Shown here: in pieces, positions 1 to 43,560 of the stretch | Layout: each line of letters starts with the position of its first letter | Position numbering within the stretch: position 1 is the stretch's first letter | Virus record (IMG/VR): IMGVR_UViG_3300013307_000025 | Span: 1-43,560 of that record | Length of the DNA stretch: 43,560 bases | Strand: one strand, 5' to 3' | Source: a virus | Translations under genes and position numbers: made by a program | The notes under the pieces: generated by a model | The model's database searches: none | What the model was told of the DNA's origin: nothing | The model's input: the letters and a program-made list of their open reading frames with translations, nothing else

Positions 1-14
1 CCAGCTACCAGCTC
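1..14. repeat. 14-bp terminal redundancy of the assembled contig
   Basis: Bases 1-14 (ccagctaccagctc) are identical to bases 43547-43560. If the two ends are merged once, the internal virion protein C frame runs through the junction without a break. If they are simply joined end to end, a stop codon appears at once. The repeat is therefore most simply an assembler overlap on a circular contig, not the phage's true terminal repeat. Confidence 0.85.
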
Positions 15-1604
15 GTGATTGTTCTTCAGGTAGTAGGAGATGTAATGCTGCTCTGTTGCATTCAGTTTACCTTCCTTCACCTCACGCTTCATCTGCTCAG
101 TCAGGTGCGCACGCAGAGTGTCCATATCGGACAATGCAGAGCGCAGCTCGGGAGTGACGAGCGAAGGATTCTCAGAAGCACGCAGGATAGCGCGGCTGCT
201 GCTGGCATGGATAGCCTCATGCAGGAACACACGCAGCTCGTGACCGTCCATGCTACCAATCACGTCAGAGATGTTCATCTTACCTTTGCCCACAGCCCCT
301 TTAGGGAATGCGAGGCGCAGGTGCTCACCCGTAAAGTCACGGCTGTTCGGATGGTAGTGCGCCCGGAAGTTGGCCTTGCGGTCAAAGTGGATTGGCACAT
401 CTTGAGCATTGTCAGCAACTGCATCCATGATGGTGCGGTACTGTGCAGGGAAGTCTTCAGGTAATTTACCCTGAGACGCCAACTCATCCAGACGGTCCAT
501 AGCGCGGGACATAGCCGGACGCATTGGGATACCTTCGACCAGTGATTTACCGGCACGGGCACCCATGACTTTGGCACCAGCTTTTGCTTGATTGGTGTTG
601 ACTGCTTTTGCTTCCAGCTCCGCATAATCCACACTACCCTGTACAGAGCGAGCCGGGATATTGTCGAAGGTTGCAACGTCATCATCAAGGTCACGGGTAC
701 TGTTCGGCATCACCGGATTATCCGGGTCCACAGTCAGGTCCGAGGCTTTACCCTCAACCGTCACTGGAGTGTCATCAGCCAGATTAGGATGCACGCCTGT
801 GTCACTTGCGTAACGCGCTGCATCTTCATTCAGGTCAGTGTTGTTTGCTCCACGGTTCCCATCGGCAGCGGCGGCACGTTCAGCATCAGCTGCAACGTCA
901 TCCACCGCCCGGTCGGACCGGACGGCTACGCGGCCAAAGCCACGCTGTAACAGGTGGGTCATATCCAGAATGCCCGTACCAGCCACCAGCGCAGATGCAG
1001 CCGGGGATTGGCCCAGCTGGTCAGCGGTATAGACAGCACTCGCCACATCATAGGTGTCGGCAGCGATACGCAGTGCAGTTGCACCGGTACGGCCAATAGC
1101 ACCTTCCTGAACGAATGGGATAAGCATTGACGGGGCATCGGCTACCAACATACCAGCCATACCTGAGATTGGGTTAGCGGCAGCGGTGGCCAGCTCCTGA
1201 CGTACTTTTGGAATCTGTGCCATACGGTACTGGTATTCCGGGATGGACTCAGAGCCTTTCAGCCACTTAATCTCATCTTCATCAGGGCGCATCTCTTTGA
1301 CACGCGGGTCATTCGCCATGAAGTCAGTTGCTTTAAAGTTTGCGTCTGCATCGAAATCAGGAGCCTGCAACTTGGTAATCAAGCCACCCAGCACAGACGC
1401 CTTGGCACCAGCCACATAACTCTGGCCCATACCAACGTTAGCCTGCTGTGCAGTCAGTCGTCCTGTTTCGCGTGCAACACTCTGCACACCGTTGTCGGTG
1501 GCATCGTCGTAGTTCATCATAGGGGTATTGCCTGCGGCATCCCCAGCTTTATCATTAGCCTTGATTGCAGCGGGGTTGCCCGGCGCACGGGTAAAGTCTA
1601 CCAT
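1..1604 (-). CDS. Internal virion protein C, N-terminal part (T7 gp16-position), with HExxH motif
   Basis: This is the start of a large internal core/ejection protein; the rest is at the other end of the window (41032-43560). The ATG at 1604 follows a good ribosome site (TTTGGAG). The frame stays open to base 1 and covers residues 1-535. Merging the 14-bp end repeat gives 1372 residues, close to T7 gp16 (1318). By position it should be ejected into the host envelope at infection. I do not see the soluble lytic transglycosylase motif that T7 gp16 has near its N-terminus. Instead residues 462-466 read HEAIH, a zinc-protease HExxH motif, in the context RVFLHEAIHA. A possible third metal ligand is E531 in NNHELVAG. 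The virion role rests on position and size; the protease is an inference from the motif. Confidence 0.85.
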   Translation of the reverse strand, partial: MVDFTRAPGNPAAIKANDKAGDAAGNTPMMNYDDATDNGVQSVARETGRLTAQQANVGMGQSYVAGAKASVLGGLITKLQAPDFDADANFKATDFMANDPRVKEMRPDEDEIKWLKGSESIPEYQYRMAQIPKVRQELATAAANPISGMAGMLVADAPSMLIPFVQEGAIGRTGATALRIAADTYDVASAVYTADQLGQSPAASALVAGTGILDMTHLLQRGFGRVAVRSDRAVDDVAADAERAAAADGNRGANNTDLNEDAARYASDTGVHPNLADDTPVTVEGKASDLTVDPDNPVMPNSTRDLDDDVATFDNIPARSVQGSVDYAELEAKAVNTNQAKAGAKVMGARAGKSLVEGIPMRPAMSRAMDRLDELASQGKLPEDFPAQYRTIMDAVADNAQDVPIHFDRKANFRAHYHPNSRDFTGEHLRLAFPKGAVGKGKMNISDVIGSMDGHELRVFLHEAIHASSSRAILRASENPSLVTPELRSALSDMDTLRAHLTEQMKREVKEGKLNATEQHYISYYLKNNHELVA

Positions 1605-1630
1605 AATAATCTCCAAAGATAATGATAAAG

Positions 1631-1646
1631 GGGCGGCGTACCGCCC
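1631..1646 (-). other. Intergenic stem-loop with UACG tetraloop
   Basis: Between internal virion genes B and C the minus strand reads GGGCGG-TACG-CCGCCC, a perfect 6-bp GC stem capped by a UNCG-class tetraloop. It is followed by C and a loose T-rich stretch (TTTATCATTATC) just before the ribosome site of gene C. It could be a weak terminator, a processing site or an mRNA stabiliser. The T-tract is poor, so I favour processing or stability. Confidence 0.6.
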
Positions 1647-1653
1647 ACATTGT

Positions 1654-4431
1654 TTAGTTCATCCGATTGGTCAGAGCCGCGATTGGGTTCTGTGTTGGGT
1701 CCGTTTGACGGGAGCCATCCAGAGAAGCCCAGCGGTACAGACGGTCGAGACGGTCCTTGTTACGGATACTCTTCTCGGTTCCACCTGCATCCGTGAATGA
1801 TGGCAGACCTTTGAGGGTCTTAACCACTTCAGGATAGTCAACCTCGTGACGCTGGTACTTACCCATCACCTCAGCCATTGCTTTCGCATCAGCAGGGCGC
1901 TGGTACGCCATATCAGCCAGCATCGGCAGCGTCGAGTCACCGCGTACACCGGAGTCCTGCATGTACTTCTTCGTCATCGGGATGTACCGAGACTCATACA
2001 GCTCCTTCAGCTTGACCTGCGCCTCACCCTCAGTCATCCGGTCCGGCACGGCATCGCCAGAGGCATTATGCCAACCGTAGCCCACAGAGCCATTCGACTT
2101 GGTTCCCTTGAAGCCTTCATAGCGCATGGTGTTAGCCAGCAGACCATTGAAGACGCTCGGGTCCAGCCCAACGTTGTTGGTGCCAGATACAGCCATTGTC
2201 TTATAGCCACCACGGTCATGGTCCATAAAGGTGGCGATGTTCGTACCAGCTTTAGCGGCACCGTCTGCACGCTGCTTATCCACCATCGCTGCATAATCAG
2301 ACTGAGCCTGACGTGCGATGACATTGGCGGGTAATGCGATGCGACGTGCTGTGTACTGACCATTCTGACCTTTCACAGTCACAGACATGGTGAAGTCACG
2401 AGACAGAGCACCACCAGAGTTCGGGATAATCTGTACGCTGTCCATGTTGTCCACGTTCAGACCTTGGGCCTCAAACGTGCTGGAAACGGTCTTCTGCAAT
2501 GCGTCACGATAAGTGCTGGCATCAACACCAGTAGCCTGAGCGTAAGTGTCCAGAGTGGCACCGGGCGGCAGCGTAATGTTGCTGTTGAACCGACCAACTG
2601 TAACCGGGACTGTACGGGCCTGAATGTTGCCGACCAGCATCTTGTTAATCGTCTCCGGGGATTTACCCGAGAGCAGACCACGGTCAGTATCGCTGAGGCG
2701 GGTGTACTCCGCGTACAGCTGCTGTTTCAATGCAGCCCGTTGAGATAGCTCAGAGTCTGTAGAGAGCGGGTTAATGCGCTGATACCACGAGAGGGCTGAA
2801 TCTGTGTTCAACATATTCTCAGTAGGTGCGCTCGGCACATCCTTGTACATACCCGAGTTCTTCTCAATAGCCACGCGCTTGATTGTGTCAATCACGTTGT
2901 TATTGGCGTTCTGCGGGTCTTGCTCAATCGCAGACTTAATGATGCCTTGCCAATCTTTTGGAATGGTGTTCATCAAAGTGCTACGCGTCATATCGTCGCT
3001 GGCCTGATACATGGCCATAAACCCTGTGACGTTCTCCTGCACAGACTGCGGCATCTGGTAGGTGGTATTGCCATTCTCATCGGTGACAGGCTTCATCAGA
3101 GTGCTGAGTGTATCCAGCTGGTCTGTCATCTGCGTACCGACGCGCTGCAACGCCGTCTTCACAATCCACGGGTCGTTACCCTGTGAGCCAGCGGCCAGCA
3201 TCTTCGTGTTACCTTCCATAGTGTTTGGGAAGGCTTCCTGAATAGATGACTGAATCTGGCTGCGGGTTACACCCGGCGCTGCACTGTGCAACGCTTCGAC
3301 GGATAGGCCACCACCCTGCTGGGCAGCGGCAGTCACGAGACCCTGCATCTGTAATTTGGGAGTCTGCTCCTTGTGGACCTTGTTATAGAACTCCATCATC
3401 TGCCCGGTGCTAATCCGACCAGAGGTCTGCGCTTGAATCAGAGCATCCTCAAAGTTCTTCTTAGCCTCGCCCTGCTGATATGCCGGGAGGGTGCTGATGT
3501 TGTCATAACGGTTCTGCAAGTCCATGATGGTCGTACCGGCCTGCTGCGCACCAGCACGATTCCACTCAGAGTGGATTGCGCCAGTAAGGGCAGGGTCAGT
3601 TACGCCCATGATACCGGCTGCTTTGCCTGCGAGGGCATTAATATCATCCGGGTTATTCATGTTCTGAGCAGTGGTCAGGAACAGGTTATGCAGCTGAGAT
3701 TTCTTCTCATCCTGAGTCAGCGTAGTATTGCTGGCGACCATGTTTGCTTGGTCTTCCAGATAGTGCCACGATTGGTCGAAACCAGACACTTGCAGACCAT
3801 CAAGGAAGTTCTGCTGTGCTTGGAATCCACCCTGCTCGACTGCACGAGTGTTATTAATCTTCGCCTGACCTAAGCGCGTCTTGCGCAACAGGTTCAGAGA
3901 TGACTGTTGTGTGTTATCCAGAGAACGGGCCACGGCACCGACAGTATCGGCATCCATGTGTGGCAGGTAGCGGCCCAATGAGTTGAGCAGCTGCGCGTTA
4001 TTCTGGCGCTCTTGATGAAGAAAGTCTTCATCGGACATACCCTGCATCCCGGCCTGTTGAGCACGGGTGGTAATGCCAGCTTGGAAGTCGGTCAGGTTCT
4101 GCTGTACAGCGGCACCGAGGTAGCCTTTCTGGTACGCATCACGCATAAAGATATTCTGTTTCGACGCGGCGCTATCTGAGTTCTTCAGTGCATCCGGGTC
4201 TTGGGTTGCGTCAATCTGGCCCTGCGCCGCAGCGCGTTTCTGGCCTTCCTGAATCGCAGGTTGGAACGTACCCATGAAGCCGTTGAGGAAGCTACTGATA
4301 GCCTCATTCTTCGCATCATACTTCGGTTGTACTTCCTGAACTTGAGGGGCAGCAGCGCCAACCATGTAGTTAGTGCCGCCAATTTGCAGCTCACCGCTAC
4401 CGGTGTTAACGTCTTGGCGTAATACAGGCAT
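1654..4431 (-). CDS. Internal virion protein B with C-terminal lysozyme-like domain (phiKMV gp36-like)
   Basis: This 925-residue protein occupies the T7 gp15 position in the internal core. The long N-terminal part is Gln/Ala-rich and mostly helical in character. Around residues 765-905 a lysozyme-like segment appears: MRYEGF with a candidate catalytic Glu, then a glycine-rich GYGW motif like the GYG of T4-type lysozymes. In phiKMV the equivalent gp36 carries a muralytic domain at its C-terminus, so this is the likely peptidoglycan-opening activity during DNA entry. The reading frame can be extended one codon to a GTG, but the ATG at 4431 fits the AAGGAGG site (6-nt spacing). Gene A ends 15 bp upstream. 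The lysozyme call comes from motif and position, not from an alignment. Confidence 0.85.
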   Translation of the reverse strand: MPVLRQDVNTGSGELQIGGTNYMVGAAAPQVQEVQPKYDAKNEAISSFLNGFMGTFQPAIQEGQKRAAAQGQIDATQDPDALKNSDSAASKQNIFMRDAYQKGYLGAAVQQNLTDFQAGITTRAQQAGMQGMSDEDFLHQERQNNAQLLNSLGRYLPHMDADTVGAVARSLDNTQQSSLNLLRKTRLGQAKINNTRAVEQGGFQAQQNFLDGLQVSGFDQSWHYLEDQANMVASNTTLTQDEKKSQLHNLFLTTAQNMNNPDDINALAGKAAGIMGVTDPALTGAIHSEWNRAGAQQAGTTIMDLQNRYDNISTLPAYQQGEAKKNFEDALIQAQTSGRISTGQMMEFYNKVHKEQTPKLQMQGLVTAAAQQGGGLSVEALHSAAPGVTRSQIQSSIQEAFPNTMEGNTKMLAAGSQGNDPWIVKTALQRVGTQMTDQLDTLSTLMKPVTDENGNTTYQMPQSVQENVTGFMAMYQASDDMTRSTLMNTIPKDWQGIIKSAIEQDPQNANNNVIDTIKRVAIEKNSGMYKDVPSAPTENMLNTDSALSWYQRINPLSTDSELSQRAALKQQLYAEYTRLSDTDRGLLSGKSPETINKMLVGNIQARTVPVTVGRFNSNITLPPGATLDTYAQATGVDASTYRDALQKTVSSTFEAQGLNVDNMDSVQIIPNSGGALSRDFTMSVTVKGQNGQYTARRIALPANVIARQAQSDYAAMVDKQRADGAAKAGTNIATFMDHDRGGYKTMAVSGTNNVGLDPSVFNGLLANTMRYEGFKGTKSNGSVGYGWHNASGDAVPDRMTEGEAQVKLKELYESRYIPMTKKYMQDSGVRGDSTLPMLADMAYQRPADAKAMAEVMGKYQRHEVDYPEVVKTLKGLPSFTDAGGTEKSIRNKDRLDRLYRWASLDGSRQTDPTQNPIAALTNRMN

Positions 4432-4445
4432 CACTGCCCTCCTTG

Positions 4446-5120
4446 TTAGTTACCCAGCAGATTGCTGGATTGGAATTTGAAGCTCAGACCAAATGGATTC
4501 TTTGCAGCATTCGGGTCTGAATTAAAGCCTTGATAGTCGTAGGAACCTGTCGGCGTACCCTGCGCAGCTGTAACAGGAGCGCCGGGTGTTGTGCTGTTCG
4601 TACCGCTGGCGTATTTACCCGCCATAGAGCCGAGCACTGTACCGGCTGCGCCCATCAGGGCATTATCCATCACTTCACTGGAATGGTCTTCCACCGCATT
4701 CTTCAGCGAGTTACGGCCATTCGTGGTAATCTTCTCCAGCATGATGTTGCTCTGGTCGATTGCACGCATATAGTCGTTCTGCTGAGAGCCTACAGCCTGA
4801 GACTGTTTCTGGTTTACGGTGCTGATAGCGTCATTGACACTCGCTCCGATGGTGTCGGTCCCTGCTGCCTGCGCTGTGATTTGGTCACGCGCAGACATTC
4901 CTTGCAGGCCCACATTGTACAGAGCAGCTGTCGTCTGCTCACGCTGTTGTGCGCGTTGCAGATTAAGCTCAGTCGTCTGTTGCAATGTTTCGTACATGAC
5001 TTTCTTGTTGTAGTCCTGCACCATCTTATTCTGAGCGATGCTGGTCTCAGCTGCGGCCTTAGCCTGCTTTGAACCAGCATACACCTGAGACGCCACCTGC
5101 GCCACTAATAGCCATGCCAT
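4446..5120 (-). CDS. Internal virion protein A (T7 gp14-position)
   Basis: This 224-residue protein is the first of the three consecutive internal virion genes, similar in length to T7 gp14 (196). It has a short hydrophobic N-terminus (MAWLLVAQVASQVYAG) followed by a long Gln/Ala-rich helical region. A Gly/Ala stretch near residues 155-170 (ALMGAAGTVLGSMAGKYA) could insert in a membrane. The start codon overlaps the stop of the tail tubular B gene (TAAATGG), which suggests coupled translation. In T7 the equivalent protein leaves the virion first and forms the outer-membrane part of the ejection channel. The assignment rests on order, size and composition. Confidence 0.78.
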   Translation of the reverse strand: MAWLLVAQVASQVYAGSKQAKAAAETSIAQNKMVQDYNKKVMYETLQQTTELNLQRAQQREQTTAALYNVGLQGMSARDQITAQAAGTDTIGASVNDAISTVNQKQSQAVGSQQNDYMRAIDQSNIMLEKITTNGRNSLKNAVEDHSSEVMDNALMGAAGTVLGSMAGKYASGTNSTTPGAPVTAAQGTPTGSYDYQGFNSDPNAAKNPFGLSFKFQSSNLLGN

Positions 5121-7454
5121 TTATACCCTCCGGCGGCGCTGGTTATAGCGCAGTAGATAGCTGATATCGAGAAAGTTCATATCGTGTGTACCGTCCGTGC
5201 TGAATGTGACGTCAGTCGTATCAGCAAGGGTTCGGCACGGGATAGTCACGTTTGCCTGTGAGATGATTAACGGTCGGTCCGGCACCAGCTCTGGACTGTT
5301 CATAAACAGCCCGGTGTAATCGGCAGTGTTATCCACGTCAGTACGCACGTCCTGCACCCGAGTACGGAATACCCCGGTGTTACGCACAGCCACTTCCATA
5401 CGCACAAGGCGTACATGACCTGAGCCAACTTCCTTCCCATTCTCATCTTTCAAGATTGGGGAGGTAGGTGTCAGAGCACTGTTGAACTTAATCCCGGCCC
5501 AATACTGACCGTCCGGCACACCCAGCTCCACCATAGCTACCCACGTAGTTTGGTTGATGCTGCTGATACCAGCCTCTTCAGTCGCGGCGGTCCCGGTGGC
5601 GAAAGCGATACCCAGCTTGGCTCCAGCTTGAATTGCAGCCCGGAACTCCCCCGGCACAGTGAACGTACCACCACTGATGGTGATAGTGCTGTACAGGTCG
5701 AGATAAGGCAGCTCGGAGTTGGTCTGGTTATCGTAACCCTCACGCGGGTCAATAGCGGTGACATAGGTTGTGCCTGAACCATTGAGGAACAGGATTAACT
5801 TCTCACGCGCAAAATGACCGGCCATTACATCCAGCGGCATTGTCCAGCGGTGCCATGCAGCCTGCTCTTTACCTTCGCTCGACCACTGGTACTCATGCAC
5901 ATACAACTCTTTGGCGTTGCCACCAGAGAAGACACACATGTTGACCACGTTCGACGCGGCGGTGAATCGGATATCACCAGCCAGATACTCGGGGATATGC
6001 CCGGTTGCATCCTGTGAGACGTACTGAGAGGTCGTGTACTGCGATGGAATCAGCTCAAGCATACCAGAGTAGTTGCTGGACCGTTTGAACGGATACAGCA
6101 CTGTCTGGCCAGCCTGCATAGGACTGATGCGGGATACGCAGGATTCCTCACTGGTCAGGGAGATTGCAGCTGTAGTTGGCGTCAGGATATTCCCGCCTCC
6201 AGACACCACGGCCTGAATCGAATCTCCGAAGAGAACGAGGTCACGGTTGAACTGCATACCCCGGCGCAGGACTGAGTTCTGGCTGGAGCCGATACCGATA
6301 TCAATACGGTCGGCAGATTCCAGCTCGGTCACTGTGCTACGGAAGAATCGGTACGGGTTGCCCGAGCGAGACATTGTGATGAACGCACCCGACAGGAGCA
6401 CTAAGCGGCCCTGATAGGTAGTCATCCCGGTGATTGTGCCTTGGTCCAGAAACGTTGGCTTCTCGTTCGTCTTGTCGTCACCAGCGAGACGGCCCTCAAA
6501 AGCGGGAGCGGTCATACTGTCAACGCTGAGAACTCGTGGCATGTTGTTGATGCTGCCCGGTGAATCAAAGGAGCTATCCTCAATCCACGAGCGGGTAGGC
6601 TCATCCCAACGATACCACGTCAGGGCGTTTGCATCAGTACCGACGCTGTTCAGCATACCGTTACCACCAGCCGGGATAACCGCTGGCAGGTCTGCGATGG
6701 TGCTGACGTTGTGCGTCTTGCTGTAGCCGACATAAGAGATGCCCGAAGTCGAGGTGACATTCACCACGGCGGGGCCGACGACATACAGATACATATCCTG
6801 CTGATGCACTTCGATACCAGCGGCCTGCAATTGCTGAACCAGCTGTGAGGTGATATACGTTGGCACAGCCTTCTCAACCACAGTCGGGTCAGTGGCGGCA
6901 TCCTCTGCATTCGGGGTCTTGTAACTCACAGTTGTGGTTACACCACCTCGGGTCACAGTCAGGTCATAGGTCTTGCTGAAGGCACCAACTTTCGTATAGT
7001 ACCAGCCCATCGTGTTAGGGTCACGCTTGTTAGCGGGAGGACCACCAGCGGAGGGCTTTTGTTCAGTGTTAAGGATAAACGTCTCACCCGACACAGAGGT
7101 GCTCTGGATGGACGTAGCGCCAGCGGCGGTGATAAAGTAATTGTCCTGACCAGACGAGACAACAGCTGTGCCGTCTTTATTCAGGAGCCACCACGCGCCA
7201 GTGGTTGTGTTGATTACGAGGTTGCGGCCATCGGTCCCACGCTCCAGAAACTGTGTGTACAGGTTCGTGTTGGATAATGGACCAAAGTTATATGCTGCTA
7301 ACTTCGGAGTGCCGGGGCGGCGGCGAACACTGGTCACAGGGTCCGACAACATGTTGTCTTGGATTGTGACCTGACCATCCAGCCGTAGACGCGCCACCTG
7401 CTGTGATACGCCCTGTAAGAGGCTCTTATAAGTGCCTTCTAAGCTGGAAGCCAT
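5121..7454 (-). CDS. Tail tubular protein B (T7 gp12-like nozzle)
   Basis: This 777-residue protein is close to T7 gp12 (794). It follows tail tubular A and precedes the internal virion genes, exactly as in T7 and phiKMV. The N-terminus has the family pattern SYKSLLQGVSQQ-like (here TYKSLLQGVSQQVARLRLDG) followed by VRRRPGT, seen in many podophage nozzle proteins. The rest is beta-rich. It should form the hexameric nozzle at the tip of the short tail and anchor the tail fibres. The ATG at 7454 follows AAGGAGAGCAT. The next gene starts within its stop codon. Confidence 0.93.
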   Translation of the reverse strand: MASSLEGTYKSLLQGVSQQVARLRLDGQVTIQDNMLSDPVTSVRRRPGTPKLAAYNFGPLSNTNLYTQFLERGTDGRNLVINTTTGAWWLLNKDGTAVVSSGQDNYFITAAGATSIQSTSVSGETFILNTEQKPSAGGPPANKRDPNTMGWYYTKVGAFSKTYDLTVTRGGVTTTVSYKTPNAEDAATDPTVVEKAVPTYITSQLVQQLQAAGIEVHQQDMYLYVVGPAVVNVTSTSGISYVGYSKTHNVSTIADLPAVIPAGGNGMLNSVGTDANALTWYRWDEPTRSWIEDSSFDSPGSINNMPRVLSVDSMTAPAFEGRLAGDDKTNEKPTFLDQGTITGMTTYQGRLVLLSGAFITMSRSGNPYRFFRSTVTELESADRIDIGIGSSQNSVLRRGMQFNRDLVLFGDSIQAVVSGGGNILTPTTAAISLTSEESCVSRISPMQAGQTVLYPFKRSSNYSGMLELIPSQYTTSQYVSQDATGHIPEYLAGDIRFTAASNVVNMCVFSGGNAKELYVHEYQWSSEGKEQAAWHRWTMPLDVMAGHFAREKLILFLNGSGTTYVTAIDPREGYDNQTNSELPYLDLYSTITISGGTFTVPGEFRAAIQAGAKLGIAFATGTAATEEAGISSINQTTWVAMVELGVPDGQYWAGIKFNSALTPTSPILKDENGKEVGSGHVRLVRMEVAVRNTGVFRTRVQDVRTDVDNTADYTGLFMNSPELVPDRPLIISQANVTIPCRTLADTTDVTFSTDGTHDMNFLDISYLLRYNQRRRRV

Positions 7455-7463
7455 ATGCTCTCC

Positions 7464-8018
7464 TTATACGAAACGGGCTGAGTTGACCTTCTTGAAGCGC
7501 CGTGACTGAGCCGTGCTGCGGGATTGGTTACGCGCATGTTCACGGAACAGCAGACTGTATGCTTCATCAGAGTCAGAGATGAGTGATTGGAAATTGCTGT
7601 CTACACCGATATCATTACGGTAAGTCTCAGCGGCCACCCGGCAGGCGATGTACTGCGCTGCATATTCTGGCAGGTCTTCGAACTCATAGTCGATGTACGC
7701 CTTCAGGTACGTGCGCTCGGTGAAGCGGTTGCTCTGCTCCAGCAGGTTGAATAACCAGCCGTCACGTACAGCATACTTCTGACCGGCTTTACCATAGATA
7801 GCCAGTGCCTGTGCAGGCGGGGTGATGCGGTTGTCAGCGGTCGGTGTAATGGTCTGCTCAACAGTGTTGAACCACCAGCCTGTCGCAAGCAAACTGCGTC
7901 GATGTTGTGCTAGTGCAGACTTCACGATACCTGCACTCGGGTTGCTGGTGCTTTCAGAGACGACCTCTGATTCACCGATGGCCCGGAGGGTGATGTTGAT
8001 TGCCTCCAGTAATAGCAT
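7464..8018 (-). CDS. Tail tubular protein A (T7 gp11-like adaptor)
   Basis: This 184-residue protein is similar in length to T7 gp11 (196). The N-terminal pattern of a short helix, IGESEV, and later a bulky GWWFN motif after LLATG parallels the gatekeeper/adaptor family (T7 has IGEPPV and GWTFN). It should form the ring joining the portal to the nozzle. I chose the ATG at 8018 because AGGAGACAAT lies directly before it; a longer frame starting at 8036 has no better site. The gene lies between the tRNA-Asn and tail tubular B. Confidence 0.9.
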   Translation of the reverse strand: MLLLEAINITLRAIGESEVVSESTSNPSAGIVKSALAQHRRSLLATGWWFNTVEQTITPTADNRITPPAQALAIYGKAGQKYAVRDGWLFNLLEQSNRFTERTYLKAYIDYEFEDLPEYAAQYIACRVAAETYRNDIGVDSNFQSLISDSDEAYSLLFREHARNQSRSTAQSRRFKKVNSARFV

Positions 8019-8046
8019 ATTGTCTCCTTGCGACACTTAACGGAAT

Positions 8047-8123
8047 TGGCTGGCGAGGTGGGATTCGAACCCACTACCCTCGGCTTAACAGGCCGCCGCA
8101 CATACCACATGTGCTTCTCACCA
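8047..8123 (-). tRNA. tRNA-Asn (anticodon GTT), CCA encoded
   Basis: A full 77-nt cloverleaf can be folded by hand. The acceptor stem is TGGTGAG/CTCGCCA (7 bp, one G-T). The D-arm is GCAC/GTGC with GG in the loop, and the T-arm is GTGGG-TTCGAAT-CCCAC. The anticodon loop is CTGTTAA, giving GTT. The anticodon stem has one mismatch (G-A at 27-43). The discriminator base is G and the CCA end is encoded. It lies between the capsid-side terminator and tail tubular A, on the coding strand. Full length and an encoded CCA argue for an expressed gene rather than an attachment-site remnant; no integrase is present. Confidence 0.93.
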
Positions 8124-8156
8124 AATAATATTTATAAGTGCCTCCGCAGAAGCACT
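8121..8156 (-). terminator. Terminator-like hairpin after the capsid genes (T-phi position)
   Basis: On the minus strand AGTGCTTC-TGCG-GAGGCACT forms an 8-bp stem with a UGCG tetraloop (8137-8156). It is followed by an A/T-rich run (TATAAATATTATT) ending at the tRNA. T7 has its phage-RNAP terminator at the same place, after the major capsid gene, where it sets a high capsid-to-tail ratio. The T-run is interrupted, so some read-through into the tRNA and tail genes is expected. Confidence 0.7.
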
Positions 8157-8163
8157 GAAAATA

Positions 8164-8322
8164 TTACTCTTTGACTTCAGCCTTTGCAGGCTTACGCGCA
8201 GTGCGCTTAGTCTGGACGACAGGAACGTCGCCACGGATACGATTTGTTGCCTCGCGCAGATGCTTACGAGACGCTGCGATTTGAGCGTGATGCTCCGCAG
8301 TGTAGGTTTTCAGTACAGCCAT
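8164..8322 (-). CDS. Small basic protein downstream of capsid
   Basis: This 52-residue protein is rich in Lys, Arg and Ala (MAVLKTYTAEHHAQIAASRK at the start, then KRTARKPAKAEVKE at the end). The ATG at 8322 follows AAGGAGGCAGC. It is the last gene before the terminator and is 46 bp after the capsid gene, so it is probably co-expressed with capsid at a high level. I do not recognise a family. A small head-associated or DNA-binding role is possible from charge and position only. Confidence 0.75.
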   Translation of the reverse strand: MAVLKTYTAEHHAQIAASRKHLREATNRIRGDVPVVQTKRTARKPAKAEVKE

Positions 8323-8368
8323 GCTGCCTCCTTGACAAAATGGGAGCCTCATTGAGACTCCCTTGGGA

Positions 8369-9367
8369 TTAGGCGTAGGTGAACTTCACCACGACCGCAG
8401 TGTCTGGACGACGCACACCAACGGTGTACATTGCGTAGCAGTCCAGCACGTTGCTGAACTGGCCACGGTCATTCCAGAAGTCGGAGGTGAACGCTTTCGC
8501 CTCGACAGTCACCAGAGTCTTAGACTTGGAGAAGATGACCATCTTGCACTTCGCATCCTCTGCGGTCACGTTGAACGCGGAACCGAGTGGGTGGTCAGTG
8601 ATAACGCCTTCCGGGAACTCCAGGAACTCCACGACCGGGATACCGTTCATGGTCACGACACGACGACCTTTGTAACCGTCATCGTTGGTCTGGCCATACA
8701 GGTTGTTGAACAGCTTTGGATGCTCCAGCAGCACAGAGTATTCGTCGGTGCCAATCAGAGTAACCATATCGTTCAGAGGAACCTTACGCTTAACCAGCAC
8801 GTCGATACCGTCACGATGCGCTTTGTTGATGAGGATGGCATTAGCCTCCAAATCGTCCTGAGTCTGAGCGTCAGCCTTCAGGGTAACGTCGATTTCAACG
8901 CCGTCCTTGAACGCAGGCTTCAGGTGCTCTGGCGCTTCCCAGCTACGGGCTTTCACCAGCTGGATTGCGTGGGCTTCGTCAAAGGTTTCCGCGAAGGAAG
9001 TACCGTTGTTCATACCCATCTCACGCAGGAAGTCCGGCGCGGTCCAATCATCCTGATAGTCGATTGGGTTACGGATGTAGAGAGTGGTATCAACCACAAT
9101 CAGCATTTTGTCGTTCTTAACGCTTTGTGCTTCCAGCGCCTGACCAGACTTACGGCCCTTAACGACAGAGTTCGCCAGACGGTCAATACGGTAGGTATTG
9201 GAACGGTCAGCGGTAGAACGCTGCGCAGACAGGCCAGTGAAGATGGCATTGTACTGGAACGCTGTATCGACTTCATTCTGATAGACTTCCAGATGGATAT
9301 CTACATCAGAATCGGCACCGCCCCAATGTGGACGAGTCAGAGCACCTGCATAAATGGTATCGGCCAT
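8369..9367 (-). CDS. Major capsid protein (T7 gp10-like)
   Basis: This 332-residue protein follows scaffold, as in all T7-like phages, and is close in size to T7 gp10A (344). It has the expected HK97-fold T7-type pattern: an early segment with TRPHWGGAD and LEVYQNEVDTAFQ, then a middle region with IDYQDDWTAPDF. Start is the ATG at 9367 with AAGGAATATTAAA upstream. The C-terminus ends TAVVVKFTYA. I see no slippery site for a longer minor form. A terminator follows after one small gene. Confidence 0.95.
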   Translation of the reverse strand: MADTIYAGALTRPHWGGADSDVDIHLEVYQNEVDTAFQYNAIFTGLSAQRSTADRSNTYRIDRLANSVVKGRKSGQALEAQSVKNDKMLIVVDTTLYIRNPIDYQDDWTAPDFLREMGMNNGTSFAETFDEAHAIQLVKARSWEAPEHLKPAFKDGVEIDVTLKADAQTQDDLEANAILINKAHRDGIDVLVKRKVPLNDMVTLIGTDEYSVLLEHPKLFNNLYGQTNDDGYKGRRVVTMNGIPVVEFLEFPEGVITDHPLGSAFNVTAEDAKCKMVIFSKSKTLVTVEAKAFTSDFWNDRGQFSNVLDCYAMYTVGVRRPDTAVVVKFTYA

Positions 9368-9391
9368 TTTAATATTCCTTGATTATTGAGA

Positions 9392-10234
9392 TTATTTAAT
9401 TCCCTGCATACGGCCAGCCTGACGGCGACGTACCAGAGTATCATACTTAGCTTTTGCAGGACCAGACTCGAATGAGCGGTTGCCTACTTCAGCACGGAGT
9501 TTTGCGAGTTCTTCACGGAAGCCAGTGCCAGACAGCGCACCATTAGCGACAGCGCCGCCGCCTGCGATATGAGTACCCGGAACCGGGACCAGACCAGAGG
9601 ACTTAGCGAACTCCATAATCAGCTGACTCGCCCCGACAAAATCTTCGGAGTCGGCCAAAGCCTCAGCTGCTTTCTTCAGATGCGCTGGAGCGTGCTGCTG
9701 GAAGGTAGCATTGAAGTTATCCCAATTCTCCTTACCGCCAGCTGCTTCATGCACCTGCTTGACTACAGATTGCACACGTTCACCTGTGCGCTCAATGTAG
9801 GCTTTGGCCAACTGTTCGACGTAGCCAGCGTGCTCACCAAAACGCTCTTTGATGTACGCTGAGTCAACCAGTGACGCGTCATTGCGCTCATAGGCATGGG
9901 CCAGAATACGGTCCACATCCTGAGCATTCAGACCAGCAACCTGCTGCATCATTTTGATACCGGCATCAAGCACGGCGTCTCCAGTCTGCGCCAGATTCTC
10001 AGAGTCGAGGCTAGGCTTCGCGTCAGGTTTGTCGCTGTCACCCTCACCCGGTACGTCTGTAGGAGACTTGTCCTGCGCACCCGGCTCGCCTGCTTCTGCT
10101 TTCAAGGCCGCTTGCTTTGCTGCTAATTGCTCGGCCATAGATGGCTGCTTCGCTTCTGGCGTACCCGCCTCCACTGCTGCCGATTGGCCTTCAACTGCCT
10201 GCGCTGCTGCGACTTCTGCTGCTTCTACTGTCAT
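9392..10234 (-). CDS. Scaffolding protein (T7 gp9-like)
   Basis: This 280-residue protein lies between portal and capsid. Its N-terminal half is acidic and rich in Ala, Glu, Pro and Gln (for example DVPGEGDSDKPDAKPSLDSE), typical of scaffold. The C-terminus is basic (RRRQAGRMQGIK), as expected for capsid binding. It should direct procapsid assembly and leave before DNA packaging. The ATG at 10234 follows AAGGGTAATTT. The call rests mainly on order, size and composition. Confidence 0.88.
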   Translation of the reverse strand: MTVEAAEVAAAQAVEGQSAAVEAGTPEAKQPSMAEQLAAKQAALKAEAGEPGAQDKSPTDVPGEGDSDKPDAKPSLDSENLAQTGDAVLDAGIKMMQQVAGLNAQDVDRILAHAYERNDASLVDSAYIKERFGEHAGYVEQLAKAYIERTGERVQSVVKQVHEAAGGKENWDNFNATFQQHAPAHLKKAAEALADSEDFVGASQLIMEFAKSSGLVPVPGTHIAGGGAVANGALSGTGFREELAKLRAEVGNRSFESGPAKAKYDTLVRRRQAGRMQGIK

Positions 10235-10243
10235 AAATTACCC

Positions 10244-11824
10244 TTATTGAGTTAGGCCCAGCTGGTCTGAGTTAAGCTGTGCTAATTGTGGATTCGCGCC
10301 CTGCTGTGCCATAGCCTGCTGCTGCGCCTGCTGTTGCTGCGCGGCGGCATCCTGCTGTTCCTGCAACGCCTGCAATTGCTCGGCAGTGTAGGACAGAGAT
10401 TCACGGTCGATACCGTAGCCCTGACAGAGTGCATCCATAACGAGGTCTGGATTGAATCGTGGCGACGCCTGAGACAGCACTGGCAGAACCAGCTGTACGG
10501 CGTTGGCGAGATACTGAAGTTTCTCCACGTTGGCCTGACGGTTCAGCGATGCGAGACCGACTGACACATCCAGAGTTACACCCTCGACGTTCAGCACAGG
10601 CAACAGGCGTGGCTCTTCCTCAATAGCGAGGATATGGGCCAGCCGTACATGCAGCACCTCTGAGAGGTTGGCATATACGCCACCGAGCGTCTGGTTAGCC
10701 TCACCAATGTTGGCGCGGATTTCCTCTGCGGTTACACGTTCAGCGTCACGGGTGTTACCAGTGTACATGAATGCGATACCCAGCTGTTGCAGCAGGGCGT
10801 TAATATCGTTCATGACTGCGGCCAGTTTCTGCGCATTGCCACCCTCGTGGGCTACAACACCGTTACCAGCTACACCAGATTTACCAGCGACATACTCACC
10901 GACTTCAGCGTTAGCCATATCGTCGATATCAATACCGGCACCGGGGTCTGTGATGTTGACCAGCTTCATCATCTCAATCTCATAGAGCAGAGAGGATTCA
11001 GACAGCTCAGACAGACGGGCAAAGTCGCCAGCAAAGTCTTCAACATGACCCCTACCGTAGTGCTCACCTGTAATCAGGTTCCACGTCAGCGGGATGTACG
11101 GGCAGAGCATTTCAGGATACACCGACTCAGAGCCGATGCCATGACCTTCACACTCCTGCGTAATCACGTAGACTACGCGGCCATTGCGATGCTCACGCTT
11201 CATCTTCGTGTACAGCTCAACGTCCTCATACGGGTCCGTCCGGCCATTCAGGAAGGAAGTGCGGAATGCTTCAGGCACGTCAATTAATGCAATGCGCTCC
11301 TTCAGAATCATCAGCATGACGTTCCCGCTACCATCGCGCTTCACGGCGTAATCCCGCACGGAGTACGTGTGGAATCGCTTAGTCGTGGGGTCACGATACA
11401 GCAGGGCGTTACCTGTGATAATCAGGAGTTTGGTTAAGTGGTTCAAGGCAGAGTAGCCTGCATTCAGGAATACCCGAGCAGATGCCCGTGTCTCCAGACC
11501 AGCGAACATGCTGGCTGCAACCTTCTCGTCTGCTCCCATCTGCTGCGCCATCTCAAGCATGGCCTTAGTCTGGCCAATCTCAAAGAAAGCGTTGTTCTGC
11601 GGGAACAGTGCCTGTGTAACTTTTGATGCGAGGTTGTTCACCAGCATGGCACCTTTGGACTGATAATCACGCTCTAAGGCGTAGCGAATACCAGAAGTTT
11701 GTGTGCTCGTGCTAGGGAACACGCTGGCGTTGGTCCACCGAGCGAATTGCTCACTGGAGTTCAGCACTTGCGTATCCTGAAACTTTTCGAACAACGCTTC
11801 GCAGGTTTCGAGTTTACCGTCCAT
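10244..11824 (-). CDS. Portal (head-tail connector) protein (T7 gp8-like)
   Basis: This 526-residue protein matches T7 gp8 in length (535) and gene position. Recognisable family features are the early RWTNASVFP segment, the middle LLYEIEMMKLVNITDPG helix, and VTAEEIRANIGEANQTLGG. The C-terminus is a Gln/Ala-rich tail (EQQDAAAQQQQAQQQA). It should form the 12-subunit ring through which DNA is packaged and ejected. The ATG at 11824 follows GGAGGCGCTA. Confidence 0.95.
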   Translation of the reverse strand: MDGKLETCEALFEKFQDTQVLNSSEQFARWTNASVFPSTSTQTSGIRYALERDYQSKGAMLVNNLASKVTQALFPQNNAFFEIGQTKAMLEMAQQMGADEKVAASMFAGLETRASARVFLNAGYSALNHLTKLLIITGNALLYRDPTTKRFHTYSVRDYAVKRDGSGNVMLMILKERIALIDVPEAFRTSFLNGRTDPYEDVELYTKMKREHRNGRVVYVITQECEGHGIGSESVYPEMLCPYIPLTWNLITGEHYGRGHVEDFAGDFARLSELSESSLLYEIEMMKLVNITDPGAGIDIDDMANAEVGEYVAGKSGVAGNGVVAHEGGNAQKLAAVMNDINALLQQLGIAFMYTGNTRDAERVTAEEIRANIGEANQTLGGVYANLSEVLHVRLAHILAIEEEPRLLPVLNVEGVTLDVSVGLASLNRQANVEKLQYLANAVQLVLPVLSQASPRFNPDLVMDALCQGYGIDRESLSYTAEQLQALQEQQDAAAQQQQAQQQAMAQQGANPQLAQLNSDQLGLTQ

Positions 11825-11837
11825 TAGCGCCTCCCGG

Positions 11838-12209
11838 TTAGCTTAGACCGAGAGTGCTGGAAATCAGCGACTTACGATTCTTTTTGGAAGTGGTGGACAG
11901 ACCTTCGTCAGCTGATGCAGCAGTACCGCCAGCCGTCACAGTAGCCACGTTGTCGAGGTCGCCTTGTGAGTTCAGCTGGTCCTGTGCCTGTTGAATACGC
12001 AGAGCCTTGTTGCTGGCTTCCTGTTGTGCTCGGGTCTGAGCTTGCAGGGCAGCAGCTTGGTCTTCAGCAGCGGTGGCACCGGTCAGGTCGTCAATGATAC
12101 CGAGCGAGTTCTTAAACGCCTTCTTCGGGTTCAGCGATTCTTTGAATGCTTTGGCCGGATTCAGGGCGGTTTTGACTGTCTTGGTGAATTTCTTTAAGCC
12201 TCCACTCAT
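11838..12209 (-). CDS. Small virion protein, head-tail adaptor candidate (T7 gp7.3-position)
   Basis: This 123-residue protein has a Lys-rich N-terminus with a repeated unit (NPAKAFKESL then NPKKAFKNSL), a Gln/Ala helical middle, and a KKNRKSLISSTLGLS end. T7 gp7.3 also lies just before portal, also begins with a Lys-rich helix and ends with a GKKSLSVARSS-type tail. A similar virion role is therefore inferred. Its start overlaps the previous stop (ATGA), and GGAGAAACC lies upstream. The longer frame starting at 12281 has no support. Confidence 0.72.
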   Translation of the reverse strand: MSGGLKKFTKTVKTALNPAKAFKESLNPKKAFKNSLGIIDDLTGATAAEDQAAALQAQTRAQQEASNKALRIQQAQDQLNSQGDLDNVATVTAGGTAASADEGLSTTSKKNRKSLISSTLGLS

Positions 12210-12613
12210 AGTGGTTTCTCCATCATGTAATAGCGGTTGCGGTATTCGTAGGTTGAAACCCGGCTGCTGATGCTGTACCACGCGGCACCGTTCTGCTTCG
12301 CCAATTCACGAAGAGACCGATGCACGCAGCGCATTCCAGCAAGCCCGAGTCCTGAGCCAGCGAAATGAACGCAGCAAAGCCCGACGCCGTTGAAATGTGA
12401 ATCTTCAACGAGGCCGGGCATAAGCGTTATCAATGCGACGGGTTCTAATTCTTTGAGTACCAGCATCCCAATCAATCCTTCGGCTTCCTGTAGGATACGT
12501 CGAAGGTGCTCATGTTCCTCTACGCCATTGGCTATGCCATGACCATAGATATGGAACTGTTCGATGTATGGTGTTAACTCAGATGAGTCAAGCATCATGG
12601 TTTGGAATGACAT
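12206..12613 (-). CDS. GNAT-like protein, first gene of the late operon
   Basis: This 135-residue protein has a pattern reminiscent of GCN5-type acetyltransferases: a central strand, then GSGLGLAGMRCVHRSLRELA resembling the acetyl-CoA loop and helix, then GAAWYSISSRVS. The match is by eye only and a substrate cannot be named. The ATG at 12613 is used; an upstream in-frame start at 12640 would lie inside the phage promoter. The predicted transcript start at 12625 leaves only 12 nt before the ATG, with GAGAGA as the only possible ribosome site. The ATG is only 12 bp from the promoter, and the stop overlaps the next start. Confidence 0.7.
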   Translation of the reverse strand: MSFQTMMLDSSELTPYIEQFHIYGHGIANGVEEHEHLRRILQEAEGLIGMLVLKELEPVALITLMPGLVEDSHFNGVGLCCVHFAGSGLGLAGMRCVHRSLRELAKQNGAAWYSISSRVSTYEYRNRYYMMEKPL

Positions 12614-12619
12614 AGTTTG

Positions 12620-12642
12620 TCTCTCTATAACGTGTCTCACAA
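12620..12642 (-). promoter_or_regulatory. Phage RNA polymerase promoter (late, second copy)
   Basis: The minus strand reads TTGTGAGACACGTTATAGAG, matching four other copies in the window. By analogy with SP6 (GTGACACTATAG) and T7 promoters, transcription should start at the G of TATAG, position 12625. It drives the GNAT-like gene and the head genes, with a very short 12-nt leader. Confidence 0.82.
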
Positions 12643-12655
12643 TTGCATGAGTTTG

Positions 12656-12710
12656 ATTAAAAGATGTACAGAGGGAAGGCTGTATCTGTAAGGATAAAAC
12701 CTGTCCCTCT
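12656..12710 (-). terminator. Hairpin between the two late promoters (terminator or 5' mRNA hairpin)
   Basis: The minus strand pairs AGAGGGA (12704-12710) with TCCCTCT (12670-12676), extended by AGG/CCT across a one-base bulge. CTTTTAATC follows. It can act as a terminator for read-through from the RNA polymerase gene. Because a phage promoter starts at 12709, it would also form a stable hairpin at the very 5' end of that transcript. Confidence 0.6.
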
Positions 12711-12726
12711 ACAACGTGTCTCTTAA
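12704..12726 (-). promoter_or_regulatory. Phage RNA polymerase promoter (late, first copy)
   Basis: The minus strand reads TTAAGAGACACGTTGTAGAG, one mismatch from the GAGACACGTTATAGAG core. Its 5' edge overlaps the TAA stop codon of the RNA polymerase gene. The predicted start is G at 12709. Together with the copy at 12625 it gives a tandem promoter pair for the structural genes. Confidence 0.75.
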
Positions 12727-15173
12727 CAGAAAAAGAACGGTGAACTTTTGACCAGTTCCAGATTCAGGTTGCCTTGAACCGGAGACGGAATCTCAGAGGT
12801 ATCACCACCCATCGCCTCAGCTGCGGCCCGGATAATTTCCAGTGGCTCATGCTTCGTGTACAGGTCATAGAACGCTTCACGAATCGCTGTGTGCATCTCA
12901 TCACAATCAGCAGCGTGTGTCGCCAGTGAATCGTGAATCGGCACCAGTGCTCCAGAGAAGTACAGCGCAACCATCATCAGGTGTGTGCTGTCCATGCTGT
13001 GAACAAAGTTCGGCGCAATGCCAGACGCTGCTTTACGGCGGTTGTTCAGCGTGTAGTCGCGGTTGTAGGCTACGACTTTTGTCAGGCCCATACTGCGGAT
13101 GTTCACGCGCTGCTCTTCCGTTGTGGTGTAGCGGTTAATCACTAGCCCACCCAGCGGCGTCTCCCACTCCAGATGATTCTCCAGTGGGATTGTGCGGCAC
13201 ACCTGCTGCAAGAACTTCATGGCCCGTGCTGCTGCTGGCATGGCGTCTTCGATTGACTGACGCATCAGCGGAGCGAGGAAGCCGGACAGCTTCATCATGC
13301 TGAACTCTTCCAGCGGCTGATACCCTTCGTCACGAGCACCCAGCAGGATGTAATCAGAGCAACTGCGCACGGTGGCGCTGTAGAAGAAGGTCATGCTCGG
13401 ACGCTTCGTCATGCTGCGGGTGATTTCATTCTCCTGCCAATACTTCGACTGCACCACGGTATCCGGGTTGCGTCCGGCCACCAGCACCTTCGAATCAGTG
13501 CGACGTTTCACGTCCATGTACAGGTCAGCTTTCTTGTCGTTACCATCCCAAAACAGGTTGGTCAGCTTACCGCCCACTTCATCTCGCAGCATGGCTGAGA
13601 AGTGTTGGCCACCAGAGTTGGTAGCATCCATAGCGATTGGGAGGTGCGATACAAACTCTGACGGGTTGCCAGACTGAACAGCATTAACCAGCTCGATACA
13701 AGCGGCCAAGAAGCACCACGGAGAGTCGGCATTCTTAAAAGAGTCCGAGTCAAATGGAGAAGTTGCAACGCGCTCAATCTCTGCATAGTGCAAATCAACC
13801 CAAGCTGCACGCTCTTCGAATAAGGCTTTGTCATAACCAAACGTAGTGGCGACGTTAACTTTGAGCCAGAATAATCCCCGATTTCCCAAGGGCTTACCCT
13901 CTGCGAATACAAGTAGTGCCTTCTGCAAATCAGAACCTTGAGGGTTGATTGCTGACTTGAAGTAGACACGGTAGCGCCAATCGACACAGGTCGGGAAGTA
14001 CAGGGCTTCTTCGTCTTTGAACTCATTACACAGCTCCAGTGTTGTTGCAGTACCGCGCAGCTGAGACACACGCTTGCGCTCGTCGCTATACCACTGACGG
14101 GCCAGCGCCTTCCACTCGTCAAAGTCTTCCAGCTCACGCTCGTCATACTTCTCTTTCGGGATACCTTCGAGACGCCACTCCGGTTTCGGAGCCTGTCGTG
14201 TACTCGGCATTCCAATCCCGATACCTTGTGCTCGTGCAGCCTGCACAAGGTCCAATACAGCGGTGTTCACTTTGTATGGCGTGTTCTGAATCTTGTTCAG
14301 CGCCTTCTTCATCTCAGTCGCTTTCTCAAATGACTCAGCAACTTTGCGACGTAACTTATTGGTAATGTGGCGGTTTTTGTAAGTACCACGGCGGTCAATA
14401 TCCGTGAGGTAGCCACCGTCAAACATCGTGGTGTGCTCAATCGGCGGGATAATCATTGGTGGCATAACCATCAGCATATCGCTGTGAGTCACTACGTCCA
14501 CCAGCACTTTCTCCAGCGCCGCCTCCGGCACCAGATAATTCATCTGGTTGGAGTGGGCCACCCACTTGAACAGACCGGTTTCAAACAGAGCCTGCATCAG
14601 CAGCTTACCGACCGCGATACACTCAGTGTTGCACCACGGCTCATGGTTCAGCTTCACAGCATCAGCAGAGGCCCGGAGAGTACGCAGGATGTGCGATGCA
14701 CTGCGAGTGTGCTTCTCCTTCATGTACTCATGCACCCGGTTGATGTAGGCCGGTGCCGCTACTTCCAGATTGCGGTTCAGAATCTCAGCCTGCACGATGC
14801 GGCCTAAGCCAGCCATCAGAGCCTGTGCTGATGATTTGGTCTGCGACTCTGCGCAGATGCTGTCCAGTACATACACCAGAGAGGCAGTGGCCAGTACGTC
14901 AGTCTCAACGAGACGGAGATACTTGCGGTACTTCCCGCCTTTGCCCGGTGCTTTGTCGTTCTTAACCTTTTCAATCTCATCGGCTACAGTGCCGAATGCT
15001 GCGCTTATCAGACGCGAGACAGGGAGTAATTCAGATGCGCGGCCCTTATCCAGAGCATCCTTGACTGCCTTGCGGCTACGGTCAATGGCGCGGGTTCGTG
15101 CTGCCTTCTCAATTTCGAGCTGGCGTTCTACTTTTGCTTCTGTGATGTTCAAGCTATTCTTGGCCGTCTGCAT
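12723..15173 (-). CDS. Single-subunit DNA-directed RNA polymerase (T7 gp1-like)
   Basis: This 816-residue enzyme transcribes the phage middle and late genes. Visible family motifs: DATNSGGQHFSAMLRDE (motif A; T7 has DGSCSGIQHFSA), TKRPSMTFFYSA (motif B; T7 has KRSVMTLAYG), and VPIHDSLATHAAD (motif C, catalytic Asp in HDS). The C-terminus is FFFC where T7 ends FAFA. The ATG at 15173 follows TTTAAGGAGTATCAG; an upstream ATG at 15236 lies within a neighbouring gene. Its location after the replication genes and before the structural genes is the phiKMV-type layout; in T7 and SP6 it is an early gene. A phage promoter begins within its stop codon. Confidence 0.97.
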   Translation of the reverse strand: MQTAKNSLNITEAKVERQLEIEKAARTRAIDRSRKAVKDALDKGRASELLPVSRLISAAFGTVADEIEKVKNDKAPGKGGKYRKYLRLVETDVLATASLVYVLDSICAESQTKSSAQALMAGLGRIVQAEILNRNLEVAAPAYINRVHEYMKEKHTRSASHILRTLRASADAVKLNHEPWCNTECIAVGKLLMQALFETGLFKWVAHSNQMNYLVPEAALEKVLVDVVTHSDMLMVMPPMIIPPIEHTTMFDGGYLTDIDRRGTYKNRHITNKLRRKVAESFEKATEMKKALNKIQNTPYKVNTAVLDLVQAARAQGIGIGMPSTRQAPKPEWRLEGIPKEKYDERELEDFDEWKALARQWYSDERKRVSQLRGTATTLELCNEFKDEEALYFPTCVDWRYRVYFKSAINPQGSDLQKALLVFAEGKPLGNRGLFWLKVNVATTFGYDKALFEERAAWVDLHYAEIERVATSPFDSDSFKNADSPWCFLAACIELVNAVQSGNPSEFVSHLPIAMDATNSGGQHFSAMLRDEVGGKLTNLFWDGNDKKADLYMDVKRRTDSKVLVAGRNPDTVVQSKYWQENEITRSMTKRPSMTFFYSATVRSCSDYILLGARDEGYQPLEEFSMMKLSGFLAPLMRQSIEDAMPAAARAMKFLQQVCRTIPLENHLEWETPLGGLVINRYTTTEEQRVNIRSMGLTKVVAYNRDYTLNNRRKAASGIAPNFVHSMDSTHLMMVALYFSGALVPIHDSLATHAADCDEMHTAIREAFYDLYTKHEPLEIIRAAAEAMGGDTSEIPSPVQGNLNLELVKSSPFFFC

Positions 15174-15183
15174 CTGATACTCC

Positions 15184-15297
15184 TTAAAGGTTACGTGATT
15201 TCCACAACTCATACATTTCGAGGTATGCTTTCGCATCCTCCTGACGGCCCTCTTCGACCGCCAGTTCGTACATCATTCTACACCATTCACTCTGCAT
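15184..15297 (-). CDS. Small acidic protein before RNA polymerase
   Basis: This 37-residue protein (MQSEWCRMMYELAVEEGRQE at the start) is probably a single helical unit with E/Y-rich repeats. The ATG at 15297 follows AAGGGCTTTGCT and overlaps the end of the DUF3310 gene by 11 bp. The longer frame from 15384 is a shadow of that gene. No family recognised. Its tight overlap on one side and 10-bp gap to the RNA polymerase on the other suggest it is translated as part of the operon. Confidence 0.6.
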   Translation of the reverse strand: MQSEWCRMMYELAVEEGRQEDAKAYLEMYELWKSRNL

Positions 15298-15823
15298 AGC
15301 AAAGCCCTTTGCAACGCTCAAACAGAGCAATGTAGGCATCGGACTTGTCCAGCTCTTGCTTTGGGTCATCCTTCTGACCGGCACGGAGACGATACTTCAG
15401 TCGGTTGCCTAAGCAGTAGCCACGGAACTCAGCCTCCGTCATTGACCGGGCGATAATCTCAATCGCTTCAATATCCGGGAAGAACTGGTAATGCTTTGGC
15501 TTCGCTACCACATCAAATTCACCTGCGGGTGCAGGAGTCGGCGTGCTAACCACACGACAGTTTTCACGGCTGAACAGGCGGCGTTTACCATTAGTGTCCT
15601 TGAGGGAAACTGCATAGTCATCGACTGCCAATACCACGCCAGTTACGCCGTAGAAGTTAATCATCTCAGGATTGCAAAATACAACAGTGTCACCTACTTT
15701 CATTGTAACCTCTTGATTATCAGGGTGATTTAGATACATACAAGTGCCAGCACAGGAATGCTCCGGCATCCCTACATCTTTCGCATACTGACAACCGCCT
15801 TCACATTGTGGCGCTTCTGTCAT
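15287..15823 (-). CDS. DUF3310-domain protein (T7 gp1.7-related C-terminal domain)
   Basis: This 178-residue protein has a Cys-rich N-terminus (CEGGCQYAKDVGMPEHSCAG and a further Cys), a small beta-type segment with KVGDTVVFCNPE, and a C-terminal DUF3310 domain near residues 105-175. The domain shows KPKHYQFFPDIEAIEII and FRGYCLGNRLKYRLRAGQKD. T7 gp1.7, a nucleotide kinase, carries this domain. The Cys-rich segment could bind zinc. Kinase activity is not shown by the sequence. The start overlaps the endonuclease VII stop (ATGA). Confidence 0.82.
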   Translation of the reverse strand: MTEAPQCEGGCQYAKDVGMPEHSCAGTCMYLNHPDNQEVTMKVGDTVVFCNPEMINFYGVTGVVLAVDDYAVSLKDTNGKRRLFSRENCRVVSTPTPAPAGEFDVVAKPKHYQFFPDIEAIEIIARSMTEAEFRGYCLGNRLKYRLRAGQKDDPKQELDKSDAYIALFERCKGLCYAE

Positions 15824-16257
15824 GGCTTCATCATCCTCGCTGCTTCGCGTCGGGCTTTCACCTCGGCACGGCGTTTACGTTCACGAGCTGCACGAATCTC
15901 GCGCTTGTCGTCTTCCGACTTATGGCTGTGATAAATCAGGTCAGTCGGCTCTTGCTCCAGATAGTTGCCTACTCGGTGGAGCGCGGCGGCAATCGCTTTG
16001 CTGTCTTGCATTGACCCGACAATCCAGCGGCCAGCTGCTGATGCAACCTTACCTTCGCCGCCATTGCACGAGCGATGAAGAGCACCGCGAATGCGTCCAG
16101 AAATATGGCAGTGGTCCACAACAACACTATCACCCTTGTTCCCCTTAATGCTGAAATCCAATTCGCCTCCGCAGAGTGGACATACGCCACCCTGCGCCTT
16201 CGCCAGCTGCATCCCTACTGCTCGGAGCTGGCCACGAGTTATCTTGCGCAGAGCCAT
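15820..16257 (-). CDS. Endonuclease VII (Holliday junction resolvase)
   Basis: This 145-residue protein has the His-Me/endonuclease VII signature: a CPLC zinc knuckle near residue 26, DHCHISGRIRGALHRSCN as the catalytic and second zinc half. The usual LC of RGxLCxxCN is LH here, but the final Cys is present. The C-terminal part is highly basic and helical (REIRAARERKRRAEVKARRE). It should resolve branched replicative DNA before packaging, like T4 gp49 and T7 gp3. Start overlaps the previous stop as TAATG. Confidence 0.92.
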   Translation of the reverse strand: MALRKITRGQLRAVGMQLAKAQGGVCPLCGGELDFSIKGNKGDSVVVDHCHISGRIRGALHRSCNGGEGKVASAAGRWIVGSMQDSKAIAAALHRVGNYLEQEPTDLIYHSHKSEDDKREIRAARERKRRAEVKARREAARMMKP

Positions 16258-16484
16258 TACAGCTGCACCACGAAGGCACCATTAGGGCGCTGGTAGTGCT
16301 CAACCGACTCAATCTCTTTGCGGCTGTGCCAGTGGATTGACTTGCGGATAAACTGGATACGGACCGTCTTCGGCCCGATGCTCACAATCTCACCGATAGC
16401 GAATGGCTGTGCGCCACGACCGCCATGACCGAACGCTGCTTTCATACCGACTTCTGCGGTTACGCCAAATGCGTCAATTACCAT
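16257..16484 (-). CDS. Hypothetical 75-residue protein (SH3-like pattern)
   Basis: The protein begins MVIDAFGVTAEVGMKAAFGH and has short alternating beta-type strands (IGEIVSIGPKTVRIQFI) with a central Gly/His-rich turn, which looks like a small beta-barrel. No family recognised. The ATG at 16484 follows GGAGGTCTGGA, and its stop overlaps the endonuclease VII start. It sits between exonuclease and endonuclease, so a role in DNA handling is possible but not shown. Confidence 0.75.
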   Translation of the reverse strand: MVIDAFGVTAEVGMKAAFGHGGRGAQPFAIGEIVSIGPKTVRIQFIRKSIHWHSRKEIESVEHYQRPNGAFVVQL

Positions 16485-16669
16485 TCCAGACCTCCAATTG
16501 ATTCCAGTTCAGCCTGCTCACGAATGAGGTCGGCCATGTAGTCGCGCAGCCGGTCAGCTGCTTCCGGTGACTTCTCACGCAGACTGTTCATCACAGTTTC
16601 CAAATCCTTGAAGTTGTCTGCGTAGAAGTATTCTAATGCCTTAGCTTTGAGACTCTTGATTGTCGCCAT
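16478..16669 (-). CDS. Hypothetical 63-residue helical protein
   Basis: This is a small charged, helical protein (KSLREKSPEAADRLRDYM-type spacing). Its start lies 29 bp inside the end of the exonuclease gene, and its end overlaps the next gene by 7 bp. The upstream site is weak (AGG). No family recognised. It is kept because the overlaps on both sides match the rest of the operon. Confidence 0.65.
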   Translation of the reverse strand: MATIKSLKAKALEYFYADNFKDLETVMNSLREKSPEAADRLRDYMADLIREQAELESIGGLEW

Positions 16670-17594
16670 TTAATGCCTGCTCCTGCACCCATTCCAGATG
16701 CTTGTTGTGGTATTCGTGAAGCTGCATAAGCCACCCTAAGATGGCATCATCAGTCACGACTTCCATAAGGTAGGCGTAAGCGGAATCATCTTCGGTACGG
16801 CGCAGCCACACCATCTCAGCCTCAGCCAGTACATTCTGGCCAATCGCTGCGTATGCCCGGCAGACCATGTTGGCTGCTTCGGACTCGGTGGGTATATCCT
16901 TTAATGCTTCGTAAGCGGCGGCGGGGCCACACAGCTTACCTTCGAACTTCTGAATGCCTTTCACGTTGTCGGCGCTGTCACCCATGAGCATCTGTGCCCA
17001 AAAGAATGCAGTGCCTCGCCCTTTGCACCGGGCATTAGCCGGGGCGTCAGCATCCCAATACAGGTAGCCGTAGCGATTCTCAATCGTCACCACCCGGCCC
17101 ATCTGCATATCCCACCACGGCCCCGGCGTTAGCCGCAGGTCTTTATCGGCAGAGGATACCAGCCCGTTGTCGCCCAGCTCGTGAGCATGGATGATAATCA
17201 GGTCGTCGGCCTCAAACCAATCAGACGCCGCCACAGTGATACCCTGTTCAGCGTACTCACTCGGATTGGTCAGCAGGTGATGCTTCAGCGGCCCTTTGAG
17301 AGGAAGCTCCTGACGGGTCTTGCGCTGGTCCTGATAACGTTTGACGGTCGGATAGAAGTAGCGATTACACTTAGCACAGTTTGAAGGCGTGATGAACACC
17401 CGGCACTTCTTCGTACCGGTCAGGAACATCTCAGTAAGCACCAGCTGATAGAAGCGACGTATCGCTGTCTTCAGGGTCTTTACCGTGGCCGCTGCCTGAT
17501 AGATGGAGAAATCCGCATCAAGCAGCAGTACCTTATCCCCGTTCTCGTCCGATTCAAACTGCGGCTGTACACCCGCCAGCAGGTCATCAAACAT
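16641..17594 (-). CDS. 5'-3' exonuclease (FEN/PIN-like, T7 gp6 role)
   Basis: This 317-residue protein has the metal-binding Asp clusters of the 5'-nuclease family: LLLDADFSIYQAA near residue 23, DWFEADDLIIIHA near 125, SSADKDLRLTPG near 147, and MLMGDSADNVKGI near 203. It should degrade host DNA, remove RNA primers and take part in recombination and packaging. A CNRY/C pair near residue 73 is extra. Start overlaps the previous stop as TAATG. Its place after the polymerase and ssDNA-binding genes matches phiKMV. Confidence 0.93.
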   Translation of the reverse strand: MFDDLLAGVQPQFESDENGDKVLLLDADFSIYQAAATVKTLKTAIRRFYQLVLTEMFLTGTKKCRVFITPSNCAKCNRYFYPTVKRYQDQRKTRQELPLKGPLKHHLLTNPSEYAEQGITVAASDWFEADDLIIIHAHELGDNGLVSSADKDLRLTPGPWWDMQMGRVVTIENRYGYLYWDADAPANARCKGRGTAFFWAQMLMGDSADNVKGIQKFEGKLCGPAAAYEALKDIPTESEAANMVCRAYAAIGQNVLAEAEMVWLRRTEDDSAYAYLMEVVTDDAILGWLMQLHEYHNKHLEWVQEQALNGDNQESQS

Positions 17595-17971
17595 TAAGCC
17601 GCCTTAGCCGTTGGCAGTTTGTCCAGTACAGACAGAACGGTCAGGAAGTTGAACAGGTCATAGGTCAGCTGAGGTACGTTCGTCTCTTCAACAGGAGCGT
17701 GAACGTGGCCAGCGAGGTCGCCCAGCACGGTGCCGATTGTACCCATCGTGGCTACCGCAGCATCAAGGTCGCCGCTGGCCGCCAGCTTGTCAGCAGCCGT
17801 GCGGATATTCTGACGGTTCTCTTTGACACGGGCGGTCAGCTCACGCACCGGGATACCGTAGAGATTGGCCAGACGGTACAGAGCAGAGCGTGCTTTCTGA
17901 ATACGGGTCCGGTCGTAAGGGATAGAAGTTGCTTCTGCATACACGATTTGGAAGATGATTTTATGCTGCAT
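17594..17971 (-). CDS. Hypothetical 125-residue protein
   Basis: The sequence is largely helical with a basic middle (RTRIQKARSALYRLANLYG and VRELTARVKENRQN). The ATG at 17971 follows GAGGACAAAATTA; the frame five codons longer has no site. It overlaps the previous gene by 11 bp and the exonuclease start by one base. No family recognised. Context is DNA metabolism. Confidence 0.75.
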   Translation of the reverse strand: MQHKIIFQIVYAEATSIPYDRTRIQKARSALYRLANLYGIPVRELTARVKENRQNIRTAADKLAASGDLDAAVATMGTIGTVLGDLAGHVHAPVEETNVPQLTYDLFNFLTVLSVLDKLPTAKAA

Positions 17972-18266
17972 TAATTTTGTCCTCAATGGTTACGTCAGTT
18001 GGAGCAAAGCGCATACGCACACCGGAGTCGGCCCAATCTTCTGCCAGCTCACGCATCAGGGCTTTGCCCTCTTCACGCAGGTTGCTCTTAATGGCTGTCT
18101 TAATCTGGTCATGCGGTGCCTGATGCTGCATGGCACGGCCCAGCGGTGACAGTGCTTCGCCACGCGCTTTCAGACGCTCAATATCCAGAGCATACATGGC
18201 AGCGGCTTCGTCAGATACGACGACAGTCAGGGTGGTTGTCACGGTTACGTTATACGTCTTGCTCAT
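17961..18266 (-). CDS. Hypothetical 101-residue protein
   Basis: The N-terminus is a beta-type run (MSKTYNVTVTTTLTVVVSDE) and the rest is helical and charged (KTAIKSNLREEGKALMRELA). The ATG at 18266 follows AAGGAGATAGC, so the longer frame from 18305 is not used. It lies between the ssDNA-binding candidate and another unknown. No family recognised. Confidence 0.77.
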   Translation of the reverse strand: MSKTYNVTVTTTLTVVVSDEAAAMYALDIERLKARGEALSPLGRAMQHQAPHDQIKTAIKSNLREEGKALMRELAEDWADSGVRMRFAPTDVTIEDKINAA

Positions 18267-18331
18267 GCTATCTCCTTGATGATGAAGGGCTGTTACCAGC
18301 CCCAATCTGATTGGTTAACTACGTCCGACTT

Positions 18332-19195
18332 TCAGGCAGTCGGTGCCGCTGGTGCAGTTGGTGCAGCAGGCGCTGCCGGAGCAGCTGGAGCTACAGGAGC
18401 CGCAGGTGCAGCCGGTGCCGCTGGAGTTACTGGAGCAGCCGGGGTTTCCGCAGCCGGTGCAGTTGGCGTGGCCGGTGCAGCCGGGGCCAGTTGCTCTGGC
18501 GTTGGTACACCACCTTCCAGCAGCTGTTGCAGAGGTGAGCCGTTGTAGTCCACAGCCTTCAGGATATCTTCCTGAATGAAGTTCTTGCTCTCACCCTTGT
18601 CATTCTTACCTTCAATGAACAGGCTGTCCCACGTTTCCTGAGTTGGGTTAGCCCACAGGAACAGCTTCAGTTCACCCGGCTGAACCTCTGGCACCACGAT
18701 TGGCTCGCCTGATTCAGGGTCAAACTTCGGCAGCGCGGTGATTGACGCATAGTTGATTGCGTTGAACTCTTTACCCGCCTTGCTGGTCTCTTTGGTGACT
18801 TCAGCGCGGAACGCTTGGCCCAGCTTCTGAGCAGCGTGACGCACATCGCCTTTGCGGTTCAGACGGTCGAAGAAGATTTTGAACTTCGCCTTCTCACTGT
18901 TGCTCACCGCCAGCAGCATTGAACGGTTACGCACTTCTTCACCGTTCGGACCGTAGATGATGAAGCCGATACGGACATTCAGCATCGGTGGACGGCCAGT
19001 TGGCTTACCCATGTACATCGGAGTGCGCTTACCGTACTCAACATATTCAGTGAAGCGGATGTTGTAGTCACCAGCTTCCAGCAGAATCTTTTCAAATCCA
19101 CCAGTGCCAGTTTCGGTCATATCCACGTCTTGAGTTTCCAGCGCGGTGTTTACCAGTGAGTCCAGATTAGCCAGTGGGTTGAATGGAGTAGTCAT
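18332..19195 (-). CDS. Putative ssDNA-binding protein with long Ala-Pro C-terminal tail
   Basis: This 287-residue protein has a beta-rich N-terminal 200 residues that look OB-fold-like (YNIRFTEYVEYG, LNVRIGFIIYG, ELKLFLW). It is followed by a tail of about 55 residues built almost only of Ala, Pro and Thr (AAP, ATPT, APV units). It occupies the place of a T7 gp2.5-type ssDNA-binding protein in the replication operon, but I do not recognise gp2.5 motifs, and the usual acidic C-terminus is absent. The family call is an inference. The ATG at 19195 follows GAGGCTATACATTT. Confidence 0.6.
   Translation of the reverse strand: MTTPFNPLANLDSLVNTALETQDVDMTETGTGGFEKILLEAGDYNIRFTEYVEYGKRTPMYMGKPTGRPPMLNVRIGFIIYGPNGEEVRNRSMLLAVSNSEKAKFKIFFDRLNRKGDVRHAAQKLGQAFRAEVTKETSKAGKEFNAINYASITALPKFDPESGEPIVVPEVQPGELKLFLWANPTQETWDSLFIEGKNDKGESKNFIQEDILKAVDYNGSPLQQLLEGGVPTPEQLAPAAPATPTAPAAETPAAPVTPAAPAAPAAPVAPAAPAAPAAPTAPAAPTA
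18336..18500 (-). repeat. Low-complexity Ala-Pro coding repeat
   Basis: This segment encodes the Ala/Pro/Thr tail of the ssDNA-binding candidate. It consists of imperfect 6- to 9-base GC-rich units such as GCTCCGGC and GCACCTGCG, so synonymous codons vary. Such a region may expand or contract by slippage. Confidence 0.85.
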
Positions 19196-19233
19196 AAATG
19201 TATAGCCTCATGCAGTTTGATTGGATTTGATGT

Positions 19234-19254
19234 GCTGGTGTAGACGGCACCAGC
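19234..19254 (-). other. Stem-loop in the leader of the ssDNA-binding gene
   Basis: GCTGGTG and CACCAGC form a perfect 7-bp stem with a 7-nt loop, about 40 nt upstream of the ATG at 19195 and within a 109-bp gap. There is no T-tract, so it is not a simple terminator. It may affect mRNA stability or translation. Confidence 0.55.
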
Positions 19255-19304
19255 TCCGGTCTTCTCTTACTCGTGACTCTTTAAATCAGGCAGAATCACA
19301 GCTT

Positions 19305-19505
19305 TTACTTAGTGTCAACACTTTTAATGCGAACACGTCTCAGGGTATGCCACGGATACAGATAGCGGGAGCCATCAGAGAAGTAGACGGTCAAGCCGCC
19401 CATACCTTCCATCGTACCCTCAACTTCGAACTCTACTTCGTCGAACTTCTCACCTGTCTTCAGGTTGTGGTGCATCTGTGTGAACAGTAAGTGTACCTTT
19501 TGCAT
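19305..19505 (-). CDS. Hypothetical 66-residue protein
   Basis: This small, probably all-beta protein (TVYFSDGSRYLYPWHTLRRV near the middle) has an acidic stretch (DEVEFEVEGTMEG). The ATG at 19505 follows AAGGAGAGCACA; the longer frame from 19589 runs into the metallophosphoesterase gene and is not used. No family recognised. Confidence 0.75.
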   Translation of the reverse strand: MQKVHLLFTQMHHNLKTGEKFDEVEFEVEGTMEGMGGLTVYFSDGSRYLYPWHTLRRVRIKSVDTK

Positions 19506-19515
19506 TGTGCTCTCC

Positions 19516-20712
19516 TTATTGAATGTGAGCCAGCTGGATGACCAGCGTATCGAAGATAGTGCTGCGCGGGTCATTGGGCTTGCGCTCAACGTGGCAGAAC
19601 ATAATCTGTGAGGGTTCGTTCTGATAACCGAGGAAGCTGCTGTACTCGCCGCCTACCTTGTCGGTGCCGAAGAACGCCCCGTTAACGATAAGGCGGTCAT
19701 TATTAAAGCGACAGATGTTGTGCTTATCGCCCATACGGAATAAGCCAACATGAACGCCCAGCTGCTGCGCTCGCTGGTCTCGGCGCTTCTCCAGACCTGC
19801 TTGGCTCGACGCCACCCCAACACCATGCTCGTACAGTACGTTCGTACCATAGATGTTGTCGAGGTGGAACGCGCCTCGCGGAATATCGAACCGGACTGCC
19901 TCACCATACATCGCCTCACTGATTTGTTTCACTGCGTTATACATCGGCCAGCTCAGATGCTCCTGACCTGCCATGTAGCTGTTCATGCCGTGGCCATCCC
20001 AATCGTGGTTGCCTGTCACCATGATGACCTGCACCTCAATCCCGGTCATGGCAATCTTGCCAATCAGCTCGACCAGCAGTTCAGTTGCTTCCTTCATCTG
20101 CTCGGCTGTACCCATATCACAACCACGCGCTGAGTTGATGTGTTTCTTATCAGACTCAATCACGTCACCGAGCACCACCAGCTTAATCAGCTCAACGTCA
20201 TAACCGGCGTGAACATGCTGATTAATCTTATCGACCAGTACATCGCCATACTCTTTGACACGAGCACGGGCAATGGCGCTGTTGTAGCTGCCTGACAGCT
20301 TACCGATTTGCAGGTCGCTGAACAGTGCTTCGACTGTCATCTTCTTGCCTGTCGGGTTGTAGCGGCGCGGCACCATCGGCAGTGGGTTGATTTGCAGGTG
20401 GTCCAGCAGGGTGCGGTAATCAGACAGCAGCTGGTTCTCATCCAGTACAGCACGCAGGTCACGGCGCAGCTTGTTGTTCTCGCTGCTCATGTTTCGGCTG
20501 CGAGCCAGTTCACGAGTGCGCTCAACCGTCTGTGTCACGCTGCCTTCTACTTCTGAGTCATCCATAGTGGATACCCAATAGCGGAGCAACTGAGGCGATA
20601 CAGGGACGTTCTTGAGCGTGCTTAAATCCTTGGCGGCTTTGCTAATGCTGTTCTCAGCACGTTGCATGGCAGAGCGGATTTCAGAGTTAGCGAATAGTTC
20701 ACGAATTTTCAA
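19516..20712 (-). CDS. Calcineurin-like metallophosphoesterase, TTG start
   Basis: This 398-residue protein has the metallophosphoesterase metal-site motifs: ALFSDLQIG near residue 130 (the usual D-x-H reads DLQ), VVLGDVIES near 183, VTGNHDWDGH near 231 (GNHD), and LYEHGVG near 292. About 130 helical residues lie N-terminal to the catalytic domain. A nuclease (Mre11-like) or nucleotide phosphatase role is possible; phiKMV-like phages carry a similar gene in this operon. The start is TTG at 20712, well placed after GGAGATTTACC; the next ATG is at residue 16. A phage promoter lies 28 bp upstream. Confidence 0.85.
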   Translation of the reverse strand: MKIRELFANSEIRSAMQRAENSISKAAKDLSTLKNVPVSPQLLRYWVSTMDDSEVEGSVTQTVERTRELARSRNMSSENNKLRRDLRAVLDENQLLSDYRTLLDHLQINPLPMVPRRYNPTGKKMTVEALFSDLQIGKLSGSYNSAIARARVKEYGDVLVDKINQHVHAGYDVELIKLVVLGDVIESDKKHINSARGCDMGTAEQMKEATELLVELIGKIAMTGIEVQVIMVTGNHDWDGHGMNSYMAGQEHLSWPMYNAVKQISEAMYGEAVRFDIPRGAFHLDNIYGTNVLYEHGVGVASSQAGLEKRRDQRAQQLGVHVGLFRMGDKHNICRFNNDRLIVNGAFFGTDKVGGEYSSFLGYQNEPSQIMFCHVERKPNDPRSTIFDTLVIQLAHIQ

Positions 20713-20734
20713 AGGTAAATCTCCATCTGGTTGG

Positions 20735-20757
20735 GTTCTCTATAACGTGTCACTTTA
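20735..20757 (-). promoter_or_regulatory. Phage RNA polymerase promoter (middle)
   Basis: The minus strand reads AAAGTGACACGTTATAGAGA; predicted start is G at 20740. It differs from the other copies by T for A in GAGACACG, making it GTGACACG, the same as SP6 promoters at those bases. It drives the metallophosphoesterase, ssDNA-binding, nuclease and RNA polymerase genes, so the polymerase would reinforce its own expression. Confidence 0.8.
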
Positions 20758-20762
20758 ATACG

Positions 20763-20782
20763 GGGCAGCTCACAGTCTGCCC
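20763..20782 (-). other. Stem-loop upstream of the middle promoter
   Basis: GGGCAG-ACTGTGAG-CTGCCC forms a 6-bp stem in the 134-bp gap between the 63-residue gene and the middle promoter. The following bases (CGTATTAAAG) are only weakly T-rich. It may partly stop transcripts coming from the DNA polymerase gene. The rest of the gap is A/T-rich near 20791-20815 and holds no ORF that I trust. Confidence 0.45.
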
Positions 20783-20874
20783 TCATTGTCAACGATTAAT
20801 TTATTTCTGCTTACACCTGTTGACGACTTCGATTTCGCATGGTATGCTCCGCGCCGTCGCCGCAGGCCCACACC

Positions 20875-21066
20875 CTACTGGTAATCCGGGTCGTCATCTC
20901 CATCTCTTATGCAGACTTCCCACATCGCCTGACACTTATCCCGGCCCAGCTCTTCAATCAACTTAGGCATATCCAGCCGGGAGTTGATGCGGTCCATTTG
21001 GTTATGACTTCCAGACATACGGACCAGCCGCACGAAGCGACTGTATTCCTCTTTGGTGTATTCCAT
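20875..21066 (-). CDS. Hypothetical 63-residue protein after DNA polymerase
   Basis: This charged helical protein has an acidic end (CIRDGDDDPDYQ). Upstream reads AAGGAGTGATGATG; the second ATG (21066) is 5 nt after the site and is preferred over a GTG or first ATG that are too close. It lies 9 bp after the DNA polymerase stop. No family recognised. Confidence 0.7.
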   Translation of the reverse strand: MEYTKEEYSRFVRLVRMSGSHNQMDRINSRLDMPKLIEELGRDKCQAMWEVCIRDGDDDPDYQ

Positions 21067-21075
21067 CATCACTCC

Positions 21076-23439
21076 TTAGTGAACGTGTGTCTTAGAGTAC
21101 ATGCTCGGTCCCATCTCAGCCGCAGCCGGGAATGGTACGTCTTTCAGGATGCCGTAGTCTGGCCAGAAGGACAGGATACGCTCACGCGCCGTTTCCATGA
21201 TGCGCTGGATATCCAGTGCTGCCTGACGCCCTACAACCTCATCCGCTGCATCCATATAGGCTGCATCGTGTACGTTCGTCATCAGTGCAACCTTGCCGTC
21301 ATAGAAGTTGTTGGCAATCAGGTGACGGATAATCATGCCGAAGGCTACGGCCATCATGAAGAATGCCTCGCCCTGACACCAGTAGTTCGCCATCTCAGTA
21401 GCCTTGTAGTCCATGACCTTGCGGCCATCACGCCACTGTGGTTTCTGCTTGAACGCATAACGCTGTCCTGATGGGCTGGTCCAGTACCCGATGCGGCTGA
21501 TGCTGAATGAGCCATCATCGTTCATCTCACGACGCATCTGGCCCGGTAACTGCCCGGTGCGCTCAACCTCGGCCCGGATTACATCGCGGAACTTGATTGA
21601 GTCCGGGAACAGCTTGGCTTCGTTATCCAGAAACTCCTGACAGAACTCGACAGGCATACCGGTTGCGAATGCAATGCCCTTGGCTGTTGCGCCATACTGT
21701 GCCGCAAAGCTCGGTGCCTTGATATCGGTACGCTTCTGCTTCCACTCTTTGAAGTCCGGCCCGTCCTCGTCCTCAACTGCCAGACGTTTGACTTCCTCAT
21801 ACGGGACGCCGGTCTGGAATGCCAGACGATAGCAGTGCATATCCGTACCTGACTGAAGCAGAGACAGCAGCTTCAAGTCGCCGGTATGCACACAGCCCAT
21901 CACAACTTCCAGCGCAGAGTAGTCCACCTCAATGATGCGGCCCTGCGGTCCGAAGCGGCTGGTGAACATCTGCTTAACCTTACTGGTCCCGTCTCGCGGC
22001 AGGTTCTGTAGGTTCGGGTTCCCGGATGACAGTCGTGTTGTCACGGTGGCACAGGTGTTCAGTCGGTGGTGGATGATGCCGCTGCCGTCTTCCTGCATCG
22101 GGATGACGTACTGCAACATGCCTGACTGCTTCTTGACATTGCCATCCTTGTCATACTCCTTGCGGAGGTAGTAGGTGCCAGTGTCTTTCTCCAGACCGGA
22201 CAGCTCATTCACCAGCTTGGCAGCAGCAAAGCCCTGCGCCGCCAGACCTTTCATTGCATCGCCGCTCGTGCTGTACACCGGGCTACCATCCGGCAGCGCC
22301 TGTGCTCCACGGAACTCACCACGGTCGCCATACTTCTCAGCGATGTGGCCGGGCAACTCATTGATGCTGATGCAGCCGGGGAAGTAGAACAGGTCGTCTT
22401 CCCACTTCAGCTTCTCCACGTCCGTGTCCTCGCGGTACACCTTCGGCAAGCCCTTGTTCTTACCAGACTTGAATCGCACCACGTTGGAATCGAAATACTC
22501 TTCGTAGAACTCAATCCCCTTTTCATCTACGTGTGCAGCAGGCACGCGGCGGGTGCCGAAGTAGTAGTAGTCCTCCTTCTCATACTTGATTGGGTCGTAT
22601 GAGACGCGGCGGCGGTACTTCACTGGCCCACCGTAAATCAGCGCAGACATGTGGAAGTTGCTGCCCCAATTGAACTCCAGAGTTTCTGGCATCTCCGGCA
22701 GCAGCTTCTCCAGCTCCTTCTTCAGCTCTGCAATGCGCTGCTCTTGCTCTGCCTGATTAATCTTGGCCGTTGGCATATTCACCCACAGACCGAACCACTC
22801 ACAGTATGCAAACGCCAGCACTGCGTCCATGCGCTCCCACACCAGTGGGAACTGGCCACGCTCGGTGAACTTGGCGTACTGGCCGTAGAAGCACAGCGCC
22901 GTGTTCGGGATATCACCGTTGACCAGATAGTCATGCAGCAGCATCGGGTCAATCTGGCTGGTCAGTACACCCTGCTCCCACAGAATCTTAACGCCGTCCA
23001 CCTTGTGAGTACCACCGTACTTCGGCGCTGTCTCATCAAGCGATGGGTACAGGCTCTGCTGGTCCGTCACCAGATACTCGCCGTGCATGGTACACCACAC
23101 CCGGCCACCGCGTCGCAGGAATGCTTCGAAGGCTTCACGATGGAATTGCAGGAACCAGCTTATCTCATACGCCGCGTTGTGTGCAACGATGAGCCAGCAA
23201 GTCTCAGGAATTGGGCACCAGTTACCGTTGCTGGCCAGGAACTCTTCCCGGCTGCTGAAGCGTACCCATTCCGTTGGCAGGACTTGCGTGGTGCCGTCTG
23301 GTAGGGCAACGTCATAACGCCATGCTGACTCGACAACATAGTTGAGCGGGCAGTACGGTGACGCTTTGGTGCCGTAGTATTCATGGTTCTCAGTCTCTAA
23401 GTCGATGTGCATTATGCACGGGTGTTGGATGGGCTGCAT
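21076..23439 (-). CDS. Family A DNA polymerase with 3'-5' exonuclease (T7 gp5-like)
   Basis: This 787-residue enzyme replicates the genome. The exonuclease domain is at the N-terminus: MHIDLETENHE (ExoI, DxE) near residue 10 and IVAHNAAYEISWF (ExoII region) near 83. The polymerase domain shows IIEVDYSALEVV (motif A) near 511, a Lys/Tyr-Gly motif B in KAPSFAAQYGATAKG near 570, and TNVHDAAYMD (motif C, His-Asp) near 720. T7 gp5 is 704 residues. I see no obvious thioredoxin-binding loop. The ATG at 23439 follows AAGGAGTAATC. Confidence 0.97.
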   Translation of the reverse strand: MQPIQHPCIMHIDLETENHEYYGTKASPYCPLNYVVESAWRYDVALPDGTTQVLPTEWVRFSSREEFLASNGNWCPIPETCWLIVAHNAAYEISWFLQFHREAFEAFLRRGGRVWCTMHGEYLVTDQQSLYPSLDETAPKYGGTHKVDGVKILWEQGVLTSQIDPMLLHDYLVNGDIPNTALCFYGQYAKFTERGQFPLVWERMDAVLAFAYCEWFGLWVNMPTAKINQAEQEQRIAELKKELEKLLPEMPETLEFNWGSNFHMSALIYGGPVKYRRRVSYDPIKYEKEDYYYFGTRRVPAAHVDEKGIEFYEEYFDSNVVRFKSGKNKGLPKVYREDTDVEKLKWEDDLFYFPGCISINELPGHIAEKYGDRGEFRGAQALPDGSPVYSTSGDAMKGLAAQGFAAAKLVNELSGLEKDTGTYYLRKEYDKDGNVKKQSGMLQYVIPMQEDGSGIIHHRLNTCATVTTRLSSGNPNLQNLPRDGTSKVKQMFTSRFGPQGRIIEVDYSALEVVMGCVHTGDLKLLSLLQSGTDMHCYRLAFQTGVPYEEVKRLAVEDEDGPDFKEWKQKRTDIKAPSFAAQYGATAKGIAFATGMPVEFCQEFLDNEAKLFPDSIKFRDVIRAEVERTGQLPGQMRREMNDDGSFSISRIGYWTSPSGQRYAFKQKPQWRDGRKVMDYKATEMANYWCQGEAFFMMAVAFGMIIRHLIANNFYDGKVALMTNVHDAAYMDAADEVVGRQAALDIQRIMETARERILSFWPDYGILKDVPFPAAAEMGPSMYSKTHVH

Positions 23440-23448
23440 GATTACTCC

Positions 23449-24711
23449 TTATTCAAACTTACAGATGCCGCCGTTAAACTCCACCTCAAACTGTGAAGAG
23501 GCTGGCTGGCCGGATACTGGCATCTTATTCTTCGGCGTGCTGATGCCACGGATATCGGCATACTCAGGCTTGCCCTGCGGGTCCAGACGGCCCATGAATA
23601 GTGCAAGGTCCAGTGCGCCCTGTACACCAATCTTGGATTGCTTCAGAGCAGTCAGCGGCGGGTACAGCATATCATAACCCTCGGCTGACATTTGCATGGT
23701 GCCGATGATGATGCAGTCATGCTCACATCCCAGCACACGCAGCTCCTGCCACTTGGCCTCAAGGTTCTGATGCTCTGTGTCCATCGTGCCGCCCTTGATG
23801 TTCGCCACCATATCCACGATGAGCACCGCAGGCTTGAACTCTTCCAGCAGCGCCGCTATCTGCGCCATCGTCAGGCTGTGCGCATCCTTCACTCGGATGC
23901 GGTCCCACTCGCCTACCTTCTTGAGATAAGCCGGAGCAAACTTGCCTTCCTTATGCGCTTCCTTAATCCGTTGCAGCGTCCAGTGAGTAGCCGCCTGATA
24001 GATACGCGGAACCGTTCGACTCGCCAGCGACTCGTTAACGAGCCACAGGATAGGTCGCTTGCCATACACATCGGGTTGTTCCACCATCTGTTCAGCCCAA
24101 TCCACAGCAAAACAAGACAGCAGAGAAGTTTTCCCAGCGTCCACAGGAGCAGCCACAGCGATACAGTCTCCACCTCTTGCACCTCGTACACGGTCTTTAA
24201 GGAATGGCAGGAAGCGAATCTTCAGGCCACCAGTTTCATCGTTCGCTGCAAGGATATCATCGACATTGCGATTCTCCCATTGCAACAGTGAGTCCTGAGT
24301 TTTCACTGCCTCGCCATACTTGCGCTGCAATGACTTCAGCTCACTAATCAGGTCGATATCGTCGCCCTCGGCATAGCGTTGGTTAACCGCCGCCACCTCG
24401 CCGGAGTACGCCATCTCTGCCAGCGTTCGCACTGTGCTGGCTACGTCAGCGTCGGCCACCTTCTGCACCTGCCCTACCAGCAGCCGGATAGCCGCTAAGT
24501 CTTCAGGCTTCAGCGCCGCACCGCGCAGGCTCAACATGCTGTTGAAGTTGGTCCACGATACCTCCGGGTCATCCGGGTATGTGCTCCAGTACAGGTTAAC
24601 CCAGCTCAACATCGCGTTGGTGTCCGGTGCCATCATGCTGCCCGGTATGGATTTGCGCAGGCGGTCCCACACTTTGCGATTACACATCGCCTTGATAATT
24701 AGTGCATCCAA
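23449..24711 (-). CDS. Replicative DNA helicase (DnaB/gp4-like), TTG start
   Basis: This 420-residue protein has Walker A APVDAGKTSLLS near residue 188 and Walker B PAVLIVDMVANI near 290, with DnaB-type surroundings (a Gln/Met motif at IIIGTMQMSAEGYD). It lacks the fused zinc/primase domain of T7 gp4; primase is the separate upstream gene. The start is TTG at 24711, seven bases after a strong GGAGG; the gene overlaps the primase end by 13 bp. The first ATG is at residue 9 and has no site. Confidence 0.92.
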   Translation of the reverse strand: MDALIIKAMCNRKVWDRLRKSIPGSMMAPDTNAMLSWVNLYWSTYPDDPEVSWTNFNSMLSLRGAALKPEDLAAIRLLVGQVQKVADADVASTVRTLAEMAYSGEVAAVNQRYAEGDDIDLISELKSLQRKYGEAVKTQDSLLQWENRNVDDILAANDETGGLKIRFLPFLKDRVRGARGGDCIAVAAPVDAGKTSLLSCFAVDWAEQMVEQPDVYGKRPILWLVNESLASRTVPRIYQAATHWTLQRIKEAHKEGKFAPAYLKKVGEWDRIRVKDAHSLTMAQIAALLEEFKPAVLIVDMVANIKGGTMDTEHQNLEAKWQELRVLGCEHDCIIIGTMQMSAEGYDMLYPPLTALKQSKIGVQGALDLALFMGRLDPQGKPEYADIRGISTPKNKMPVSGQPASSQFEVEFNGGICKFE

Positions 24712-25484
24712 TTCAGTGCCTCCAGTATTACTGCTATTGTTAAATCTTTCGGGTCTTTGCCATCTACCGCAAAGTCCTGAACCTGCACGAACGGGCGCAG
24801 CTCTCGGCGTATGCGCTTCACGCCGCTGTACCCTGCTTCATCTCCGTCAAGCATCAGCAAGACGGGCCAACCGTGCTCGGCAATCCAGACCTTCAGCTTA
24901 GAGTCAAGCCGGGTGCCTAAGAGTGCCACGCACAGAATGTTTCCACTGCCAAAATGGTTGGACGCATAGGCCACCTTCTTAGCGGATAATAAGTCTTCTG
25001 TCAACACTATGCCCTGTACGGGCTGATTCTTCGGGTGAATAGGGGCGAACGATGACCGCCCGTTGTACTGTATCCATTTTGGATTCTGCCACGGCATCAT
25101 TGCTCGCCCGAGGGATAGTCCAGATGATACCGGGAACACCATACGCTTTGCTAAATCTGACCACTGTACATCCTCCACCATATCAGGCATCAAGCCTTTG
25201 CTCACCAGAAATGCGTAAACTTGAGACTGCACTTCGGCTCTCACGTCAGCTATGCTCATTACGTCTGCTGGTGCAGGCTGCACGGGTCGTGTGTCCTGCT
25301 GCACCACAACTTGTACAAATTGCTTGCGCTCCTTCGGCGCAGACTTGCAGCGATGACAGTACATCTCCCAGCTTCCGGGATGGTTGAACAGCACCGCCGC
25401 TTTATCCGGGCCGCAGCAGCGAAAGCGTTCGACACCGCCCACAGGCAGTCGTTTACAGGCTCTCAGCCACGGCGCGTCAATCAT
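24699..25484 (-). CDS. DNA primase (zinc finger plus TOPRIM)
   Basis: This 261-residue protein has an N-terminal zinc-binding pattern (FRCCGPDK... then MYCHRCKS, residues 22-47). Its TOPRIM core has the Glu of GIVLTEDLLSAKKVAY near 160 and the DxD of LLMLDGDEAGYSG near 210. It should make RNA primers for lagging strands. In phiKMV-like phages primase and helicase are separate, as here. Start overlaps the previous stop (TAATG), with GGAGGTTAATTA upstream. Confidence 0.92.
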   Translation of the reverse strand: MIDAPWLRACKRLPVGGVERFRCCGPDKAAVLFNHPGSWEMYCHRCKSAPKERKQFVQVVVQQDTRPVQPAPADVMSIADVRAEVQSQVYAFLVSKGLMPDMVEDVQWSDLAKRMVFPVSSGLSLGRAMMPWQNPKWIQYNGRSSFAPIHPKNQPVQGIVLTEDLLSAKKVAYASNHFGSGNILCVALLGTRLDSKLKVWIAEHGWPVLLMLDGDEAGYSGVKRIRRELRPFVQVQDFAVDGKDPKDLTIAVILEALNWMH

Positions 25485-25711
25485 TAATTAACCTCCAGAT
25501 AGTTTATACCCGTTACAGTTTCCCGTGCGAAGTCGCGCCGGGCGCTGGCCAATTTCTCACGGGCCTCTTCTTCTGAGTGGCACGTAACCACCCAATCATC
25601 ATAACCGTTGCCGTCACGCAGATTCCACCAGATGAAGCGGCGCTTATACTGCGGAATAAATACACAAGAGCCGTCCTCTTTTACGACGACTTGGATACGG
25701 AATTTAATCAC
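25484..25711 (-). CDS. Hypothetical 75-residue protein, GTG start
   Basis: This small protein (IKFRIQVVVKEDGSCVFIPQ at the start) looks like a mixed alpha-beta fold, with a Glu/Arg-rich helix (SEEEAREKLASARRD). The start is GTG in a GTGA overlap with the upstream gene. No family recognised. It lies directly before primase. Confidence 0.72.
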   Translation of the reverse strand: MIKFRIQVVVKEDGSCVFIPQYKRRFIWWNLRDGNGYDDWVVTCHSEEEAREKLASARRDFARETVTGINYLEVN

Positions 25712-26184
25712 TTGTCATCCTTCTCCAGTTGTCTTGCCATACGGTACAGGTCCGATGCGAGGTCTCGCGCCGTCACTGCGTCCAGCTGGATTGTACGGAA
25801 GATACCGTCAATTTGCAACTGCACACAACCTACATCATCCGGGAAGCGTTTAGCCTTGCGGTGCAGGTGGACCGACAACTGACGACGCCCGGTGACGCTC
25901 AGATACAGGCCCGAGGTCGGCGCTGGCGGCAGCTCATCATCAGGCTCCACAAAGTTGCCACAGTTGATGTGGTGATTCGCCCACTGCTCCGAGAAGGTGC
26001 CAGTGTCCGGCACCTTGCGACCGCGCACCATCTTCGACAGCACCACCCGGCCACGGCGCACATAATAGGTCAGGTCAGCGAAGTCCAGCACCAGTACGTC
26101 GCCTGAACGTAGGTAGGTGGACGGGTTACGCAGGGTGTAGCCTTCAGTTACGATAACTTCTTTGGTGCCAGTTTGCTTCTGCAT
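25708..26184 (-). CDS. Hypothetical 158-residue early protein
   Basis: The protein begins MQKQTGTKEVIVTEGYTLRN; it has beta-type segments, a Pro-rich link (VEPDDELPPAPTSG) and a helical charged end (ARDLASDLYRMARQLEKDDK). The ATG at 26184 follows GAGGAAACAACT. A longer frame begins at 26337 inside the ligase gene with a poorer site, so the shorter start is preferred. No family recognised. Confidence 0.72.
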   Translation of the reverse strand: MQKQTGTKEVIVTEGYTLRNPSTYLRSGDVLVLDFADLTYYVRRGRVVLSKMVRGRKVPDTGTFSEQWANHHINCGNFVEPDDELPPAPTSGLYLSVTGRRQLSVHLHRKAKRFPDDVGCVQLQIDGIFRTIQLDAVTARDLASDLYRMARQLEKDDK

Positions 26185-26246
26185 AGTTGTTTCCTCACGA
26201 TTAGGTAAATTCCAGCGCGGGTCCATACCCGCACGGTGCCATCCCT

Positions 26247-27167
26247 TTACAGGTTCTTCTCGGCGTGGAGCCGGTGGAATTGCGGGTGCCGATACCCGCC
26301 CTGTGTATCCCGCTCCATATAAGTTGCTACCACCCATTTGTTTTCGTACTCCTTGAAGTTGTCAGTGAACTCTGCACGCTGGTCGTCAGTCATGCCAGAG
26401 ATAGAGAAGCGCGAGCCGTCTTCAGCCTCACACAGCAGCGAGCCAATCATGCCAGCGAACTTGCCGATGCCGGGTTTGTACCCGATGATGCGCCCGTCTA
26501 CCTCATCGTTAGGCTTCAGCTTCATCCAGCTATCCGGGCGGCGGGTTGGCTCCCACTTGTGGTCAACACGCTTAACCATGATGCCCTCATGCCCAGCGTA
26601 GCGAGCCTTGGCAAACCATGCCCGGACCTCTGCGATGGTGTACAGCTCTTCCGTCTCCGGTGCCGCCGTGTAGTCCGGGAAGTTCACCACCAGCGTTGCC
26701 ATATCCATGCGTCGGCTACGGTACGGCAGGTCTACATCCGGCAGGTCGTAGAACCAGAAGCGTGCCTTGAGCGGCCCGGTGTAGTACGGTGCGTCTGCTT
26801 TGCGCTTGCCTGCAATGACCTGCTCTGTGTCTCCAGACAGGTCATAGGGCTTGGTGCTGGCTCGCAGTGTGCGCCGGGTCAGGTCGAAGCTGTCATTGAC
26901 GCATACGCCCATATCAAAGCGGTTGGTGCCGTAGAAGTGGGACATTTCAAGGAACAGCGCAGAGAACATATCCAGATTGTGCAGTGGTCCACCGCTGGCG
27001 CTGGTGAACGTTACAGAAGGCTCATGCTCGGCCTGCCAATTCACCTGCACCACACAGCGGAACTCATCACGCTTGGTCTGGACGATGACAGAGCCATCCT
27101 CCTTGAGCCACTTCTCTGCACGCTTCTCAGAGAACTCACCACCTTTCATTACCTGTAATTTGCTCAT
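26247..27167 (-). CDS. ATP-dependent DNA ligase
   Basis: This 306-residue protein seals nicks in replicating DNA. Motif I is VIVQTKRDEFRCVV near residue 33, with the adenylated Lys in KRDE where most ligases have KxDG. A motif III-like FWFYDLPD is near 160. Motif IV is HEGIMVKRVD near 213 and motif V SWMKLKP near 236. An OB-fold-like C-terminus follows (GSLLCEAEDGSRFSISG). The ATG at 27167 follows GAGGTAGC; the 60 codons upstream in frame overlap another gene and are not used. The position among early genes matches T7 gp1.3 and the phiKMV ligase. Confidence 0.9.
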   Translation of the reverse strand: MSKLQVMKGGEFSEKRAEKWLKEDGSVIVQTKRDEFRCVVQVNWQAEHEPSVTFTSASGGPLHNLDMFSALFLEMSHFYGTNRFDMGVCVNDSFDLTRRTLRASTKPYDLSGDTEQVIAGKRKADAPYYTGPLKARFWFYDLPDVDLPYRSRRMDMATLVVNFPDYTAAPETEELYTIAEVRAWFAKARYAGHEGIMVKRVDHKWEPTRRPDSWMKLKPNDEVDGRIIGYKPGIGKFAGMIGSLLCEAEDGSRFSISGMTDDQRAEFTDNFKEYENKWVVATYMERDTQGGYRHPQFHRLHAEKNL

Positions 27168-27168
27168 G

Positions 27169-27546
27169 CTACCTCGCATAGTGTGACAGTGATTGTTGTG
27201 CTTGTGCATAGCTGCACGCTCTGGCGATGAACTCTGCCTTTGCTGTGTCGTAACCCAGCTTGGCAAGGTCTGCCATGAAGTCCGTGTACTCAATCTCCCG
27301 CAGCATGTGCTCTGCCTTGTCGGGGCAGAAGCGGCGCACAGGCTCATTCAGTATTAATCCTTCGCGGGTCCGGCGCTTAACCATGCCGCGCTGCAATGGC
27401 AACAGCTTCATCAGATGCGGGTCCATTGCGTCCAGCATCTGCCAACTCAAGTCCGGGTCGCGCTGCTTCTCCAGACACAGGAACAGGATGGAGGCCGAAG
27501 CCTCCCGCCGCTTAGATGCTAATTCCAACAGTACCCGTCGCGGCAT
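27169..27546 (-). CDS. Hypothetical 125-residue early protein
   Basis: This is a basic, helical protein (MPRRVLLELASKRREASASI at the start) with two Cys. The ATG at 27546 follows GGGAGGTGCGCA and lies 35 bp inside the end of the upstream 67-residue gene. It ends one base before the ligase start. No family recognised. Confidence 0.7.
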   Translation of the reverse strand: MPRRVLLELASKRREASASILFLCLEKQRDPDLSWQMLDAMDPHLMKLLPLQRGMVKRRTREGLILNEPVRRFCPDKAEHMLREIEYTDFMADLAKLGYDTAKAEFIARACSYAQAQQSLSHYAR

Positions 27547-27715
27547 TGCGCACCTCCCATACTTTCTTAATGCCGAAGCGGTTGCAATACTCGTTCAGGC
27601 TCAGGCCAACACGCCACGCCTTGCGGCTATAGGTTGCATGTAACTCTGCACGCACAGCGCCCTCATCACAGGTGATTGCAGGGCGGCGGCGCATGGTGAT
27701 TGTTTCAGGATTCAT
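27512..27715 (-). CDS. Hypothetical 67-residue basic protein
   Basis: The middle (SLNEYCNRFGIKKVWEVRN) reads like a short helix-turn-helix: a helix, a turn at FG, then a second helix. It is similar in spacing to homeodomain-like or resolvase-type DNA-binding units. The match is by eye only. The ATG at 27715 follows GGAAGTAGAA. The gene overlaps its downstream neighbour by 35 bp. Confidence 0.62.
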   Translation of the reverse strand: MNPETITMRRRPAITCDEGAVRAELHATYSRKAWRVGLSLNEYCNRFGIKKVWEVRNAATGTVGISI

Positions 27716-27717
27716 TT

Positions 27718-27837
27718 CTACTTCCAGTGGATTGCGATGGTGGCACGGAGTGCGTGCCGGATTGCATGGCGACGGCCTTGACCGTCGTAGTTCAGTCGGA
27801 ACTTGTACACCCGACGAAATGTGCTTATGATTGCCAT
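27718..27837 (-). CDS. Small 39-residue basic protein
   Basis: This short gene begins MAIISTFRRVYKFRLNYDGQ and is rich in Arg and His (about a third basic), so nucleic-acid binding is possible. It starts 13 bp inside the end of the upstream gene and stops 2 bp before the next start. The upstream ribosome site is modest (AGGGA, 10 nt). Filling the gap exactly supports it as real. No family recognised. Confidence 0.6.
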   Translation of the reverse strand: MAIISTFRRVYKFRLNYDGQGRRHAIRHALRATIAIHWK

Positions 27838-28301
27838 AGTGGGTCAGTCCCTATGCTGCGGAAAGTGGTGCTGCTCTGTACGCCGCGCAGCTCGCTGACA
27901 CGGTGTCCACTCCGCTGCCACGTCTTACCGTAGTTGTCTGTGAACTCTGCGGAGTCCCAGCCGTCCTGCCCGATGCGGCAGCGCCAACGCCAACGTTGCT
28001 CCAGCCCGTCCTCATCAACGAAGTAGTTGTGAGTCGGCGCATTCACCACGGCGTCAACCATCTTCGGGTCATCCTTCGGTAACTGCCCGGTCAGCTTCAG
28101 ACGCATGGCCAGATTCTCTGCCTTGTCGTAGTCCCGGAACGGCCCGATGCGCAGGCCGTTAGGCTGAAGCACCCAATGATACAGGTCATCCGGCGTGCCT
28201 TGCTGATACACCACGAACGGGAATACTTCGCCGCAGCTATGGCCTCTCAGCCCACCATTACCTGCTACATGCCCTTTTGTTGCTGCTACACCGTGTGTCA
28301 T
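27825..28301 (-). CDS. Hypothetical 158-residue early protein
   Basis: Rich in Trp and aromatic residues (QRWRWRCRIGQDGWDSAEF), with repeated beta-type segments that begin FPFVVYQQG and YHWVLQPNG. The start overlaps the upstream stop (ATGA). No family recognised. It belongs to the early block, where anti-host functions are common in this phage group. Confidence 0.75.
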   Translation of the reverse strand: MTHGVAATKGHVAGNGGLRGHSCGEVFPFVVYQQGTPDDLYHWVLQPNGLRIGPFRDYDKAENLAMRLKLTGQLPKDDPKMVDAVVNAPTHNYFVDEDGLEQRWRWRCRIGQDGWDSAEFTDNYGKTWQRSGHRVSELRGVQSSTTFRSIGTDPLWQS

Positions 28302-28864
28302 TCTGCATACTCCTTACGGATTTCTGAAGTGATTTGTGCTTTAACATAGTCATAGTGAACTACGCCAGTGCGGCGGCGGCAGAACACACGCAGTGTCTCA
28401 CCACCCTGCACCAGACTGTACGACAGCCGCTCTGTGCCGTTCTCATTCACTGCATAGGTATGACGCTTGCCCTTGTACTCGAACGAGATGTTGACCAGCT
28501 CAGGCCGCGTATGGCCATCCTTCCTGATATCCTGTAGCGCCGGGTTACGTGCCGACCAGCGGCCTGTCCCACGCAGATTGTTGATTGCCTCGGCACCGTA
28601 CAGGTCCGGGCGGTTCGCCATATCCGCAATGACTCGCATCTCAAGCTCTGCAAAGTTGTGCTCGTGCAGCGGGACACGGAATGGGTTATCCAGCTGCTTC
28701 TTCAATTCGACAACCTCATTGTCACGCACTATCAGTGAGTGGCGCAGCCGGTCAGCCGTCTTGCGGTAATGCTCCAGCCGACGCTCAGTGCTCGTCAGGT
28801 TAGACTCCAGTACCTGTGTCTTATGCTCCAGCTGTTGAATGCGTGCTGCCTTTGTTCCAAACAT
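28298..28864 (-). CDS. Hypothetical 188-residue coiled-coil early protein
   Basis: Residues 8-60 form a probable coiled coil (IQQLEHKTQVLESNLTSTER and on). A mixed domain follows with basic and aromatic strands (EYKGKRHTYAV, TLRVFCRRRTG). It starts in the stop of the previous gene (TAATG). No family recognised. Confidence 0.75.
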   Translation of the reverse strand: MFGTKAARIQQLEHKTQVLESNLTSTERRLEHYRKTADRLRHSLIVRDNEVVELKKQLDNPFRVPLHEHNFAELEMRVIADMANRPDLYGAEAINNLRGTGRWSARNPALQDIRKDGHTRPELVNISFEYKGKRHTYAVNENGTERLSYSLVQGGETLRVFCRRRTGVVHYDYVKAQITSEIRKEYAE

Positions 28865-29112
28865 TAGCGTGTCTCCTTCATGTACTCAATGAACACGTCG
28901 ACAATGCGATGCTGCGGAATGTGAACAACACTCAGTGTGCCGTCCTCTTTGGAACAGTAGACACGGAACGTGCCACCTGCCCCACCAGCCCAGCGAATGC
29001 GCACGCTCTTGATAGCGGAGGCAAATGCCACCGGCCCAACAGCACGCTGCACAAACACTGGCTCACCAGTTGCGCTGATATACTCAACCTTGACTGACTT
29101 GATAATCTTCAT
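28864..29112 (-). CDS. Hypothetical 82-residue early protein
   Basis: Small beta-rich protein with strands MKIIKSVKVEYIS, VRIRWAGGAGG and TFRVYCSKEDGTL. The last pattern resembles TLRVFCRRRTGVV in the next gene, so the two may share a domain. The ATG at 29112 follows GAGGCAAGT. No family recognised. Confidence 0.72.
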   Translation of the reverse strand: MKIIKSVKVEYISATGEPVFVQRAVGPVAFASAIKSVRIRWAGGAGGTFRVYCSKEDGTLSVVHIPQHRIVDVFIEYMKETR

Positions 29113-29139
29113 ACTTGCCTCATTGTGAATGATACCGAC

Positions 29140-29166
29140 ATAGCGCAGGCACCCGGCCCACGCTAT
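29140..29166 (-). other. Intergenic stem-loop in early region
   Basis: ATAGCG and CGCTAT form a 6-bp stem enclosing a GC-rich 15-nt loop between two early genes, followed by ATCATTCACAA and the next ribosome site. The same ATCATTCACAA string follows the UGCG hairpin at 31273-31292. Confidence 0.45.
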
Positions 29167-29172
29167 AGCTAA

Positions 29173-29445
29173 TCACTCGTGCAGTTCTAAGCACACCTGC
29201 TCGTCACTGACGAAGCGGCCATCTTCGGTGAAGCTGTAGTCATACAGCGTGCCAGTTGATTGGTCAATGTACGGAGGGAACAGGTCACGCCGCATCGAAT
29301 CCTCATCTGCCAGCACCAGCACACTGTAGCCACGCTCTGCCAGCACCGCTGCAATCGTGCCGTATGCTGGCTCGTTCGCTGTACGAGCGTTGAATTGTAG
29401 CGTGCTGTATGGCGTTATCTTAACGCGCTTGCCTACTTCAAACAT
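29173..29445 (-). CDS. Hypothetical 90-residue early protein
   Basis: The start MFEVGKRVKITPYSTLQFNA looks like a small beta-barrel (KOW/SH3-type) beginning; the rest includes AERGYSVLVLADE and an acidic end. The ATG at 29445 follows AAGGTGGCATC. No family recognised. Confidence 0.72.
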   Translation of the reverse strand: MFEVGKRVKITPYSTLQFNARTANEPAYGTIAAVLAERGYSVLVLADEDSMRRDLFPPYIDQSTGTLYDYSFTEDGRFVSDEQVCLELHE

Positions 29446-29454
29446 GATGCCACC

Positions 29455-29613
29455 TTATGCAAAGAAAGTTAAGTACACGCCGCGCAGTGCAGCCAGCAGT
29501 GAGCCAGTGAACAACTCAGCCACAACCCAGCCCCAACGCTCTGCTACGCAGTCAGCGATGAAACCATACAGTGAGAAGCCGCAGTACAGAACCAGAAAGA
29601 TTAACTTGCCCAT
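29455..29613 (-). CDS. Small membrane protein, 52 residues
   Basis: A short gene with two hydrophobic segments: MGKLIFLVLYCGFSLYGFIA at the start, and WVVAELFTGSLLAAL with VYLTFFA at the end. Between them lies a short polar turn with CVAERWGW. It probably spans the membrane once or twice. Its ATG overlaps the stop of the upstream gene (TAATG), supporting real translation. Function unknown; an early membrane peptide could modify the host envelope or exclude other phages, which is inference. Confidence 0.68.
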   Translation of the reverse strand: MGKLIFLVLYCGFSLYGFIADCVAERWGWVVAELFTGSLLAALRGVYLTFFA

Positions 29614-29912
29614 TACTTCAGCACCTCTGCCAGTTTGTTTGCACGGATGCTTGCCGCAGCAGCACGGTTAACGTGACCATCAATCTCTGAGTCATGCTTC
29701 TCCATCTCAGTTAGCAGGGCCACCCGGCGCTCGCTGAACTTCTGCTCAAGCGCCTTCTTCTCACGCTCCAGCTCGTTTGCCAGCACGTCCACCTCTTCAA
29801 CCAGCTTGATGCGCTTGCTGTCCACCTTCACAACGACTTTGTGCAGGCGCTTTGCCTCACGCTGATACTGATTCACTACGAACACAGCGAGTAAGCGGAT
29901 GATTTTGAACAT
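29613..29912 (-). CDS. Early protein with N-terminal anchor and coiled coil
   Basis: This 99-residue protein has a hydrophobic N-terminal helix (FKIIRLLAVFVVNQY) followed by a long charged coiled coil (residues 25-85, many Lys and Glu). It may sit at the inner membrane with a helical cytoplasmic or periplasmic part. The ATG at 29912 follows AAAGGAGCTATACC, so a longer frame from 29999 through the promoter is not used. A phage promoter lies about 70 bp upstream. Confidence 0.72.
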   Translation of the reverse strand: MFKIIRLLAVFVVNQYQREAKRLHKVVVKVDSKRIKLVEEVDVLANELEREKKALEQKFSERRVALLTEMEKHDSEIDGHVNRAAAASIRANKLAEVLK

Positions 29913-29951
29913 GGTATAGCTCCTTTGTTGTTGTGGCAGTATGCCCTTATG

Positions 29952-29967
29952 CCCCGCCGCAGCGAAG
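29952..29967 (-). other. UGCG-tetraloop hairpin in early leader
   Basis: CTTCGC-TGCG-GCGGGG forms a 6-bp stem (two G-U) with a UNCG-class loop, about 20 nt after the predicted transcript start at 29984. It belongs to a family of similar hairpins at gene junctions in this genome. Confidence 0.5.
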
Positions 29968-29978
29968 CATACAGTCGT

Positions 29979-30001
29979 ACTGACTATAACGTGTCTCACA
30001 A
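29979..30001 (-). promoter_or_regulatory. Phage RNA polymerase promoter (early/middle)
   Basis: The minus strand reads ATTGTGAGACACGTTATAG, identical to the late copy at 12625 through position +1. Predicted start is G at 29984. It should let the phage polymerase transcribe the rest of the early block, the ligase and the replication genes. Confidence 0.8.
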
Positions 30002-30041
30002 TTCAAGGCAGGCCAGCTAAGTTACTGACCTGCCAGTGTTA

Positions 30042-30443
30042 TTAGTGCAGAGTGCGCTCGCCCTTATCTACGCTCTCAACCTCGCCGCTCTCCAGATTGG
30101 TGCGCTCATACTTACGGGCCTCCAATGGATTCTTCAGCGTGAACTCTTCAGAGACCCGCTCAATCTCCACAGCGTCCTGATTCAGCACGGCAACGCCAGA
30201 CTCTTTGGCCTGCTTCGCATTCAGCACCTCACCCATTTGGGTACTCATCAGCCCTTGCAGCAGTGGCAGAGCCTCTGCATTCAGTGGACGTGCCACGATA
30301 CCCAGCGTGCTCAGGTCGCCGCCTACAGTGTAGCCTACGAAGTGTGACGTCAGTGAAGCGTCATCCTTCGCAGTGACTTTGTAGATAGCGGCAGTGGTGG
30401 CAGCGGTGGTGATTACGGCGATTACATTTTGAGTGTTAGACAT
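30042..30443 (-). CDS. Hypothetical 133-residue early protein
   Basis: The N-terminus is Ala/Thr-rich and mildly hydrophobic (VIAVITTAATTAAIYKV); the rest is acidic and charged (VEIERVSEEFTLKNPLEARK). The ATG at 30443 follows AAGGATAACACC. No family recognised. Confidence 0.73.
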   Translation of the reverse strand: MSNTQNVIAVITTAATTAAIYKVTAKDDASLTSHFVGYTVGGDLSTLGIVARPLNAEALPLLQGLMSTQMGEVLNAKQAKESGVAVLNQDAVEIERVSEEFTLKNPLEARKYERTNLESGEVESVDKGERTLH

Positions 30444-30467
30444 GGTGTTATCCTTGATTTAGGTTGT

Positions 30468-30487
30468 GGCATGATTGCCGCAATGCC
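30468..30487 (-). other. Intergenic stem-loop in early region
   Basis: GGCAT and ATGCC form a 5-bp stem, and an internal ATTG/CAAT pairing can form instead. It is followed by CACAACC and the ribosome site of the next gene, the same layout as other early junctions. Confidence 0.4.
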
Positions 30488-30512
30488 CAGCCGGAGCCGG
30501 ACATTAAGTTAA

Positions 30513-30776
30513 TCACGCTTCAGCTACGTTGACCTGCACAAACTCGATGCCGTGGCTGTTGACCACGTTCACAGAGTCATAGCCGCCGTGGTCCTCGTTG
30601 TCGTGCAGATACACAAGATACTGACAGCCAGCGCAGTACGCTGCCACGAAGTAGCGTCCGATGTAGTCTTGATAGCTGCCGGAACGCGCCCCGGTGATGC
30701 GATACGTTTGCCCTTGCTTCAGCTCAGGGTTGCGATGGGCTGGCGCTTTTGATGGTACGTGACGGCGAATAGTCAT
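30513..30776 (-). CDS. Hypothetical 87-residue early protein
   Basis: Basic N-terminus (MTIRRHVPSKAPAHR), then aromatic strands (SYQDYIGRYFVAAYCAGCQY) with a CxxC-like pair, and an acidic loop (HDNEDHGGYD). The ATG at 30776 follows GAGGAATCACA; the frame from 30821 is longer but has no site. No family recognised. Confidence 0.72.
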   Translation of the reverse strand: MTIRRHVPSKAPAHRNPELKQGQTYRITGARSGSYQDYIGRYFVAAYCAGCQYLVYLHDNEDHGGYDSVNVVNSHGIEFVQVNVAEA

Positions 30777-30815
30777 TGTGATTCCTCGGTTAGGTTGTTG
30801 GCAACATGCCCTGAT

Positions 30816-30833
30816 GAGCACCCGCAGATGCCC
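30816..30833 (-). other. UGCG-tetraloop hairpin in early region
   Basis: GGGCATC-TGCG-GGTGCTC forms a 7-bp stem with two G-U pairs and a UNCG-class loop between two early genes. The spacer after it runs through CAACAACC to the ribosome site at GAGG. Confidence 0.55.
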
Positions 30834-30844
30834 ATCCAGTCAGA

Positions 30845-31240
30845 TTACGCTACCCACCATTGGCCCTGCCAGAACGTCGCGCCGTTTGGTGCCTCAAGTG
30901 CATCCGGCTCCGGCACCGGTAACAACTTGCCTATTGATTCCAGCGTGCCAGTTGGATACAGCAGGCTAAACTCCAGCGTAGACACCTCCACCAGCCCTAC
31001 ACATTCCTGTTGGAAGATTGCGCCTACATGCCGTGCAATCTGCTTCGCAATCTCCTGAGTGTGTACAGCGATTGCCAGCGATTGCTCGTCCACGCCCTTG
31101 TAACGCCCTGCCACCACCTCAAACTGGTAGCCATGATTGACCAGTGTTTCAGTCAGCAATGCCATGCGCTTCAGGTTTTCTACCAGCGTCAGGCTCTGAG
31201 TCCACGCCGTGCCGAACACTACATAATTTGCTGTTAACAT
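30845..31240 (-). CDS. Hypothetical 131-residue early protein
   Basis: The N-terminus has strands and helices (TANYVVFGTAWTQSLTLVEN). The middle has a long helix (SLAIAVHTQEIAKQIARHVG), and the end is Trp-rich (FWQGQWWVA). It looks like a compact alpha-beta protein. The ATG at 31240 follows AAGGAGATAGGC. No family recognised. Confidence 0.74.
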   Translation of the reverse strand: MLTANYVVFGTAWTQSLTLVENLKRMALLTETLVNHGYQFEVVAGRYKGVDEQSLAIAVHTQEIAKQIARHVGAIFQQECVGLVEVSTLEFSLLYPTGTLESIGKLLPVPEPDALEAPNGATFWQGQWWVA

Positions 31241-31272
31241 GCCTATCTCCTTCGTTGTGAATGATTATCATA

Positions 31273-31292
31273 AGGCACCTCGCAAGATGCCT
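31273..31292 (-). other. UGCG-tetraloop hairpin in early region
   Basis: AGGCATCT-TGCG-AGGTGCCT forms an 8-bp stem (one G-U) with a UNCG-class loop. It lies just after the stop of the 184-residue gene and before ATCATTCACAA plus the next ribosome site. There is no T-run, so a role in processing or stability is more likely than termination. Confidence 0.62.
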
Positions 31293-31299
31293 GAGTTAA

Positions 31300-31854
31300 T
31301 CACTGACGTTCGAGCACTGGCACATAGCCTTTAACGTCTACGCCCATGCCAGCCAGAATATCCAGAATCTCATTGTCTGACGCGCCCTGCTCTTTCGCTG
31401 CCTTGATGCCAGACTTAATCTTGCCAATTGCCTTCTTCGCTTTCGCTTCAGCGTCTAAATCATTGCCCTTCTTGTCGTCTGCCGTTGCAGTGTAGAAGGT
31501 CATCACAGCGTGGTAGAAGTCCTGCACCAGCACATCCCGGCCAGCTTTGTCAGCCTGCTTGAACTCGTCACGGATGCCGTGGATGTTCAGGCCCAGCGTT
31601 TCAGCCGTACTCAGTGCCTTCTTCTCAGAGTAGCCGTAGCGGTTGTTTGCCTTGTCCCATGCCACTGGCAACAACTGGCGCAGCACAGTGTCAAAGTCTG
31701 CCATATCCGACTTCACCATATCAGTGACGAATGACACGTTGTTGCACACGATGCCGTGGAACAGTGCGCTGATTGTCGTGTTACGCTTCAGCTCAACAGC
31801 TTTAGCCAGAGATGCCTTGATGCTGCCTACTGCGATTAATTTAAAGTTGCTCAT
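31300..31854 (-). CDS. Hypothetical 184-residue early protein
   Basis: Mostly helical; residues 125-165 are Lys/Ala/Asp-rich (LDAEAKAKKAIGKIKSGIKA), followed by EQGASDNEILDILAGMG, which resembles a short UBA-like or peptide-binding helical unit. The ATG at 31854 follows GAGGTATCATT. No family recognised. It is one of the larger early genes, so it is a candidate for host takeover. Confidence 0.75.
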   Translation of the reverse strand: MSNFKLIAVGSIKASLAKAVELKRNTTISALFHGIVCNNVSFVTDMVKSDMADFDTVLRQLLPVAWDKANNRYGYSEKKALSTAETLGLNIHGIRDEFKQADKAGRDVLVQDFYHAVMTFYTATADDKKGNDLDAEAKAKKAIGKIKSGIKAAKEQGASDNEILDILAGMGVDVKGYVPVLERQ

Positions 31855-31892
31855 AATGATACCTCAGTTCAGGTTTATTGGTAAGTTTATTG

Positions 31893-31914
31893 CCTGCCCT
31901 TCGCAAAGAGCAGG
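31893..31914 (-). other. UGCG-tetraloop hairpin in early region
   Basis: CCTGCTCTT-TGCG-AAGGGCAGG forms a 9-bp stem (one G-U) with a UNCG-class loop, directly after the 26-residue peptide gene. It is the strongest member of the hairpin family. Confidence 0.65.
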
Positions 31915-31922
31915 TCATAATC

Positions 31923-32003
31923 CTACAAATATTGGACGATGCCCCACGTCATCAACAGGACGGCCACCCAAAACCACACACTGCCTAACAGAATCAGTTT
32001 CAT
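31923..32003 (-). CDS. Tiny single-span membrane peptide, 26 residues
   Basis: The peptide begins MKLILLGSVWFWVAVLLMTW and ends GIVQYL. It is almost wholly hydrophobic and long enough for one membrane span, with one Lys at the N-terminus. Its ATG overlaps the stop of the upstream 69-residue gene (ATGA), a layout used throughout this genome. It is very short, but the composition and the coupled start make chance unlikely. Function unknown. Confidence 0.6.
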   Translation of the reverse strand: MKLILLGSVWFWVAVLLMTWGIVQYL

Positions 32004-32209
32004 GCAAACATCCCCGCTGTATACCAGCCACCCGGCGTCTTGCTGCTGCCTTTGTGCTTCTGCTTACCCCGAACCGGCTCACGCTGCTCATTCTGAGACA
32101 GTTTCTTCACTGGCTCTGGCGCTGCTAATGCCCCGGATACCTCACGCAATTTGCCATGTTTCATCGCATCTTGCATACCTGCTAACATCTGACGCTTACG
32201 CTTACGCAT
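32000..32209 (-). CDS. Small basic early protein, 69 residues
   Basis: Strongly basic (MRKRKRQMLAGMQDAMKHGK at the start, then RGKQKHKGSSKTPGG), so it may bind nucleic acid or an acidic host protein. The ATG at 32209 follows AGAGGATAAGATA. It is the first gene after the two strongest sigma70-type promoters and a structured leader, so it is probably made at once after infection. No family recognised. Confidence 0.72.
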   Translation of the reverse strand: MRKRKRQMLAGMQDAMKHGKLREVSGALAAPEPVKKLSQNEQREPVRGKQKHKGSSKTPGGWYTAGMFA

Positions 32210-32498
32210 TATCTTATCCTCTGATTGCTCACTTAATTAAGTGCCTGCCCTGATTGCTGACAGACACTTTGTTAAGTGTCGCATTTTGCGGGGTTACTCG
32301 GCTGTTACGCCCTCCACCGCGCCTTGATTTCCCTAACGGGTACGTGCTGCTCACGCCTCGACTTTATGCCTTTGTCTCGATTCGGCCCGGTGATTTAAGT
32401 GTCCGGCACACTGCCTTGCGGCTTCAGCAATCGGTGGATTCGTATCAACGTCCGTTAGGACTCAACTTCACCGCGCCTTGCTGTCTAACTTGGTTCGC
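32210..32498 (-). other. Non-coding early leader with a structured RNA element
   Basis: This 290-nt leader separates promoter P3 from the first downstream gene. On the minus strand CCTAACGG (32452-32459) pairs with CCGTTAGG (32332-32339). Next to this, ACGT (32448-32451) pairs with ACGT (32342-32345) across a 2-nt bulge. Inside lie GCC-GCAA-GGC, a GNRA hairpin, and AGTGT-GCCGG-ACACT. The whole is flanked by a 12-bp direct repeat (CAAGGCGCGGTG) at 32469-32480 and 32315-32326. Nearer the gene are GACACTT-AACA-AAGTGTC (32262-32279) and CACTTAATTAAGTG. No ORF with a credible start is seen on this strand. Confidence 0.6.
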
Positions 32499-32528
32499 AT
32501 TATAAAGCGTTGCGATTCGCGTTGTCAA
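32499..32528 (-). promoter_or_regulatory. Sigma70-type early promoter P3 (perfect boxes)
   Basis: On the minus strand TTGACA (32523-32528) and TATAAT (32499-32504) are separated by 18 bp, both boxes exact consensus. Transcription would start near 32492 and run into the structured leader and the 69-residue gene. This is the best host-type promoter in the window. Confidence 0.88.
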
Positions 32529-32680
32529 TCATTTTGTTTCGTGTGGTTGAAACTTAACGAAAGTTCCCACTTAGCTAACCACATACTAACCGAACTCCTG
32601 TCTAATCTCGCCTTGTGTTCTCGGTAGTCCCCGGCGTTGTTGCTTTACTGCTTATCAATCGTGTTGACTTGATGTGGTGC
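32529..32680 (-). other. Gap between early promoters P2 and P3
   Basis: This 150-bp stretch on the minus strand holds no ORF that I accept. A 19-codon frame at 32584-32525 with an AGGAG 10 nt upstream is the only candidate. A third partial copy of the leader repeat (CAAGGCG) is at 32609-32615. Confidence 0.5.
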
Positions 32681-32710
32681 ATACTACGTTACTGCTTAAC
32701 TACTTGTCAA
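32681..32710 (-). promoter_or_regulatory. Sigma70-type early promoter P2
   Basis: On the minus strand TTGACA (32705-32710) and TAGTAT (32681-32686) are separated by 18 bp, with an A/T-rich stretch upstream of the -35 box (GTTTGAAATAAAGA). Start expected near 32674. Confidence 0.75.
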
Positions 32711-32879
32711 TCTTTATTTCAAACTTTCTTCACCTTGTCACCGATAGTTCTTAGCGGTTGTTGTCAGCGGCTTTACTCGCTAACCCGCGTCACCCATTAA
32801 GCGACTTGGCTACTTACTCCGCGATGTTCCGCGTTTCAGTGAGGCTATTACGCCATAATGATTTGAGGATTGCAAGCGA
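32711..32879. other. Gap after the first early gene
   Basis: About 170 bp with an A/T-rich tract near 32711-32735 (probably the UP region of P2) and no supported ORF on either strand. A TTGCAA box at 32871-32876 is too poorly matched to call a promoter. Confidence 0.45.
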
Positions 32880-33068
32880 TTATTTAACTTTCTTCACAGT
32901 GTACTCAATGTAGCTGGAATACCTATCACCGGTAGCATTCACTATCAGGCTGGCAGTCCCGGTTAACTGGTACATGTTCCGTGATACCTTCACAGCGTCA
33001 TAAGTGGTAGCAGGCTTAACCATATGATGATTCATCGTGCTAGGCGTGGTTACTCTGTACTTAGTCAT
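32880..33068 (-). CDS. First early gene, hypothetical 62-residue basic protein
   Basis: The protein begins MTKYRVTTPSTMNHHMVKPA; it is basic and probably beta-rich (YDAVKVSRNMYQLTGTASLI). The ATG at 33068 follows GAGG 9 nt upstream; an in-frame ATG at 33083 lies before that site and is not preferred. It is the gene nearest the genome end and therefore likely the first to enter the cell. T7 encodes an anti-restriction protein at this point, but no similarity is visible. Confidence 0.7.
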   Translation of the reverse strand: MTKYRVTTPSTMNHHMVKPATTYDAVKVSRNMYQLTGTASLIVNATGDRYSSYIEYTVKKVK

Positions 33069-33105
33069 TGCATCTATCCTCATTAGCTATTGAACCAGAG
33101 CAGGC

Positions 33106-33114
33106 ACTATAACA
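33106..33114 (-). promoter_or_regulatory. Possible extended -10 promoter before the first early gene
   Basis: The minus strand reads TGTTATAGT, an extended -10 element (TGn plus TATAGT), 38 bp upstream of the start at 33068. There is no good -35 box. A direct repeat of TCGCTACGCTC (33118-33128 and 33135-33145) lies just upstream. Confidence 0.5.
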
Positions 33115-33223
33115 GATTCGCTACGCTCAATCACTCGCTACGCTCGTTCGTCTGTACAGTGTCAGCAATCGTTAGATAGTGGTTGTGGGCCTGCGGCGGT
33201 CGCACGATGATACCTGAAGAATC

Positions 33224-33253
33224 AGTATCTGTACACAAGGTTTTACCTATCAA
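33224..33253 (-). promoter_or_regulatory. Sigma70-type early promoter P1
   Basis: On the minus strand TTGATA (33248-33253) and GATACT (33224-33229) are separated by 18 bp, downstream of an A/T-rich stretch that also holds the plus-strand phage promoter. The -10 box matches consensus at 4 of 6 positions. Confidence 0.55.
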
Positions 33254-33277
33254 TAAACGATTTACGTTAAAGAATAA

Positions 33278-33300
33278 TTATGAGACACGTTATAGAGTGA
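33278..33300 (+). promoter_or_regulatory. Phage RNA polymerase promoter facing away from all genes
   Basis: The plus strand reads TTATGAGACACGTTATAGAG, an exact match to the core of the minus-strand copies. Predicted start is G at 33295, running toward the presumed genome end and then antisense to the endolysin gene. No plus-strand gene is supported downstream. It may serve replication or end processing rather than mRNA synthesis. Confidence 0.75.
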
Positions 33301-33862
33301 AACGGCATAACAACAGAGCGCAGCGAGGTAAGGACGGCAGGACGTACCGACTAAGCGATTACACGAAGTGTACCAATGACAGTACGGCATAGCATAGACA
33401 ACACTGGAGGCATACCACGACAGCGCACGCTATCCAGAGCATAGCCACAGCATAGCCCATAGACAGACCACAGACAGACCACGACACGCGCAGGAGCAAT
33501 AAGGCAAGCGCCAGCGCCCGAGCGTCACCACGATAACCACAGGATAGCGCAAGGATAGCCCCAGCACGGCACCTATGCCCCATAGGACAGCCAGTGGATA
33601 GCCACGCGATAGCCCATGAATGAACCGGGCGCACGCACGAGGCTATACATAGCGAGCGCACGCGCGTAGCACAAGGCAAACCCCGTGTCAACCTTTGGTC
33701 AGGCGCTGGCTGCGCAGGGCCGATGGGGGAAAGCGACGTTGTGAGTCAGGGGCCGGGCCTCGCATGAGTATAATAAAATTAGGGTGCTCGTTTACACCAG
33801 CCTCCCGTAGCCATCCCAGCGGAGTATCATGCTTGCCGAGGGATAGCCACGAGGATAGCCAA
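33301..33862. repeat. Non-coding end region with short repeats; likely physical terminus
   Basis: This stretch lies between the last late gene and the first early gene. It contains many copies of ATAGCC (33441, 33452, 33555, 33598, 33609, 33843, 33855). An 11-bp tandem pair AGACAGACCAC lies at 33461-33471 and 33472-33482. T7-like phages have clustered short repeats next to their direct terminal repeats. The true ends and repeat length cannot be read from a circularised contig. Confidence 0.55.
33766..33798 (-). terminator. Possible terminator after the lysis genes
   Basis: On the minus strand GGTGT-AAACGA-GCACC (33783-33798) forms a 5-bp stem followed by CTAATTTTATTATAC. It lies about 65 bp after the endolysin stop. 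The stem is short, so confidence is low. Confidence 0.4.
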
Positions 33863-34516
33863 TTACTTGTCAGGGATAATCCAGTTGCCTCCCTGCGCAT
33901 ACGCTCTGTCGTACCGAGCCAGTGCAGCCTTAGCTTGCTCTGCTGTACCCAGCTTGCCAGCCATTGTGTCCATCTGCCACATCCGGCGCTTCCAGATACC
34001 AGAGCACACCTTGTTCCCCGGCACAGAGCAGTCATAGCGATAGTGGCCTTTGATAAAGCTCCAACCCGGCTTACCCCTTTTCGAGTCATCTGTGATATAC
34101 TTCCAGCTCTGGATAGCTGCGGCTGCACCAACCGGGTCGCCTGCTTCCAGTAACTTGAACGTGGTAGAGTTCTTTGCGCCATAAACTCCAACGTGATACG
34201 CGAAGTCTACAGCAGCCAGCACAGCATAGTCAGGTGTACGCTCCGGTAGGGCTGAGAGCGCCTGTGCGTGCTTCTCAATAGACTTCCGCAGTCGTGCTTG
34301 GCATTGGGCCGGTGTCTCTACTTGACCCGGCTTAACGCCGTCTGTGTCGCCTGAACAGATGGTCCAGACAGAGGCAGAGTCAAGATAGCTGTGTGCCATC
34401 CCATCCTTGCCAATGCCGGTCCCTTCGTGATAAACTACAGTACCCGCAGTCACAGCAAACATAGCTCCCATGACACGGGCAACGACTTTATTCCTCGCTA
34501 CTCGGTTGATTGACAT
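33863..34516 (-). CDS. SAR endolysin, GH24 lysozyme (phage lambdoid R21-like)
   Basis: This 217-residue peptidoglycan hydrolase has a weakly hydrophobic N-terminal segment (VVARVMGAMFAVTAGTVVY), a signal-arrest-release type anchor. The catalytic Glu is in YHEGTG, the Asp and Thr in LDSASVWTICSGDT (D-x5-T as in GH24 lysozymes). The Glu-Asp spacing is longer than in R21. The ATG at 34516 follows GGAGAGGCT; the start lies 29 bp inside the holin gene. The longer frame from 34594 is a shadow of holin. It is the last late gene before the genome end. Confidence 0.9.
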   Translation of the reverse strand: MSINRVARNKVVARVMGAMFAVTAGTVVYHEGTGIGKDGMAHSYLDSASVWTICSGDTDGVKPGQVETPAQCQARLRKSIEKHAQALSALPERTPDYAVLAAVDFAYHVGVYGAKNSTTFKLLEAGDPVGAAAAIQSWKYITDDSKRGKPGWSFIKGHYRYDCSVPGNKVCSGIWKRRMWQMDTMAGKLGTAEQAKAALARYDRAYAQGGNWIIPDK

Positions 34517-34727
34517 AGCCTCTCTCCAATGCTTTCTTGTACAGTCGGCTGTTCTTCCACTTGAAGTACACAGTGCAGACGAACATACCGACACCGGTTA
34601 GAATACCAATCCAGCTGGCCAGTTGAGCGGTCACATCCGGGGATGGTAGGTGTTGCAGCAACCAGCCGCCAAAGGTGAGACCACCACTGGTGCCATACGT
34701 TACTGCCTCTAAGTTCTTGTGAATCAT
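34488..34727 (-). CDS. Holin (pinholin candidate)
   Basis: This 79-residue protein has two hydrophobic stretches: a weak Gly-rich one (SGGLTFGGWLLQHL) and a strong one (LASWIGILTGVGMFVCTVYF), then a basic C-terminus (KWKNSRLYKKALERG). A two-span holin next to a SAR endolysin suggests pinholin-type lysis, as in phage 21 and phiKMV. The ribosome site AGAGG ends only 2 nt before ATG, which may keep synthesis low. Confidence 0.82.
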   Translation of the reverse strand: MIHKNLEAVTYGTSGGLTFGGWLLQHLPSPDVTAQLASWIGILTGVGMFVCTVYFKWKNSRLYKKALERGYVNQPSSEE

Positions 34728-34732
34728 TGCCT

Positions 34733-35134
34733 CTACGCGTCGTCACGCGCCTCCTTACGTTTACGCAGCCGTACCCATACCTCAACCACAAGAAGCGGTA
34801 CAAGGCCGGATAGGAATGCGAGAATCATTGCTGTGTTGTCGCTGTTGCGAACTTCTATTCTGTCGGCGGTGATACTTCCCGTACTGATGTTCTGAGCCTT
34901 CGCAGCCTTAGAGCGGCTGGAATCTACAGTACCCACGGTGCTATCTTTCACGGTCGTCTCGCTGGACGAATCCGATTTGCCGGATAAGCCGATGCCCTGC
35001 TTGGTGTTCTCTGCGCCTACTTGCGCTGTCAGGTCTGGCTTGTTGCCGATTAAACCTGTCGCAGCGGTCAGAGCTGACGTAGCAGAGCACCCGGTTAAGC
35101 AGAGCACCAGCGTCAAGGCCAGTGCTCGTTTCAT
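34733..35134 (-). CDS. Unimolecular spanin candidate (lipoprotein plus C-terminal TM)
   Basis: This 133-residue protein starts with a lipoprotein signal (MKRALALTLVLCLTGCSA, lipobox LTGC). A polar, Ser/Thr-rich periplasmic stretch follows. It ends with a membrane span (MILAFLSGLVPLLVVEVWV) and a basic tail (RLRKRKEARDD). An outer-membrane lipoprotein tied to the inner membrane by one C-terminal span is the layout of the T1 gp11-type u-spanin, which fuses the two membranes at lysis. No separate Rz/Rz1 pair was found. The ATG at 35134 follows AAGGAGACACA. Confidence 0.75.
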   Translation of the reverse strand: MKRALALTLVLCLTGCSATSALTAATGLIGNKPDLTAQVGAENTKQGIGLSGKSDSSSETTVKDSTVGTVDSSRSKAAKAQNISTGSITADRIEVRNSDNTAMILAFLSGLVPLLVVEVWVRLRKRKEARDDA

Positions 35135-35143
35135 TGTGTCTCC

Positions 35144-35326
35144 TTATGCGCCAGCAGCGGATACGACTGCATCCAGTGCGGTCTTAGCCTTTGCCAGTTG
35201 AGCATCCACTGCGGATGCGTAGCCCGGTTGACCGAACTCCTGAACCTGCTCGACCAGCTTGGTGGTGTTCACCAGCGCGTCACGCAGGGCTTGTTTCTGT
35301 GCTTTGGTTGCATTAGCATATGCCAT
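35144..35326 (-). CDS. 60-residue helical protein sharing a module with its neighbour
   Basis: The start MAYANATKAQKQALRDALVN aligns with the first residues of the upstream 305-residue protein, including A-T...Q-K/R...A...R-D; both then have an L-x-E and AL-Ala pattern up to about residue 60. The two may have arisen by duplication. The ATG at 35326 follows AAGGAGAAGTAAAC. Function unknown; late position suggests a virion or lysis role. Confidence 0.72.
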   Translation of the reverse strand: MAYANATKAQKQALRDALVNTTKLVEQVQEFGQPGYASAVDAQLAKAKTALDAVVSAAGA

Positions 35327-35343
35327 GTTTACTTCTCCTTAGA

Positions 35344-36261
35344 TTACGCAGTAGGCGCGTAGGTTGCAGTGATTGCGCCATTCGCAATCGCCAGTGTAAC
35401 GGTGCCGCCATCAACGGTGAGCACCTGCTTGTCCGTCACCAGTGCTACGGTGCCGGGTAGAACTTGGTCGGTCAGTACACCACCAGACACTTTGGCCGTA
35501 GCCTGTGCGGTTTTGCCTGCGCCGTCAGTAACCTTGTGTGCGATGCCATCGCCAAACGCTGTGTAGTTCGCTGGGAGCTTCACAGAGGCCACAAGGTTGT
35601 TGGTGACTGTAACCGTACCCGGTTGGATGTTCTGGCCAATGCTGTTCTGTACAGGCACTGTGACGCCGGACTGAAGAGCAGCCGTCGCATCCAGATACAC
35701 GTTTCGGACTTGGTTAGTAGACACGTACACCCGGCAGCGGCCAGTGGTAGTGGAGCCGCCACGCGCAGTGGTGATATCCAGCGGGTTGCCATCAGAGTTG
35801 ATAGCCTGATTCAGACCGGTGAAATACGCGGAGATGAGGCTACCACGAGCGACACGGGCTTTAACGCCAGCACCCAGCAGGGTTACACTGTTACGGTCCT
35901 GAATGCTGATATCCATGCCGTCCTGCGCGATTGCGTCAGTAGCGGTTGTCAGCTTAACGCCAGACAGCGTATTGCCAGTGACAGCCACCGTTGCCGGGGC
36001 CGTCGCGGTGCCAGTGTCGCTGGTTGCGACGGTGACAGCAGCACCAGCTTTAACCGGCGCAGTGCCGTCCGGCAGGGCCGGGGCATAACCCGCCTCTGCC
36101 AGCGCAGACTGCATCTTGGTAGCCAGAGCATCAATCTCGGTGCCGAGGCCAGAATCCACCGGGCCGTGGCCCAGCGTCAGACGTTCGGCCAGATTACCCA
36201 GCCGATAAGAACTATCACGGACAGCCATACGCTGAGTGACTGTTGCGGTTTTAAAGGTCAT
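35344..36261 (-). CDS. 305-residue late protein, helical module plus beta-rich domains
   Basis: Residues 1-60 are a helical module similar to the next gene. Residues 70-305 are rich in Ala, Thr, Val and Gly with repeated beta-strand patterns (TATAPATVAVTGNTLSGVKL, PGTVTVTNNLVASVKLP, PGTVALVTDKQVLTVDGG). The strand patterns resemble Ig-like or virion decoration domains. The start overlaps the terminase stop (ATGA). No family is recognised. A decoration protein or head fibre is one reading, but this rests on composition only. Confidence 0.72.
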   Translation of the reverse strand: MTFKTATVTQRMAVRDSSYRLGNLAERLTLGHGPVDSGLGTEIDALATKMQSALAEAGYAPALPDGTAPVKAGAAVTVATSDTGTATAPATVAVTGNTLSGVKLTTATDAIAQDGMDISIQDRNSVTLLGAGVKARVARGSLISAYFTGLNQAINSDGNPLDITTARGGSTTTGRCRVYVSTNQVRNVYLDATAALQSGVTVPVQNSIGQNIQPGTVTVTNNLVASVKLPANYTAFGDGIAHKVTDGAGKTAQATAKVSGGVLTDQVLPGTVALVTDKQVLTVDGGTVTLAIANGAITATYAPTA

Positions 36262-38111
36262 CGCATCTTCCTTCCATTATGTTTACGAACACGGCCAAAT
36301 CGTTCACGCTTGGCCTTCTGTGCAGCTAACGGATGCCCCGGACCATATCCCATAGGGTTGGCCAGAAACTCCTTCACCTCGCCCTCACGGGCCTTCTCAG
36401 CTGCCTTGCTCTCATCCTCAACGAGGTGCGAGTTAAGTTCAGCCACCAGCATTGCTACTGCATCCACCCGGTCATCCTTGGCCAGACAGCCTCGGTCGTA
36501 GGTGATGTTCAGCATCTGCTGGAATGCGGAGTAGAGCCAACGCTTCTCACGGCTGTACGCCATGCACGACTCAGTATCATCACGCAGAGCACGCTCATGC
36601 ACCACGAGGCGGTGGCGGCGGCTGACAGGTGAGATAGTGTCGATGATACGGCGCTCCTTCTGTGTGGTGCTGTACTGGCCGCGTACACCGATGCCCGGAA
36701 TGCCACGTTCGGCTAACCGGTTCATGAACAGCATCTCCACGGTGCCATGACCCATGTTGCTCTCAATCAGGATATCGGAGACGTCCATTTCGATAGCGAG
36801 GTCAATTACCTTGTCGATGTTCTCGGTTGATACGCCACCCTGATAACCACCAACACTGAAGAGGTGGATATAGGAGCTGACCGCGCCGCCGACAGCATAG
36901 GAGATTTCATCACCACCACAACCAGCCGGGTCAACAACCATCAGCTTATGCTTGTAGTGCAGCATCTCAGAGCCGGAGCCAGCCGGGTAGTAAAGTTTCT
37001 CACCACGGATAGGCTCGTACTCTTCCACCAGATTGCGGCGTTCAGCAGCCCACATAAAGCGGTCTGGAGCAGCATCGTGGTCGCCTGAGTAGATGAGTAG
37101 GTCACTCAGCTTAATCTTGGTGCGCATTGCATCAAGCAGCGTCGTATCCAGCATGTACTGCAACTGGAAGCCCTCGGGACCGAAGTCCAGCTCTTTCTCT
37201 ATCAGGTCGTCTTCAGAATAGCGTCCAGTATCGGTTGACTGGCCCAAAGTCCCATCGACTCCGAAACCACTCCGGCGATAACCATTATGAACCAGCTCGC
37301 GGATATAAGGCGCAAGTGTCTCTCCATACTTCTCTTCCATTTCAAGTGACGGGATACGGCCCGGCCATACGCGCACTTCGAAACCACGGGCAGGCAGCGT
37401 CTTGTAGATACTGTCCTTGGTCTGTGGGGTGCCGAGGTATAGGGTGTCACCGTGCGTACAGATAGCCGCGAAGTCTTTGGAGACTGTGAGCAGCTTCTCA
37501 CGTTCGGTTTGGGTCATACCGTTCTTTGTTGTTTCGATATCATCCGGGATAAGCAAATCAGCACGCTTACCCTGCAATGACGCGGTTACGCCGACACAGG
37601 CCACGCTCGGTGACTTGTCCAGCTTCTTCAGGTCGCAATGCACATCATACGCGGTGTATGAGGTACGGTCGCCGCGTGACGGGTCGGCCTTGAGCCAACA
37701 CAGCAACGGCCATGTTTCAATCAGACGGATAACCAGAGTCGCAACCTCGGACGCCTGCTGCTCACCACCGGAGACAATCAGGACACGGGTTGCTTGGTTC
37801 TGGATTAGACGCCATACGGAATACAGCGCGGCCAGTGTAGACTTAGCCTCACCACGCTGTGCGGCCACCATCTTCTTACGCGGCCCGTACTGCATAAAAT
37901 CTGCAATATCGGCCTGCATATCCGTCAGCTCAAACCCGAGGAAGCGCATACCAACATAGGCGAAATCCCGGAACTCTTTGAACGTCACGGCCAGCATCAT
38001 AGCGAGTTCGATACGCTTCTGCTGGTCAATGCCACGCGGGTTAAAGTTGAGGGCATTCGTCTGTTCAGCAATTAGCTTCAGACGGGTTAAAACAAACGGA
38101 TTAAGTTGCAT
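36258..38111 (-). CDS. Terminase large subunit (T7 gp19-like)
   Basis: This 617-residue protein packages DNA. The ATPase has Walker A AAQRGEAKSTLAALY near residue 84 and a hydrophobic-Asp-Asp Walker B-like LLIPDDIETT near 188. The nuclease half has HKLMVVDPAGCGGDE near 385 and ILIESNMGHGT near 440, Asp/Glu clusters as in RNase H-type terminase nucleases. T7 gp19 is 586 residues. Start overlaps the small subunit stop (TAATG). T7-type terminases cut concatemers to make direct terminal repeats. Confidence 0.95.
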   Translation of the reverse strand: MQLNPFVLTRLKLIAEQTNALNFNPRGIDQQKRIELAMMLAVTFKEFRDFAYVGMRFLGFELTDMQADIADFMQYGPRKKMVAAQRGEAKSTLAALYSVWRLIQNQATRVLIVSGGEQQASEVATLVIRLIETWPLLCWLKADPSRGDRTSYTAYDVHCDLKKLDKSPSVACVGVTASLQGKRADLLIPDDIETTKNGMTQTEREKLLTVSKDFAAICTHGDTLYLGTPQTKDSIYKTLPARGFEVRVWPGRIPSLEMEEKYGETLAPYIRELVHNGYRRSGFGVDGTLGQSTDTGRYSEDDLIEKELDFGPEGFQLQYMLDTTLLDAMRTKIKLSDLLIYSGDHDAAPDRFMWAAERRNLVEEYEPIRGEKLYYPAGSGSEMLHYKHKLMVVDPAGCGGDEISYAVGGAVSSYIHLFSVGGYQGGVSTENIDKVIDLAIEMDVSDILIESNMGHGTVEMLFMNRLAERGIPGIGVRGQYSTTQKERRIIDTISPVSRRHRLVVHERALRDDTESCMAYSREKRWLYSAFQQMLNITYDRGCLAKDDRVDAVAMLVAELNSHLVEDESKAAEKAREGEVKEFLANPMGYGPGHPLAAQKAKRERFGRVRKHNGRKMR

Positions 38112-38419
38112 TAGATAATTCCCATATCAGATAGGTCGTCGCCAGTGCCTCCTGCGGTCTGCATGATAGCCTTGGCTCGTTCCTCACGTTTCTTAGCGAG
38201 TTCGTCTTCAAACTCATCACGGAGGCTGTTCATAGATTCGTCATCTGCATCTGCGGTAATATCATTGTCCTTGAGGAACTTTGCAATCACAGACTTGTCG
38301 GCTGCTGGCAGCGGGATGTTCTCCGCGCCAGCCTCCTTCAGTTCATTGATTAGCGCCTCAGTAAACATTGCGTGCAGTGCAGAGAGCCGGGACTTGGACC
38401 CGGCACGCTGCTTACTCAT
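38111..38419 (-). CDS. Terminase small subunit (T7 gp18-like)
   Basis: This 102-residue protein is highly charged with basic N-terminal and acidic middle sections (MSKQRAGSKSRLSALHAMF at the start; DNDITADADDESMNSL in the middle). It is close to T7 gp18 (89) in size and sits directly before the large subunit. The ATG at 38419 follows AGGAGGGAGT. Assignment is mainly by position. Confidence 0.85.
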   Translation of the reverse strand: MSKQRAGSKSRLSALHAMFTEALINELKEAGAENIPLPAADKSVIAKFLKDNDITADADDESMNSLRDEFEDELAKKREERAKAIMQTAGGTGDDLSDMGII

Positions 38420-38428
38420 ACTCCCTCC

Positions 38429-41002
38429 TTAGTTGACGGCTGAACCGTCTTTTGCACGTACCCACTTTAGGCCATCCGAGAACAGCAGCTCAAAGCGAGT
38501 GGATGCACCGGAACCAGTACCGGAGTCAGTACACAGGATTACGCCGTATGCGTTCTCACCATCTGCGCGTGGCAGGTCAGCTTTGGCATAGCGGTTAACA
38601 CGGGTAGACTCCATTGTTGCCTGAACCGGGATGTAGCGGTCCTGATAGTTGTTCTTGATGTGCAGGTAGCGACCAGCAGCAGCACCTTCCTCCGGCGATG
38701 CCAGAAGCAGCGTACCACTATCAAGGTCCATACCGAGGCCGGTGTTGTTCTCACCAGTACCCGCGATACCGCCGTTCACAGCCCACACTTTGTGCGCCTG
38801 CTTCAGGTTAGCCACGCTACCGATATCAACCGGTGCATCGCTACCAGCACGGTAGTAGAACGGAGAGCCAGATGAGATACGGCCTACACCATCTGAACGC
38901 AGGAACACGCCCATTACGCGGGTGAACGCACCCATACGCACGTAGATATCAAAGCTCTGCCATGCGTGAACATAGCGAACCTCACGGATTGGACACGCGC
39001 CCTCACCATGCCACGACAGCTGGATGCCGTCTGCTGATGCCACGTTGTACTTCAGCTGACCACGAATCAGCGCACGACCGCCACCGAAACCGGTAGAGCC
39101 GGGGTGGTTCGTACTGGAGCCGATGTTATCGTAACCAGCCGCACCCTGAAGCTCCAGCTCAAAGGTAGCGCCCAGCGTGCTGTTCTGGATGACTCGACCA
39201 ACGTTAATCCACTTCTCGTTACCTGTGTTGTTCAGCAGGCGCATTTCCGGGAGTGGGTTCTGGAAGCCCATAGCCAGACCATTCTGAAGCGCGGAGCCTT
39301 TCGGGTCCAGCTGAATGGTGCCTTGGTCCATTGCGTTAGTCACCCACGTTGGCGGTTTGCCACTTGGGTCCCATGACGGGTCATAACCAGATACGTCGAA
39401 GCTCAGACCAGCACCCTGCTCAAAGCGGCAGTTAATGCGAGTCAGCTTGGTGTACTTGGCACCTGATGGATTGACGCTGTTCTCCTGAGTTACGTTCTTC
39501 AGCACCCAGCCACCCTGCGAGATATCGAAGCCACGCTCGTTGCGGTCAAACCAGACGTTGTTCATCTCAGACTGACCTGCGCGGATACATGACACAGCGA
39601 ACTCGCCGGTATGACCTTCGAAGTTAGAGTTTGAGATTTCAATCGCAGTCGGGTGGTCCCACGCGCCCGGTGATTCATTCGACCAATCGGTACGGAAGAA
39701 TGACGCCTTGCCCTGAGACGAGTAGCACTGGTCCAGTTTGGTGTCGATGGTGTCAAAGACGTGGAATACACGACCGGTCATGCCACGGGCCTGAATCGCA
39801 TGGATTCGGCAGTAGTCACCACGGGTCACGGTATTCTCAAGGAAGCCTTTGGTACTTGCGGCACCGTTGATGTTCAGGTTAGCCACTTCCATACGGCGAG
39901 CCTTGAACCGGATAGCATAGGCATTGGCATGGTCCAGCAGGCGCAGCTGCGCACGCGGCAGACGGCCATAGGCCACTTCAGGTCCACGCAGTTTGAATGC
40001 AGGAATCTCGGCGTTGCCCAAATCCCACGAGCTAATCGCGGTCAGACCCGGACCCAGCACAATGCCCGGACCAAAGGTTGCGTCGATGCCACGAGACCAT
40101 GCGTGCATACGCTTCATGGATTCGATATCATCCGTAACGCCATCACTACGAGCGCCGAAGTGTTCGATGGTGACAGAGTTCAGCTCAATCATACGACGCC
40201 AGCGAGCGCCATTCAGACCAACGATGATGATACCACCGTCATCAGGTGAGGTTGTGTCAGAGGCAACATACTCAAAGAAGCCACCACCTTTCACTGAACC
40301 TTCGACGTAGCCGACCACAGACACGAAGCGGCGGTCCTGACGCGGGGCCAGTTGACGCAGTGCTTCGATGCTCGGTACACGACCGAGGATGCTCATGCCG
40401 TCGATATCTTGCAGGTCCAGCTCCAGCTCAGTTGCCGAGCCTTCGATAGGCGTGGCTGATACCGGGTTGCCGATGCTGTCAAAGCCCAGCAGCTTGTTCT
40501 TACGGCCATTCACGGTAGGTGTAGGCTGTACAGTCGCTTCCGGTACACGGATAGCCTTCTGGTTCACTTCCCGCACTTCTGCATCGACATATTTCTTATT
40601 CGCTGCATCGGTGTCATAGATTGGTGAGCCGAGGTTCGTGATACGGAAGGTGTTCATGCTGATATCACCATAGAAGCCTTCAATGCTTCGGCCTTCTACC
40701 AGCTCCTGAGACAGGTACAGGAATTGGGTATTCTGTTCATCCAGATTGCTGCGGTCAAATGCTGCACCTTCAGAGAACTGGATACGCAGATGCTCACGCT
40801 CAGTGCGACGCATCACGAGGATTTCTTCGCCACCGGTAAGCGGGGCAGGCAGACGCACGTTCGTATCACTCACCCACGTAAAGCCTTTCACTTCACCGCC
40901 ATTCACGTACAGGTAGATATCCTGCCGCTGCATATAGGGAATATTAATTGATACTTGAATCTGACCGGGTGCTGCGGTTTCAGTCTGCCATGAATTAGCC
41001 AT
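38429..41002 (-). CDS. Tail fibre/spike with T7-type N-terminus and beta-helix (putative depolymerase)
   Basis: This 857-residue protein binds the host surface. Residues 1-150 have the T7 gp17-type attachment domain (INIPYMQRQDIYLYVNGG, VMRRTEREHL, FLYLSQELVEGR). From about 260 it has the pectate-lyase-like beta-helix entry motif (EHFGARSDGVTDD) and helix-type repeats up to about 600. The C-terminus (YGVILCTDSGTGSG... RFELLFSDGLKWVRAKDGS) is of the tail-spike type. The layout suggests cleavage of a surface polysaccharide. No catalytic residues can be assigned. The ATG at 41002 follows TATGGAGTAATAC. Confidence 0.9.
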   Translation of the reverse strand: MANSWQTETAAPGQIQVSINIPYMQRQDIYLYVNGGEVKGFTWVSDTNVRLPAPLTGGEEILVMRRTEREHLRIQFSEGAAFDRSNLDEQNTQFLYLSQELVEGRSIEGFYGDISMNTFRITNLGSPIYDTDAANKKYVDAEVREVNQKAIRVPEATVQPTPTVNGRKNKLLGFDSIGNPVSATPIEGSATELELDLQDIDGMSILGRVPSIEALRQLAPRQDRRFVSVVGYVEGSVKGGGFFEYVASDTTSPDDGGIIIVGLNGARWRRMIELNSVTIEHFGARSDGVTDDIESMKRMHAWSRGIDATFGPGIVLGPGLTAISSWDLGNAEIPAFKLRGPEVAYGRLPRAQLRLLDHANAYAIRFKARRMEVANLNINGAASTKGFLENTVTRGDYCRIHAIQARGMTGRVFHVFDTIDTKLDQCYSSQGKASFFRTDWSNESPGAWDHPTAIEISNSNFEGHTGEFAVSCIRAGQSEMNNVWFDRNERGFDISQGGWVLKNVTQENSVNPSGAKYTKLTRINCRFEQGAGLSFDVSGYDPSWDPSGKPPTWVTNAMDQGTIQLDPKGSALQNGLAMGFQNPLPEMRLLNNTGNEKWINVGRVIQNSTLGATFELELQGAAGYDNIGSSTNHPGSTGFGGGRALIRGQLKYNVASADGIQLSWHGEGACPIREVRYVHAWQSFDIYVRMGAFTRVMGVFLRSDGVGRISSGSPFYYRAGSDAPVDIGSVANLKQAHKVWAVNGGIAGTGENNTGLGMDLDSGTLLLASPEEGAAAGRYLHIKNNYQDRYIPVQATMESTRVNRYAKADLPRADGENAYGVILCTDSGTGSGASTRFELLFSDGLKWVRAKDGSAVN

Positions 41003-41021
41003 GTATTACTCCATAAAGGGT

Positions 41022-41041
41022 GGGCGACCCATTAGTCGCCC
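41022..41041 (-). other. Stem-loop overlapping the stop codon of internal virion protein C
   Basis: GGGCGAC-TAATGG-GTCGCCC forms a perfect 7-bp stem, and the TAA in its loop is the stop codon of the internal virion protein C gene. ACCCTTTATGGAG follows, then the tail fibre start. It may be a weak terminator or processing site that separates the two messages. Confidence 0.6.
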
Positions 41042-43560
41042 GAGGTGTTGTTAATCAAAATACGCAGAGGAATAAACTCCTGCGCCAGTGGCATCAGCTT
41101 ACTCGCATCCTGTGCTGACATTTCACCCTTACGGGCAACGCCTTGCAGAGTCTGAATAATGCTGTTGACGCTACCAAACATGGAGACGCCACCGCCACGC
41201 TGGTTTGTGCTGAACAGGTCCATCAGCATGGACGCACCACCAATTGCACTCATACCAGACACGGCGTCATGAATCAGGTCAGAGCTGGATTTCTCGTCCA
41301 GCTTACCGTCCATACCATAACGCACGTAGGTCATCAGAGCCATCATTGGGAACTGGTACGCCAGTAGGATTGCCCCGCCCATCATTTCTTCTGAGCCATT
41401 CTCCAGATGACGACGCAGGATTTTGTTGGTCCCGGCAAATGCGAAAGACTGATAACCAATCAGCACGCGGCCAATCGGGTTCATCTCTGCGAAGTGCGCA
41501 GTCTCACCAGTGCGGTTCTGCTGAACCACGTAATCCATAAAGCGTTGCCCTACAGCTTCCAGATGCGTCTGCAATTCAGGTTTGAACGCAGCACCCGGAT
41601 TAGCGGCGTAGGCAGCTCGCATATCATCCAGAGCAGATTGGCGCAGGCCGAACTTACCCAGCAGCTTCGCATCCTTGGCTGAACCACCCAGCGCGGCCAT
41701 GATTGAATCCTGAATAAGTCCAGCATTCATGTTGACCATAGCGCGGTGAATGGCACGCATACCGTTTGCACTGTATGCGGCCTGAGAGAAGTTGCGGAGG
41801 ACATTAACCATATGCGCAGAGCGAGTCAGGTCAGTGTTATCGTCGGCCAATGTATGCAGCCATTTGAAGCGCATATCATTCTGCGTGGCACCGCTGAGGA
41901 TGTTGTGCAGACGCTGATGCAGATTCTGGTCCCGGCCCAGCTCTACGCGAGCATGTTTGAACAGGCCACCTTGCATCATGCTACGCACGACACGGGCCAT
42001 ACCAAACTCTTTCGCTGCGAGGGCGAGGTCGGTCAGCTGATACAGACCGGAGTTCTTCAGCATCATGGCATTGGACAGATAGCCGGAGGCCAACATCCAA
42101 TCCGGGGTAGCGCCTTGGGCAGGGTAGCCCATCAGCACATCCACGGTGTCATCCACTTTACTGGTCCAATCATCAGGTTTAGCCACGGTGTTACGCAGCT
42201 CATCAATCTGGTTCACGATATCCTTCATATCCGGTGTACCCTTCGCAGCAAACGCTACGCGGCCAGACATGCGGTTATTGTATTGGTTCATCAGCTTGGA
42301 CACGTCAGTATCCATGATATCGGCCAGCTTCATTGTCCGGCCCGACTGAGTGGTATACACTTTCTGCATATCCAGCTCATTACGCTTACGCAGGTTACGC
42401 GCCGGGTTGGAGCCGGTACGCTCAGAGGCGAACACGGACTTCTCCAGAATGGCAGCGGCGTCTTCACGCGCTACACCATTCTCCAGCAGCAGCTCAACGA
42501 ACTCATCGTTGCTCATACCGTTAATAGCCCGACGCCACATAGCGCCCTGCTTCGGCTGTGCAGAGGTCAGACCCTGATACCATGTACGGGCAACCTGACG
42601 AGACAGGTCACGGTCCATAGCTGGATATGCGTCACGCATAGCGAGACTGAACACATCCACAAAGTCTTTCTGAGCAAAGCCCTTCTCACGGGTCAGAGTA
42701 CGAATCTTGTCGCTGCTGTAGCGGCGTGGCAGGTAATATGGAGACTTCTCGAATCGGCCCTCGTTGTTGATGCCTGCATTCTGCATGTGGTCGAACCAAC
42801 GCTCGGACCAGCCGGACTCAGTGAACGCATTAACAACACGTTCGATGTGGGCAGGTGGCGGGTCGATTGGACGGCCATTGCGATACTCGCCATGTGCATA
42901 GTCCAGATACTTGGCGAGGTCATTCTCCAGAGCCTGTCGTTTCTCAACGAAGTTCTTACGGTAGAAGAACTGGTCCAGCTTACCGGTGCCAGTGCGTGAC
43001 AGCTCATCTGTGATAGCCTTCTCAACGATACCAGTGACGGCATCCATCTCGGACTTATACAGACGCTTCAGGTCAGCAACAGCTTCAGCACGCTCACCAA
43101 CTTTCGTACCGTCTGCAACGAGGAAGTCAGCAAACTCGGCAGTAGCCGCAGTATCCTGTGCAATCTCATCACGCAGAGAGAAGAAACGCTGTGCAGTGGT
43201 CTTGAACTGTTTGAACATAGCAGTAGCAGCCGCCTCTTCCCGGCGACCAGCAGGTGCAGACTTAACGGCAGCGCGAGCAGCCTCGGTCATTCCCTTCATC
43301 GCGCCGGAGGTAAACTCTGGAGCCATGCGGTTTGCAGCCTGCTTACCGAGGCCGGAGCCATTCGGACCAGAGGCCAGTAAATCTTCCAGTGCATCGGCTA
43401 CATCGGTCAGCCCGGTGCGAGCGCCCGGTTTCATACCCAGCACGCGCATGATGCTCTTACCCAGCTGACGCAGGGCAGATTCTTTACCACGCACGGAGGT
43501 CTGACGTTGTAGGAACGCTGTGTAGTTGCCTTGGTTGTCACCGAGGCCAGCTACCAGCTC
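41032..43560 (-). CDS. Internal virion protein C, C-terminal part
   Basis: This is the rest of the protein that starts at 1604: residues 531-1372, reading in from base 43560 with no start codon of its own. A GTG at 43494 can be read as a start but it is internal. After a Lys/Arg-rich link the sequence is long and helical, with several weakly hydrophobic segments (for example MMGGAILLAYQFPMMALMTYV near residue 1270). Such segments fit a protein that crosses the inner membrane during ejection. It ends NNTSGD. Role by position equals T7 gp16 and its phiKMV counterpart. Confidence 0.88.
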   Translation of the reverse strand, partial: ELVAGLGDNQGNYTAFLQRQTSVRGKESALRQLGKSIMRVLGMKPGARTGLTDVADALEDLLASGPNGSGLGKQAANRMAPEFTSGAMKGMTEAARAAVKSAPAGRREEAAATAMFKQFKTTAQRFFSLRDEIAQDTAATAEFADFLVADGTKVGERAEAVADLKRLYKSEMDAVTGIVEKAITDELSRTGTGKLDQFFYRKNFVEKRQALENDLAKYLDYAHGEYRNGRPIDPPPAHIERVVNAFTESGWSERWFDHMQNAGINNEGRFEKSPYYLPRRYSSDKIRTLTREKGFAQKDFVDVFSLAMRDAYPAMDRDLSRQVARTWYQGLTSAQPKQGAMWRRAINGMSNDEFVELLLENGVAREDAAAILEKSVFASERTGSNPARNLRKRNELDMQKVYTTQSGRTMKLADIMDTDVSKLMNQYNNRMSGRVAFAAKGTPDMKDIVNQIDELRNTVAKPDDWTSKVDDTVDVLMGYPAQGATPDWMLASGYLSNAMMLKNSGLYQLTDLALAAKEFGMARVVRSMMQGGLFKHARVELGRDQNLHQRLHNILSGATQNDMRFKWLHTLADDNTDLTRSAHMVNVLRNFSQAAYSANGMRAIHRAMVNMNAGLIQDSIMAALGGSAKDAKLLGKFGLRQSALDDMRAAYAANPGAAFKPELQTHLEAVGQRFMDYVVQQNRTGETAHFAEMNPIGRVLIGYQSFAFAGTNKILRRHLENGSEEMMGGAILLAYQFPMMALMTYVRYGMDGKLDEKSSSDLIHDAVSGMSAIGGASMLMDLFSTNQRGGGVSMFGSVNSIIQTLQGVARKGEMSAQDASKLMPLAQEFIPLRILINNTSGD
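43547..43560. repeat. Second copy of the 14-bp contig-end repeat
   Basis: Identical to bases 1-14; see that entry. Counting it once gives 43546 bp of unique sequence. Confidence 0.85.

Follow-up and report, generated by a model that had tools for sequence, protein, structure and literature searches.

A predicted gluzincin-type metallopeptidase domain in the gp16-type ejection protein of an Erwinia-phage-like podovirus

The window analyzed here is a 43,560-nucleotide stretch of viral DNA (positions 1 to 43,560 of IMG/VR record IMGVR_UViG_3300013307_000025). Its first 14 and last 14 bases are identical (1-14 = 43547-43560). These ends mark the contig as a circularly permuted genome, and because it was linearized within a gene for a large ejection protein, this gene is split between the two ends of the window. 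When one copy of the overlap was dropped, a single gene of 4119 nt was obtained, encoding 1372 aa with no internal stops. The joined protein is equal in length to a protein of Erwinia phage Zoomie (QXG07763.1) and differs from it at 9 residues; the N-terminal part (residues 1-534) is 98.7% identical. It consists of a conserved N-terminal domain, with hydrophobic segments near residues 146-164 and 201-219 in a hydropathy scan, a zincin-like domain, and a T7-type gp16 body, and it occupies the gp16 place in a gp14-gp15-gp16 trio, with the genes for the gp14-like protein and protein B upstream of it (Table 1). A Pfam scan of the joined protein matched no family.

Table 1. Features of the ejection-protein locus in the window and of related genes on other contigs
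Feature	Coordinates	Strand	Basis
N-terminal part (residues 1-534), gp16-like large ejection protein	3..1604	-	open frame, ATG 1604 to window edge
Conserved N-terminal domain (residues 27-232)	909..1526	-	matches PDB 23sg_S (gp10) residues 26-231
Zincin-like domain, first part (residues ~346-534)	1..569	-	domain alignments; phrog_2206 E 2.7e-7; AlphaFold2 model
HEAIH: H462, E463, H466 (predicted two zinc ligands and general base)	207..221	-	invariant in 26 sequences
E531, predicted third zinc ligand, in NxxE(L/F/M)(V/I/L/M)A	12..14	-	invariant in alignments
Protein B, gp15-like, 926 aa, C-terminal lysozyme-type domain (MRYEGF...GSVGYGWH)	1654..4434	-	phrog_2083 'internal virion lysozyme motif' E 1.7e-172
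gp14-like internal virion protein, third of the ejection trio	4446..5120	-	Pfam T7_gp14 E 1e-31
Rest of ejection protein (residues 531-1372), 842-aa frame	41032..43560	-	14-base overlap; phrog_342 E 1.4e-138
Ejection-protein body common to T7-type gp16	41041..43284	-	phrog_342, residues 93-840 of the 842-aa frame
Zincin-like domain, last part (residues ~535-600)	43351..43548	-	domain alignment
GNAT-bearing ejection genes of relatives	L028 and L031, 3175-7434; L032, 3172-7434		Pfam PF00583

This phage encodes its RNA polymerase in a separate gene (12723-15236), and no RNA polymerase module was found in the ejection protein by Pfam and PHROGs scans, only the phrog_342 body and the zincin-like domain. 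Candidate phage RNA polymerase promoters are the exact repeats of AATTRTGAGACACGTTATAG at 12625-12644 (-), 29984-30003 (-) and 33276-33295 (+), with 0.01 expected by chance. The copy at 33276 lies on the strand opposite to the other two and to the structural genes. Elsewhere in the window, the reverse strand encodes a 287-aa protein (18332-19195; phrog_862, function unknown) with a long Pro-Ala repeat tail made of 9-base tandem repeats. It also encodes a tail fibre or tailspike (38429-41002) with a T7-type N-terminus, which matches the EPS depolymerase family phrog_4250 (E 2.6e-209).

The initial annotation had proposed an HExxH zinc-protease motif in the large ejection protein, with E531 completing a gluzincin-like site, and the comparative data support this. 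HEAIH is read in frame at residues 462-466 (codons 221-207) within RVFLHEAIHA (residues 458-467). E531 lies in NNHELVA at the window edge and is followed, across the junction, by NYTAFLQRQ. An HExxH arises in 1.7% of shuffles of the joined protein; a chance origin is nevertheless ruled out because 26 relatives, some with as little as 13-20% identity, all keep the motif. The 26-row alignment, in which identity to the window protein is 13-55% and distant metagenomic virion proteins account for the 13-20% range, has exactly five invariant columns: H462, E463, H466, A467 and E531. Loss of H462, E463 or H466 was looked for among the relatives and none was lost; E531 is the sole invariant acidic residue besides E463. 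The same five columns, plus one Leu, are invariant in a separate 12-row alignment that includes phiKMV and two N4-type polymerases. HExxH is found at the equivalent place in LIMElight, Micant, Vibrio phage KF2, KP34, PSTRCR_114, PM16, Buco, phiKMV, PhiM1 and Strit. Thus the domain is not peculiar to this phage; it is common to LIMElight-, KP34-, PhiM1- and some phiKMV-type phages as well as N4-type vRNAPs. Among the KP34-like phages its dN/dS (0.06-0.11, versus 0.04-0.08 for the body) indicates purifying selection, similar to that on the body.

Profile comparisons connect the domain to the virion RNA polymerase of phage N4. The N4-type vRNAP family phrog_2206 matches the domain in the window and in 26 of 26 members. 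Slopekvirinae-type, LIMElight-type and PhiM1 sequences alone, with no N4-like rows, were used to build a profile; searched against PDB sequences, it recovered a phiKMV-type internal virion protein (2.7e-12) and N4 vRNAP (2.6e-5). When the domain was compared profile to profile with N4-type sequences (hhalign), the result was 97.5% with an E-value of 6.3e-12 over 142 columns that include the HExxH helix. On these matches, the domain is a homologue of N4 vRNAP's C1/zincin domain. The N4 vRNAP region was unified with the zincin metallopeptidases by HHpred (Iyer et al. 2017, PMC5512222), and the same authors describe zincins as having the HEXXH motif in one helix and a Glu ligand in the helix that follows. 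In its accessible text, the N4 vRNAP structure preprint (PMC12633501) notes the conserved HExxH of the C1 domain without giving it a function.

The AlphaFold2 model of the window fragment, with pLDDT mostly 75-97 in the first part of the domain, has a helix, three strands, a long HEAIH helix and a later E531 helix. The HEAIH motif lies within one long helix (model residues 155-179, protein residues 454-478), and E531 lies in a predicted helix (model residues 230-234) that is shortened by the window edge. This order of elements is the zincin order (PMC5512222), which counts for the zincin reading. Foldseek in BFVD matched the ejection proteins of LIMElight (E 3.5e-16) and of phiKMV-type phages (2.3e-5), with SprT-like zincins among the weak matches. 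Against the PDB, Foldseek gave no significant match for the window-fragment model or for a KP34 model; the latter matched only unrelated helical proteins and no conclusion on the fold was drawn from it. Single-sequence Pfam scans of the domain were silent or weak, each weak match occurring in few members (SprT-like, 0.015; DUF6782, 0.0086; M91, 0.034); DUF3267, a zincin family, was also among them. The Pfam family MPTase-PolyVal (PF18818) was tried and rejected: the proteins of the window, Zoomie, KP34, phiKMV, PhiM1, N4, Nepra and EcP1 all failed to reach its curated cut-off. The relatives on viral contigs were retrieved with the broader domain alignment as query; the window protein alone, or a Zoomie-type alignment, retrieved at most one partial relative. 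Support in the domain tree is too weak to separate two origins of the phiKMV domain, acquisition from the vRNAP side and common ancestry with KP34. One of the matched contigs, Xanthomonas phage Olaya (L015, match at 1701-2213), contains two HExxH motifs (frame residues 572 and 774) in a long frame that carries no annotation.

Taken on its sequence features, the domain is very probably zincin-like, and there is a good chance that it is an active peptidase. The zinc site is predicted to be of the gluzincin type, with two His and one Glu as ligands and a catalytic Glu. The invariance of E463 besides the ligands counts for catalysis, since a purely structural zinc site would not need a general-base Glu and would tolerate its loss.

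The domain is, as the alignments indicate, an accessory cassette that is present or cleanly missing among relatives. LKA1 and MR16 lack any equivalent of residues 243-597 of the phiKMV protein, although their bodies are 44-50% identical to that of phiKMV and the N-terminal domain also aligns. Strit, which like phiKMV belongs to the Krylovirinae, carries the domain. It is also missing in Bolek, forsur and Acinetobacter phages, where the rest of the protein is kept. Other domains are found next to it: i) in KpV48, myPSH1235, SFN6B and ZH5, the linker directly upstream of the zincin has an extra segment of ~190 residues, identified as a GNAT acetyltransferase in the three examples scanned (PF00583, 29-32 bits versus a cut-off of 20.7); ii) two distant relatives, Xanthomonas phage F5 (L014, 2234-5413) and contig L041 (2341-7362), have an N-terminal SLT and the zincin in one protein; and iii) in contigs L047 and L053, the zincin is combined with the polyvalent-protein domain LPD39. 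GNATs and zincins are both listed by Iyer et al. among the protein-acting domains of polyvalent proteins delivered with phage DNA (PMC5512222). A broader reading, which we put forward tentatively, is that the linker before the body of T7-type large ejection proteins may generally be a slot in which exchangeable enzymes (zincin, GNAT, transglycosylase) travel as cargo, to be delivered with the DNA into the host envelope or cytoplasm. The ejectosome would then be an effector-delivery machine, with the zincin cutting one particular host protein within the first minute of infection.

The ejection proteins of T7- and N4-type phages are packaged in the virion and exit before or with the DNA. In the mechanism proposed here, the zincin cassette, placed between the N-terminal domain and the structural body of the gp16-type protein of this Erwinia-phage-like podovirus, would be folded in the internal core of the virion and would travel through the tail with the ejection protein. 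Refolding would follow, either at the inner membrane or in the periplasm. The ligands of a single Zn2+ would be H462, H466 and E531, and the role of E463 would be to activate water for the cut of the peptide bond, with one or a few host proteins being cleaved at the very start of infection. Zinc binding, catalysis, compartment and a host-directed substrate are all predictions. The full statement, an ejected and active zincin metallopeptidase with a host-protein target, is about evenly balanced between being right and wrong.

Each step of this mechanism has to be set against other readings, beginning with the names that the relatives already carry. Database entries call them 'peptidoglycan lytic exotransglycosylase' or 'internal virion protein with endolysin domain', and residues 268-528 of the PhiM1 tetrameric ejection protein (TEP) were assigned as endolysin/exotransglycosidase-like from BLASTP and DALI (PMC11440229); that cryo-EM paper uses none of the words protease, peptidase and HEXXH. 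That the domain is an endolysin or lytic transglycosylase, as in PHROGs, the GenBank product names and the PhiM1 paper, is hardly credible, because the PhiM1 segment (PDB 8VB2; L021, 4981-5847) is the one that aligns with the zincin and carries HEAAH at 385, and because the invariant residues match a zinc peptidase site. The zincin profile matches 8vb2_A 264-551 with an E-value of 3.7e-77, PhiM1 being itself a member of the profile. Furthermore, Pfam finds SLT (PF01464) in the T7 gp16 control (1.7e-31) and none in the Zoomie, KP34, phiKMV and PhiM1 proteins, in line with the initial annotation, which saw no transglycosylase here and placed the muralytic domain on protein B. A lysozyme-type domain is indeed found on protein B, and because all 11 aligned proteins keep its catalytic-type Glu, protein B is the probable site of the muralytic activity. 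The PhiM1 label is thus probably wrong, and was perhaps inherited from T7 gp16. The zincin need not substitute for the transglycosylase, as the two occur together in F5 and L041, and the suggestion that it is a replacement is not supported. T7 gp16 (L023) has an HERLH at residue 559, apparently in the body and outside the zincin position, which is probably due to chance.

If the domain is a metallopeptidase, the main rival to a host target is that it acts on the ejection proteins of the phage itself, cutting itself or its partners after ejection and thereby releasing domains or opening or dismantling the trans-envelope channel. A cut at the domain would part the N-terminal domain from the body, autoprocessing was proposed for the zincin domains of polyvalent proteins, and the zincin-bearing DdrB of phage P1 is processed before packaging (Iyer et al. 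2017, PMC5512222). N4 vRNAP is, however, packaged unprocessed (PMC5512222), and LKA1, MR16, forsur, Bolek and the Acinetobacter phages lack the domain, so the ejectosome functions there without a zincin. We regard self-processing as rather doubtful. Host proteins are the more likely target, and host-directed cargo is favored over an essential function in self-processing or channel assembly because the cassette can be absent with the body kept, the linker can hold a GNAT, and distant homologues adjoin LPD39; the host-directed role thus draws on the pattern of presence and absence. The fold might instead be kept for docking or structural purposes, such as organizing DNA around the core, with catalysis unused. 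The zinc binding is a prediction, and the domain lies in the large ordered core of the PhiM1 virion, where loops were proposed as DNA guides (PMC11440229), but a general-base Glu and three ligands invariant in 26 divergent sequences make a purely structural role unlikely. A metal enzyme that is not a protease, for instance an iron/alpha-ketoglutarate HExxH oxygenase, is even less probable. The N4 vRNAP preprint mentions HExxH in radical-SAM-linked enzymes of such kind as an alternative (PMC12633501), but the downstream Glu and the helix-strand order fit zincins (PMC5512222) and the weak matches point to zincin families, SprT-like in both Pfam and BFVD and DUF3267.

Four known systems come closest to the domain and its protein. 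The C1 domain of N4-type vRNAPs (Schitoviridae; Iyer et al. 2017, PMC5512222; Bellis et al. 2025 preprint, PMC12633501) is homologous and shares the five invariant residues (H, E, H, A, E), and N4 vRNAP, like the window protein, is large, head-packaged and ejected. The N4 domain is part of a vRNAP, whereas that of the window is fused to a T7-gp16-type ejection protein with no RNA polymerase. The zincins of polyvalent proteins, including PF18818, also have an HExxH helix and a downstream Glu helix in carriers that are delivered with phage DNA, and some homologues of the window domain adjoin LPD39 as in polyvalent proteins; the PF18818 model, however, matches neither the window domain nor the N4 domain. 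T7 gp16 has a homologous body in the same slot of the trio but carries an N-terminal SLT and no zincin cassette, whereas the window phage has its lysozyme domain on protein B. The PhiM1 ejection protein (PDB 8VB2, PMC11440229) is a full-length homologue with the same domain in the same place, published as endolysin/exotransglycosidase-like and read here as zincin-like. The literature searched, an incomplete coverage with most subscription journals outside it, held no report of a zincin in T7-gp16-type or Autographiviridae ejection proteins and no record of activity or zinc binding for any member of the domain. The kind of enzyme is already known from N4-type polymerases and polyvalent proteins; its occurrence in T7-gp16-type ejection proteins appears to be unreported.

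Ejection proteins are usually viewed as channel parts plus a cell-wall hydrolase. With the cassette in the largest of them, the DNA may be accompanied or preceded into the cell by a protein-cutting enzyme. The cassette is common to phages of Klebsiella, Vibrio, Pectobacterium, Erwinia and Pseudomonas, and solved structures already hold the domain, 8VB2 under another label and N4 vRNAP with the motif alone noted. The zincin reading would correct the existing annotation of the relatives, and natural variants with (phiKMV, Strit) and without (LKA1, MR16) the cassette make its role testable.
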